Part shown: positions 1 to 47,096 of the stretch, piece after piece | How the letters are laid out: each line of letters opens with the position of its first letter | How positions within the stretch are numbered: position 1 is the stretch's first letter | Source of the DNA: Betaproteobacteria bacterium | Lineage (GTDB): Bacteria; Pseudomonadota; Gammaproteobacteria; Burkholderiales; SG8-41 | NCBI GenBank assembly: GCA_025356695.1 | Contig: JANXSE010000354.1 | Span: 1 to 47,096 of the forward strand | Length of the DNA stretch: 47,096 nucleotides | Reading direction: 5' to 3' | The notes under the pieces: model-generated | Seen by the model: the letters and a program-made list of their open reading frames with translations, nothing else | Databases searched by the model: none | Told to the model about the DNA's origin: nothing | Position numbers and translations under genes: made by a program

Positions 1-405
1 GACGTGCGCGTGCTGCGCGTCGCCGATTACGACGGCATCGAAGAAAAAGTTCGCGAGCGCATCAAAAAGCAATTGATCCCGGACACCAAAGTAACCATGG
101 AATTCGAGCGCCGTCGCCCGCCCCTGGAACTGACACCCGGCGTTGAAGCACTGGCGCGCCACGCGCAGTCCATCTATCGCGAAATCGGCAAAGAGCTGAC
201 GATCTCCTCCGTCGCCGAAGGCGGTGGCACCGATGCGGCATTCGCCGCGCTCAAGGCGAAAGGCCCGGTGATCGAGCGCTTCGGCCTGCGTGGTTTCGGC
301 GCGCACTCGAACGATGCCGAATACATCGAGATCGATTCGATCGAGACGCGCCTCTACCTCGCCACGCGCATGATCATGGATTTCGCGCTCGGTAAAACAC
401 AGTAG
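1..405 (+). CDS. M20 family metallopeptidase (glutamate carboxypeptidase-like), C-terminal part
   Basis: This is the last 134 codons of an M20/M25/M40 zinc peptidase; the gene starts before the window. Visible family features are GGGTDAAFA (about residues 72-80 of the fragment) and GAHSNDAEYIEI (about 98-109). The His of the latter is the conserved C-terminal metal-site histidine of carboxypeptidase G2-type enzymes. The dimerisation/catalytic core is cut off, so substrate cannot be judged; CPG2-like enzymes remove C-terminal Glu or hydrolyse N-acyl amino acids. The stop is TAG, and a Bug receptor gene follows 26 bp downstream on the same strand, probably in one transcript. Family call is firm, exact function unknown. 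Confidence 0.85.
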   Translation, partial: DVRVLRVADYDGIEEKVRERIKKQLIPDTKVTMEFERRRPPLELTPGVEALARHAQSIYREIGKELTISSVAEGGGTDAAFAALKAKGPVIERFGLRGFGAHSNDAEYIEIDSIETRLYLATRMIMDFALGKTQ

Positions 406-431
406 CGCCAGACCGGCACAGGGAGAAAACA

Positions 432-1424
432 ATGTCTCGATTCATCCGTTCGCGGCGCTGCTTCGGCGGCCTCGCGTTTTCCGTAGTCGTTGCGGCGATT
501 GCGTGGCAAGGCACTGCATCCGCCGCCACTTGGCCCGAACGCCCGCTCACCATCGTTGTGCCCTTCCAGCCCGGCGGCGCCAGCGATACGCTCGGCCGTG
601 TATTGGTCAAGCCGTTGACTGAAGCGCTGGGCAAAACAGTCGTCATCGAAAACCGCCCGGGTGCCGGCGGCAATATCGGCATCAACGCGGTGGCGCGCGC
701 CAAGCCTGACGGCTACACACTGTTGCTGACGTCCAGCGTGGTAGCGGTCAACAGCAGCCTCTACAAGAATGCGGGCTTCGATCCGATCAAGGACTTCGCG
801 CCGGTTTCCGATTCCGGCGCATCGCCGAACGTCATCGCCACGCGCGCCGACTCCGGCATCAACAGCCTGAATGAAATGATCGCGCTGGCGCGATCCAAAC
901 CGGATTACCTGAATTACTCGAGCGGCGGCATCGGCGTTACGCCGCATCTTGGCATGGAACTCTTCAAGTCGCGCACGAAGATCAATGTGACGCACGTGCC
1001 CTATCCGGGCGGCGGGCCGGCAATCCTCGCCATCCTGAGCAACGCAACACACGTCGGCTCGGTGAATATTCTCGGCCTCATGCAGCACGTCAATGCCGGC
1101 ACCATCCGCGTGCTGGTACAAACCGGCACTGAACGCTGGTCGGAACTGCCCAACGTGCCCACACTCGCCGAAGCGGGTTTCCCCGGCACCGAATCCGAAA
1201 CCTTCGTCGCCATGCTCGCACCCGCCGGCACGCCGCAGGAAATCGTCGACCGCCTCGCTGCGGAAACGACGTTGATATTGAAACGCCAGGAAGTGCGCGA
1301 TCTGCTGAAAACCATGGGCTTCGGCGTCATCGCCGGCAGCCCGGCGTCACTGCGCGCCCGCATCGCGCGTGAAGTGCCGATGTGGAAGGACGTGATCGAG
1401 AAAGCGAACATCAAGGTGGAGTAA
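432..1424 (+). CDS. Bug/TctC-family periplasmic solute receptor (1)
   Basis: A 330-residue tripartite tricarboxylate receptor-type binding protein. An N-terminal signal peptide (positive RSRR, hydrophobic stretch to about residue 32, ending TASA) is followed by the Bug landmarks: WPERPLTIVVPFQPGGASDT, the ENRPGAGG loop, KPDGYTLL, THVPYPGG and LPNVPTLAEAGFPG. A GGGAGA ribosome site lies 5 bp before the ATG. It follows the M20 peptidase gene closely, so its ligand may be a peptide-like or N-acyl compound, which is inference from neighbourhood only. No TctA/TctB permease is nearby. Bug proteins bind small carboxylates or amides; the ligand here is unknown. Confidence 0.95.
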   Translation: MSRFIRSRRCFGGLAFSVVVAAIAWQGTASAATWPERPLTIVVPFQPGGASDTLGRVLVKPLTEALGKTVVIENRPGAGGNIGINAVARAKPDGYTLLLTSSVVAVNSSLYKNAGFDPIKDFAPVSDSGASPNVIATRADSGINSLNEMIALARSKPDYLNYSSGGIGVTPHLGMELFKSRTKINVTHVPYPGGGPAILAILSNATHVGSVNILGLMQHVNAGTIRVLVQTGTERWSELPNVPTLAEAGFPGTESETFVAMLAPAGTPQEIVDRLAAETTLILKRQEVRDLLKTMGFGVIAGSPASLRARIAREVPMWKDVIEKANIKVE

Positions 1425-1454
1425 AGACTCCGCCTGATTTTGCAGGCCTACCAA

Positions 1455-2336
1455 TCAAAGATTCGCCAGTTCCTTGTAAAACTGCATCACCGCCGAGCTG
1501 TCCCACTCGCCGCGGCCCTTGGACATTTGCGACGCCAGCGCCTGCGCGTTAATGCTCAATAGCGGCAGCGGGCAATCGAGGGCGGCGCCGAGTGCCAGCA
1601 TCAAGCGCACGTCCTTATAGTGGATCGACAGGTGGCCGATCGCCGGATGGTAGTTTTCGCTGACCATGAAGTGGCCCTTCTGGTCCATGCATTTCGAGCC
1701 GGCGGCGGATTTTTTCAGCACTTCCAGCGTCTGTGCCGGATCGAGGCCGGCTTTTTTCGCCAGCGTCAGGCCTTCGGCCAGCGCCATGCGGTTCAGGGCC
1801 AAAACCAGATTGACGACAAGCTTGATGGTGGCGCCGTTGCCGTGCGCGCCCATATAGACCCATTCGCGGCCCATCGCCTGGAACAGCGGAATGCACTGCT
1901 CGAAGATTTCCTGCTTCCCACCGAACATGAAGACGGTGTCTTTGACCTTCGCCATCGCGCTGGTGCCGCTGATGGTGCAGTCGGCCATCTCGATGCCTTT
2001 GGCGGCAAGTTCGGCCGCCAGCGCTTTTGACGTCATCGGGTCTGCTGTCGAGGCATCAAGCAGGATCAGCCCTTTGCGCCCGGTTTCGAACAGCTTCAAC
2101 GAATTTCTGACGACGTCATCGACGATGTGCGAATTCGGCAGCGACAGAATGATCACATCGACTTCTGCTGCGATCTTGCCGGCCGAGGCGGCTCTTTTGC
2201 CGCCGGCGGCGACGATGGCATCGACCTTGGCCGCATCGATATCGTGCGCAATTACCGGATAACCCGCCGCCAGCAGGTGGCGCGCCAGCCACCCGCCCAT
2301 CAAACCGACACCGACCACGGCAATGCGATGTTTCAT
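1455..2336 (-). CDS. NAD(P)-dependent beta-hydroxyacid dehydrogenase (3-hydroxyisobutyrate dehydrogenase family)
   Basis: A 293-residue cytoplasmic oxidoreductase. The start chosen is the ATG at 2336, giving MKHRIAVVGVGLMGG; an open frame continues upstream to 2555, but that extension lacks family sequence, and a GAGGGCAGG ribosome site precedes this ATG. The Rossmann motif GVGLMGG is at 9-15, the substrate-loop region DCTISGTSAMAK at about 119-130, and the catalytic Lys lies in GNGATIKLVVN (K172, N176). It is probably the last gene of a four-gene unit: Bug receptor, SDR, TauD dioxygenase, this enzyme, with spacings of 24, 24 and 47 bp. It would oxidise a beta-hydroxy acid; the substrate is unknown. 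Confidence 0.88.
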   Translation of the reverse strand: MKHRIAVVGVGLMGGWLARHLLAAGYPVIAHDIDAAKVDAIVAAGGKRAASAGKIAAEVDVIILSLPNSHIVDDVVRNSLKLFETGRKGLILLDASTADPMTSKALAAELAAKGIEMADCTISGTSAMAKVKDTVFMFGGKQEIFEQCIPLFQAMGREWVYMGAHGNGATIKLVVNLVLALNRMALAEGLTLAKKAGLDPAQTLEVLKKSAAGSKCMDQKGHFMVSENYHPAIGHLSIHYKDVRLMLALGAALDCPLPLLSINAQALASQMSKGRGEWDSSAVMQFYKELANL

Positions 2337-2383
2337 TGACCTGCCCTCACGAAAATTTTTCCGCAACCGGATGGCGCGAACAT

Positions 2384-3316
2384 CTAAAGACCGGCGACCG
2401 CCTCGCCCTTGATCACGGTGCGATACAAGACACGCGGCTGCGAGGCATCGACTTCCGAGCGGTAATGCATGCAGCAGCGGTTGTCCCATAACACGAGGTC
2501 GCCGACGCGCCATTTGTGGCCCCAGGCATATTTCGGCTGAGTGGCATGCGCCCACAATTTATCGAGCAGCGCTTCGCTTTCCTCGTTCGATAAACCGAGT
2601 ATGTAATTCGACGGCCAGTCGCGGCGGCGCCCCAGATAGAGCGCGGGCTTTTTCGTCACCGGGTGCACGCGCACCAGCGGGTGCGCCGGGCCCGGCACTT
2701 CCTCGGGCCTGGTCGGCAGCTTGACGGTTGGGCGCAAAATGCCGGCGCTGTTACGCGTCGAGTCGTGCAGTTGTGATTTGCCGGCGATCGCGCGCTTCAG
2801 CTCCTCCGGTAACTCCGCATAGGCGAGTGTCTGATTGTTGAACCAGGTGTCGCCGCCGCCATCGGTCGGGATCACCACCGAATAGAGCATGCTGCCGGCC
2901 GGCGGCACTTCCACATAGGAGTTGTCGCTATGCCACACCACTTCGTAGCTGCCGAGCCCGCCGTTGTCCTTGACCGGCACGCCTTCCTCGCTGAGATTCG
3001 AAATCAGGCTGACATGCGGATGCAGCGGCACTATCCTGCCGCCGATCTTGTAACCGCCGGCGAGTTGATATTTGCGCGCCGCCGGTTCCTTGGTAACGCC
3101 GAAAATTCCCGCCGCTTCGAGAAACGAAATATCCGGCAGCTTCTGCTCGCGCCACAGCAGCACGCCGTGATCGGCCCAGGCTTTGCGCATCAGCTCTTTG
3201 GTCGCCTCGGGCAACGGACGTGACAGATCGACGCCGCGTATTTCGGCGCCCACCGCAGCACCCGTCGGCACGACTTGCAGATCTTCGGGCGTGTTGCTTT
3301 TCAATTGAGCCGACAT
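2384..3316 (-). CDS. TauD/TfdA-family Fe(II)/2-oxoglutarate dioxygenase
   Basis: A 310-residue dioxygenase of the taurine/2,4-D dioxygenase family, which hydroxylates a small acid using 2-oxoglutarate and O2. The iron-binding facial triad is visible: H129 and D131 in WHSDNSY and the distal His in CCMHYRSE (about H284), followed by Arg residues in RVLYR suited to bind 2-oxoglutarate. The N-terminal GAAVGAEIRGVDLSRPL is typical of the family. The ATG at 3316 has GGAGG 5 bp upstream. It lies between an SDR and a HIBADH-like dehydrogenase in a unit headed by a Bug receptor, which suggests breakdown of an imported organic acid or sulfonate/ether acid. Substrate not determinable from sequence. Confidence 0.92.
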   Translation of the reverse strand: MSAQLKSNTPEDLQVVPTGAAVGAEIRGVDLSRPLPEATKELMRKAWADHGVLLWREQKLPDISFLEAAGIFGVTKEPAARKYQLAGGYKIGGRIVPLHPHVSLISNLSEEGVPVKDNGGLGSYEVVWHSDNSYVEVPPAGSMLYSVVIPTDGGGDTWFNNQTLAYAELPEELKRAIAGKSQLHDSTRNSAGILRPTVKLPTRPEEVPGPAHPLVRVHPVTKKPALYLGRRRDWPSNYILGLSNEESEALLDKLWAHATQPKYAWGHKWRVGDLVLWDNRCCMHYRSEVDASQPRVLYRTVIKGEAVAGL

Positions 3317-3340
3317 GCTTGCCTCCTTCGAGTATTGCGA

Positions 3341-4186
3341 TCAAAGACTGCGCAGACCGCCGCCGTCGACCGCCACGCATTGCCCCGTCACATACGCGGA
3401 CAGCGGCGACGCCAGAAAATAAATCAATTGCGCGACTTCCTCCACCGTGCCGAGGCGCTGCAGCGGAATATTCGCCACCCGCGGCGCGAGAAAAGCTTCG
3501 AGCGTTTTCTCCGGCGCCCATTTCTGCCGCCCTGCTTCCATTTGTTCCGTCATGATACCGCCGACGCTGACGACGTTGACACGGATATTGTCGGCCGCCA
3601 GCTCAAGCGACAGGCCCTTGGAAAGATTCATCGCCGCCGCCCACGCCACGCCCGAGGTCACCACGCGCGGCGGCGGCTGGCGGCCCTTGATCGAAGTCAC
3701 GTTTACGATGCTGCCGCTGCCGGCGCGCCGCATCAGCGGCAGCGCGGCGCGCGTTACGCGCACCATGCCGAGCACTTTTTGTTCGAGCGCGCCGCGCCAT
3801 TCGGCATCGCTGATATTTTCAAAACGCCCCTTGGGCAGCGGTTGGCCGACCGCATCAACCGCGTTAACCGGCCAGTTCAGTCCGTTGACTTCGCGCTGCG
3901 ACGATTCGCCGGCGTTGTTGACCAGCATATCGATGCGCTCGAGTTCAGTACCAACCTTCGCGATAAAACTGTCGACCGACGCGGTATCGAGTATGTCGGC
4001 GCATTGCCACACGACTTTCACGCCGTGCGCGGCGTTGAGTTCCGCCGCTGCCGCCTTGAGCGTTTTTTCGGTGCGACCGCACAGCGCGAGTGATGCGCCC
4101 TCGCGCGCGAAGATTTCCGCCGCGCAACGGCCGATGCCGCGGCTACCGCCGGTAATGACTGCTACCTTGCCTGTCAGTGTTCCCAT
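3341..4186 (-). CDS. SDR-family protein lacking the canonical Tyr and Lys
   Basis: A 281-residue short-chain dehydrogenase/reductase fold protein. The cofactor motif TGGSRGIG (12-19) and the NNAG motif (90-93) are intact, as is the C-terminal VTGQCVAVDGG strand. The active-site serine S165 is present, but the position 13 residues later that should hold Tyr is S178, and the Lys position (+4) is W182 (sequence VVTSGVAWAAAMNLSK). Normal SDR catalysis would therefore be impaired, or the protein uses another chemistry. It lies 24 bp from a Bug receptor gene upstream and 24 bp from the TauD gene downstream. Fold and cofactor binding are well supported; activity is not. Confidence 0.9.
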   Translation of the reverse strand: MGTLTGKVAVITGGSRGIGRCAAEIFAREGASLALCGRTEKTLKAAAAELNAAHGVKVVWQCADILDTASVDSFIAKVGTELERIDMLVNNAGESSQREVNGLNWPVNAVDAVGQPLPKGRFENISDAEWRGALEQKVLGMVRVTRAALPLMRRAGSGSIVNVTSIKGRQPPPRVVTSGVAWAAAMNLSKGLSLELAADNIRVNVVSVGGIMTEQMEAGRQKWAPEKTLEAFLAPRVANIPLQRLGTVEEVAQLIYFLASPLSAYVTGQCVAVDGGGLRSL

Positions 4187-4210
4187 GTTCCGTTTCGTCC
4201 GTTTCAGTAC

Positions 4211-5197
4211 TCAGTGTTCGACGCCGATTTTGGCGTCTTTTACAACCTTCGCCCACATCGCAGTCTCTTTTTTAACACGCAAAGAAAATTCTTCCGGCGT
4301 GGTGCCTACCGGTTCGGCGCCGATGTCGCGCAGTTTCGCCCGCACTTCGGGCAACTGCAGCACCGCGACGATTTCGCGTTGTGTGCGAACAATCGCTTCC
4401 ACCGGTGCGCCCGCCGGCACGGCGAGGCCAAACCAGACGTCGGTATCGAAACCGCGCACGCCGGCCTCGGCGATGGTCGGCACCTCCGGCAGCAGTTCGG
4501 AACGCCGTGCGGTGCTGACACCGAGCGCGCGCAAACGGCGCGCTTTCACGTACGGTAGCGCCGCCGGCGTGTTGAAAAACAGCATCGCAATCTGGCCGGC
4601 GATCAGATCCGACGCCGCCGGTGGCCCGCCCTTATAAGGCACGTGAACAATATCGATGCCGGCCATCGATTTGAACAACTCCATCGCCAGATGCAGCGAG
4701 CCGCCCGCGCCGCTCGAACCGTAGTTGACCTGCCCCGGCCGCGCTTTGCACAAGGCGATCAGCTCGCGCACGTTGTGCACCGGCAGCGACGGATTGGTAA
4801 CCAGCAGTTGTGAGGTCGAAGCAACAATGCTGATCGGCGAAAACGATTTGTCGGAATCGTAGGGAAGATTCTTGAACAGGCTGCGATCGACCGTCAACGC
4901 GGTGCTGAGGGTCAGTAACTGGGTGTAGCCATCGGGCGCTGCCGCCGCCGCGAACTGCATGCCGAGACGACCGCCGCCGCCGCCGCGGTTATCCAGCACG
5001 ATCTGCTGCCCCCAGATTTCCGACAATTTCTGCGCGACGACACGACCAACGAGGTCGATGCTGCCGCCCGGCACGAAGGGCACGATCCAGCGCACCGGAC
5101 GCTGTGGAAACATCGCGGTCTCCGCGGCAAAAGCCGGCGTCACCCCCAGTAGCGCGAACAGGGCAACAGCGCGCGCGCTCATTTCACTGCAATTCAA
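4211..5197 (-). CDS. Bug/TctC-family periplasmic solute receptor (2)
   Basis: A receptor of about 328 residues. The start is ambiguous: GAGGAG at 5205-5210 sits 7 bp before an in-frame TTG at 5197, which I chose; an ATG at 5182 gives a clean signal peptide (MSARAVALFALLGVTPAFAA) but has no good ribosome site, and the frame opens at another TTG at 5212. Family marks are RWIVPFVPGGSIDL, LDNRGGGGG, APDGYTQLL, VHVPYKGG and LPEVPTIAEAG. It heads the unit SDR, TauD dioxygenase, HIBADH-like dehydrogenase, so it probably supplies or senses the substrate of that pathway. The ligand is unknown and no permease gene is present. Confidence 0.93.
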   Translation of the reverse strand: MNCSEMSARAVALFALLGVTPAFAAETAMFPQRPVRWIVPFVPGGSIDLVGRVVAQKLSEIWGQQIVLDNRGGGGGRLGMQFAAAAAPDGYTQLLTLSTALTVDRSLFKNLPYDSDKSFSPISIVASTSQLLVTNPSLPVHNVRELIALCKARPGQVNYGSSGAGGSLHLAMELFKSMAGIDIVHVPYKGGPPAASDLIAGQIAMLFFNTPAALPYVKARRLRALGVSTARRSELLPEVPTIAEAGVRGFDTDVWFGLAVPAGAPVEAIVRTQREIVAVLQLPEVRAKLRDIGAEPVGTTPEEFSLRVKKETAMWAKVVKDAKIGVEH

Positions 5198-5384
5198 CGG
5201 CAATCTCCTCAATGCGGCGGCGCAGCGGCCGCCGCTCTCACGGGCCGGCCGGTCGAAGACTGCGCGACACCCATGATACCGCGGGCAGGCATTCCTATTG
5301 CGTCGCGCCGAATTTTCCGCGCCGGCCGGTCAGCTTCGGTAAACTGTGGCGCAGCATTCAACTCAAAGCATAAAGGAAATGGCA

Positions 5385-5819
5385 ATGCCAAAATTACTGG
5401 TCGTTCACGGTGCCGGCATGAATATGCGCGGCAAATCGCAGATTGAAATCTTCGGCAAGATGCTGCTGCCGGAATACGACGAGCACATCCGCAAATACGC
5501 CGCCGAGCTCGGCTTCGACGCCGAAATATTCCACTCCAATATCGAAGGCGAAACGATCAACAAGTTCTACGCCGCGCACGATGCCGGCGCGGACGCCGCC
5601 ATCATCAATCCGGCCGGCTTCACCACCGGTTATCCGGCGCTCGTTGCGGCCATCGCGCAGGTGAAATTTCCGGTGATCGAGCTGCACATCTCGAATCCGG
5701 CGCGGCGCGGCCGTGAGTCGGAAGTGGCGCGCGCCGCGCGCGGTGTGGTCACCGGCTTCGGCATCTACGGTTATTACGTGGCGATGCGCGGCCTTCAGGA
5801 AATACTGAAAGCGCGCTAG
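5385..5819 (+). CDS. AroQ-like (type II 3-dehydroquinase fold) protein with altered active site
   Basis: A 144-residue protein with the full-length type II dehydroquinase pattern: N-terminal KLLVVHGAGMNMRG, the SNIEGETIN segment, AAIINPAG, PVIELHISNP and GFGIYGYYVAMRGL. The ATG at 5385 is preferred because AAAGGA lies 7 bp upstream; an in-frame ATG sits 6 bp earlier. Compared with characterised AroQ, the catalytic Tyr is F23, the Arg of the flexible lid is replaced (RGKSQ), and the THTS histidine is T81. Only H101 remains. Shikimate/quinate dehydratase activity is therefore unlikely. It is followed 6 bp later by a Bug receptor gene, so a role in metabolising that receptor's ligand is inferred. 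Confidence 0.82.
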   Translation: MPKLLVVHGAGMNMRGKSQIEIFGKMLLPEYDEHIRKYAAELGFDAEIFHSNIEGETINKFYAAHDAGADAAIINPAGFTTGYPALVAAIAQVKFPVIELHISNPARRGRESEVARAARGVVTGFGIYGYYVAMRGLQEILKAR

Positions 5820-5825
5820 CACGAA

Positions 5826-6800
5826 ATGCCGATACCGCTGCGCTGCAAAATTTTTCGCCCGCTGATGGCAGTGTTCGCCGCAGCCATAGCGGCGCATGGC
5901 CCGGCACAGGCGCAGACCTACCCGCAGAAACCGATACGCCTGCTGACGGCCGAAGTCGGCGGCAGCGCGGATTTTTCCGCGCGCACGCTGGCGCGCGCGC
6001 TGTCCGCCAGTCTCGGCCAGCAGGTCGTCGTCGATAATCGTCCGAGCGGCGTGATTCCCCCCGATATTGTCGCCAAGGCGCAGCCCGATGGTTACACGCT
6101 GCTGCTATACAGCAACGGCGTGTGGACGCTGCCGCTGATGCAAGCCGCGCCCTATGACGCGCTGACTGCCTTCGCGCCGGTCAGCCTGACGACGCGTTCG
6201 CCGAATTTTGTCGTCGTGCATACATCGGTGGCGGCGCAATCGATCCGCGAACTGATCGCGCTCGCCAGGGCCAAACCCGGCCAGCTCAACTATGGTTCGG
6301 GCGCGCCGGGTGCAGCGACCCATCTCGCCGGCGAACTGTTCAAACGCATGGCCGGCGTTGAAATCACGCGCATCCCGTACAAGGGCGGCGGCCCGGCGCT
6401 GTCTGCACTGCTAGGCGGCCAGGTGCAGGTCATGTTTCCGACCGCCGCCTCGGTTTCACCGCACGTCAAAGCCGGCCGTTTGCGCGCACTCGCGGTCACC
6501 GGCGCGCAGCCGTCGCCGCTGTTCCCGGAGATACCGACGGTGGCGGCGTCCGGCGTGCCCGGTTACGTCGCCGAACAATATATCGGCGTGTTTGCACCGG
6601 CAAAAACGCCGGTCGCCATCATCAACCTGCTGAATCGCGAACTGATCAACGCGGTACGTCTGCCCGACACCCGGGAGCGTTTCGCCAATGCCGGCGTCGA
6701 ACCCGTCGGCACCACGCCGCAGGAATTTGCCGCTGCCATCAAGGCCGACATCGCGCGCATGATCGTCGTAATCAAGAGTACCGGCATCACTGCCGAATAA
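5826..6800 (+). CDS. Bug/TctC-family periplasmic solute receptor (3), TxExGG subclade
   Basis: A 324-residue receptor with a signal peptide (hydrophobic stretch to about residue 30, ending GPAQA). The usual VPFPPGG loop is replaced by LLTAEVGGSADF, and the ligand-side segment reads LLLYSNGVWTLPLMQ. The same two changes are seen in the receptors at 7746-8798 and 22769-23713, so the three form a subclade. Other marks are VVDNRPSG, QPDGYTLL, RIPYKGGGPAL and FPEIPTVAASGVPG. It is probably co-transcribed with the AroQ-like gene 6 bp upstream and converges on the DapA-like gene. Ligand unknown. Confidence 0.94.
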   Translation: MPIPLRCKIFRPLMAVFAAAIAAHGPAQAQTYPQKPIRLLTAEVGGSADFSARTLARALSASLGQQVVVDNRPSGVIPPDIVAKAQPDGYTLLLYSNGVWTLPLMQAAPYDALTAFAPVSLTTRSPNFVVVHTSVAAQSIRELIALARAKPGQLNYGSGAPGAATHLAGELFKRMAGVEITRIPYKGGGPALSALLGGQVQVMFPTAASVSPHVKAGRLRALAVTGAQPSPLFPEIPTVAASGVPGYVAEQYIGVFAPAKTPVAIINLLNRELINAVRLPDTRERFANAGVEPVGTTPQEFAAAIKADIARMIVVIKSTGITAE

Positions 6801-6806
6801 ACCGCT

Positions 6807-7724
6807 TCAGAGCAGCGGCGGTGTGCCCGGAATATCCAGCTTCAGCACGGCCTTCACCACCGCATCAAGATCGGCTGCGCTGATCGGCATGCGCGGCGAA
6901 CGCAGCGTGCCGCCGGGCAGGCCGAACGCGTTCATCAGCGGTTTCAGCGCGCGCATCGCGCTGCCGCCATACTTGCTGTTGATCGCAACGAAGGCGATGA
7001 CCTTGCCGAACGACACGCGCAAACGCGCGTGATCCTTCGCCTCCCATGCTGCGATTACTTCGGCAAACAGCGCCGGACAAAAATTACCCTCACCGCCCAT
7101 GAAGCCGTTGCCGCCGAGACCGAGCACGGTCAGGCCGTTGCCCGCGCCGGCGCTGTGAATTTCAACGCGATCGCCGACGCGCGCAATCAGTTCGGCGAGA
7201 TAACCGATGTCGGGGCCGGCGTAGGCGACGCCATGGATGGTCGGATAACGCTTGACCAGATTCTCGATGAGGTCGAGCGGCAGAAAATAACCGGCGGCGC
7301 GATGACTCGACAGATAAACCGGCAGCGACGTCGATTCGATCACCGTCGAGTAATAGTGTTCGAGTTCGGGCGTGGTCGGTTTCGAACCGTGGCCGATGTC
7401 GAGCGAAAAAATCTGCGCAGCGTCGACTTTGGCGCATTCGGCCGCCTGCATAAAATCAACCATGTCGGCGATCAGGCGCGGCTCGCAACCCATCGCGCGC
7501 ACCGGCACCCTGCCCTTGAGTTCCTCGACCGCAATTGTCATCACGCGGTCACGCTCCTCCCTGTTCAGCGAATACGCTTCGCCGCTGCCGCTGCCCGCCA
7601 CATAGACCGACACACCGGCGTCGCGCAGGTGCCCGAGATGGCGGCGAAACGCCGCTTCATCGAGTTTGCCGTCATTGTCGAACGGCGTCAGGCTGATGAC
7701 GATCGCGCTTAGTTTCTTTTTCAT
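6807..7724 (-). CDS. DapA-like (dihydrodipicolinate synthase/N-acetylneuraminate lyase fold) protein lacking the Schiff-base lysine
   Basis: A 305-residue protein that aligns along the whole DHDPS/NAL TIM-barrel family: SLTPFDNDGKLD at the N-terminus, the GSGSGE loop (44-49) matching GTTGE, and GGNGFMGGEGNF near the C-terminal part of the barrel. The strand that normally carries the Schiff-base Lys (GIKE) reads GVAYAG, with Ala at 167. The catalytic Tyr position (LYNVPGRT in the family) is S139 (LSSHRAAG). Class I aldolase chemistry is therefore not expected. GGAGA precedes the ATG. It lies 21 bp after a Bug receptor gene on the same strand. It may be a non-aldol enzyme or a binding protein for the receptor ligand; function unknown. 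Confidence 0.87.
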   Translation of the reverse strand: MKKKLSAIVISLTPFDNDGKLDEAAFRRHLGHLRDAGVSVYVAGSGSGEAYSLNREERDRVMTIAVEELKGRVPVRAMGCEPRLIADMVDFMQAAECAKVDAAQIFSLDIGHGSKPTTPELEHYYSTVIESTSLPVYLSSHRAAGYFLPLDLIENLVKRYPTIHGVAYAGPDIGYLAELIARVGDRVEIHSAGAGNGLTVLGLGGNGFMGGEGNFCPALFAEVIAAWEAKDHARLRVSFGKVIAFVAINSKYGGSAMRALKPLMNAFGLPGGTLRSPRMPISAADLDAVVKAVLKLDIPGTPPLL

Positions 7725-7745
7725 GCCGGTCTCCGCAACAAAATC

Positions 7746-8798
7746 TTATTCGACGCGTATGCCCGCATTCTTGATGACCTTGCCGAGTGTCGCCATCTCG
7801 GACTTGATCACCGCGGTAAGTTGCGCCGGCGTGCTGGCGACCGGTTCCTGACCAGCCGCATTCAGTTTCGCAATCGCATCGCTCGCGCCCAGTGCGCGCA
7901 CGATTTCCTGATTGAGCCGCGTCACAATCGCCTCGGGCGTGCGCGCCGGCGCGAATACGGCGAAACGCGATACCGCTTCGTAACCCGGCAGCCCGGTCGC
8001 GGCGATCGTCGGCAATTGCGGGAACAGCGCGGACGGTTTCGCCGACGTCACCGCCAGCGCATGCAGCCGCCCCGACTTCAGATGCGGCGCAATGGTGCCG
8101 GCGGTCGGAAACATCAACTGCACTTCGCCGCCGAACAATGCGGTCAACGACGGTCCGCCGCCTTTGTAGGCGACATGCACCATCTTCACGCCGGCCATCG
8201 CCTTAAACAGCTCGGCGGCAATGTGAATCAGCCCGCCGGGTGCAGCGGCATAATTCAGTTCGTTCGGCCGCGTGCGCGCCAGCGCGATCAGGTCTTTCGC
8301 CGATTTGACCGGCAGCGACGGATGCACGACCAGTATGCTCGGCGAACTCACCGCCAGCGTCACCGGCGCGTAATCCTTAAACATGTCGTACGGCACCTGC
8401 TCGCGCATGAACGGCAGTATCCACATATTGCTGCCGTAGAGCAGCAGAGTATGGCCGTCGGGCGGCGCCTTGGCGACGAACTCAGCGGCAACGATCACGC
8501 TGCCGCCGCGGTTTTCTATCACCACCGGCTGACCGAACACCGGTGTCAGTCCCTGCGAGATCACACGCGCGGCGTAATCGTTACCGCCGCCGATCTCGGC
8601 GGTGACGATGCGTATGGCCTTGGTCGGAAATTTTTCCGCCTGCGCAGCCGCCTCGCCTGCCGGCACGGCGGCGATCACGACGCACGCGGCGCAGCGCAAA
8701 AACAATCTGCTGTGATAGATTCTGCCAGTCACGGGCTGCACTTTTTCACGATTCTTCAGCGAAGCCGCGATGATGAGCGCGGCAGGCACGGTTGTCAA
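7746..8798 (-). CDS. Bug/TctC-family periplasmic solute receptor (4), TxExGG subclade
   Basis: Up to 350 residues. The start is uncertain: the frame opens with TTG at 8798, but the signal peptide (RLFLRCAACVVIAAV, then AGEAAAQA) begins about 30 residues in, so one of the in-frame GTG codons around residues 20-24 may be the true start. The family loop is IVTAEIGGGNDY with LLLYGSNMWILPFMR, closest in pattern to the receptors at 5826 and 22769. The ENRGG loop, PPDGHTLL, VHVAYKGGGPS and FPQLPTIAATGLPG are also present. The DapA-like gene follows 21 bp downstream. A divergent gene for a TRAP-type binding protein begins 137 bp away. Confidence 0.92.
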   Translation of the reverse strand: MTTVPAALIIAASLKNREKVQPVTGRIYHSRLFLRCAACVVIAAVPAGEAAAQAEKFPTKAIRIVTAEIGGGNDYAARVISQGLTPVFGQPVVIENRGGSVIVAAEFVAKAPPDGHTLLLYGSNMWILPFMREQVPYDMFKDYAPVTLAVSSPSILVVHPSLPVKSAKDLIALARTRPNELNYAAAPGGLIHIAAELFKAMAGVKMVHVAYKGGGPSLTALFGGEVQLMFPTAGTIAPHLKSGRLHALAVTSAKPSALFPQLPTIAATGLPGYEAVSRFAVFAPARTPEAIVTRLNQEIVRALGASDAIAKLNAAGQEPVASTPAQLTAVIKSEMATLGKVIKNAGIRVE

Positions 8799-8935
8799 AA
8801 CCGGATATTACACAGCAAACGCGCGCGCTTTTTATACGCACCGGTAACAGCAGAAACATGCGACTGCCGTTCGGGCTAGAATGGCCGGCCCGTCGCGCAA
8901 CCGCGACCACCTTTTCTTTACCGGCACGGAAAAAC

Positions 8936-9853
8936 ATGGCCACACAAATCGTCATGGGCGGCTACGGTCCGTCCACCACCACGCATAGCCGCGCGCTGAA
9001 AATCACCGGCGACAGCCTGATTGTGCAATTCGGCAGCGACGTCGACATCAAATATGTGTGGAACATAATGGACTTCGGCTACAAGGCTGAAGAAGTGTTG
9101 TGGATGAGCGAACGCGGCCTGCTCACGCTCGCCTATCAATCGACCAGTTATCTGACCGAACGCGTGCCGGAACTCGAGTTCGCCGATCTGCCGTTTCTTT
9201 TCGCCAGCCTCGAAGAAGCGCGCGCCGCCATGGACGGAAAATTCGGCGCCTATATGAGCCGCGTGATCGAACAGCGCGTGCCCGGCTACAAAATGCTCGG
9301 TTATTTCGAGAACGGTTACCGCCACGTCTCCAACCGCCTGCGTCCGGTGCGCCTGCCCGCTGACATGAAGGATCTTTCGATCCGTTCGCTGCCGAGCCGC
9401 ATGCATGCACGCACCTATGAACTGCTCGGCGCCAGGCCGTTCATCATGGACTTGAAACCGGCGATCACGCAGATTGTTTCGGGCCAGCTCGATGCACAGG
9501 AAAACCCGCTCGCCAATACAGTCGATTACGGCGTGCACAAATATCACAAATTCCACACGCTGACCGGCCACAGCTATTTGTCGCGCGGCATCTATTGCCA
9601 CCGTGAAGCCTACGAAAGCTGGCCTGCCGAATTGCAGACCGCGATGATGAAGGCGGTGCGCGAGGCGGTTCTGGTGCAGCGCGAGCTTGCGGTGCGCGAA
9701 GAAGACATTGCCGAACAGGCAATCAAGGATGCCGGCGGCGAAGTCATCCGGCTGAATGCTGTAGAACGCGCTGCCTTTGTCGCCGCGGTCAGACCGCTGC
9801 ACGACGAGGCGCGCGCGCGTTTCCCCGAAGCTTACGCGGCACTGAAGTCCTAA
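8936..9853 (+). CDS. Orphan TRAP-type (DctP family) substrate-binding protein without visible signal peptide
   Basis: A 305-residue protein with DctP-fold features: AEEVLWMSERGLLTLAYQST, ELEFADLPFLFAS, the long central part KMLGYFENGYRHVSN with the ligand-binding Arg region RLRPVRLP, and the C-terminal helix with RFPEAYAAL. The ATG at 8936 has ACGGA upstream. The open frame extends 48 codons further, but that extension is not hydrophobic and no secretion signal can be found there. No DctQ/DctM membrane genes are nearby; the next gene, 9 bp on, is an MFS transporter. Either the start is misjudged or this is a cytoplasmic binding-protein homologue. Family call is good, role unknown. Confidence 0.82.
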   Translation: MATQIVMGGYGPSTTTHSRALKITGDSLIVQFGSDVDIKYVWNIMDFGYKAEEVLWMSERGLLTLAYQSTSYLTERVPELEFADLPFLFASLEEARAAMDGKFGAYMSRVIEQRVPGYKMLGYFENGYRHVSNRLRPVRLPADMKDLSIRSLPSRMHARTYELLGARPFIMDLKPAITQIVSGQLDAQENPLANTVDYGVHKYHKFHTLTGHSYLSRGIYCHREAYESWPAELQTAMMKAVREAVLVQRELAVREEDIAEQAIKDAGGEVIRLNAVERAAFVAAVRPLHDEARARFPEAYAALKS

Positions 9854-9862
9854 GCGCGTTTG

Positions 9863-11068
9863 ATGGCGATAAAGCCACCGGGCGGCGCTGCGTTCACGCG
9901 CTACTGGCTCGCCGAAATAAAGCTCGCGCTCGGCCAGGAAATTTTCCTGGTCGCAGTCGGCTGGCAAATCTATGACATCACCAACAGCGCGTTGAGTCTC
10001 GGTCTCGTCGGGCTGGCGCAGTTTCTGCCGCAGTTTCTGCTTTCACTGGTAGCCGGCCACGTCGCCGACAATTTCGACCGCCGGCGCATCACCCTTTTCT
10101 GCCAACTGGTCAAATTCGGCGCAACCGCGACGCTCGCCGCCTGCAGTTACGCCGGTGTGCTGACCAGCGAAATCATTTACCTCTGCACCATCGCCGTCGG
10201 CGCCTCGCACGCCTTCCAGCAACCGGCGCTGCGCGCCTTGATGCCGACACTGGTCGAACGCAACGAGTTGCCTACCTGCATTGCGTGGAACTCCGGCGTG
10301 CGCAAGGCAGCCATCATTGCCGGCCCGGCATTGGGTGGCGTGATTTATCTGGCCGGCGCGGTGGCGGCCTATGCGGCAAGCGCCTTGTGTTTTCTCGCCG
10401 CGGGTCTCCTGCTGGCGAGCATCCGTCTCGCGCACGGCGCATTACCGTCGCGCGAACCGATGACGCTGGCCTCGGTGTTCGGCGGTGTTACCTTCATCCG
10501 CAGCCGGCCCGGCATCCTCGGCGCGATCTCGCTCGATCTGTTTGCCACGCTGCTCGGCGGCGCCACCGCTTTGCTGCCGATCTACGCGCGCGACATACTC
10601 GATTGCGGCCCGACCGGCCTCGGCCTGTTGCGCACCGCCCCCACGGTCGGCGCCGTACTGGTATCTCTCGTGATGATCCGCATGCCGCTCGACCAGCACG
10701 TCGGGCGTGTGATGTTTGCGTCGGTGGCGACCTTCGGCGCAGCAACCATCGTCTTCGGCCTGTCGCAATCCTTCGCGCTGTCGCTCGCCGCGCTGATGGT
10801 AATCGGCGCCGCCGACATGGTCAGCGTGGTAATACGCACTTCACTGATACAGCTACAGACGCCCGACGGCATGCGCGGCCGCGTCGCCGCGGTGAATTCC
10901 ATTTTTACTGGCACGTCGAATCATCTGGGGCAATTCGAATCGGGTCTGGTCGCCGCATGGCTGGGCACTGTCGCATCGGTGGTGATCGGCGGCGCCGGCA
11001 CGCTGCTGGTGGCGGCGTTATGGATACGCTGGTTTCCGCAGTTGTGGAAAGTCGATCGGCTGCACTGA
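9863..11068 (+). CDS. MFS transporter, EntS-like exporter
   Basis: A 401-residue inner-membrane protein with about 10-12 hydrophobic segments typical of the major facilitator superfamily. The MFS loop 2-3 motif appears as GHVADNFDRRRI, a form common in the EntS/MFS_3 branch of siderophore and drug exporters, and ALRALMPTLVERNELP fits the same branch. The ATG at 9863 is preferred over the TTG at 9860; neither has a strong ribosome site. It starts 9 bp after the TRAP-type binding protein gene and is likely translated from the same message. Substrate unknown; the pairing with a DctP-type protein is unusual and may be only transcriptional. Confidence 0.88.
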   Translation: MAIKPPGGAAFTRYWLAEIKLALGQEIFLVAVGWQIYDITNSALSLGLVGLAQFLPQFLLSLVAGHVADNFDRRRITLFCQLVKFGATATLAACSYAGVLTSEIIYLCTIAVGASHAFQQPALRALMPTLVERNELPTCIAWNSGVRKAAIIAGPALGGVIYLAGAVAAYAASALCFLAAGLLLASIRLAHGALPSREPMTLASVFGGVTFIRSRPGILGAISLDLFATLLGGATALLPIYARDILDCGPTGLGLLRTAPTVGAVLVSLVMIRMPLDQHVGRVMFASVATFGAATIVFGLSQSFALSLAALMVIGAADMVSVVIRTSLIQLQTPDGMRGRVAAVNSIFTGTSNHLGQFESGLVAAWLGTVASVVIGGAGTLLVAALWIRWFPQLWKVDRLH

Positions 11069-11206
11069 TGCAATTGCCGCATCACTCCGGTGTTCGGCAC
11101 CAGAGCGGTGCACGATTTTGATGATGTTGCACGCATCAAGGCAGTTCACGCATTTTCTGCACACGCCTTTGCCTGAATTTAATCGCATTTACGTCGTTAA
11201 AGTATT

Positions 11207-11220
11207 GTGACAATTGTCAC
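11207..11220. promoter_or_regulatory. Perfect 14-bp palindrome upstream of the Cys-hydrolase gene
   Basis: GTGACAATTGTCAC is a perfect inverted repeat within the 240-bp gap between the MFS gene and the hydrolase gene, 89 bp before the hydrolase ATG. The surrounding DNA is AT-richer than the neighbouring genes. The shape suits an operator for a dimeric regulator; no regulator can be named. The rest of this gap shows no RNA gene and no convincing promoter hexamers. Confidence 0.45.
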
Positions 11221-11308
11221 GATTTGATAGCCTTCGCCTCTATTACGTGATCCAAACGCGGCCGCAACTGTTTTCGGCTAGCGGTCAAAAAAAAATAGAA
11301 AAAGAAAT

Positions 11309-12187
11309 ATGCCCTACAAGCAGCCGAACAGCCTGGAAACCGGAGAAGATGCTGTTCTTCTATTGCACGGCCTTGCCAGCAGTCCGCTGGAAATGCGTTT
11401 TCTTGCAAACTCATTACGCCAGCGCGGATTCAGCGTTGAGGTTCCGCATATCCGTGGTTTCGGCTTTGGCGCGGACGCCACCGATTTTCGCGACTGGCAG
11501 GGGCAGGCACTCGCCGTATTCGACCGGCTAAAACGCGATCATCGCAGCGTTGCCGTAGGCGGGTTATGCACAGGCGCGGTATTGGCTTTGTCCCTGGCGG
11601 CAGAACGGCAGCGCGAAGTGTCGGCATTGTCGCTGCTATCGACCACGCTTTTTTATGACGGCTGGTCGATTCCATGGTACCGCTTTCTGATGCCGCTGTG
11701 GTTCCACACGCCGATACGCAACTTTTACTCGTTTACCGAGCGCGAGCCGTACGGTGTCAAGAACACGCAAATAAGGCAACGCATCGCCCGCGCCATGCGT
11801 AGAGGGTTCTCGGAAGCGGGTGCGGCACGCATTACGATGAACCATGTCTATCAGGCAACCCGGCTGGGCCGTCACGTCATGCGCAATCTGCACTCAGTAA
11901 CGGCGCCGGCGCTGGTAATTCATGCCATTGATGACGAAACCGCCAGCCCCAAGAGCGCGGAATTCGTAGTCGAACACATCGGCTCGTCGATCAAGCGCAA
12001 AATTTTTCTCGGCAACAGCTATCACATGATCACGATCGACAACGAACGTGAGATGGTGGCACACGAAACGGTCAATTTTTTCGCCGCGCATTGCGTCGAC
12101 CAGCTGGTTCTGCCGCCCGTCGTTATTCCCGCGCAGCGCGAATACATCCCCGCCTCAAGAATTGCCGCCGCCTCCGGCCGCAGATAA
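11309..12187 (+). CDS. Alpha/beta hydrolase with a cysteine nucleophile
   Basis: A 292-residue cytoplasmic alpha/beta hydrolase resembling Est30-type carboxylesterases/monoacylglycerol lipases. The oxyanion strand LLLHGLASSP is at 17-26. The nucleophile elbow is GLCTG (85-89), so the nucleophile is C87 rather than Ser. The acid is in HAIDDETAS (D208/D209) and the His in SYHMITID (H239), both in the Est30-like pattern. Cys nucleophiles in this fold are known in dienelactone hydrolases and PHA synthases, but the rest of this sequence does not look like either. An AAAGAA element lies before the ATG. Substrate unknown. Confidence 0.85.
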   Translation: MPYKQPNSLETGEDAVLLLHGLASSPLEMRFLANSLRQRGFSVEVPHIRGFGFGADATDFRDWQGQALAVFDRLKRDHRSVAVGGLCTGAVLALSLAAERQREVSALSLLSTTLFYDGWSIPWYRFLMPLWFHTPIRNFYSFTEREPYGVKNTQIRQRIARAMRRGFSEAGAARITMNHVYQATRLGRHVMRNLHSVTAPALVIHAIDDETASPKSAEFVVEHIGSSIKRKIFLGNSYHMITIDNEREMVAHETVNFFAAHCVDQLVLPPVVIPAQREYIPASRIAAASGRR

Positions 12188-12370
12188 TTGCGTCCAGGCA
12201 AGTTCTTCCGCCGAGGGTTCCGGCAACAATTTGCAGCGCTTCAGTATCCAGTGCGCGAACGCATTGTGGTGTCTGAAGTACAATCGCGTCGGCTGCAATT
12301 CTGCACCCGGCAGGCGCTTTGAATAATGGCTGTCAACGCCCAGATCACATTCGCTGACACCGGTTTTCAC
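12155..12370 (-). CDS. Small hypothetical protein downstream of the PAS gene
   Basis: A possible 71-residue protein starting at GTG 12370, only 7 bp after the stop of the PAS gene on the same strand and running 33 bp into the 3' end of the convergent hydrolase gene. Third codon positions are mostly G or C, as in neighbouring genes, and the frame fills a gap otherwise without a gene. It is rich in His and Arg (for example YFRHHNAFAHW). No signal peptide, membrane segment or recognisable domain is seen. It could be an accessory factor of the PAS protein or a chance open frame. Confidence 0.4.
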   Translation of the reverse strand: MKTGVSECDLGVDSHYSKRLPGAELQPTRLYFRHHNAFAHWILKRCKLLPEPSAEELAWTQLSAAGGGGNS

Positions 12371-12377
12371 GCCGCAC

Positions 12378-13217
12378 TTAAGCTATATGCACGGTTGGTT
12401 TAACGATACTTCCCGTCCATTTGATGTCTTTGCCGTGTTTACCTTCGATACGGCACAACGGCCCGGAAAATTGCGCGTAGGAACCGTCAGCCATGCGCAA
12501 ACGGAAGGTCAGCAATTCCTCCGTGCCGGCGTGGCTTACGCGATCACAGGCGGCAATCACCGCAGCGGTTTCTTCCGGATGCACCGCGACTATCCATCCC
12601 ACCGCACCAAGTGAACCGGGCGCCAGCCCCGTATAAAAATAATATTGCTCATTAAGATATTCGAACTCGCCGTCGACGCGACGCATATAAAGAATCTGCG
12701 GAAAACTCGAAGCAAGGGAACGGAAGCGTTCGGAACTTTCCTGTGCCGCGTACTCGGCGTGCGTACGCTCCGAATTGCTGCGTTCGAGCATTTCCAGGCG
12801 CGATTCCAGCACGTCCTTCATCAGACTCAATGCGTATCTGGAACGTTGCAGATCTTCAATCAGGAATACGGCGAGCAGAACGACCAGGAGGTAGCCGACA
12901 ACAAAGATGAAATCCACCGGCTCCGGGTATGCAATGGTGTTAAACGGTGGAACAAAAAAATAAGTGCCGAGAAGAAACCCCGCAGAAACCGTGACCAGCG
13001 CCGGCCCGAGACCGAGAAAAAATTCAACCAGCACGGCCGCAACGGTAAATGGCACGAATGGATATTGGGCTTGCAGCACGGGATGCAATTCGTAACGAAT
13101 GCCACATGCGATTCCCACTGCGGCGAACGCAAAAACGTAGGGCAGCCGCCCGCCGGGCGCCCAGCGCCGCGAATTGCGAATCCGGAAGCCGTCGTGATCT
13201 GAATTCGAAGTATCCAT
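12378..13217 (-). CDS. Membrane-anchored PAS-domain sensor without output domain
   Basis: A 279-residue protein. The N-terminal half has several hydrophobic segments (about 26-40, 54-89 and 103-120) in the arrangement of the KdpD-like DUF4118 membrane domain, including the typical FFVPPFNTIAYPEP loop. A charged helical linker follows (about 120-165), then a PAS domain (about 165-275: RFRSLASSFPQILYM, LNEQYYFYTGL, VHPEETAAVIAA, the KWTGSIV end). The protein stops directly after PAS; no histidine kinase, GGDEF or HTH domain follows, and the next frame does not supply one. It may signal through a partner protein. Ligand unknown. Confidence 0.8.
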   Translation of the reverse strand: MDTSNSDHDGFRIRNSRRWAPGGRLPYVFAFAAVGIACGIRYELHPVLQAQYPFVPFTVAAVLVEFFLGLGPALVTVSAGFLLGTYFFVPPFNTIAYPEPVDFIFVVGYLLVVLLAVFLIEDLQRSRYALSLMKDVLESRLEMLERSNSERTHAEYAAQESSERFRSLASSFPQILYMRRVDGEFEYLNEQYYFYTGLAPGSLGAVGWIVAVHPEETAAVIAACDRVSHAGTEELLTFRLRMADGSYAQFSGPLCRIEGKHGKDIKWTGSIVKPTVHIA

Positions 13218-13409
13218 CGGGGCAGAATGCGCGAGTTTGTGAAAACGGTTGCCCGGTTAAGGCCGGCACCATCTTAGCGGATATCGCTCTGAGCTATCGC
13301 TGCAAATAACCGGCAGGCTGTCTGTTGCCCGATAAAAGCAGGGTTTGAGTCGCAATGCGCCCTGTGTTAGCGTCGCGTTTCGGCATTTCAACCACAGGAG
13401 GAAAACAAC

Positions 13410-14078
13410 ATGAAATTGACCCGTAAACTGGTTTTGGCCGGTGCAGTTGCGCTGGCGGCAGGCGGCATCGTCGGCTGTGCGAGCACACCTGAAAGCAACA
13501 TGACATTCTTCGCTACCAGCGCCGGCAGCGGCAAAGGTGCGGACCTCGGCGGCCTGGCCGGTGCCGATGCCCTTTGCCAGAAACTCGCCTCAGCCGTTGG
13601 CGCCGGCAACCGTACCTGGCGCGCATATCTTAGCCAGCAGGCCACCGGTGGCCTGCCTTCGATCAATGCGCGCGACCGTATCGGCAGCGGCCCGTGGACC
13701 AACGTCAAAGGTGCAGTCGTCGCCTACAACGTGGATGAATTGCACGGCAACAACAACATGACCAAACAAACCATCCTCACGGAGAAAGGCGCCATCGTCA
13801 ACGGCCGTGCCGAGAAGCCGAATACGCATGACATGCTGACCGGTTCCGACTGGTATGGCCGCGCCTATCCGGCAGGCAGCGACATGACCTGCGGCAACTA
13901 CACCCGAAGCGGTGCCGAAGGCGCGATCCAGATGGGCCACTCGGATCGCGAAGGCTTGAGCGACGACCCGATTGCGCGTGCCTGGCATTCGTCGCACGCC
14001 TCACGCGGCGGCTGCAGCCAGGACGCACTGCGCGGTACCGGCGGCGCGGGACTGTTCTACTGCTTCGCCGAAAAATAA
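13410..14078 (+). CDS. Secreted lipoprotein with lectin-like (DUF1554/endostatin-type) domain
   Basis: A 222-residue envelope protein. The signal peptide ends in a lipobox-like GIVGC with the lipid-accepting C23. The mature part begins FFATSAGSGKGADLGGLAGADALCQKLA, then NRTWRAYLS, and contains conserved Cys residues and DWYGRAYPAG, a pattern seen in collagen XV/XVIII- or C-type-lectin-like bacterial domains. AGGAGG lies 8 bp before the ATG and a strong intrinsic terminator follows the stop, so it is probably a single-gene transcript with good expression. A carbohydrate- or surface-binding role is family inference; no function is proven by the sequence. Confidence 0.8.
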   Translation: MKLTRKLVLAGAVALAAGGIVGCASTPESNMTFFATSAGSGKGADLGGLAGADALCQKLASAVGAGNRTWRAYLSQQATGGLPSINARDRIGSGPWTNVKGAVVAYNVDELHGNNNMTKQTILTEKGAIVNGRAEKPNTHDMLTGSDWYGRAYPAGSDMTCGNYTRSGAEGAIQMGHSDREGLSDDPIARAWHSSHASRGGCSQDALRGTGGAGLFYCFAEK

Positions 14079-14108
14079 GCGTCACGCAGCAAAATTACGC
14101 AATACAAA

Positions 14109-14136
14109 ACGCGCTCCGCAGGGAGCGCGTTTTTTT
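14109..14136 (+). terminator. Rho-independent terminator after the lipoprotein gene
   Basis: A 9-bp perfect stem (ACGCGCTCC / GGAGCGCGT) with a 4-nt loop GCAG, followed by seven T residues. It lies 31 bp after the lipoprotein stop. A-rich sequence on its left side means it may also end the convergent pseudopilin transcript. Confidence 0.92.
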
Positions 14137-14148
14137 ATGCCCTGCGCT

Positions 14149-14646
14149 TTATTTTTTCACACCGCGAGCACGGCAGTTGAACGGCAGAAAGGCGTCGGGA
14201 ATATTGGTTTCGTTTTTTCCCTTGATCGTCATTTTCTCCGGCGCCTCGGCGCTGCCGCAGACCCATGCCACCGGCACGATGGGCGTGTCTTCGACTACCG
14301 CCGGACGCAGAGTCAGAATCTTGCCCTTGATAACGCCGTTGGCGCGATTGCCGAACGTGACATTGATCGCACCGTCCTTGATCGCCACCGAGCTGATCAG
14401 GTTGCTGACGATTTTTTCCGGCACCGGCAGCAGCACCTCGGCATTGTCGCGCGGAAACAATTGCGTCGTCGCCCACACAAACGCGACCGGCTGTTTGGCG
14501 ATATCTGCCAGCGGCAGGGCGTCCTTGATTTCGTTGCGCACGATGCTGTCCTGGAAATTCGGCGCCGCCATCAACGCGAGTATCCCGACGACCGCGATCA
14601 CCACCATCATTTCTATCAGCGAGAAGCCGCCCGCGCGTGTTGCCAC
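14149..14646 (-). CDS. Type IV pilin-like / pseudopilin protein
   Basis: A 165-residue protein with a class III prepilin signal: MATRAGG then FSLIEMMVVIAVVGILA. The prepilin peptidase site is G7/F8, the conserved Glu is E12 (residue 5 of the mature protein), and the hydrophobic helix follows directly. The C-terminal globular domain contains two Cys residues (WVCGS and FNCRA) that could form a disulfide, as in pilins. GTG start at 14646 with a modest GGGGC ribosome site. It stands alone here, without pil or gsp assembly genes, so it would rely on machinery encoded elsewhere. PilA-like versus GspH-like minor pseudopilin cannot be decided. Confidence 0.87.
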   Translation of the reverse strand: MATRAGGFSLIEMMVVIAVVGILALMAAPNFQDSIVRNEIKDALPLADIAKQPVAFVWATTQLFPRDNAEVLLPVPEKIVSNLISSVAIKDGAINVTFGNRANGVIKGKILTLRPAVVEDTPIVPVAWVCGSAEAPEKMTIKGKNETNIPDAFLPFNCRARGVKK

Positions 14647-14748
14647 CGTATTGCCCCGAAAACTGTTGACGTTCTGATCATAGCCGATGCGCCGGTGCTG
14701 TGAAATGGGGCAAAATCACGGTTTTCCTGGTTTTGTCCGGCAGATAAC

Positions 14749-15732
14749 ATGATCCATTCGCAATTCAACTGCATGCGCGTTGTAATCGGCGCTTTGGCGC
14801 TGCTCGTTGCCGCGACCGCAGCGGCGCAAACCGGCACATTCCCGACGCGGCCGATCCGCATGGTGGTCGGCTTCACGCCGGGCGGACAACCCGACATTAC
14901 TGCGCGCATGCTGACGCCGCAGCTTTACGAAGCGCTGGGGCAACAGGTGATTGTCGATAACCGGCCGGGCGCGGGCGGTGTGGTGGCGGCAAAAATCGTC
15001 GCTGATGCGAACGCCGACGGCCATACACTGTTGTTCGCATCAATCGCGCACGTTACGATCCCGGCGGTCCACGCGAAGCTTCCGTACGACACGATCCGCG
15101 ATTTCGCCGGCATCACTCTGACCAGCACCGCGTGCTTTTTGCTGGTGGTGCCGGCGACACTCAATGTCAAAAGCGCACAGGAGCTGATTGCGCTCGCCAA
15201 AGCAAAGCCGGGGCAACTCAACTACGGCTCCGGTGGCATCGGCAGCGGCGCGCATTTCGCCGCCGAGATGTTCAAACACAGCGCCAATCTCGACGCCGTG
15301 CATGTGCCCTATCGCGGCATCCCGGAAGCGTTGACCGATCTGATCAGCGGACGACTGCAGTTTTTTCTCTCGCCGCTGGCGAGTGCGGTGTCGCTGGTGC
15401 GCGAGGGCAAGATACGCGCGCTCGCGGTCACCGCAAAAAAACGCGTCGCCGTCTACGCTGATGTGCCCACACTCGCCGAATCGGGTTTACCCGGCTTCGA
15501 ATGGAATTCATGGTCGGGTCTGCTGGCGCCGGCAAAAACGCCGCGCCCGGTTATCGACAAGCTCAATCGTGAGATCACGCGCGTGCTCAACCAGCCCGAG
15601 TTGCAGCAACGCCTTTTATCGATGGGCGCCGCAGCCTCGCCGACCACGCCGGCGGAATTCGACAAAATGATCGCCACCCAGGTCGCGCTAACCACGAAGC
15701 TGGCGCGTCAGGCCGGCATCAAACCGGAATAA
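14749..15732 (+). CDS. Bug/TctC-family periplasmic solute receptor (5)
   Basis: A 327-residue receptor. The signal peptide MRVVIGALALLVAATAAAQ begins at the internal ATG 14773; the ATG at 14749 is kept here but either may be used, as neither has a strong ribosome site. Landmarks are RMVVGFTPGGQPDI, VDNRPGAGG, NADGHTLLF, VHVPYRGI and YADVPTLAESGLPGF. Its stop codon abuts the convergent ferredoxin gene (stop at 15733). It lies opposite the AprA/AprB-like pair, so a functional link to that pair is possible but not implied by strand. Ligand unknown. Confidence 0.94.
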   Translation: MIHSQFNCMRVVIGALALLVAATAAAQTGTFPTRPIRMVVGFTPGGQPDITARMLTPQLYEALGQQVIVDNRPGAGGVVAAKIVADANADGHTLLFASIAHVTIPAVHAKLPYDTIRDFAGITLTSTACFLLVVPATLNVKSAQELIALAKAKPGQLNYGSGGIGSGAHFAAEMFKHSANLDAVHVPYRGIPEALTDLISGRLQFFLSPLASAVSLVREGKIRALAVTAKKRVAVYADVPTLAESGLPGFEWNSWSGLLAPAKTPRPVIDKLNREITRVLNQPELQQRLLSMGAAASPTTPAEFDKMIATQVALTTKLARQAGIKPE

Positions 15733-16011
15733 CTATTCCACGACCTTGCCGAGCAGCGTCACGACATCTGTCTTGTTGCGGATCATGCGGTCGGGAAAAA
15801 TCACGGTGATCGCATCGGTCGGGCAGATCGACTGGCACAGCCCGCAGTACCAGCACTCATCGGGATAAACAACCACCGGCAGTTTTGCCTTGTTGTCGGC
15901 TTCCTTGTAGATGATATCGCCGGGGCAAATCCAGTCGCAGAGGTCGCAACGCACGCAGGTCTCGGCATTGATGCGAATCGGGTTGTGCACCGCTTCGTTT
16001 GTTTTACTCAT
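15733..16011 (-). CDS. 2x[4Fe-4S] ferredoxin, AprB-like electron carrier
   Basis: A 92-residue ferredoxin with two complete cluster motifs: C19-C22-C25-C29 (CVRCDLCDWICP) and C53-C56-C59-C63 (CWYCGLCQSICP). The final Cys of each motif is followed by Pro, the usual ligand arrangement for two [4Fe-4S] clusters. AAGGA precedes the ATG. It starts 8 bp after the stop of the AprA-like flavoprotein gene, so the two are almost certainly translated together and form an electron-transfer pair resembling adenylylsulfate reductase AprAB. It lacks the long C-terminal tail of dissimilatory AprB, so genuine APS reduction is doubtful. Confidence 0.93.
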   Translation of the reverse strand: MSKTNEAVHNPIRINAETCVRCDLCDWICPGDIIYKEADNKAKLPVVVYPDECWYCGLCQSICPTDAITVIFPDRMIRNKTDVVTLLGKVVE

Positions 16012-16019
16012 GGCATTCC

Positions 16020-17741
16020 TTAAACAGTCGCCGTGCTGCGATCGAAAGCCGCGGACAAAGGCTGGTCGACCGGCAGCGTGCGCACCGACGGGCCGTTGGC
16101 GCCACGTTCGACGATCACGAACTTGCGCCAGTTTTTGTCATCGGTCTCGGGGAAATCAAGCCGCCAGTGCGCCGAGCCGGTGCGTGTTTCCTCACGCGCC
16201 AGCGAAGCGGTCGCCATGATTTCGGCATTGAGCCGCACGTTGATCGCCTCCTCGACGCGCATCACACCGTGCAGATCGTCGGCTTTGAGCCGCGGCTCCT
16301 GCTTCGCCAGCGCGCGCAGCGTATCGAGTGCGAGTTGCAGGCCTTTGGCGGTGCGCCGCACGCCGACATAATCGGTGACGACATCGCGCGTGTCGTTTTC
16401 GAATTCCTTCCACGCTACGCCATTCGCGCGGCCCAGACTGGCGCTGGCGCGCGCGCGCACTGCATCAATCGCCGCGTGGTCGATTTCCGGCAGGCTGCCG
16501 CTCCATGCGCGTACGCATTTGACCGTGCCCTCGCCGGCAATGTGGCCGAGCACTGCAGCACCCGCGATGCCGCCGCTAACCGTGGCGCAATCGCCGGCCG
16601 CGAACAAACCCCCAACCGAGGTTTCGCCGTCTTCATCGACGGCGAGACCGCTGCCGCGGAAATAAACGCCGCTGCGGCGGATCGACAATTCGGAAACCGA
16701 GACCTCGACGAGTTCGGTGCGGAAATCCACACCCTTCTGCTGGTAATACGCCGGCAGCGTGTAACGGTCGACCTGCAGCGTATGTTCCATGTGGTCGAGC
16801 ATCTCTTCGGAAAGATGCCGGCAGTCGAGATAAATCGGCCCGTTGCCGAGCAGGTATTCGTTAATCACCGCGTCGGCGAGTACCGCACGGCGCGCGTTCT
16901 CGCCCTTCTTGTCGTAGCGGAACATGAAACGTTCGCCCGACTTGTTGACGAAGTAAGCGCCGAGACTGACCAGCGCATTGAGGCCCTGCGTCGAAAAGCC
17001 CTTTGGTGTGAGCGTCGCTTCGACTGACTCCATGTTCGCCAGCGCAGCACCGGCGTGATAACCCATTGCCTGCGCGTCGCCGGTGTTGTACGGAAAATGC
17101 CAGCTGTCGAAAGCCAGCCCCGAGGCGTTATGCGAAATGCGGTTGACGTCGCCGGCGGCCAGCACCACTGCTTTGGCGCGGATCGCGTACCACTCACCGC
17201 TGCGAAAATTGAAAGCAAGCGCACCATAGGCGCGGCCGTCTTTGGTCAGTAACTGCACTACCATCGTGCGCATTAACACCGTAGCCTTGCCCTTGCGCAC
17301 GCGTTCGCCGAGGTGTTTCTTGAAATCGGTGCCGTCGAAATTAATGTGATAAGTGCCGGGCAGACCAAAGGAACGCAGGCGGTAATAGGTGCCGAGCTTC
17401 TTGTCCTTGAAATCGACGCCGAAGGATTCGATCTTGCGGAAGATACGCGGCATTTCGCGGATCACGCGGCCTGCCACTGCCATATCAACAATGCCGTCGG
17501 TCAACTCCGGCACGTGCTTCAAAAGAAATTCCGGCGTGTCCCACTCGGGCCCGCTATCCATCACCGTCAGGTAATGATCGACGCCGCAGCCGACGCTGCC
17601 GCAATGATCGAGCACCTTGCCTTTTTCGCAGATCACGACTTTGAGGCCGGCCTCGAGCGCGGGTATCGCCGCCATGCTGCCGGCAACACCGCCGCCGATC
17701 ACCAGCACGTCGGTTTCCATTTCAATAAAATTGCCTGGCAC
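16020..17741 (-). CDS. FAD-dependent oxidoreductase, AprA / fumarate reductase flavoprotein-like
   Basis: A 573-residue flavoprotein of the fumarate reductase/succinate dehydrogenase/APS reductase alpha family. The FAD-binding Rossmann motif VIGGGVAGSMAA is at about 14-25, AVVLAAGDVNR in the middle, and the second FAD contact VGGLFAAGDCATVSGGIAGA near residue 375-395; a helical C-terminal domain follows. GTG start at 17741 with GGAGAGG 6 bp upstream. Partnered with the adjacent ferredoxin, it probably runs a two-electron redox reaction in the cytoplasm. It is downstream of an AraC regulator and a Bug receptor on the same strand, so the substrate may be that receptor's ligand. Substrate unknown. 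Confidence 0.9.
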   Translation of the reverse strand: MPGNFIEMETDVLVIGGGVAGSMAAIPALEAGLKVVICEKGKVLDHCGSVGCGVDHYLTVMDSGPEWDTPEFLLKHVPELTDGIVDMAVAGRVIREMPRIFRKIESFGVDFKDKKLGTYYRLRSFGLPGTYHINFDGTDFKKHLGERVRKGKATVLMRTMVVQLLTKDGRAYGALAFNFRSGEWYAIRAKAVVLAAGDVNRISHNASGLAFDSWHFPYNTGDAQAMGYHAGAALANMESVEATLTPKGFSTQGLNALVSLGAYFVNKSGERFMFRYDKKGENARRAVLADAVINEYLLGNGPIYLDCRHLSEEMLDHMEHTLQVDRYTLPAYYQQKGVDFRTELVEVSVSELSIRRSGVYFRGSGLAVDEDGETSVGGLFAAGDCATVSGGIAGAAVLGHIAGEGTVKCVRAWSGSLPEIDHAAIDAVRARASASLGRANGVAWKEFENDTRDVVTDYVGVRRTAKGLQLALDTLRALAKQEPRLKADDLHGVMRVEEAINVRLNAEIMATASLAREETRTGSAHWRLDFPETDDKNWRKFVIVERGANGPSVRTLPVDQPLSAAFDRSTATV

Positions 17742-17872
17742 GCTTTACCTCTCCAATGACTTCGCGGACTCGATACGCGGTTCGCCGGCGTTCCTGCTGC
17801 CTGACCACGCGCCAGCGTAAAAGATTCGCGCCCGCAAAGCCAAGGACAGGACAGCCTTTTTCTTGGAGTTTT

Positions 17873-18799
17873 CTACTGCTTGCGGCGCCGCGCCGCGCCG
17901 GACTGGCTGCGATAATCGCGCGGCGTCACGCCGGACAATTGTTTGAAGCGGCGCGCGAAATAAGCCTCGTCGTCGAAACCGGCAGCAGCGGCGACTTTGG
18001 CGATACGCATGGCCGTATGCAGCAGCAGTTCACGCGCTTTTTCCATGCGCCGCTCGGTCAGAATCTCGATGAAGGTTTTGCCAGTCTCTTTTTTCAGCAG
18101 GTGGGCAAGGTAATTGGGCGACAGGTGCACGGCGGACGCCGCATCCTGCAGACCGACGCGCGTGGCCAGATTTTCGCGCAGATAATGCGTGGTACGCGAG
18201 ACGGCGTCGCGCCGGCTCTTGCGCTGCGCCTTTTCCGCCGCCAGCCGCAGAATCGCGCGCTCGTGGCGCCGGCACACCGTAGTCAGCAGCAGCAACAGAT
18301 TGGCGCGCACAATTTCCAACGAACAGTAACTGCTGCTGCGATACTCCGCGGCAATTCTTTCACAGGCCTCGTGCGCCATCGCAAGCTCGCCGCCCTTGAG
18401 CGAAAAATCCATGAATTCCTGAAACAGAAACGGCGCCAGCTCAGGCGCGCGTTCAAGCGGCAGGTCGTCGAAATCGAGCGGGTCCAGAACGAGTTCCGGG
18501 CGCAGAAAACGCAGGCTGAAACTCAGCACATAAAAACGCGAACCCGGCGGATGCGCAATGCGGTGCACGCGGTACGGCATGACGAACGAGAGAAAACCCG
18601 GCCCCAGCGGGCGTACCGTCGCGCCGATGTGCTGTTCGGTACGGCCGGCGAGATTGAGTTGCACCTGCAGGTACTCGTGGCGGTGCGCCTCGCCAATGCG
18701 CGTTGCGCTGTTCTGGTCGCGTATGCCGAAATCCGGTGTAGCCAGACGCTCGGCAAGCGACAGGGTGCGGATCACGCGTTCCTTGCGGGGCGAATTCAT
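17873..18799 (-). CDS. AraC-family transcriptional regulator
   Basis: A 308-residue regulator. The N-terminal half looks like a cupin-type sensing domain (HRHEYLQVQLNLAG, GFLSFVMPYRVHRI). The C-terminal double helix-turn-helix is complete: LQDAASAVHLSPNYLAHLLKKETG as the first HTH, then MRIAKVAAAAGFDDEAYFARRFKQLSGVTPRDYR as the AraC signature. It sits between a Bug receptor gene (15 bp upstream) and the AprA-like gene (131 bp downstream) on one strand. It probably controls this unit in response to the imported compound; the 131-bp gap downstream could carry its target promoter. Confidence 0.93.
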   Translation of the reverse strand: MNSPRKERVIRTLSLAERLATPDFGIRDQNSATRIGEAHRHEYLQVQLNLAGRTEQHIGATVRPLGPGFLSFVMPYRVHRIAHPPGSRFYVLSFSLRFLRPELVLDPLDFDDLPLERAPELAPFLFQEFMDFSLKGGELAMAHEACERIAAEYRSSSYCSLEIVRANLLLLLTTVCRRHERAILRLAAEKAQRKSRRDAVSRTTHYLRENLATRVGLQDAASAVHLSPNYLAHLLKKETGKTFIEILTERRMEKARELLLHTAMRIAKVAAAAGFDDEAYFARRFKQLSGVTPRDYRSQSGAARRRKQ

Positions 18800-18814
18800 G
18801 CGTACGCTGGCCGC

Positions 18815-19792
18815 TCAGCGACTCCTGTCGGCAGCATCACTCTTCAAAACTCTGCCCCAGCGCGCTATCTGCTCGCCGATGTATTTCTCAAATTCCTCGG
18901 GCTTCAATGCCGCCGGTTGCATGCCGTAGCCTTCCAGCCGTTCGACAAAATCGGGGCGCGCCGCAATGGCGGCGAGTTCGGTGTTGAGTTTCCGGATAAC
19001 GTCCCGCGGCGTCCGCGCCGGCGCTACCAACCCCATCATGCCGCCGACTTCACAACCCGGATAACCGGATTCGGCGGCCGTCGGCACATCGGGCAGCAAG
19101 GCGCTGCGTTTCGGTCCGGTTAAACCCACCGCGCGCAAACGGCCCGATTTCACCAGCGGCAACGCGACCGGCAGATAAGACGCGTTGACCATGACCTCAC
19201 CGCTGATAGTAGCGGTGACACCCAGCACACTGCCCTTGTACGGCACCTGCACGATGTCGATGCCGGCCTGCGATTTGAGCAGCTCGGCGGTCAAATGACC
19301 CGACGAACCGCGCCCGGCGCTGGCGAAAGTCAGCTTGCCTGGATTCGCGCGCGCGTCGGCAATCAGGTCGGCCAGCGTGCGGTACTGCGCAGCGGAACTC
19401 ACCGCAATTACCAGCGGCGGACCCTGCGCAATCAAACTCACTGCGGCAAAATCCTTTTGCGTATCGAACGGCAGCTTTTCCATGTTCGGTTTGACGACAA
19501 AATTGAGGCTGGCCGTCAGCAGCGTGTAACCGTCAGGCGCGGCTTTGGCGACGATATCCTCGCCGATGGTGCCGCTGGCGCCGGGACGGTTGTCGTTGAT
19601 CACCGGCTGGCCAAGCGCTTCGGACAATTTCTGCCCGATCAAGCGGCCCAGCGTGTCGGAAAATCCGCTCGGCGGAAACGGCACGACGATACGCACCGCT
19701 TTAGTCGGGTACGCCGGCTGCTGCGCCATGGATACGCCGGCGCCGCACAATACAATCAGCATCGCCAGTGTTCTGTGCAATACGAATGCCAT
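18815..19792 (-). CDS. Bug/TctC-family periplasmic solute receptor (6)
   Basis: A 325-residue receptor when started at the ATG at 19792, which has GGAGGAGAG just upstream; the frame is open to 19828, but that extension adds only charged residues before the signal peptide MAFVLHRTLAMLIVLCGAGVSMAQ. Landmarks are RIVVPFPPSGFSDT (one Gly of the PGG loop is changed to Ser), NDNRPGASG, APDGYTLL, VQVPYKGS and LPDVPTAAESGYPG. The AraC gene follows 15 bp downstream, so this receptor probably belongs to the regulated AprA/ferredoxin unit. Ligand unknown. Confidence 0.94.
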   Translation of the reverse strand: MAFVLHRTLAMLIVLCGAGVSMAQQPAYPTKAVRIVVPFPPSGFSDTLGRLIGQKLSEALGQPVINDNRPGASGTIGEDIVAKAAPDGYTLLTASLNFVVKPNMEKLPFDTQKDFAAVSLIAQGPPLVIAVSSAAQYRTLADLIADARANPGKLTFASAGRGSSGHLTAELLKSQAGIDIVQVPYKGSVLGVTATISGEVMVNASYLPVALPLVKSGRLRAVGLTGPKRSALLPDVPTAAESGYPGCEVGGMMGLVAPARTPRDVIRKLNTELAAIAARPDFVERLEGYGMQPAALKPEEFEKYIGEQIARWGRVLKSDAADRSR

Positions 19793-19845
19793 TCCGCTCT
19801 CCTCCGGCTTTTTTTGAATTATAGGCACGAACGCAGCTTCAACCG

Positions 19846-20679
19846 CTACAACATTTCGAGCGGGACGGCGTGTGACGGCGGCGCAAACATCCGATCGAGC
19901 TCGGCGCGCTGCGCCGCAGTCAGCACGATTTCTGCGGCGGCGGCATTTTCGGCGACACGCACGCGATTGCCGCTTTTCGGTATCACCATCACGTCATCAC
20001 TGCTCAGTAGCCAGGCAAGCGCAGCCTGCGCCGGTGTCATGCCGTGACGTTTTGAAAATTCGATAAACGGTTTTTGCTTCAGCAAGCGCGCTTGTTCAAG
20101 CGGCGAGTACGCCATCACCGGCACACGGCGTTCGCGCAGCCACGGCAGCAGATCAAACTCAATGCCGCGGCGCGCCAGGTTGTAGAGCAGTTGATTGGTC
20201 ACTGTCGCCTCGCCGCCGGCGCAGCTCCACCACTCGCGCATTTCGTTCAAATCGAGATTACTGACGCCGTAATGGCGGATCTTGCCGGCGCGCTGTAATG
20301 CAGTGAATGCTTCCAGTGTTTCGGCAAATGGTTCACTGCCGCGCCAGTGCAGCAGATACAGATCGATGCAATCAGTCTTCAAACGCTTGAGACTGGCGTC
20401 GCAGGCGGCGGGCGTGCCGCGGCGCGAGGCGTGGTTCGGCAGCACCTTGCTGACGATGAAAACCTTATCGCGGTGTCCGGCGATGGCTTCGGCCACCAGT
20501 GACTCGGCGCGGCCGTCGCCGTACATCTCGGCGGTGTCGATCAGCGTGAGGCCGCGCTCTATGCCCGCTTGCAGCGCAGCAATTTCTTCGGCGCGCGCGG
20601 CACGCTCATCACCCATGTTCCAGGTGCCCTGACCGAGTGCGGGTACGCGTTCGCCGTCAGGCAAAGCAACGGTTTTCAT
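19846..20679 (-). CDS. Aldo/keto reductase
   Basis: A 277-residue NADPH-dependent aldo/keto reductase with an intact catalytic tetrad: Asp in LIDTAEMYG, Tyr in the same motif, Lys in IVSKVLP and His in LYLLHWRG. The C-terminal cofactor region MVIPKSGNRVRVAENAAA is also normal. Unlike several other enzymes in this window, nothing in its active site is altered. Its ATG follows the stop of a Bug receptor gene by 3 bp, so the two are translationally coupled, and another Bug gene follows 53 bp downstream. It should reduce an aldehyde or ketone; substrate unknown. Confidence 0.93.
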   Translation of the reverse strand: MKTVALPDGERVPALGQGTWNMGDERAARAEEIAALQAGIERGLTLIDTAEMYGDGRAESLVAEAIAGHRDKVFIVSKVLPNHASRRGTPAACDASLKRLKTDCIDLYLLHWRGSEPFAETLEAFTALQRAGKIRHYGVSNLDLNEMREWWSCAGGEATVTNQLLYNLARRGIEFDLLPWLRERRVPVMAYSPLEQARLLKQKPFIEFSKRHGMTPAQAALAWLLSSDDVMVIPKSGNRVRVAENAAAAEIVLTAAQRAELDRMFAPPSHAVPLEML

Positions 20680-20682
20680 CGC

Positions 20683-21645
20683 CTAGCGGTAAACCTTCTG
20701 CCCGGCGTCGCGCAGCATGCCGCGGATCTGTTCGCCGAATTCACGTGACGACTTCATCGTTTCTTCGCCGCGCTGAAAACCGTCTTCGAACTGGTTTTCG
20801 TCGAGGTATTTACGCCACTCCGGGCTTTTGACCAGCCGCGCGAACACGTTCTCCCAGTAGGCAACCGCTTCGCGCGAAATGCCCGGCGGCGCCACCACGC
20901 CGCGCATCGCCGGATAGCTTTGAATATTGAAACCCGCTTCCTGTATGGTCGGCACGTCGGGATAACTCGGCAGCCGTTTGCCCGCGATCTGCGCTACCGG
21001 ACGCAGCGAGCCGCGCCGCACGTACTCGCCGATTTCCTGCGGCTCGGCGACCAGCAGTTGCATATGACCGCCGAGCAATGCGGTAACGCGCTCGCCGCCG
21101 CCCGGAAATGAAATATAGCTCCACTGCGCGCCGGTCATCTTCTGCAGCAGCAGGCGCACAAAATTGCCACGCGTCTGCAACGAGCCGCCGGCCTGCAGTA
21201 ATTTGCCCGGCTCCTTCTTCGCCGCCTCGATGAAATCCTTCAGCGTACGATAGGGCGCATCGGCCTTGACCAGCACCAGCGCCGATTCGAGCACCAGACG
21301 CGCCACCGGCGTCATTTCAAACAGCGTAACCTTGGCCTCCTCGGCAAGCATGGGCGTGATCACCCAGGCCGTCGTAAACATCGCCAGCGTGTGCGGATCG
21401 CCGCGCTTCTCCATCACGTAGGCCATCGCCGTGGCGCCGCCGCCACCGGTGCGGTTATGCACCTGGTTGCGCACCGGAATCAGTTTTTCCTTTTCCAGCG
21501 TCACACTGATAAAACGCGCCAGCACATCCGAACCGCCGCCCGGCGCGTTATGCACGACGATCTCGAGCGGGCGCGTCGGCACGAAAGCCTGCGCCATCGC
21601 CACCGCCGGCAGCAACGCCAGCAGCACAAACATGAATCTCCGCAT
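20683..21645 (-). CDS. TctC-family periplasmic receptor (7), divergent branch
   Basis: A 320-residue receptor with signal peptide MRRFMFVLLALLPAVAMAQA. It is more distant from the other receptors here and nearer to classical TctC: LEIVVHNAPGGGSDVLAR, HNRTGGGG, GDPHTLAMFTTAW in place of the usual PDGYTLL, and ISFPGGGERVTALLGG in place of VPYKGG. GGGGAGG lies just before the ATG. It is translationally coupled to the aldo/keto reductase gene downstream and divergent from the receptor at 21794 across a 148-bp gap. It may take a di- or tricarboxylate; not provable from sequence. Confidence 0.92.
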   Translation of the reverse strand: MRRFMFVLLALLPAVAMAQAFVPTRPLEIVVHNAPGGGSDVLARFISVTLEKEKLIPVRNQVHNRTGGGGATAMAYVMEKRGDPHTLAMFTTAWVITPMLAEEAKVTLFEMTPVARLVLESALVLVKADAPYRTLKDFIEAAKKEPGKLLQAGGSLQTRGNFVRLLLQKMTGAQWSYISFPGGGERVTALLGGHMQLLVAEPQEIGEYVRRGSLRPVAQIAGKRLPSYPDVPTIQEAGFNIQSYPAMRGVVAPPGISREAVAYWENVFARLVKSPEWRKYLDENQFEDGFQRGEETMKSSREFGEQIRGMLRDAGQKVYR

Positions 21646-21793
21646 GATGCCTCCCCTTCACCGCTTGAGCGCTTGAATCTTACGCCTGTTCGACGCAACG
21701 GCGAACGCGGTTCTACATTTTTGCGCCAGCGTTTATACTGCAGACACAAACACAACACGCGCGGATTTCTGCCGCCCCCCTGAGGAGTAGTGC

Positions 21794-22759
21794 ATGTATT
21801 TCACGTCAAGACAGTGCGCTGCGGCATTGCTGCTCGCCGCGCTCCCGGCCATGGCTGCCGCGCAGAATTATCCGACGCGGCCGATCCGCCTGCTCTGCCC
21901 GATCGCGCCGGGCGGCGGGCTGGATGTGATTGCGCGCGGCATTGCGCCGCCGCTGTCGGAAAATCTGAAAACCTCGGTGGTTGTAGACAACCGGCCCGGC
22001 GCCAGCGGCGCCATCGCGATGGAAGTCACAGCGCACGCCGCGCCCGACGGCTACACGCTGGTCATCATGAGCGTGACCGCGGTGGTCTTTCCCGAACTCA
22101 ACAAGACCGCCTACGACATGTTCCGCGATTTCGCGCCGGTCTCGCAGATTTCAGCCGCGCCTTATGTGCTGGCCGTGTATCCGGGGCTGCCGGCAAATAC
22201 GGTGAGCGAATTCGTTGCTTACGCCAAGGCCAACCCCGGCAAGCTCACGTACGCGTCATCCGGCATCTCGTCGCTGCAGCAGTTGTCGACCGAGCTGTTT
22301 GCGTCGATGACTGGCACGAAGTTCGTGCACATCCCGTACAAAGGTGTGGGCGCGGCGTTTCCGGATTTGATCGCCGGCCGCACGCAACTGACGATTTCCA
22401 GCACCGCTTCACTCGGCGGCATGTTCCGCTCAAAATATCTGCGCCCGATCGCGGTGACCACCACGCAGCGCACCGCGCAACTGCCCGATGTGCCAACCAT
22501 GATCGAATCGGGCGTGCCCGGTTTTGTCGTTACGCAGTGGCACGGCCTGCTCGCACCTGCCAACACGCCGCCGGCGATCATCAATCGCCTCTATCAGGGC
22601 GTCGCCGCAGTACTGAAAAGTCCCGACGTGATCGCGCGGCTTGCCGCCGATGGTGCCGAACCGGTCGGCAGCACGCCCGCACAGTTCACCGCGCACATGA
22701 AAACCGAACGCACGAAATGGATCAAAGCGATCAAGGACTCCGGCATCAGCGCGCAATAG
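21794..22759 (+). CDS. Bug/TctC-family periplasmic solute receptor (8)
   Basis: A 321-residue receptor with a signal peptide ending PAMAAAQ. Landmarks are RLLCPIAPGGGLDV, VDNRPGASG, APDGYTLV, VHIPYKGVG and LPDVPTMIESGVPGF. GAGGAG sits 6 bp before the ATG. The first hydrophobic segment contains an unusual Cys pair around the signal peptide and start of the mature chain (QCAA and LLCP), unlikely to be functionally important. It stands alone on the plus strand between receptor genes on the minus strand. Ligand unknown. Confidence 0.94.
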   Translation: MYFTSRQCAAALLLAALPAMAAAQNYPTRPIRLLCPIAPGGGLDVIARGIAPPLSENLKTSVVVDNRPGASGAIAMEVTAHAAPDGYTLVIMSVTAVVFPELNKTAYDMFRDFAPVSQISAAPYVLAVYPGLPANTVSEFVAYAKANPGKLTYASSGISSLQQLSTELFASMTGTKFVHIPYKGVGAAFPDLIAGRTQLTISSTASLGGMFRSKYLRPIAVTTTQRTAQLPDVPTMIESGVPGFVVTQWHGLLAPANTPPAIINRLYQGVAAVLKSPDVIARLAADGAEPVGSTPAQFTAHMKTERTKWIKAIKDSGISAQ

Positions 22760-22768
22760 CTCGCGCGG

Positions 22769-23713
22769 CTATTCGCGCAGCCCGGCGTCTTCGATCAGTT
22801 TGCCTATGCGCACCATTTCGGCTTTGATCACCGCAGTGGCTTCCTGCGGCGTACTCGCAATCACTTCAAGGCCGGCGGCGAACAAACGTTCTTTCACCTC
22901 GGGCAGGTTGAGCGCGCGCGCCACTTCGGCGTGGATGCGCGCGATCACCGCGGCCGCTGTTTTCGCAGGTGCAAACAGCGCCGTGCGCGACTGCGATTCA
23001 TAACCGGGCACACCGGCCTCGGCCATGGTCGGCAAGCCCGGCACGATGGCCGAAGGTTCAAGACTGGTCACCGCCAGCGCGCGCAACCGGCCTTGTTTGA
23101 TGTGCTGGGTCACCGAACCCGCAGTCGGAAACATGACGTGTATCTGGCCGCCGATCACGGCGTTGATCGCCGCCCCCGCGCCTTTGAAGGCGATGCGCTC
23201 GATCTTCGCACCGGTCATTGATTTGAAAAGTTCCGCGGCGAGATGATTGCCCGAGCCGCTGGAGCTCGAGGCGTAATTGAGTTCGCCCGGTCGCGCTTTC
23301 GCCAGCGCAACGAGTTGCGGCACCGTCTTTACCGGCAACGACGGATGCACCGTCAGCAGATTCGGCGAATTCACCGTCAGCGCGATCGGCGCGAAATCGC
23401 GCAGCGGCTCCCACGGCGTATTGCGCCGGAACAGCGGAATGATCCACAAGGGGCTGGTGTAATGCAGCAGCACATGACCATCCGGCGCTGCCTGCTGCGC
23501 AATCTCGACGCCGATGATGCCGCGGTTCTCGACGATGGCCGGTTGACCGAGGTTGTTCGCCAGCGCCTGCGTCATGAAACGCGAGGCGATGTCGGAGGCG
23601 CCGCCGGCTTCGGTGGTAATCATGTGGATCACGCGATTCGGAAAATTCTGCGCCAACGCTGCGCTGCCGCAGCCTGTAAAAAAAACCATCGCGATGAGCG
23701 AGGCGTGTTTCAT
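22769..23713 (-). CDS. Bug/TctC-family periplasmic solute receptor (9), TxExGG subclade
   Basis: A 314-residue receptor with a signal peptide ending SAALAQ. The binding loop is MITTEAGGASDI and the next segment LLHYTSPLWIIPLFR, the same signature as the receptors at 5826 and 7746. Other marks are VENRG, APDGHVLL, IAFKGAGAAINA and VPGLPTMAEAGVPGY. Its ATG overlaps the stop of the preceding receptor gene (ATGA at 23710-23713), so the two tandem receptors are translationally coupled. This is the last gene of the unit ModA-like, SDR, Bug, Bug. Confidence 0.94.
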   Translation of the reverse strand: MKHASLIAMVFFTGCGSAALAQNFPNRVIHMITTEAGGASDIASRFMTQALANNLGQPAIVENRGIIGVEIAQQAAPDGHVLLHYTSPLWIIPLFRRNTPWEPLRDFAPIALTVNSPNLLTVHPSLPVKTVPQLVALAKARPGELNYASSSSGSGNHLAAELFKSMTGAKIERIAFKGAGAAINAVIGGQIHVMFPTAGSVTQHIKQGRLRALAVTSLEPSAIVPGLPTMAEAGVPGYESQSRTALFAPAKTAAAVIARIHAEVARALNLPEVKERLFAAGLEVIASTPQEATAVIKAEMVRIGKLIEDAGLRE

Positions 23714-24675
23714 TCGAGCGTGATACCGGAAACCCTGATCGCCTTTCGCATCTTGTCGATCTGGCGGCGTATGTGTTCGGCGTATTCACGCGGCGTCGAA
23801 CCCAAAGCATCAGCGCCGAGTTCGGCCAGCCGCGCGCGGAATTCGACATTCTTCAGCATGTGCAATTGTTCGGCGTTGATTCTGGCGACGATCTCGCGCG
23901 GTGTGCCGGCCGGCGCAGCCAGTCCGTACCATCCGGTCCATTCGTACCCTGGCACCGTCTCCGCGATCGCCGGCAAATCAGGCGCAAGCTGCGTGCGTTT
24001 TGCGCTGGTAACGCCAAGCGCGCGTATCTTGCCGACCTTGAGCGATGGAATCACCGCGGTCGCCACCAGCACCGTCAGCTGCAACTGCCCCGCCATTGTA
24101 TCGGTCAGCGCCTGCGGCGTGCCTTTATACGGCACGTGCACGAGCTCAATGCCACTCATGCTGCGAAAAAGTTCGGTTGCCAGATGCGACGCGGTGCCGG
24201 TGCCCGGCGTGCCGTAGTTGATGCTGCCCGGTTTGCTTTTCGCATAGGCGATCAACTCGCGAATATTGCCGACCGGCAGGGCCGCATTCACCACCAGAAT
24301 CAGCGGCGTCGAGGCGAGCAGACTGACAGGCGCAAAATCCCTGACGAGATCGTAGCCGAGCTTGTCGCTCAAGGCGGCGGCGTTGGCCTGCTGGGAAGTA
24401 ACCATCAGCAGGGTGTAGCCATCGGGTGCTGCGCGCGCAACAATTTCCGCACCGATGTTGCCGCTGGCACCGGCGCGATTGTCGATCACAATCTGCTGAC
24501 CGAGCGCCTGCGTCAGGCGGTCGGCGACAATGCGCGTCACCACATCGGCGCCGGAGCCGGCCGTGTTCGTCACCACAATGCGGATCGGCCGTACGGGATA
24601 CGGCGCTTCGGCAGCGCGCGCATTCGCGCCTGCGCCCGCAAGCAATACCATCAGCAGTTTTGACATGCGGGTCAT
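23710..24675 (-). CDS. Bug/TctC-family periplasmic solute receptor (10)
   Basis: A 321-residue receptor; signal peptide MSKLLMVLLAGAGANARA, with the start at ATG 24675 or the in-frame ATG at 24666. Landmarks are RIVVTNTAGSGADVV (the PGG loop is changed to AGSG), IDNRAGASG, APDGYTLL, VHVPYKGT and APDLPAIAETVPGY. It overlaps the next receptor gene by 4 bp. The SDR gene lies 53 bp upstream on the same strand. Tandem coupled receptors suggest either two ligands of one pathway or a heterologous pair; the sequence does not say which. Confidence 0.93.
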   Translation of the reverse strand: MTRMSKLLMVLLAGAGANARAAEAPYPVRPIRIVVTNTAGSGADVVTRIVADRLTQALGQQIVIDNRAGASGNIGAEIVARAAPDGYTLLMVTSQQANAAALSDKLGYDLVRDFAPVSLLASTPLILVVNAALPVGNIRELIAYAKSKPGSINYGTPGTGTASHLATELFRSMSGIELVHVPYKGTPQALTDTMAGQLQLTVLVATAVIPSLKVGKIRALGVTSAKRTQLAPDLPAIAETVPGYEWTGWYGLAAPAGTPREIVARINAEQLHMLKNVEFRARLAELGADALGSTPREYAEHIRRQIDKMRKAIRVSGITLE

Positions 24676-24728
24676 GCCGTCGCTTCGCTACCGATTAAGC
24701 GGCACCAGCTCCATGTCCGCATTTCTGC

Positions 24729-25511
24729 TCAGCCCAGCGTCGAGTTGAACCGTCCGCCGTCGATCAAAAAATTCTGACCGACGATATAGCCGGAGGACGC
24801 GCTGCATAGAAAGGCACAGGCTTCACCGATTTCTCCTGGCTGACCGAAGCGGCCCGCCGGCACATCGGCGGCGCGCTCGGCAAGAATTTCCGCCGCCGGC
24901 CGCCCGGATTTCTGTATCGCCTCATCCAGCATGCTTTGCAAGCGGTCGGTCTGAAACTGCCCCGGCAGCAAGCCGTTGATCGTAACGTTGTGCTGCGCCA
25001 CCTGCCGCGCCAGGCCGCCGACGAAACCGGTGAGGCCGGCGCGCGCACCGTTCGACAAACCAAGATGCGGCAGCGGCATCTTCACGGTACCCGACGTGAT
25101 GTTGACGATGCGGCCGAACCGGCGCGCGATCATGCCGTCGACCACCGCCTTGATCAGCATAATGGGCGTGATCATGTTGGCGTTGACGGCACTCTGCCAG
25201 TCGGCCTCGCCCCACTCGCGAAAATCGCCGCGCGGCGGACCACCGGCGTTGTTGACGAGTATGTCGGGAGACGGACAGGCCGCCAGCACTTTGGCACGGC
25301 CTTCCGCGGTAGTGATGTCGGCGGCAACGGCCGTAACCGACACACCCGTCGCCGCACGAATTTCCGCCGCGGTCGCTTCAAGTTCACTTTCTGTGCGCGA
25401 GTTGATCACCAGATCGACGCCGTTCATCGCCAGCGACATGGCGCAGGCTTTGCCCAGCCCCTTGCTTGCTGCGCAAACAATCGCCTTCCTGCCTTTGATG
25501 CCCAGATCCAT
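24729..25511 (-). CDS. SDR-family protein, LSNxxR-type atypical active site
   Basis: A 260-residue SDR. The cofactor loop is AASKGLGKA (14-22) and NNAGGPP is at 87-93. The active-site Ser S140 is present, but the Tyr position 13 residues on is S153 and the Lys position is R157 (GLSNGARAGL). A branch of SDRs with LSNxxRxGL in this place is familiar from genome annotation, so this looks like an established variant rather than decay. The C-terminus SGYIVGQNFLIDGG is normal. It begins 1 bp after the ModA-like gene ends and precedes two coupled Bug receptors. Reaction and substrate unknown. Confidence 0.9.
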   Translation of the reverse strand: MDLGIKGRKAIVCAASKGLGKACAMSLAMNGVDLVINSRTESELEATAAEIRAATGVSVTAVAADITTAEGRAKVLAACPSPDILVNNAGGPPRGDFREWGEADWQSAVNANMITPIMLIKAVVDGMIARRFGRIVNITSGTVKMPLPHLGLSNGARAGLTGFVGGLARQVAQHNVTINGLLPGQFQTDRLQSMLDEAIQKSGRPAAEILAERAADVPAGRFGQPGEIGEACAFLCSASSGYIVGQNFLIDGGRFNSTLG

Positions 25512-25512
25512 A

Positions 25513-26193
25513 TCAGGCGCCGGCCGGCTCCATGCCCGCTTTTCTGATCGCCGCCGCGGCTGCGGGTGCGGTCAGGTAAACAAGCAGCGCCTGCGCTGCT
25601 TCGGCGTGCGGCGCCTGCACATGCACGGCAGTCGAGAACGTGGTGATTTTCTGCACATCAGCCGAGAGGTTACCGACGATATCGAGGCCGGCCACCGGCA
25701 GCAGCTCGCACATCTGCTGAAAGGCGAGTTCGGCTTCACCGCGCGCCACCACCGCACCGGCCGGTTCGCCTTTGACGATATGCAATTTTGTTTTGAGCTG
25801 ATCGGTGATACCCCAGCGCTCGAACAGGTCTTTCAGGTAAATGCCGCTCGGGCCGGTTGAATAGACGATCGACTTTGCCGCCAGCACGGCGCGCTTCAAT
25901 GCATCGGCAGAACTGATATCCGGTTTGGCCGCGCCGGCACGCACCGCTGCAGCAACACCGCAGGTTGCGAGATCGCTGCGCGCCACCAGCTTGCCGTGCT
26001 TCACCAATTCGTCAATGGCGCTTGCCGACATGATGGCAAGGTCAACCACCTCGCCGTCTTTCAAACGGCTCATCATTTCCACGCTGGGCGTCCACAGCGT
26101 TGTCACCTTGTGACCGCTGGCGCGCTCGAAACCCGGCACCAAACCCTCATAGGCTGCTTTGAAAGCTGCCGTTTGCATTACCTTGATTTCCAT
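25513..26193 (-). CDS. ModA-like substrate-binding protein without signal peptide
   Basis: A 226-residue protein of the molybdate-type extracellular binding protein family: VMQTAAFKAAYEGLVPGFERASG, VDLAIMSASAIDELVKHGKL, the SIVYSTGPSGIYLKDLFERWGI strand and GEAELAFQQMCELLPV. The ATG at 26193 with GAGCGAGG upstream is preferred over the ATG at 26208. Neither start gives a hydrophobic leader, so the protein appears cytoplasmic. There are no ModB/ModC genes. It heads a minus-strand unit with an SDR and two Bug receptors. It may be a cytoplasmic ligand-binding homologue rather than a transporter part. Confidence 0.85.
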   Translation of the reverse strand: MEIKVMQTAAFKAAYEGLVPGFERASGHKVTTLWTPSVEMMSRLKDGEVVDLAIMSASAIDELVKHGKLVARSDLATCGVAAAVRAGAAKPDISSADALKRAVLAAKSIVYSTGPSGIYLKDLFERWGITDQLKTKLHIVKGEPAGAVVARGEAELAFQQMCELLPVAGLDIVGNLSADVQKITTFSTAVHVQAPHAEAAQALLVYLTAPAAAAAIRKAGMEPAGA

Positions 26194-26326
26194 GTTGCCT
26201 CGCTCCATTGATATTGTTTTTTAATGCTGCGAGTGTATCACCGCCGCGTCGCGCTTCAGAGCGCCCGTGCGCGAGTCAATATTCCCTGCCTGCAGTAAAC
26301 TCGCAGCCTCGCCTACAGGAACAAGC

Positions 26327-27691
26327 ATGACTAACCTCGCCGACACTCTCGCCGCCTATGCGGCCGCGCTCAAATACGAAGATCTGCCCGAAGAGGTCGT
26401 GCATCAGGCCAAACGCCTGATGATAGACACGCTGGGCTGCGCGCTCGGCGGCTACCACAGCGAACCGGTGCGCATCGCGCGTGAATACGCCGCCACCGTG
26501 ACCAGTACGCAACCGGCGACCATCCTGTGCAGTGGTGAACACAGCAGCCCGGAGCTCGCCGCCTTCGCCAACGGCGTCATGATTCGCTACCTCGATTTCA
26601 ACGACGGTTATATCGGCCGCGAAGCCGGACACCCGAGCGACAGCATTGCGGCGCTGCTCTCTGCAGCAGAACTCGGCAAAGCCGGCGGCCGCGAACTGAT
26701 CGTCGCTATCGTCATCGCCTACGAAATGTTCTGCCGCATGTGCGACACCATCAACTTCAAACCGATGGGTTTCGATCACGTGACCATCGGCGCAATGGCC
26801 AGCGTTCTCGGCGCGGCGCGGTTGATGAAGTTGCCGCTGGAAAAAATTACCCACGCATTGAACCTGACCGTCGCTGCCAACGTCGCGCTGTATCAAACCC
26901 GCATCGGTAATGTGTCGATGTGGAAGGGTTGCGCCTACGCCAACTCCAGCCGCAACGCGATCTTCGCCGCGCAAATGGCACAACGCGGCATGACGGGGCC
27001 GTCGCCGATGTTCGAAGGCCGCGGCGGTTATTTTGTTGCGGTAACACGTCAGCCTGTGGAGCTCGCCCCCTTCGGCGGCAAAGACCAGCCTTTCCGCATC
27101 ATGGATTGCCTGATCAAGCGTTATCCGCTCGGCCAGTATTCGCAATCGGTGGTGCAGGCCGCGCTCGAGGCGCGCGCGCTGGTGAAAGACATCAACGAGA
27201 TCGAATCGCTCGAGGTGCGCACGCTGCACACCGCCATCGAGATGATGGCCGGCGACATCGACAAATGGCGCCCGGCCAATCGCGAAACCGCCGACCACAG
27301 CATGCCTTATGTCACGGGCGTTGCCCTCAAATACGGCAAGATCGACGTCGAATACTTCGACGCTCCTTATCTGCACGACCCGGCGCTGCTCGAACTCGTC
27401 GCCCGCATCAAATGCGAAGTGTCTGATGAAGCGAACAGGCGCGAACCCGAAGCCATGCTCTGCGATCTGACGATGACGCTGCGCAACGGCACGCGCCACG
27501 ACATCCGCGTCGAATATCACCGCGGCCATCCGCGCAATCCGATGCCGGATGCCGAGATCGAAGAGAAGTTTCGCGAACTGACAGGCGAGCAGATGCCTCA
27601 AGCGCAATGCGATGTGCTGATAAAGCAGTTGTGGGAGCTGGATAAGCTGAAAGATATGGGGAACTTGTTTACGCTCACGCAATGCCGATAG
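26327..27691 (+). CDS. MmgE/PrpD family protein (cytoplasmic)
   Basis: A 454-residue member of the MmgE/PrpD family (2-methylcitrate dehydratase/aconitate-decarboxylase fold). The ATG at 26327 has ACAGGA 6 bp upstream; the frame is open to 26267 without family sequence. Landmarks are RLMIDTLGCALGG, ANGVMIRYLDFNDGY, GHPSDSIAALL, FDHVTIGAMASVLGAA and ADHSMPYVTGVALKYG. It closely resembles the protein at 37792-39312 throughout, including the YHRGHPRNPMPDAEIEEKFR tail, but lacks that protein's Tat leader. It probably dehydrates, epimerises or decarboxylates a carboxylic acid; substrate unknown. Confidence 0.93.
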   Translation: MTNLADTLAAYAAALKYEDLPEEVVHQAKRLMIDTLGCALGGYHSEPVRIAREYAATVTSTQPATILCSGEHSSPELAAFANGVMIRYLDFNDGYIGREAGHPSDSIAALLSAAELGKAGGRELIVAIVIAYEMFCRMCDTINFKPMGFDHVTIGAMASVLGAARLMKLPLEKITHALNLTVAANVALYQTRIGNVSMWKGCAYANSSRNAIFAAQMAQRGMTGPSPMFEGRGGYFVAVTRQPVELAPFGGKDQPFRIMDCLIKRYPLGQYSQSVVQAALEARALVKDINEIESLEVRTLHTAIEMMAGDIDKWRPANRETADHSMPYVTGVALKYGKIDVEYFDAPYLHDPALLELVARIKCEVSDEANRREPEAMLCDLTMTLRNGTRHDIRVEYHRGHPRNPMPDAEIEEKFRELTGEQMPQAQCDVLIKQLWELDKLKDMGNLFTLTQCR

Positions 27692-27725
27692 TTCGCAGAA
27701 CTATGATTACGGGGTGCAGACAACA

Positions 27726-27794
27726 TTGTGGCGCAGGCGCCTTGCCTGCGCGAGGCACCATCGGCTGAACGCAGGCGAGGCGCCTGCGCCACAA
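27726..27794. repeat. Large inverted repeat between convergent genes (REP/MITE-like)
   Basis: Two 25-bp arms (27726-27750 and 27770-27794) are inverted copies matching at 24 of 25 positions, separated by 19 bp. The arms begin TTGTGGCGCAGGCGCC. The element lies between the stops of the MmgE/PrpD gene and the convergent acyl-CoA dehydrogenase gene. No T run follows, so it is more like a dispersed palindromic repeat than a classical terminator, though it may fold in RNA from both sides. Confidence 0.8.
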
Positions 27795-27828
27795 CACCTC
27801 GACGCCTCGACACCTTTCGCAATTAAAT

Positions 27829-29040
27829 CTACCGCAGCATTTTCTTTATCGTCTTGATCCGCGACAGCGAATCGCCGGCAAGATGCGTCCAGATGAAGGC
27901 GTCGCGCTCCAGTTTGTCGGCTGAAGCATTCACCGCGCCGCGCGCACTGTGGCCGCCCAGCGCGCGAATATCGCGATTGAGTTTGGTCACGCGCTGTATC
28001 ACTTCCTGCGAAAACACCATGACCAGCCCGGCGTTGGCCGAAGCCGCCTGCACTTTATCGCCGGCAACAGCGAGATCGCGCTCCCACGCCGTGCGCATGA
28101 TGTAGGCGCGCAACGATTCGGTCAGCATGTTCATCTCGGCCAGATTTAACTGCACGCGTTGCTGCTCGGCGAGCGGCTTGCCGCCGGCCTTGCAGCTTTT
28201 CGCGAAGGTGGTCACCGACTCGACGGCGGTATCGCAAACGCCGACCGCATTGGCAGCGAGTTCGAGATCGTTGAACTGAGACGGATCGCTGGTGCGCGCC
28301 TTCCAGCCCCCGTTGACTTCGCCGACGATATTGCTGTGCGGGATGCGCGCGTTTTCGAATATCAGTTCGGCGTTCTGATAAAAACGCCAGCCCGCCTTGT
28401 TGAATTTCTTGCCGATGCGAAAACCCGGCGTGTCGGTCGGCACGATGAATTCGGTCGAGCCTTCGGTCACCGCCACCTTGAAATCGGTGCGCGCGCTGAC
28501 GAAAAACAATTTTCCGACACTGCCGTTGGCGATGAAAGTTTTTTCACCGTTTAATATCCAGTGATCGCCGTCGCGTTCGGCCTTCAAACGAAAACCCGTT
28601 TTCGGATCGCTGTTCGGTGTCATGCGGTGGTCGGAACCGACATTCGGTTCGGTGCGCGCGCCGCCAAGCATATAAGTGTCGTCGGCGAGAAAAGGTTTGA
28701 GAAAACGCTCCTGCTGGTCTTTGCTGCAGACCACCGCGATCAACTGGCTCCATTTCCAGTTCTGACTGAAGGCTTTGGAAATCGCGCTGTCGCCGCGCGC
28801 GAGTTCGGCCATGACGACGCATTGCGTCACCAGATCGGCGCCGGGACCGCCCCATTCCTTCGGCACGCCGAGTGTGCGAAAGCCGAGCTTCGAGCCTTTT
28901 TTGATAATGTCCCAGTCCCAGGTCGCGGCCGGATCGGCGATCTGGTCGCGCGCCAGTGAGATCGGGCGTATTTGCTCTTCGGCGAATTGGCGCGCCTTCA
29001 TCTGCCATTCGCGTTGTTCTTTATTTAAACCGAATTCCAT
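27829..29040 (-). CDS. Acyl-CoA dehydrogenase family protein
   Basis: A 403-residue FAD-dependent acyl-CoA dehydrogenase fold protein. It has the N-terminal helical domain (EQREWQMKARQFAEEQI), the flavin strand region (GGARTEPNVGSD, WILNGEKTFIANG) and the C-terminal helical domain with IRALGGHSARGAV and KLERDAFIW. Where medium- and short-chain enzymes carry the catalytic Glu (IYEGTSEIQR), this protein reads HLAGDSLSRI, so the Glu is Ala at that place; some family members carry the base elsewhere. It begins 27 bp after a Bug receptor gene, so it may act on a CoA ester made from the imported acid. Specific substrate unknown. Confidence 0.9.
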   Translation of the reverse strand: MEFGLNKEQREWQMKARQFAEEQIRPISLARDQIADPAATWDWDIIKKGSKLGFRTLGVPKEWGGPGADLVTQCVVMAELARGDSAISKAFSQNWKWSQLIAVVCSKDQQERFLKPFLADDTYMLGGARTEPNVGSDHRMTPNSDPKTGFRLKAERDGDHWILNGEKTFIANGSVGKLFFVSARTDFKVAVTEGSTEFIVPTDTPGFRIGKKFNKAGWRFYQNAELIFENARIPHSNIVGEVNGGWKARTSDPSQFNDLELAANAVGVCDTAVESVTTFAKSCKAGGKPLAEQQRVQLNLAEMNMLTESLRAYIMRTAWERDLAVAGDKVQAASANAGLVMVFSQEVIQRVTKLNRDIRALGGHSARGAVNASADKLERDAFIWTHLAGDSLSRIKTIKKMLR

Positions 29041-29067
29041 TGCCCCCCCCTTAAGACGCCCGCATAG

Positions 29068-30060
29068 TCAGCGGGCAAGTCCGGCCTGCTTCAGCGTTTC
29101 CGCACCGGTCACGGCCTCACGCGCCAGCAGCGCCCTGAATTCCGCCGGTGTATTTGATGGCGCGGGCTCGGCACCGTCGAGCGCGAGGTTCTTCGCGACC
29201 TCCGGCGATTCGAGCGCCAGCGCTGCGTCGCGGTTGATCATTGCAACCAGCGCCCGCGGCATTTTATCGGGACCGAACAGCGAATACGAAGTGTTCAATT
29301 CAAATCCCGGCAGCCCCGCTTCTGCAACCGTCGGCAAATCCGGAAACGCACGCGACTTGCCGCGGCTCGCCACTGCAATCAACCGGAACCGCCCGCTGCG
29401 CACAAAGGGCATGGCCGTCACCGCGTTGGCAAACAACAGCTGAACCTGGCCGCCGGCGAGTTCAGTCACGGCCTGCGCCGAACCCTTGTACGGCACGTGC
29501 ACAATGTTGACGCCCGCCATGCGCTTCAAGCGCTCCATGCCGAGGTGGGAACCCGAACCGATGCCGGATGACGCGTAATTCAGCGCGCCCGGATTGTTTT
29601 TTGCATAAGCAATAATGTCCTTCACGCTTGCGAAAGGCTGCGATGGATTGACCGTCAGCAGGTACGGCTGAACGGTCATCTGCGCAATCGGCGTGAACGC
29701 CTGCAAGGTGTCATATTCGACTTTTTGCAGCAGCGTCGCGGTAGTAACGAGGCCGACGCTGGCAAATAGCAGCGTGTAACCGTCGGGGGTGGCGCGCGCC
29801 ACCAGATCCATTGCAATCGCGCCGCCCGCGCCGCTGCGGTTATCAACGATGACGCTGCGGCCCCAGCGCGTGGTCAGTTGCTGCGCGATCGAACGCGCCA
29901 CAGTATCGGCGCCGTTGCCGGGCGGCACTGCAACGATCAGACGCACCGGGCGCAGCGGAAAATTTTGCGCCTGCCCATTGGCAGCACTCATGGCAATGGG
30001 CAGGCAGGCGGCAAATGCAAGCGGCGAACTCATGCAACCGTAAAAAGTAAGGCTCTTCAT
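29068..30060 (-). CDS. Bug/TctC-family periplasmic solute receptor (11)
   Basis: A 330-residue receptor. The leader is a hydrophobic stretch ending AANGQAQ at about residue 32. Landmarks are RLIVAVPPGNGADTV (second Gly of the loop changed to Asn), VDNRSGAGG, TPDGYTLL, VHVPYKGSAQA and FPDLPTVAEAGLPGF. The stop is 27 bp before the acyl-CoA dehydrogenase gene on the same strand, so the two form a cassette. The gene is divergent from receptor 12 across only 62 bp, implying a shared control region. Ligand unknown. Confidence 0.94.
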   Translation of the reverse strand: MKSLTFYGCMSSPLAFAACLPIAMSAANGQAQNFPLRPVRLIVAVPPGNGADTVARSIAQQLTTRWGRSVIVDNRSGAGGAIAMDLVARATPDGYTLLFASVGLVTTATLLQKVEYDTLQAFTPIAQMTVQPYLLTVNPSQPFASVKDIIAYAKNNPGALNYASSGIGSGSHLGMERLKRMAGVNIVHVPYKGSAQAVTELAGGQVQLLFANAVTAMPFVRSGRFRLIAVASRGKSRAFPDLPTVAEAGLPGFELNTSYSLFGPDKMPRALVAMINRDAALALESPEVAKNLALDGAEPAPSNTPAEFRALLAREAVTGAETLKQAGLAR

Positions 30061-30122
30061 CGATCGCCATTCTACCGCCGCTTGCTGCTTGCAGTTAAAA
30101 TCGCATTGAGGAGAAATCAGTT

Positions 30123-31091
30123 ATGAAAAAATTTATCTGCTGCGCGCTGCTTGCACTGATTGCAATGCCCCTCACTGCATCAGCGCAAAAGTATCCGGAA
30201 AAAAGCATACGCCTCGTCGTCGCCTTCCCGACCGGCGCGCCCTATGTAATCGCGCTGATGGTTGCCGACAAACTACGCGAACCGCTCGGACAAAGCATCG
30301 TGCCCGATTTCAAACCCGGCGCCGGCGGCAATGTCGCCTCCGAACTCGTTGCCAAAGCGCCCAACGACGGCTACACACTGCTGCTGACCAGCCCGACCAT
30401 TGCCATCAGTCCGAGTTTGTATTCGAAACTTGGTTATGACACGTTCAAGGATTTCACGCCGATTACTTTATTGGCGACCGTGCCCAATGTGATGGTCGTG
30501 CATCCGTCGGTACCGGCGAAAACGCTGAATGAACTGATCAAGCTCGCCAAAGCTAAACCGGGGGCGTTGAATTTCGGTTCAGGCGGACTCGGCTCGGGCA
30601 GTCAGCTCGGCAGCGAATTGTTCAAGACGCTGTCGAAAATAAACATCGTGCATGTGCCTTACAAAGGCGCGGCGATTGCGATGAACGCCATGCTCTCCGG
30701 CGAAGTCGATATGGTAACGTCAACAGTGCCGGCCACCATACCGCTGGTCAACGCCGGCCGCATCCGCGCGCTGGCGGTCATGGCCAACGAGCGCGTCGCC
30801 ACGCTGCCGCAAGTGCCGACGACTGCCGAAGCCGGCATGCCTGAACTCGTTGTGACGACGTGGTACGGTTTGTTCGCGCCCTCCGGCATCAAACCCGAAA
30901 TCGTCGCGCGCCTGCACGAAGAATTCGCCAAGGTGATGAAATCACCCGACGTGAAATCCAAACTCGCGCAGGTCGAACTCGATGCAACCACCAGCACAAC
31001 GCCGGCCGACTTCGCGAAATTCGTACGCGCCGAACACGACAAGTGGGGGCGTGTAATTAAAGAAGCGGGCATTCAAGTACAGCAGCAGTAG
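30123..31091 (+). CDS. Bug/TctC-family periplasmic solute receptor (12)
   Basis: A 322-residue receptor with signal peptide MKKFICCALLALIAMPLTASAQ. The first ligand loop is unusual (RLVVAFPTGAPYVIAL instead of VPFPPGGxxDxxAR), losing the conserved Asp that hydrogen-bonds the ligand in Bug structures. Other landmarks are normal: PDFKPGAGG, PNDGYTLL, VHVPYKGAA and LPQVPTTAEAG. GAGGAG lies just before the ATG. It stands alone on the plus strand, convergent with an alpha/beta hydrolase gene. The altered loop suggests a different ligand class or weaker binding. Confidence 0.93.
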   Translation: MKKFICCALLALIAMPLTASAQKYPEKSIRLVVAFPTGAPYVIALMVADKLREPLGQSIVPDFKPGAGGNVASELVAKAPNDGYTLLLTSPTIAISPSLYSKLGYDTFKDFTPITLLATVPNVMVVHPSVPAKTLNELIKLAKAKPGALNFGSGGLGSGSQLGSELFKTLSKINIVHVPYKGAAIAMNAMLSGEVDMVTSTVPATIPLVNAGRIRALAVMANERVATLPQVPTTAEAGMPELVVTTWYGLFAPSGIKPEIVARLHEEFAKVMKSPDVKSKLAQVELDATTSTTPADFAKFVRAEHDKWGRVIKEAGIQVQQQ

Positions 31092-31099
31092 CTGCCTGC

Positions 31100-31951
31100 T
31101 TATTTGTGGCGTGCCAGAAACACCTTTACCGCCGCAATAAACCCCGCCGGATTATCCAGCGTGACGTGATGGTCGCTGCCGGCAACTTCGGCGAGTTCGA
31201 CGTGCGGCGCCACCGCTTTCACCTCGGCATAAATTTCCGGCGAGATGCGCGGACTTCTCTCCCCCTTCACCAGCAGCGTCGGCACCGGGATTTTTGCGAA
31301 ACACGGAATGCCGTCAACGCTGCTGCGCTGCGTATACACATTGCGGTCGAACTTATGCCGCCAGCGGCCGTCCTCCGATTGCCGCCCGGCGTTGCGCGCG
31401 ATATGGTTTATCACTGCAGGCGGCGCCGTCGACCCCGCCGGCATCAGCTTGTAGCGTGCCGCCAGATCGTCAAGCGTGTCGTAACTGCTCTGCCGCGCAC
31501 CGCGCTCACGCATCATCGACGCACGGTCTTCGGTCAGGTGCAGCGTCGAGTCGATAATGATCAATCGCCCCAGCCGTCCCGGGAACATCGCCGCGTAATT
31601 CAGCGAGACCATGCCGCCCATCGAATGCGCGACCAGCACAAAATCGCGCAAATCGAGCGCCTCGACCACCTCATTGAGATCGGTGGCAAGCCGTTTGGTC
31701 GTGTACTCGGGCGGGTCGGACCACGCGCTGTCGCCATGGCCGCGCTGATCGATCGCGCGCACATGATAGTCGGCGGAAAAGCCGGCGGCGACAAAATCGA
31801 ACCAGTGCGCATGCGCAGCGCCACCATGCATGCACAGCATAGCCGGTTTGCCGGCCGTGCCGTAATCGAGATAGTGCAGCTTGAGGCCGTCGGCGGTGAC
31901 GTAACCACTGGTCGCCGGCGCCGCTTGAATTGAAGTGGGTTGAGTGCTCAT
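31100..31951 (-). CDS. Alpha/beta hydrolase
   Basis: A 283-residue cytoplasmic hydrolase. The ATG at 31951 is chosen because family sequence starts there (GYVTADGLKLHYLDYG); the frame is open to 32089 but that extension has no family features and overlaps the promoter region of the divergent selenoprotein gene. The oxyanion motif MHGGAAHAHW, the charge-relay motif DQRGHGDS, the nucleophile elbow AHSMGG and the C-terminal SDHHVTLDNP histidine are all present. It resembles haloperoxidase/esterase-type members of the family. Substrate unknown. Confidence 0.92.
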   Translation of the reverse strand: MSTQPTSIQAAPATSGYVTADGLKLHYLDYGTAGKPAMLCMHGGAAHAHWFDFVAAGFSADYHVRAIDQRGHGDSAWSDPPEYTTKRLATDLNEVVEALDLRDFVLVAHSMGGMVSLNYAAMFPGRLGRLIIIDSTLHLTEDRASMMRERGARQSSYDTLDDLAARYKLMPAGSTAPPAVINHIARNAGRQSEDGRWRHKFDRNVYTQRSSVDGIPCFAKIPVPTLLVKGERSPRISPEIYAEVKAVAPHVELAEVAGSDHHVTLDNPAGFIAAVKVFLARHK

Positions 31952-32091
31952 GCCTGCCTGTCGGTTCTGAACATCGCAGCGAAATTGCGCGACGCCCCCG
32001 AATATAAGCGACGCGTATGGACGATGCAACGCCTCGACGCCCGCGCCGGCGCGGGATAGACTCGCCCCATCGTAAACGTAAAGGAACAAGC

Positions 32092-32757
32092 ATGAGCGAC
32101 CAACCCAAACTGCTGATCGAAATCGTCTCCGACGTCGTCTGACCCTGGTGTTTCATCGGCAAGCGCCGCCTCGAAGCCGCACTGCGGATGTACGAGGAAC
32201 GCGCCACCGATGGAGAAAAACCGGCCGTGCGCTGGTTGCCGTTTCAGTTGAACCCTGATCTGCCGGAAACCGGCATCTCGCGCCAGGAATACATCGAACG
32301 CAAGTTCGGCCCCGGCGGCGGACGTAAATATGAACATGTTGCGCAGGTCGGCAAATCGGTCGGCATCGACTTCGCCTTCGACAACATCAAGGTGCAGCCG
32401 AACACCGTGCAGGCGCACCGCCTGATGCACTACGCCACCAATCAGGGCCATGAAGACGCTGTGGCGGAAAGCATCTTCGCCGCCTACTTCATCGAAGGCG
32501 CAAATCTCACCGATCTGAAAACGCTCGCAGACATCGGCGCACGCGGCGGTCTCGACCGCGCCGCACTCGAAACCTATCTTGCGTCCAACGAAGACCGCGA
32601 CCTTATCATCGCCAAAGACAACGAAATCCGCCAGTCCGGCGTCAGCGGCGTGCCCTTCTTCATTTTCAACCGCAAGATCGCCGTGTCGGGCGCGCACGAA
32701 GCGGAAACATTGTTGAAAGCGATGCTGGAGTCAATCGCGCCCTCAACACCCGGTTAG
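32092..32757 (+). CDS. FrnE/DsbA-family oxidoreductase, predicted selenoprotein (UGA at codon 17)
   Basis: A 221-residue thioredoxin-fold protein of the FrnE/2-hydroxychromene-carboxylate isomerase-like DsbA family, read through one in-frame TGA at 32140-32142. ATG 32092 has AAGGA 6 bp upstream. The N-terminal active site reads SDVV-U17-PWC20-FIGKRRLEAAL, where homologues have VCPWC, so the UGA replaces exactly the first CxxC cysteine. After the UGA the frame continues to the stop with clear family sequence, including the cis-Pro signature GVSGVPFFIFNRKIAVSGAH. It has no signal peptide, so it is a cytoplasmic redox enzyme. A possible SECIS hairpin lies at 32150-32177. An automated caller would start it at the ATG 32188 and lose the active site. 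A point mutation is the main alternative. Confidence 0.88.
32150..32177 (+). promoter_or_regulatory. Putative bacterial SECIS hairpin in the FrnE-like gene
   Basis: Downstream of the UGA the RNA can fold GUUUC-AU-CGGC, loop AAGC, GCCG-CCUC-GAAGC: an upper 4-bp GC stem and a lower 5-bp stem with one internal loop. The apical loop begins 19 nt after the UGA and includes G, compatible with SelB-type elements. It was found by eye, without energy calculation. Confidence 0.55.
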
Positions 32758-32775
32758 CAGGAAACTCACCCTGAG

Positions 32776-32800
32776 AGCCGCCGGGTCGGCCCCGGCGGCT
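32776..32800 (+). terminator. Terminator-like hairpin between the two convergent selenoprotein genes
   Basis: A perfect 10-bp stem (AGCCGCCGGG / CCCGGCGGCT) around a 5-nt loop, 19 bp after the FrnE-like stop, followed by TTCATTTC. The T tract is interrupted, so it is a probable rather than ideal intrinsic terminator. A second small hairpin, CCATCC/GGATGG, lies at 32816-32831 near the peroxiredoxin stop. Confidence 0.7.
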
Positions 32801-32838
32801 TTCATTTCTGCATGCCCATCCAACCGGATGGACATTCG

Positions 32839-33300
32839 CTAAAACGCCTGCAACCGTTCCAGCAAATCCTTGCTCTCCGGAATGGTTCCCTGCTGATACA
32901 GATGTGAATGACGAATCACGCCCGCTGCATCGATCAGAAACGCCGATCGCGCATCGATACCGCGTTCATCGTTGAAAACGCCAAACGCCTTGCCGATGGC
33001 GCCGTGCGGCCAGTAATCAGACAGCAGAGGAAACGGCAGACCGCCCAGTTGCTCCGCCCAGGTCTTCAGACTGGGAATAGTGTCAGCGCTGATTTGCAGA
33101 ATTTCGACATTAAGCGCTTTGAATGCTTCGTAGTTCTCACGGAACCCGAGTACTTGATTCTTTCAGCCGCCGGTAAAAGCGAACGGCAGAAATGAAACCA
33201 CCGTCTTGCGGCCGCGAAAACCGGAGAGCTTTTGCGGATCGCCGGCGTGCGCTGCGAGTGAAAATTCCGGCGCCTGGGCACCGGGCTGGAGTATTGCCAT
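32839..33300 (-). CDS. Peroxiredoxin (AhpE/BCP-like redoxin), predicted selenoprotein (UGA at codon 46)
   Basis: A 153-residue peroxiredoxin read through one in-frame TGA at 33163-33165. The N-terminus MAILQPGAQAPEFSLAAH and FRGRKTVVSFLPFAFTGG lead directly to U46, where peroxiredoxins carry the peroxidatic Cys (AFTGVC in the family). Then KNQVLGFRENYEAF follows, with VEILQISADTIPSLKTWA, PFPLLSDYWPHGAIGKAFGV, and RSAFLIDAAGVIRHSHLY to a TAG stop; all are peroxiredoxin landmarks. It would reduce peroxides with a selenol. No second Cys is visible, suggesting a 1-Sec mechanism using an external thiol, perhaps the neighbouring FrnE-like protein (inference). A possible SECIS hairpin is at 33133-33153. 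Confidence 0.9.
33133..33153 (-). promoter_or_regulatory. Putative bacterial SECIS hairpin in the peroxiredoxin gene
   Basis: On the minus-strand RNA, GUACUC pairs with GAGAAC (one A-A mismatch), enclosing GGGUUCCGU, in which GG/CC can pair further. The loop begins about 16 nt after the UGA (19 nt if the inner GG/CC pairs form) and starts with G, as bacterial SECIS loops tend to. Found by eye only. Confidence 0.5.
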
Positions 33301-33424
33301 GTTGTTTCTCCTTGGGTAATGGACAACGCGAATATGATCGCACGTTCCGGTAAATTCCGGCACGCCTTTGCCGCACAATGCCCATGTCGCCGCCAGGGTC
33401 ACGCGGCAGCGTAAAATTGCCGCA

Positions 33425-33874
33425 ATGAACGATCACTATCTCGAAGATTACGCGGTCGGCCAGGCCTTCGACTCCGGCCGCCTGCGCGTAGGCGCCACGG
33501 CGATCCGTGAATTTGCCGCCGCCTACGACCCGCAGCCCTTCCATCTCGACGATGCTGCCGCGCGCGACACGCTGTTCCAGGGGCTGGCGGCGAGCGGCTG
33601 GCATACCGCGGCGCTAACGATGCGCCTGCTGGTCGAGAGTGATTTGAAACCAGCCGGCGGACTCATCGGCGCCGGCCTCGATGAAATGCGCTGGCCGCTG
33701 CCGGTGCGGCCCGGCGATGAACTGCACGCACGCAGCGAAATCATCGAAGTGCGGCGCTCGAAGTCGCGCCCGCAGTCCGGCATTATTAAAATCCGCACCA
33801 CCACATTCAATCAGCACGATGAGCCGGTGCAGGTATTCGTCGCCAATCTGCTGGTACCGGCGCGCGAGCACTAA
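33425..33874 (+). CDS. MaoC-family hot-dog dehydratase
   Basis: A 149-residue single hot-dog-fold protein of the MaoC/R-hydratase family. The ATG at 33425 begins MNDHYLEDYAVGQAF, and the hydratase motif appears as FAAAYDPQPFHLDDAAAR (Asp and His of the catalytic pair) with ASGWHTAALTMRLLVE. It should hydrate a 2-enoyl-CoA or act on a related thioester. The start is divergent from the selenoperoxiredoxin gene across 124 bp. Its TAA overlaps the ATG of the next small frame (TAATG), suggesting that gene was once translationally coupled. Confidence 0.9.
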   Translation: MNDHYLEDYAVGQAFDSGRLRVGATAIREFAAAYDPQPFHLDDAAARDTLFQGLAASGWHTAALTMRLLVESDLKPAGGLIGAGLDEMRWPLPVRPGDELHARSEIIEVRRSKSRPQSGIIKIRTTTFNQHDEPVQVFVANLLVPAREH

Positions 33875-34104
33875 TGTTCAAAGCGACCACACGCCACAAG
33901 CTGAAACTCAACGGCAGCGAGATCTTTGACGTCATCGGCATCGGCATCGGCGCCGGACTGGCGCCGCACACTGAACTCACGCTGCACTTGCACGGTGCCC
34001 ACGGCGTATCTGTTGATGCGCCCGGTCGAGGCCGGCATCGACACCATGGAAGAACTCGCGGCCTGCTGCCGCAGGTCTACCGCGAATTCGTCAACCGGCG
34101 CTGA
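33874..34104 (+). pseudogene. Frameshifted remnant resembling an aconitase C-terminal domain
   Basis: The first frame reads KLKLNGSEIFDVIGIGIGAG then LAPHTELTLHLHGAHG, which recalls the C-terminal swivel of aconitase A (FDIxGxxxGLxPxxxLTLxIHRADG). The continuation expected of that family appears in the next frame (PVEAGIDTMEELA, around 34020-34062) and then returns to the first frame (GLLPQVYREFVNRR). Two compensating frameshifts would explain this. It starts at the TAATG overlap with the MaoC gene. It may be a degraded fragment; a real 76-residue protein read in the first frame cannot be excluded. The aconitase resemblance is from memory of the family and uncertain. Confidence 0.4.
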
Positions 34105-34112
34105 CGCGAACC

Positions 34113-35339
34113 ATGACTGAAGACATTACACCGGCATTTCCAGCAGCGCCCGATGCGGCCGCCATTCAGACGATGTTGCGCCAGGCAATCGCACTGCGGC
34201 GGCAGAATGATATTGCCGGCACGCAGAACATGCTCAATGCGGTTCTCGCCAGCGATCCGCGCAATTACGACGCGCTGCATCTGCTCGGCAATCTGGCGCT
34301 GGAAACCGGCGACGGCGGGCGCGCGGTCGAACTGATCTCGAAAGCGATTCAAATCGACGGCAACCAGTCTGCGGCGCACTACAATCTTGGCAATGCGTTG
34401 CGCTTTCTCAAGCGCCACGAAGAGGCAATCGCCAGCTACAACCGCGCCATCGCGCTGCGGCCCGATTACGCGCGCGCCTGCAACAATCTCGCCAATTCAC
34501 TGCAGGACGCCGGGCGCAGCAAGGATGCGATCACGAGTTACGACCGGGCAGTGGCGATCGAGCCGGGGTTTGCCGATGCCTGGCATAACCGCGGCAACGT
34601 GTTGAACGAACTGAAACGCAGCAACGAAGCCATAACATCCTACCGGCGCGCCCTTGCCGCCGGCGGCGATGCTGCACGACTCGAATTCGAACTTGCTGCC
34701 TTGGGCGCAGGCGCCATGCCGGCCGCCGCACCACCGCTGTTTGTGGCCAATCTGTTCGACGGCTACGCGGAAAAATTCGATCAGCACCTGGTCAATGGCC
34801 TCAATTACCAGACGCCGCAGGCCGCCGTAGACGCCGTCAGAAAACTGCTCGATGGATCCGCCCTCGATATTCTCGATCTCGGTTGCGGCACCGGCTTGTG
34901 CGGCCCGCTGTTGCGACCGCTGGCAAAAACACTGATTGGCGTCGACCTCTCGCAAAACATGCTGAACAAGGCCGCCGAACGCAAACTCTACGATGAACTC
35001 GTTTGCGCGGAGGCCGCGCAATATCTGCAAACCTGCAAAACCGACTTCGATCTTGTCATCGCCACCGACGTATTCGTTTATATCGGCGACCTTAACGCGG
35101 TTTTTGCAGGCGCCAGACGCGCGCTCGGACCCGCCGGCTTTTTTGTATTCTCGGTCGAGCGCGGCGAGGAGATGGATTTCGTCTTGCACGAATCAAAGCG
35201 CTACGCGCATAGCGAGGCCTATCTGCGGCGTCTTGCCGCCGCGCATAGCTTGCCCATCGAAAAAATCGAAAACCACTTCCTGCGCAAAGACGGCGACACC
35301 GATATCAGCGGCTTGATTGCGGTGATGCGGCGGCACTAA
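34113..35339 (+). CDS. TPR-repeat SAM-dependent methyltransferase
   Basis: A 408-residue two-domain protein. Residues about 15-195 contain tandem tetratricopeptide repeats (for example AHYNLGNALRFLKRHEEAIASYNRAIALRP and following copies). After a short linker (LFVANLFDGYAEKFDQHLV), a class I methyltransferase domain follows with motif I ILDLGCGTGLCGPLL and IGVDLSQNMLNKAAE, then DLVIATDVFVYIGDL as motif IV. The TPR part probably presents a protein substrate to the methyltransferase. The start ATG at 34113 has no clear ribosome site and lies 8 bp after the remnant. Target unknown. Confidence 0.92.
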   Translation: MTEDITPAFPAAPDAAAIQTMLRQAIALRRQNDIAGTQNMLNAVLASDPRNYDALHLLGNLALETGDGGRAVELISKAIQIDGNQSAAHYNLGNALRFLKRHEEAIASYNRAIALRPDYARACNNLANSLQDAGRSKDAITSYDRAVAIEPGFADAWHNRGNVLNELKRSNEAITSYRRALAAGGDAARLEFELAALGAGAMPAAAPPLFVANLFDGYAEKFDQHLVNGLNYQTPQAAVDAVRKLLDGSALDILDLGCGTGLCGPLLRPLAKTLIGVDLSQNMLNKAAERKLYDELVCAEAAQYLQTCKTDFDLVIATDVFVYIGDLNAVFAGARRALGPAGFFVFSVERGEEMDFVLHESKRYAHSEAYLRRLAAAHSLPIEKIENHFLRKDGDTDISGLIAVMRRH

Positions 35340-35434
35340 GCCGGGTTTGCGTTTGTAATTGCGATGCCGCTTATGCCGTATAGTTTGCAATTGATTTCAA
35401 CAAAACAATGGTCGAAACCCCCGGGAGGAGAACT

Positions 35435-36592
35435 ATGCTCAGCCGCGCCGCTCTGACGACGACACTCGCACTGCTCATACCGATGCTGCCCGCTGCGGCG
35501 CAAACCCCGCCGATGCAAACCTGCCAGTTGGGCGACTTGAAACTCGAGAGCGGCGAAGTCATCCGCAATTTCCGCATGACTTACATTACGCACGGTACGC
35601 TCAACGCAGCGAAAAGCAACGCCATCCTGTCAATCCACGGTTTGCAGGGCAACCGCACGAATCAAAGCTACTGGGTCGGACCCGGCCGCGCCTTCGACAG
35701 CAGACGTTATTTCATCGTGCAGCCCGATACGCTGGGTGTCGCCTCGATGGATCCCGATGCCACCACCTCGCCGACGCGTTCCGGTCTCAACATGGCGTTT
35801 CCGCGCTTCAACATCCGCGACATGGTCAACGCCGAACACCGCATGCTGACCGAATGCCTCGGCATCACTCATCTCGTTGCCGTCGCCGGCAGCTCGATGG
35901 GCGGCATCGAAACCTTTCAATGGATGGTCAGCCATCCAACCTTCATGGACGCGGCGATACCGGTAACACCGATGGCGCGCGCCAACCGTCAGGGCAATTT
36001 CATCTGGGAAGGTGTACGCCAGGTTGTGATGGTCGATCCGAAATGGCGCGATGGCAATTATCCGAACGACGATCCACCGCGTTCAGGCATCGGCGTCGGC
36101 CTGCAGATACAAAGTGTGGTCGGCTCTTCTGCGGCCGGCTTTGAAGAAGAATTCGCCGCGCGCGAAGAAGTGCATGCCGCCTACGCAAAAGATGCCGCTG
36201 CGGTCGGCAACACCGTGCAGGCACGCGACTGGATCTACCGCAGCTGGGCGATCCAGAGCCACGACATCGCACAAACGCCGGGCTTCAACGGCGACTTCGC
36301 CGCCGCCGCGCGTTCAGTCAAAGCGCGCGTGCTGATGTTCCCGAACTGCCACGATCAACTGCACGCCGCACGCGAAGGCGGCGTGCTCGAAGCCGCCGCA
36401 CTCATCCCGGTCGCCAAGCTCGTTGATATCGACGACATCGGCGGCCACCGCGGTTCGCGCAGCCCGAAAGCACTGGCGCAATTCGACATGGAAGTGCGCG
36501 ATCTCCTGAAACGCATCGAAGACAAACGCCCCGGCATCAGCGGCCCGCGTTTTCCGAGAAACTGGATACGTACCGATTATTGCCGCGCCTGA
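35435..36592 (+). CDS. Exported alpha/beta hydrolase related to homoserine O-acetyltransferase (MetX family)
   Basis: A 385-residue protein. GGGAGGAG lies 4 bp before the ATG at 35435; the frame is open to 35408. A signal peptide ([18 protein letters not shown]) precedes a MetX-like fold: [50 protein letters not shown], the nucleophile elbow [13 protein letters not shown] and the C-terminal [15 protein letters not shown] and [12 protein letters not shown]. Cytoplasmic MetX acetylates homoserine; an exported copy is unlikely to do that and is more probably an esterase or amidase. Substrate unknown. Confidence 0.88.
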
Positions 36593-36665
36593 CAGCACGT
36601 TGAAACCATCCACATCGGGATGAGGTCGGCCCGCGGCCTTAACCCGTTCCGCAAAACCAGGCGTA

Positions 36666-37622
36666 TTACCCGCGCGCGAGGTTCCGCGCAATAAACGCCT
36701 TCACCATCTCCTGCGCGCGCCGGGTCTGCGCACTGGGTTTGGCGACCCACTCGTGTTCGCTGTCTTCGAAAATCGTGAATGAAATATCACCGCCGGCCGC
36801 CTTGTAGGTGGCGGCGAATTTTTCCTGCACCGCAGGCATCACGTTGTCGTCGAGCGCGCCCTGCATCACCAGCAGCGGCACCAGATTCACCGCCTCTTTG
36901 CGCTCGAGTATCTGCTGCGGATTCGCCTCGTAGATGCTTTCCCACGGCACGAAATAGTTTCTGGTGCTCTTCACCATGCCTTCGCGTTTTTTCTGCTCGG
37001 CGTTGAGAAACCGCGCATACGGGTCGCTGATCGGCGAACGCGCCGCGACGTAGGCCACCGTCGCGTCCACGTTCGGCGCTTCCAGCAGCGGAATTGCGTT
37101 GTAGCGCGGGTCTTTCGGCCGCATGCCGAGGAGTTCGGCGACATGGCCGCCGGTGGAACTGCCGTAGACGCCGATTCTGGAGGCGTCACCGTTCCACGAA
37201 GACGCACGCGCTTTCAACCAGCGTACGCCGTAGTTGGCATCCTGGATGCTGGCCGGGTACGGCGCTTCGGGTGCGAGCGTGAGGTCGATTGCCACGACCA
37301 GCACGCCGCTTGCGGCGATCGCGCGATCCATCGGCTCTTCGGCGAAACGATCCTTGTTGTTCCATGCGCCGCCGTGCAGATCGAGCAGCACCGGGAAAGG
37401 TCCCGCGCCCTGCGGCTGATAGATGCGCGCCTTCAGCTGGCGGCCCTTGGCGGTGCGGCGGAAATCGACTTCGCTGACGCTAATCTCGAATTTCGCAAAC
37501 GGATCGTAGGCGATCCTTATCGCGGAGCCGCCGCCCGGCTGCGCGCAGCCGGCAACGCCGGCGACACCCGCCAACGACACGGTCTTGAGAAAATTGCGGC
37601 GCTGTCCTGAGTGCTGTTTCAT
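36666..37622 (-). CDS. Tat-exported lipoprotein esterase (BD-FAE/HSL-like alpha/beta hydrolase)
   Basis: A 318-residue hydrolase with a twin-arginine motif near the N-terminus (RRNFLKTVSLAGVAGVAGC, Arg 8-9), ending in a lipobox with Cys 26, so it is predicted to be a Tat-exported lipoprotein. The catalytic features are intact: the oxyanion HGGAWN, the nucleophile elbow YGSSTGGHVAELLG, the acid in GALDDNVMP and the His in DSEHEWVAKP. AAGGAGG precedes the ATG. It lies divergent from the Tat-signal MmgE/PrpD gene across 169 bp, so two Tat-exported proteins share a control region. Probably an ester hydrolase for an envelope or external substrate. Confidence 0.9.
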   Translation of the reverse strand: MKQHSGQRRNFLKTVSLAGVAGVAGCAQPGGGSAIRIAYDPFAKFEISVSEVDFRRTAKGRQLKARIYQPQGAGPFPVLLDLHGGAWNNKDRFAEEPMDRAIAASGVLVVAIDLTLAPEAPYPASIQDANYGVRWLKARASSWNGDASRIGVYGSSTGGHVAELLGMRPKDPRYNAIPLLEAPNVDATVAYVAARSPISDPYARFLNAEQKKREGMVKSTRNYFVPWESIYEANPQQILERKEAVNLVPLLVMQGALDDNVMPAVQEKFAATYKAAGGDISFTIFEDSEHEWVAKPSAQTRRAQEMVKAFIARNLARG

Positions 37623-37791
37623 GAATTCCTCCTTGTCGTGGCGCAGCCTTGGTTTCAGCCATTTTCCACTTGCATGGCAACTTTACGCTTAAAAGCCGGC
37701 GCCTGCCAGAACGGGGTGCTATGGTGCGGCAGCCGATTGTGCGGTAAAAAAGCGCTCTGCCTGTCTACAAGAACAAAACCCCGGAGGAACT

Positions 37792-39312
37792 ATGAACGAT
37801 AAAAATGATCAGGCCGCGCAAAGCCGTGCGCGCCGCAGATTTCTCACACAGGTTGCCAGCACCGGCGCAGCAGCCGGCGCCGCGGTCGCGCTGCCGGCCA
37901 TGGCACAAAACAGCAGCGAGGGCCCGCGCATGAGCAAGTCCGTACCGAATCAGCCGTCGCTTTCGCAAACGATTGCGGAGTACGCAGTCAATCTCAAATA
38001 CGAAGACATCCCGCCGGAAGTAGTACGCACCACCAAGCGCATTGTTCTTGACACCATCGGCTGCGCGATCGGCGGCCACACGGCGGGGCCGGCGCGGATT
38101 GCGCAGAAGCTCGCTGGAAACGTCAGCGCGAAAAATGCGGCGACCGTGATGTGCACTGGGCAAAAAACCACGCCGGAGATGGCGGTGTTCGCCAACGGCG
38201 TGATGATCCGCTATCTCGATTTCAACGACGGCTTTATCAGCAGCGGCGGCAGCGGACATCCGAGCGATTCGCTCGCCGCGCTGCTGACGCCGACGGAACT
38301 CTACGGCAAAAGCGGCCGCGACCTGATCACAGCCATGGTGCTCACCTACGAGGTATTCGGCAAGATCACCGACGTGCTGAATGCGCGCTTGAAGGGGCTT
38401 GATCAGTCGACGGTGCTCGGTCTGGCCTCGGTGGTCGGTGCCGGCAAGCTGATGGGCCTGACCAGGGAACAGCTCACCAACGCGATTGGTATCACCGTTG
38501 GCGCCAACTCTGCACTCAATCAGGGCCGCGTCGGTACGCTGTCGAACTTCAAGTCCTACTCCTGCGCCGATGCCAGCCGCAAAGCGATCTTCTCGGCGCA
38601 AATGGCGCAGGCCGGCATGACCGGCCCCACCGAAGTATTCGAGGGCCGCGACGGTTTTTTCAACGTCATCAACAACAAGCAAGTTTTCAAACCCGCCCCG
38701 CTCGGCAGCGTACCTTTGTGCATCACGCTCGCCTTCACCAAGCGCTTCGCGCTCGGCCAGTATTCGCAGACCGTCGCGCAGGCGGCAATGGAAGCGCGCA
38801 CCTTCTACAAAAATCCGGACGAAATTGCCGAAATCAACCTCAATGTGTCGCACGGTGCAATCCACGTGATGGCCGCCAGCCCCGACAAATGGCGGCCGCA
38901 GACGCATGAGACTGCCGACCACAGCATGCCCTACTCGACCGGTGTGATTTTCATGTACGGCTCGCTCGACGAGAGCTATTACGAAGCCCCCTACCTGCAC
39001 GACGAAAAGCTGCTCGCTCTCGTCGCCAAGGTAAAAGTGATCCCGTCCGAAGAAGCCGACAAACGCGAAGCCGAAATCAACCTGTGCGATCTCGAACTTG
39101 TGCTGAAATCGGGTGCGCGCCACAAGGTGCGCGTCGAATACCACCGCGGCCATTGGAAAAACCCGATGACCGACGCCGAGATGGAGGAAAAATTCCGCGG
39201 CCTCGCGCACAAGCATCTGAAGGCCGACCGCGTCAATGCGTTGCTCAAGCAGTTGTGGGCGCTTGAAAACATGCCGAAGGCCGGCGCCATACTCGGGCTC
39301 ACGCGCGTTTAA
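37792..39312 (+). CDS. MmgE/PrpD family protein with Tat signal peptide
   Basis: A 506-residue protein with CGGAGGA 4 bp before the ATG. Residues 1-39 are a twin-arginine leader: RARRRFLTQVASTGAAAG, hydrophobic AAVALPAMAQ, with a signal peptidase site after AMA at about 38. The rest is MmgE/PrpD: RIVLDTIGCAIGG, ANGVMIRYLDFNDGF, GHPSDSLAALL, DQSTVLGLASVVGAG and ETADHSMPYSTGVIF. The pattern closely matches the cytoplasmic paralogue at 26327 throughout. MmgE/PrpD enzymes are normally cytoplasmic, so export of a folded member is unusual. It would act on a periplasmic carboxylate; the substrate is unknown. Confidence 0.92.
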   Translation: MNDKNDQAAQSRARRRFLTQVASTGAAAGAAVALPAMAQNSSEGPRMSKSVPNQPSLSQTIAEYAVNLKYEDIPPEVVRTTKRIVLDTIGCAIGGHTAGPARIAQKLAGNVSAKNAATVMCTGQKTTPEMAVFANGVMIRYLDFNDGFISSGGSGHPSDSLAALLTPTELYGKSGRDLITAMVLTYEVFGKITDVLNARLKGLDQSTVLGLASVVGAGKLMGLTREQLTNAIGITVGANSALNQGRVGTLSNFKSYSCADASRKAIFSAQMAQAGMTGPTEVFEGRDGFFNVINNKQVFKPAPLGSVPLCITLAFTKRFALGQYSQTVAQAAMEARTFYKNPDEIAEINLNVSHGAIHVMAASPDKWRPQTHETADHSMPYSTGVIFMYGSLDESYYEAPYLHDEKLLALVAKVKVIPSEEADKREAEINLCDLELVLKSGARHKVRVEYHRGHWKNPMTDAEMEEKFRGLAHKHLKADRVNALLKQLWALENMPKAGAILGLTRV

Positions 39313-39336
39313 TTGCCTGGAAAACTTCCGCCATCA

Positions 39337-39420
39337 AATATCCGTCGTCCCCGCGAAGGCGGGGACCCAGGTTCTTCCATCTGGATACCTGCTTTAGCGG
39401 GAACGACACCGCGGATATTT
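39337..39420. repeat. Dispersed-type imperfect inverted repeat
   Basis: The ends AATATCCG and CGGATATT are inverted copies, and inside them GTCCCCGC/GCGGGGAC forms a perfect 8-bp hairpin (39347-39366), with GCGGGAACGAC on the right side as a diverged partner. Intergenic repeats of the form TCGTCCCCGCGAAGGCGGGG are familiar in betaproteobacterial genomes. It lies between the MmgE/PrpD gene and the MazG-like gene on the same strand and may act as a transcript 3' end. Confidence 0.7.
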
Positions 39421-39450
39421 TCAGTTTGATTGGCAATGAATTAAATCTGA

Positions 39451-39903
39451 ATGGAATCGCAGAACATGAACAAACCCTTCGCCACCCGCATCGCCGCCAT
39501 GAATGCGATGTACAAGCTGCCCGCCAATGAAAACCCGACCCTGCCCGTCGACGTGGCAGAACGCCTCGGCAAATTCAAGACAACGTTGATGGACGAAGTG
39601 CATGAAATCGACGAGATCGTCGCGCTGGCAAAAAACGGCGGCGCAGCAGCCGATGTTGCCGTGGCGATTGCCGACGTCCTGGGCGACATCATCGTTTACT
39701 GCCGCTCCGAAGCGCTCAAGTACGGCCTGCCGCTCGAAGAGGTGCTCGACGTCATCATGGACAGCAATGAGAGCAAGTTGGGCGCCGACGGTAAACCGAT
39801 CTACGACGCCAACGGAAAATTTCTCAAAGGGCCGAACTACTGGAAGCCCGAACCGAAGATCAAGGCGCTGCTGGAAGCACGCGGCATCGACGTCAAAACC
39901 TGA
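39451..39903 (+). CDS. MazG-like nucleoside triphosphate pyrophosphohydrolase
   Basis: A 150-residue all-alpha protein of the MazG/PRA-PH/dUTPase superfamily. The metal-binding acidic motifs are visible: LMDEVHEIDEIV (ExxE type, about 46-57) and VAIADVLGDIIVY (ExxD type region, about 71-83), followed by SEALKYGLPLEEVLDVIMDSNESKLG, a segment typical of phosphoribosyl-ATP pyrophosphatase-like members. ATG 39451 is used; an in-frame ATG 15 bp later is possible, and neither has a strong ribosome site. It probably cleaves a nucleotide triphosphate to a monophosphate and PPi as house-cleaning. Preferred nucleotide unknown. Confidence 0.85.
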   Translation: MESQNMNKPFATRIAAMNAMYKLPANENPTLPVDVAERLGKFKTTLMDEVHEIDEIVALAKNGGAAADVAVAIADVLGDIIVYCRSEALKYGLPLEEVLDVIMDSNESKLGADGKPIYDANGKFLKGPNYWKPEPKIKALLEARGIDVKT

Positions 39904-39917
39904 TCAAGCCCCGCGTA

Positions 39918-41510
39918 CTAGCCGTCGACAAAGGTGGCGCGTTCGAAGTTAATACCTTTGTCGAGCAAGGCAGTGACTTTGATTGGTTTCGCGGCATCGA
40001 TAAAAAGCTCAACTGCCCGGTTCGGCGCATAAGAGGTCGGCGCCATGATCAGCGATGGCGGCGTTTTGCGCGCCTCGTCAGCCGACATCAGCAGCGCGCG
40101 GTCGTATTGTTTGCCATCAGCGGCAAGCACGCCGGGAATTTTCATCGCGATCGGCTGCGGCAAACCCGGAATGATGCGCAGACCGATTGAAACGGCGCCG
40201 CTCTCCTCAACGAGGATGCGCTGTACCGCGCCGAGATAAAAAGTGCGGCCGGTTGCGGTGCGCAGCCCGAGCAGCTGGTTATGGCTGATGCGGGTTGCTG
40301 CATCCGGCTTGCGGCACATGCCGAGTATGCCGGAGCGGCTGTGGTTAATAATTTCCCAGGTCTCGAGCGCGCCGCTCCTTTGCGACAGTAGCGCGTTCTC
40401 GGTGCGCTCGCTGACGTGGCCGAATATCTGCAGATCTTCTTCTTCGCGTTTTGTGAGTTGCGCGCCGGGCTGGCGGAACGGGCGCCCGGTAAGGTGAAAG
40501 TGCATCGCCGCGATCGACATCGACACCATGACTTTGAGCGACGACGGATTGCGCTCCTCGGTTCTGCCGTTGCTGGCGCCGCACCATTGCGCACCGAGCA
40601 GCAGCAACAGAGTTTCGCAGGCCGGCTGGCGCAATTCAGCGCCGAGTGCAAGTTCGGCCGGCGATTTGCCGTTGCGCAGGCCGGCGACCATTTGCAGCAA
40701 CAACGCTGCCAGACGGTCGAGTTCCAGATAACGCACATTCGGCGCCGGTTGCACTTCCTTACCCTCGCGCGCGCCGCTGCCGCTACCGAAAACAACCGCC
40801 AGACGCGGGCCGGTGGCCGCATCGGTAGATTTTGTAAATGTGATGAGCGAAGTCCATTGTTTCAGCCAGCGCTCGATTGTGCTGTATTGCGCCAGCGTCA
40901 AGGCATCCGGCGTAGCACGCTGGATCAGCAGCGTGCGCAGGTAAATCTCAGTGCAACTCGTGTCCGGCGCATCTTCGCCGAGCGGATCACCGACCGGCAC
41001 GCCGGCATGACCGGCCGCCTCGGCGGCCTCAAACAGCTTGTGCAGGCGCTGCCACAACGCCGCCGGAACCGCGCAGTAGATACGGTTGTAGTCGCGCATG
41101 GCAAGCGCGGCATAATCAAGCGCGCGCTGATAAACCTGCGGCAAATACATGCCATCTACCGCTACGCAACCCTCATAGCCCTGCAGCATGGCGTCCCACA
41201 GCCCGATCACGTCGTTCCAAATCGCGGCGCCGGGCGGATCGAGCGGCACCGGCTGATTGAACAGACGCTTCATGCGTTCGGCCTGCACATAGGCCACCGC
41301 CGAGCGCAAAGCTTCCATGATTTGCAAACGCAACCGCGCCGGCACCGCCGCGCCGTTGAGCAATTTGAGTTGCACAATGATTGCGCCCTGCGCCTGCTGC
41401 GCGTTGGTAAGCGGCAATTGCGCCAGCCAGCGCTTGCAGTCCTGCTCGGTATCGATCTTGAGGGCCGGGGAATTCAAGTTCTGTCGCTTAGGTAAAAATG
41501 TCGCCGACAT
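39918..41510 (-). CDS. Large conserved protein with C-terminal PilZ-like domain
   Basis: A 530-residue cytoplasmic protein; the ATG at 41510 is preferred (MSATFLPKRQNLN), as the open frame to 41606 adds only low-quality sequence. Residues 1-400 are mostly alpha-helical with no recognised domain. The C-terminal part includes LETWEIINHSRSGILGMC, whose NxSxxG is the second half of the PilZ c-di-GMP-binding motif, then QLLGLRTATGRTFYLGAVQRI like a PilZ barrel; the upstream RxxxR half is not clear. It is divergent from a GGDEF cyclase gene across 177 bp, which supports a c-di-GMP role. The PilZ call is moderately sure. Confidence 0.72.
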   Translation of the reverse strand: MSATFLPKRQNLNSPALKIDTEQDCKRWLAQLPLTNAQQAQGAIIVQLKLLNGAAVPARLRLQIMEALRSAVAYVQAERMKRLFNQPVPLDPPGAAIWNDVIGLWDAMLQGYEGCVAVDGMYLPQVYQRALDYAALAMRDYNRIYCAVPAALWQRLHKLFEAAEAAGHAGVPVGDPLGEDAPDTSCTEIYLRTLLIQRATPDALTLAQYSTIERWLKQWTSLITFTKSTDAATGPRLAVVFGSGSGAREGKEVQPAPNVRYLELDRLAALLLQMVAGLRNGKSPAELALGAELRQPACETLLLLLGAQWCGASNGRTEERNPSSLKVMVSMSIAAMHFHLTGRPFRQPGAQLTKREEEDLQIFGHVSERTENALLSQRSGALETWEIINHSRSGILGMCRKPDAATRISHNQLLGLRTATGRTFYLGAVQRILVEESGAVSIGLRIIPGLPQPIAMKIPGVLAADGKQYDRALLMSADEARKTPPSLIMAPTSYAPNRAVELFIDAAKPIKVTALLDKGINFERATFVDG

Positions 41511-41687
41511 TCTACCGCAAGCAATTGCCGGGACCCGCCGCCCCGCGCAGCCGCGCCACGACCCCGCCGGGGCAAATCCGTGAAAAGCCGCGGTTTCACC
41601 GCCCAATTCGACGCCTATTCAGCGCGCCCTGCGTACTACAATCATCCAGCGCCGCGCCTCGCCGTGGCACTTCATGATTGATGCCAA

Positions 41688-43211
41688 ATGACTGTCGCCG
41701 AAAAGAAACCCTCCGAAATCGCCCGCGATACGCTCAAGCTGTTGATGACGCGCAAACTCGCGCCGAATCCGGGAAATTTCCGCACCGTTTATCACGAAGT
41801 TGCCGGAACGCCCGATATGGCGCCGTTTCCCGCTGACCCGTTGCGGCACATCGTGCAGGCGCTGCCGCTGCGCTCGCCGGCGCAACAGCGCCACCGCATG
41901 CAACTCGACAGCGCCATCGCCCAGCAAAACTGGCCCGACCTGCAAAACGCACTGGTCGCTTACGCCAATGCAGCCGCTGCCGCGCCCGCCGGCGCCGCCG
42001 TCGCAGCCAAAACCGAACCGTCCAACAGCGAATTTCTCGAACAGCTCGCGCGCCTGATTGAAAACGCACTGCCCGCGCTCGGCAGCGATGACGCGCGCTT
42101 TGCCGACCAGGCGGTGCGGCTTATCACCGCCATACGTGATCCGTCGAGCGGCCTCTCGGCGCTCAAACCGCTGCTTGGTAATTTCACGTTGCGCATGTCT
42201 TTCGTTGCCGAAGACCAGGCCGAAATCCGCACCACGCTGTTGAAGTTGCTCAAGCTGATTATTGAAAACATCGGCGAACTCTCGCGCGATGACCTGTGGA
42301 TGAAAAAACAGATCGATGCGTTGATGGACGCCGCCGCGCCGCCGCTGTCACTGCGCCGCCTCGACGACGTCGAGCGCCGTATCAAGGAAGTGATGTTCAA
42401 GCAGGCGATGGCCAAGGGCCGCTCGATGGAGGCGCAGGAGGAAATGCGCCGCATGCTGGCGACCTTCGTCGAACGCCTGTCGCAGATGACCGAATCGACC
42501 AGTGCCCACCACCACAAGATGGAAGAAAGTGCGCGCCTTATCGAACAGGCAAAAAACTTTGAAGACCTTGGGCCGGTCATGAAGGACGTGGTTTCCGCCT
42601 CACGCAGCATGGCGTACGAAATCAAAAATACCCACGAAGAACTGCGCACGATGCGCGAAAAAGTTACTGCCACCGAAGCCGAAATCGTCAAATTGCAGCA
42701 GGAGCTCGACACCGCCAGCTCGCAGGCACGTCACGACACGCTGACCGGCGCGCTCAACCGCAAAGGCCTCGATGAAGCGCTGGTGCGCGAAATCGCCGAC
42801 GTGCGACGCAAGGAAACGCCGCTGTGTGCGGCACTGCTCGATATCGACAACTTCAAGAAATTGAACGACAGCAAGGGCCACGACACCGGCGACGCCGCAC
42901 TCACTCACCTCGTAAACATCACGCGCGACAGCATGCGCCCGCAGGATACGCTGGCGCGTTACGGCGGCGAGGAATTTGTAATCGTCATGCCCGACACCCA
43001 ACTCGAACAGGGCATCGAAGCGATGACGCGGCTGCAGCGTGCATTGACGAAGAGCTTTTTTCTCGCCGGCAACGACAAAATCGTCATCACCTTCAGCGCC
43101 GGCGTTGCCCAGCTTGCAACGGGGGAGACCGCACAGGACGCGATCAAGCGCGCCGATGAGGCCATGTATCTGGCCAAACGCGCCGGCAAAAACCGCGTCG
43201 TCGGCGCTTGA
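41688..43211 (+). CDS. Diguanylate cyclase (GGDEF domain)
   Basis: A 507-residue cytoplasmic protein. The N-terminal 330 residues are alpha-helical without a recognised sensory domain and end in a coiled coil (MREKVTATEAEIVKLQQELD). The catalytic GGDEF domain follows: HDTLTGALNRKGLDEAL, DIDNFKKLNDSKGHDTGDAAL and the active-site motif RYGGEEF (about 424-430). The inhibitory I-site RxxD (RPQD) stands at the right distance before it, so product inhibition is expected. It should make c-di-GMP from two GTP. It lies divergent from the PilZ-like protein gene, a likely effector partner. No membrane segments. Confidence 0.94.
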   Translation: MTVAEKKPSEIARDTLKLLMTRKLAPNPGNFRTVYHEVAGTPDMAPFPADPLRHIVQALPLRSPAQQRHRMQLDSAIAQQNWPDLQNALVAYANAAAAAPAGAAVAAKTEPSNSEFLEQLARLIENALPALGSDDARFADQAVRLITAIRDPSSGLSALKPLLGNFTLRMSFVAEDQAEIRTTLLKLLKLIIENIGELSRDDLWMKKQIDALMDAAAPPLSLRRLDDVERRIKEVMFKQAMAKGRSMEAQEEMRRMLATFVERLSQMTESTSAHHHKMEESARLIEQAKNFEDLGPVMKDVVSASRSMAYEIKNTHEELRTMREKVTATEAEIVKLQQELDTASSQARHDTLTGALNRKGLDEALVREIADVRRKETPLCAALLDIDNFKKLNDSKGHDTGDAALTHLVNITRDSMRPQDTLARYGGEEFVIVMPDTQLEQGIEAMTRLQRALTKSFFLAGNDKIVITFSAGVAQLATGETAQDAIKRADEAMYLAKRAGKNRVVGA

Positions 43212-43234
43212 CAGGGTTCGTTAAAACAACGCCG

Positions 43235-43582
43235 CTAGGCGTGCGCCTGCGACTCGCCGCACATCTCTTCGCAACGCGTTAACGCATACTTGATCGGATT
43301 AAAGTTCAGCAAATCCGTGTTTTCGTCGTTGTCGCCGAATATGAACGGCACCGCACCGTACTGGCGAAAACGTTCGTAAAGTATTTTTGCCGACATACCC
43401 GGCTTGACTTCATGCGAAAGAAATTCATCGATGCTGCGGCGCGACGCCGCATACGCTTCTTCCAGCGTACGGAATTCGCCGAGCCGTTGCGGCGGGCGGC
43501 CCACATCGTTGACGCGTATCAGTGAATCGACAACAAAGCTCACGATAAAACTTTCAATAGCAAAGGCAGCGCAGTAGGACAT
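43235..43582 (-). CDS. Conserved hypothetical protein, 115 residues
   Basis: A small protein, no recognised domain. The N-terminus is MSYCAAFAIESFIVSFVVDSL, mildly hydrophobic but interrupted by acidic residues, so not a clear signal peptide. The middle is helical and charged (FRTLEEAYAASRRSIDEFL), then MSAKILYERFRQYGAVPFIFG and an end with two Cys (RCEEMCGESQ). Codon use resembles neighbours and no competing frame is convincing. The start at 43582 is the only ATG upstream of the conserved part. It converges on the GGDEF gene with 23 bp between stops. Function unknown. Confidence 0.7.
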   Translation of the reverse strand: MSYCAAFAIESFIVSFVVDSLIRVNDVGRPPQRLGEFRTLEEAYAASRRSIDEFLSHEVKPGMSAKILYERFRQYGAVPFIFGDNDENTDLLNFNPIKYALTRCEEMCGESQAHA

Positions 43583-43703
43583 ACCAATATGACAAAACCT
43601 TTACGGCGGCAACAGGCAAAACCTTTAATTTTTGTTCAGACGTGACTTTTATCACGGCAATAGAAGCGCGCTGCGCGGCTTTCGCCCGCGCAGGCGTGAT
43701 TGC

Positions 43704-43739
43704 GTGAATTATTCACGGTCGGGCACGGGCGCCCGACCG
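43704..43739. repeat. Two adjacent palindromes in a 210-bp gene gap
   Basis: GTGAATTATTCAC (43704-43716) is a palindrome around TTA, directly joined to a perfect 9-bp stem CGGTCGGGC/GCCCGACCG with a 6-nt loop (43716-43739). No T run follows on either strand. The gap 43583-43792 lies downstream of the beta-propeller gene and upstream of the small hypothetical gene on the minus strand; nothing else was seen in it. Confidence 0.5.
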
Positions 43740-43792
43740 GCGCTTCCGGATGGCGCGCGCCGCGGCTTTATGCGAAGCGCGCCGGCGTCGAT

Positions 43793-45487
43793 TTACTCGA
43801 GCGGCTCTACTTTGACAATCGATGCCGTGTGATTGGCGCCGACCCAGAATGACGGCACTTTGGTAGCGTTGTCGCCATGCGAGCGGCGCATATTGGTGGG
43901 GCTCGGCAACAGATACGGCGTGACTTCGCTGTTTTTTGGATTGAAGCGCACCACGCGATCGGCGTATTCCGTGGAAGCCCAGGCTTCACCGTTGCGATCC
44001 ACCCACACGTCGTAGGCGTAAAACTCGGGAATGCCCGCCGCCCAGCTTTGAAATTTTTGCGTCTTCGGGTCGAACATCGTAATCGAGTCGGTACGGTTGA
44101 GCGCCGCCCACACGCGATCCTGCGCATCGACCGTGCCGCGGCGCGGCCCGGAGTCCTTTAGATCTGTCTCGTACAGCTTGATCTCGCCGGACTTGGCATC
44201 GATTCTGCCGATGTGGGCGCGCGCGATAATCGTAAACCACGCATTGTTCTGCGAGTCGGACAGCACCGTGTAATGGCTGGGGCGCGGCACCGGCATCGCG
44301 GTGAAGCGCTCCCATTTGCCGCTGGCCAGATCCACCCGCATGATGGCCCACTCACCGTTGTTCATCACCCAGACCTTGCCATCCACCTTGTGATTCCTGG
44401 GCGCAATAAACAGCAGTTCTGCGTGATCACCGTCGAATTCCGGCGCGAGCGGATAGGTCTTGAATGTTTCCGTCTTGCGGTCGAACATCTGGATGGCGCC
44501 CTGAAATCCATTGGCGACCCACACGTTCTCATCGGCATCGAGTTCCACATCGAGCACGCCCTTGTTGCGCGCGGGTTTGACCACCGGGATCGGCCACTCT
44601 TTGACTTCGCCGGTTTTCGCATTCAGGCGTCCGAGTATCTGTTCGCCGAAACTCGCATACCAGGCAAAGCCCTGGGTATCGACCGTCACATCATGCGGCT
44701 GACGCGTCTGGCTCGGCAGGTCGTACTCGGTGTAGACGACTTTCGTTGCCTTACCTGTGGGACGCGGCAATATTTTCAACTCATAGGACCAGGTGGCCGC
44801 CTTGCTCAGGTTAATGCTGCTGATGTAATCGGCCATCTTGCGGCGCGTTTCCAGCAATCGCTGACGCGACTCCGCCGTTGCTGCGCCGGCGCCGACACGG
44901 CCCGGCGAATTGGGCTGGATCAGATTTGGAAAAGTACTCGGCGTATAACGCGACATACGTTCGATCGTCGCCAGGGCCGCATCGCTGTCGAGCTTTGAGC
45001 GCACGATGCGCTCGAAGGTATGGCAGTGATTACAGCCGCGGATTGCATCTTTTTGTTCGCGCGTGCCGGGCCAGCTCATCAGCCATTCCGAATTCGACAG
45101 CTGCGCGGCGGTCTCGTCCACCGTTGCCTTGCGTAAGCGAATGTCGGCAGTGGCGCCTTTCGCCGGCCCGATATCGACCGCGCCGGCGCTGTCGAGCGTG
45201 TAACCCGTGGCACGGATGCGCAACGCATATTGTCCGGGTTCCAGGCGGCTCGCCGGAAAACTGTAGCGCCCTTCGCGATCGCTGACCACCGATACGGTGA
45301 TGGTTGATCCTGCGCGTTTGGCGCTGACCACCACCCCCTCCATCGCCCCCTCGGCCTGCGATGTCACGCGCCCCGACAATACCGGCTGCGGCGCCGTCGA
45401 TTGAGCTTCCACCGCAAGCGAAACCGTTAACAAAAGAAACGCTCTCGCAACCAGGTAGAGCCTTCTACTTTTCTCGCGCTTGATCAT
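43793..45487 (-). CDS. Exported Vgb-like beta-propeller protein with haem-binding CxxCH
   Basis: A 564-residue secreted protein. Residues 1-28 are a signal peptide (LYLVARAFLLLTVSLAVEAQ). A carboxypeptidase-regulatory-like beta domain follows (about 36-120: VLSGRVTSQAEGAMEGVVVS, REGRYSFPASRLEPGQYALR). Next is a helical insert with one c-type haem motif C152-NH-C155-H156 (RGCNHCHTF). The rest (about 240-560) is a propeller with repeats like virginiamycin B lyase (PHDVTVDTQGFAWYASFGEQ, DADENVWVANGFQGAIQMFD). GGGAGGGGGG precedes the ATG. It is 57 bp after the UGSC selenoprotein gene on the same strand. Probably a periplasmic redox or sensing protein; lyase activity is not implied. Confidence 0.87.
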   Translation of the reverse strand: MIKREKSRRLYLVARAFLLLTVSLAVEAQSTAPQPVLSGRVTSQAEGAMEGVVVSAKRAGSTITVSVVSDREGRYSFPASRLEPGQYALRIRATGYTLDSAGAVDIGPAKGATADIRLRKATVDETAAQLSNSEWLMSWPGTREQKDAIRGCNHCHTFERIVRSKLDSDAALATIERMSRYTPSTFPNLIQPNSPGRVGAGAATAESRQRLLETRRKMADYISSINLSKAATWSYELKILPRPTGKATKVVYTEYDLPSQTRQPHDVTVDTQGFAWYASFGEQILGRLNAKTGEVKEWPIPVVKPARNKGVLDVELDADENVWVANGFQGAIQMFDRKTETFKTYPLAPEFDGDHAELLFIAPRNHKVDGKVWVMNNGEWAIMRVDLASGKWERFTAMPVPRPSHYTVLSDSQNNAWFTIIARAHIGRIDAKSGEIKLYETDLKDSGPRRGTVDAQDRVWAALNRTDSITMFDPKTQKFQSWAAGIPEFYAYDVWVDRNGEAWASTEYADRVVRFNPKNSEVTPYLLPSPTNMRRSHGDNATKVPSFWVGANHTASIVKVEPLE

Positions 45488-45544
45488 GCCCCCCTCCCGA
45501 GGATTTTCATTGGCGACGATTCCCGGCCGGACTGCACCGGAAGT

Positions 45545-46081
45545 TTACGACTGCTGGCCCTCCAGCAATAGCTTCACCACCTGCGGTGTAATTTCCGCAG
45601 CGCGTTGATCGAGCTGCTCCGACGTCAGATTCGCAATCGGATGTGGCATTTCGAGGAAGCGGAAGTTCTTCAGCCCCCACGAGCGCGCCATTGCATCGCC
45701 GGTTTTATGAAAGACGTCGGTAATGATGGACGCCGTCGGCATACCCACTTGTTCAAAAACTATGCTGTCGAGCACACTGCCCGAGCTGCATGAGCCTCAG
45801 TCGCCGACGCCGGCGACAACCACGTCGCAATTGGCTTTGAACTCGGCGATGATCGCTGGTGAGGCGGGAATTCCAGCAGTGACCTTGCGACGCATGATGT
45901 GCGCCTTTGCGCCGTAATCGCGCTCGAGCAGTTTGCCGATGCGTTCGAGCACCTGATCGGAATTGAATTTCGAATTGTCGACCAGCCCGATGCGCAAACC
46001 GGCCAGCGATTTCGGCCGCGCCACGAAATCGATGCGCCGGCTTTTTGTTTCGATAGTGGGATCGTAGATTTGCACTGTCAT
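45545..46081 (-). CDS. UGSC-motif family protein, predicted selenoprotein (UGA at codon 95)
   Basis: A 178-residue protein read through one in-frame TGA at 45797-45799. AAGGAG lies 6 bp before the ATG at 46081; a second ATG adjoins it at 46084. The first part ends NCDVVVAGVGD, then U95-GSC98-SSGSVLDSIVFEQ, and continues PTASIITDVFHKTGDAM to the C-terminus without another stop. The motif U-G-S-C is that of the known UGSC family of (seleno)proteins; Cys homologues have CGSC. The Sec/Cys pair suggests a redox or nucleophilic site. A likely SECIS stem lies 12 nt after the UGA. Gene callers would split it at the UGA into a 95-residue piece and a 76-residue piece. Function unknown. Confidence 0.92.
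45768..45784 (-). promoter_or_regulatory. Putative bacterial SECIS hairpin in the UGSC gene
   Basis: On the minus-strand RNA, UCGGGC pairs with GCUCGA (six pairs, one G-U) around the 5-nt loop AGUGU. The stem starts 12 nt after the UGA and the loop starts at about +19, with a G in the loop. This is the cleanest of the three candidates and lies within the coding frame, as bacterial SECIS elements do. Confidence 0.6.
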
Positions 46082-46104
46082 CATGCGCTCCTTCTCTAAA
46101 TTGC

Positions 46105-46169
46105 CCCGATTCGCATCAGCGAATCGGGAGATTTCTCACCCTCTCCCTCCGGGAGAGGGTCGGGGTGAG
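46105..46169. repeat. Hairpin plus dispersed palindrome between the UGSC pair genes
   Basis: A perfect 10-bp stem CCCGATTCGC/GCGAATCGGG with 4-nt loop (46105-46128) is followed by an imperfect palindrome at 46135-46169 (CTCACCCTCTCCC opposite GGGAGAGGGT and GGGGTGAG). The latter form is common as an intergenic repeat in proteobacterial chromosomes. Both lie in the 131-bp gap between the UGSC partner gene and the UGSC gene, where they could tune read-through between the two. Confidence 0.7.
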
Positions 46170-46212
46170 GGCCGGCAGATTTACCCTGAAAAAAATGCCC
46201 CTGTTATGCTTG

Positions 46213-47096
46213 CTACGGTTTGCGAATTTCTCTGGTCACCGCCTGCGAGCCGGCCTTGCCGCCCCAGCCCGGGATGTAGCACGATTGCACACCGGCCTTG
46301 CCACCGGCGGCGATGATCAACAGATCATCCGGCGTCTCGACCAGACTCATCATCGTCTTTTCGTCTTCCGGCTTGACCGTGCCGTCTTTGAGATTCATGC
46401 GTTTCAGATCGGCAATTGAACTCTGCGAATTTTCGAAGACGAATTTTTTGACGTCTTCGCGCGAGTAACCGGCCTTTTTCATGATCGCCTGATGCTCGCC
46501 GGCAAACACCATTGCGTAAAGGGGCTGGCGCGCGGTGCCGCCCGACACACGCATCTGCGCGCACGCCGTGGTCAGCACGCCTTCGGGGGTCGCCGACATG
46601 CCGTTCGAATACTGATGCACGCCGAGTGCGGCCATGATGGTCACGGCACTCTGCCCCGCTTTGAAACCGCGGCTGGTATGCAGCGCCGGCCACGGGCTGT
46701 CTTCTTCGTTCTCGGCGATGCAGTAGGTGTACTTGCCCGGATGGCCGAGGCTCGACTGATCCAGTATGCCGGGGATGGTGCCGATGGTGTTGCGCATGAG
46801 CAAACGCACCGCGCGACCCATCGTCGCATTGGCGCGCCAGCCCGGGCCAAACAGGTTGTGGCCGTTGTTCATCTCGAGTTCGCGCGCGATCGGACCATTG
46901 ACGATCATCAGCACGCCGGAACCGCCGGTGCTGGTGCCGGGACCGTGATATCCATAGAGCGAATCGGCCAGCGCCTCGACCGTTGCCACGATTACCGGCA
47001 TATAAGACGGTTTGCAACCGGCCATCACCGCGTTGATCGCGATCTTTTCGGCCGTAACAGAAACCTGACGGTTCTCGATGAAGGCCACCTGCTTGT
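46213..47096 (-). CDS. UGSC-partner family protein (5' end beyond the window)
   Basis: At least 294 residues; the frame is open to the window edge, and the GTG at 47088 is probably an internal Val, so the true start lies outside. The visible sequence has strongly patterned motifs: TAEKIAINAVMAGCKPSYMP, VLMIVNGPIAREL, GPGWRANATMGRAVRLLMRN, YTYCIAENEEDSPW and a C-terminal IAAGGKAGVQSCYIPGWGGK. I do not recognise a named enzyme. From memory this family often adjoins UGSC-type proteins, and the gene order here (this gene, then the UGSC selenoprotein, then the haem propeller protein) supports a joint function. Two conserved Cys (MAGCKP and QSCYIP) are possible redox partners. Confidence 0.75.
   Translation of the reverse strand, partial: KQVAFIENRQVSVTAEKIAINAVMAGCKPSYMPVIVATVEALADSLYGYHGPGTSTGGSGVLMIVNGPIARELEMNNGHNLFGPGWRANATMGRAVRLLMRNTIGTIPGILDQSSLGHPGKYTYCIAENEEDSPWPALHTSRGFKAGQSAVTIMAALGVHQYSNGMSATPEGVLTTACAQMRVSGGTARQPLYAMVFAGEHQAIMKKAGYSREDVKKFVFENSQSSIADLKRMNLKDGTVKPEDEKTMMSLVETPDDLLIIAAGGKAGVQSCYIPGWGGKAGSQAVTREIRKP

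Follow-up and report, generated by a model that had tools for sequence, protein, structure and literature searches.

The probably recoded reading frame and its surroundings

The window, by which we mean the whole stretch of 47,096 nucleotides that was analysed, carries on its minus strand a frame from 33300 to 32839 that encodes 153 residues followed by a stop codon (TAG) and contains a single in-frame TGA, at codon 46. The features in and around this frame are the following:

32839..33300, minus strand: predicted Sec-containing AhpE-type peroxiredoxin, 153 residues, ATG to TAG (translation with TGA as U; Pfam AhpC-TSA; nearest solved structure M. tuberculosis AhpE)
33163..33165, minus strand: in-frame TGA at residue 46, the peroxidatic position, predicted selenocysteine (aligned with the Cys of AhpE; codon conservation)
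33307..33313, minus strand: Shine-Dalgarno-like AAGGAGA upstream of the ATG (direct reading of the sequence)
32188..32757, plus strand: gene of a DSBA-domain oxidoreductase, convergent with the peroxiredoxin gene (Pfam DSBA, 4.5e-25)
432-1424, 4211-5212, 5826-6800, 14749-15732, 20683-21645, 21794-22759, 23710-24675, 29068-30060 and 30123-31091: TctC genes (Pfam)

Translation of the frame bore out a preliminary description of the locus, which had proposed a minus-strand frame from 33300 reading through one TGA at 33163-33165. Under table 11 this frame yields only a 79-residue ORF (GTG at 33402) ending at the TGA and, downstream of it, a 26-residue ORF (GTG at 32919), so that standard gene callers would lose the 3' part; the proposal that this part has no usable start was essentially right, the 26-residue ORF being the only one after the TGA. 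That the gene is missed entirely by gene callers fits the window. Among the relatives in a protein search, of which the best 120 of 524 were listed, 111 of the 120 are no more than stumps, 89-113 residues in length. Among 41 window ORFs submitted to Pfam, the read-through protein was included, and both of its halves belong to one domain, AhpC-TSA, which covers residues 6-131 and profile positions 1-123 of 124 (E = 2.3e-32). A single near-complete domain spans the TGA, and the downstream landmarks are in frame as had been described. The protein contains no Cys at all, in line with the earlier remark that a resolving Cys is missing. No Rfam family reached its gathering score in the window, and scans for sigma-70 promoters and terminators over positions 32700-33500 gave nothing telling.

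Several of the related loci end at contig ends, which limits the counts of neighbouring genes. A DSBA relative lies near 5/31 betaproteobacterial loci and a MaoC relative near 1/31; because it is found near only these five loci, the DSBA gene was rejected as a fixed or convincing partner of the peroxiredoxin gene. TctC receptors are near 19/31 betaproteobacterial loci, a co-occurrence that probably reflects a large paralogous family. The nine genes for TctC (tripartite tricarboxylate receptors) in the 47 kb window amount to a heavy expansion of solute receptors.

Relationship to AhpE and to known Sec-peroxiredoxins

The seven top matches among solved sequences were M. tuberculosis AhpE or variants of it, with E values from 2e-30 to 4e-29; 2-Cys peroxiredoxins came next, at 2e-16. 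An AlphaFold2 model based on eight sequences had a mean pLDDT of 76.8, with the lowest confidence at residues 41-46, and in a fold search of the PDB with this model the top 12 chains were all M. tuberculosis AhpE (TM about 0.89). The initial label 'AhpE/BCP-like' was upheld in its AhpE-like half by both sequence and fold, BCP-like being the weaker label. In the alignment the P-x3-T-x2-C(U) motif and the active-site Arg are present as P39, T43, U46 and Arg118, and the TGA coincides with the peroxidatic Cys of AhpE, which is the position assigned to it at the outset. The Arg residue is encoded as follows:

32947..32949, minus strand: codon of Arg118, counterpart of AhpE Arg116 (alignment; invariant across the 8 rows of alignment A1)

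In AhpE, Thr42 and Arg116 form hydrogen bonds with the peroxidatic Cys45 (available part of PMC4965862). The window protein resembles M. tuberculosis AhpE (Rv2238c) in fold, in its about equal length, in the P-x3-T-x2-C/U motif with the Arg and, in the alignment, in having no second Cys at position +5. It differs in carrying a predicted Sec where AhpE has Cys45, with 36% identity in the structural alignment, and in having Gln49 where AhpE has Glu48 near the active-site Cys (same part of PMC4965862).

Sec-peroxiredoxins with a TxxU motif are an established family, as far as described in the accessible parts of PMC1088965, PMC9312934 and PMC13188914. According to the same excerpts, PrxU of Eubacterium acidaminophilum and the marine Prx (COG1225/PF00578) have in common with the window protein the peroxidatic Sec in TxxU and Pfam PF00578. 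In contrast to PrxU, the window protein scored 80.7 bits with the NCBIfam PrxU model (NF040737), below its cut-off of 270, and it is set apart from TxxU Sec-Prx by being AhpE-type and betaproteobacterial, the marine TxxU sequences being compared by their description. On sequence grounds, the predicted product of the window gene is an AhpE-type member of the TxxU Sec-peroxiredoxins that was previously misannotated. The actinobacterial Cys-containing AhpE-like proteins (L032-L080 except L063 and L065) are 38-49% identical to it over the domain.

The TGA codon and the Sec machinery among relatives

A genome scan with one genome per species was carried out and the best 80 of 571 confirmed relatives were used. 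Within these 80, the site is TGA in 31/31 loci of the betaproteobacterial group (62-88% protein identity) and in 2/2 Chloroflexi loci. The 47 actinobacterial loci all have a Cys codon there, TGC or TGT. TGA likewise occupies the site in 11/11 additional loci of Burkholderiales genomes, and the protein sequence flanking it is conserved to either side. By their record titles, 29 of the 31 group loci belong to Betaproteobacteria, Burkholderiales or Bordetella, the remaining two being titled 'bacterium' (L016) and 'proteobacterium' (L018). Two metagenome bins titled Bordetella parapertussis (L017 and L029) carry the gene; these titles look doubtful, since in the tree both fall among bins of environmental Burkholderiales. 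The habitats named in the relatives' record titles are soil, groundwater and lakes.

Residues other than Cys or Sec at this position, singled out by the preliminary description as the observation that would speak against a selenoprotein, were found only in database proteins, the 80 loci showing TGA or a Cys codon throughout. Eighteen of the 120 listed proteins were inspected. The nine short ones all start downstream of the TGA, and the nine that span the site have Trp in seven cases (P0002, P0003, P0004, P0006, P0008, P0010 and P0011), Cys in one (P0007) and Leu in one (P0005). We take the Trp residues to be the gene caller's reading of TGA, and the Leu is perhaps an error. P0007 is a Cys orthologue with 64% identity. 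In a tree of 92 rows, which takes in the later loci L081-L084, L087 and L092-L096 and leaves out L085, L086 and L088-L091, the Sec/Cys label needs two changes and P0007 falls inside or beside the betaproteobacterial Sec group, the fork being open; long branches were flagged by the program.

Three parts of the Sec machinery, selB, selD and tRNA-Sec, were searched for in the genomes that carry L001-L031, L063 and L065 (33 genomes) and in 14 control genomes. Matches to selB above the cut-off were obtained in 32/33 relatives' genomes vs 2/14 controls, with the same counts for selD (32/33 vs 2/14). At the gathering score, tRNA-Sec was detected in 30/33 relatives; as this score was also passed by 5/14 controls, tRNA-Sec was counted at a score of at least 61 bits, which left 29/33 relatives' genomes. 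The relatives' genomes without a machinery match are single metagenome bins and perhaps incomplete. We also drew 300 Burkholderiales genomes evenly from the order of G005, with G005 included by design. In this sample 19/300 genomes carry the orthologue (E below 1e-49), each with the TGA (the copy of G161 lies in two pieces on two contigs), and no Cys orthologue was found at E below 1e-49. The selB gene is present in 83/300 genomes, namely in 19/19 with the peroxiredoxin gene vs 64/281 without it (Fisher p = 4.8e-12, a value that ignores shared descent).

The best selD match itself contains a TGA in 25/31 betaproteobacterial genomes, and in 4/4 fetched copies its context is SHGGG-U-GCK. In these four (L097, L098, L099 and L100), SelD is itself UGA-containing, and in three of them the predicted fold places a GUU loop 20 nt beyond the UGA, a spacing similar to that of the peroxiredoxin hairpin described below.

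Constraint downstream of the UGA and the predicted enzyme

Downstream of the TGA, a hairpin was predicted and a run of codons free of synonymous variation was observed:

33128..33149, minus strand: predicted bacterial SECIS hairpin, stem UCGGGUUC / GAACU-A-CGA, 5-nt loop CGUGA (covariation score; MFE -5.9 kcal/mol for the window copy)
33130..33147, minus strand: codons +6 to +11 after the TGA (GGG TTC CGT GAG AAC TAC) with frozen synonymous sites (32/32 sequences)

Across the 32 sequences, codons +6 to +11 read GGG TTC CGT G[A/C]G AAC, followed by TAC in 29/32, and synonymous variation is zero in 32/32. The ratio of observed to expected synonymous entropy is 0.00 for these codons vs a median of 0.75 for six-codon windows, whereas the equivalent codons in 47 Cys genes are unconstrained, with 0.95 vs a median of 0.81; the synonymous freeze is absent from the actinobacterial Cys forms. 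The hairpin starts 13 nt and its loop 21 nt after the UGA, and it is built from five stacked pairs, a bulge and three more pairs, with G at the second loop position. The bSECIS model, as given in the accessible part of PMC13188914, has a loop of 3-9 nt, an upper stem of 4-16 bp, a G in loop positions 1-2 and a distance of 16-37 nt from the UGA, and in all four respects the window hairpin lies within the ranges of the model. With -5.9 kcal/mol it stays short of the energy limit of -7.5 kcal/mol given in the same source, a value reached on 48 nt by 12/32 sequences, not all of them through this hairpin.

Pairing was evaluated in two alignments, A2 with 32 rows (26 distinct) and A3 with 43 rows (34 distinct). 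The covariation score was reached by 0/500 shuffles on both the 32 and the 43 aligned sequences, and in the latter 92.3% of cells pair in the hairpin. Only two hairpin pairs change on both sides in the 43 sequences, a number matched by 31/500 shuffles; four of the eight pairs never vary, and pair 17-38 fails in 19 of the 34 distinct rows. When the 3' arm was slid by +2, the number of cells changed on both sides rose (14 vs 8), as did that of pair types (6 vs 5), but only 24.3% of cells pair. The covariation of the hairpin is modest. An alternative hairpin, formed by columns 20-28 and 34-44, pairs in 91.0% of cells; as it has zero both-side changes and no excess over shuffles, it was rejected in favour of the first. 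The synonymous freeze is thus a strong argument for recoding and the exact fold a weaker one, given the modest covariation and the energy of the window copy, which is short of the limit.

The distribution of TGA and Cys, the Sec genes of the relatives and the SECIS-like hairpin under strong synonymous constraint support the preliminary assignment as a likely selenoprotein. On this comparative evidence, the gene very probably encodes an AhpE-type peroxiredoxin with one selenocysteine, inserted at the UGA of codon 46. Insertion of Cys at the UGA, either as the regular decoding or mixed with Sec when selenium is short, would agree with the Cys found in more distant relatives, and Sec-to-Cys misincorporation is known elsewhere; we nevertheless consider it very improbable, as the SECIS-like hairpin together with selB, selD and tRNA-Sec in the relatives points to Sec and as the Sec forms do without the +5 Cys that is seen in 39/47 Cys forms. 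A changed code or a suppressor tRNA, giving tryptophan or some other standard amino acid at the TGA, might be suggested by the seven JGI-sourced database proteins with Trp at the site, but is hardly credible: 11 of the 30 Pfam-matching window ORFs end in TGA, Trp cannot serve as a peroxidatic residue, the actinobacterial relatives have Cys in 47/47 cases (among the best 80 of 571) and the presence of the gene tracks selB. The least probable reading of all is that a Cys codon was turned into a stop by chance, in a pseudogene or through a sequencing error. This takes one base (TGC/TGT to TGA), and the window taken alone does not speak against it, but the TGA is retained by 42/42 other loci of the group, whose proteins are 62-88% identical (31 among the best 80 of 571 and 11 further), by which chance is excluded, and the synonymous sites just downstream of the TGA are more constrained than the rest of the gene.

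For the selenocysteine reading, we propose that SelB and tRNA-Sec decode the UGA at codon 46 as directed by the downstream hairpin. The selenolate, positioned by the P-x3-T-x2-U motif and Arg118, would then attack its substrate, either hydrogen peroxide or an organic hydroperoxide, to give a selenenic acid. An external thiol, such as glutathione/glutaredoxin, thioredoxin or a comparable donor, would reduce this back. Peroxidase activity is expected from membership in the family, and the external reductant is proposed because the window protein itself lacks Cys. M. tuberculosis AhpE is reduced by mycoredoxin/mycothiol, a system that would not be expected in betaproteobacteria. Position +5 holds Cys in 39/47 Cys forms vs 0/33 Sec forms, and this pattern, together with the Cys-free window protein, fits a putative one-Sec enzyme served by an outside thiol; a 1-Sec enzyme had been suggested in the preliminary description from the missing resolving Cys. 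The use of Sec for Cys jointly with the missing +5 Cys offers a natural test of whether Sec can spare a peroxiredoxin a resolving thiol.

In the accessible part of a 2006 survey, formate dehydrogenase is given as the sole selenoprotein of Sec-decoding alpha- and betaproteobacteria (PMC1794560), and among the open-licence papers searched none was found that links selenoproteins and selenocysteine with both Burkholderiales and peroxiredoxin. We lean towards the view that in one Burkholderiales lineage AhpE has been retained almost exclusively as a Sec protein, with the nearby resolving Cys absent and an 18-nt SECIS core frozen, that these are multi-selenoprotein organisms (Sec-AhpE, Sec-SelD and, in some, a second Sec-peroxiredoxin) and that P0007 is a rare reversal. 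If this is true, multi-selenoprotein Burkholderiales would stand against the older picture drawn from the survey. The predicted Sec-AhpE by itself widens the betaproteobacterial selenoproteome beyond formate dehydrogenase. An antioxidant enzyme and the selenium dependence of environmental betaproteobacteria are under-counted, since the gene is invisible in annotation or shortened there to the stumps listed above.

Further TGA-bearing peroxiredoxins were encountered. L081 (G005) and L082 (G198) represent a second peroxiredoxin, more distantly related, whose active site likewise holds an in-frame TGA, in the contexts AFTNA-U-TQEA and AFTKA-U-TQEA; both start with a signal-peptide-like segment, and their host genomes also have Sec-AhpE. 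Among the 300 genomes, a further eight that carry Sec-AhpE gave weaker TGA-bearing matches. A third group, L083 (G204) and L084 (G167), is TGA-bearing and AhpE-like with the context AFTGG-U-SNQ, shares about 43% identity with the window protein and comes from selB-positive Burkholderiales.
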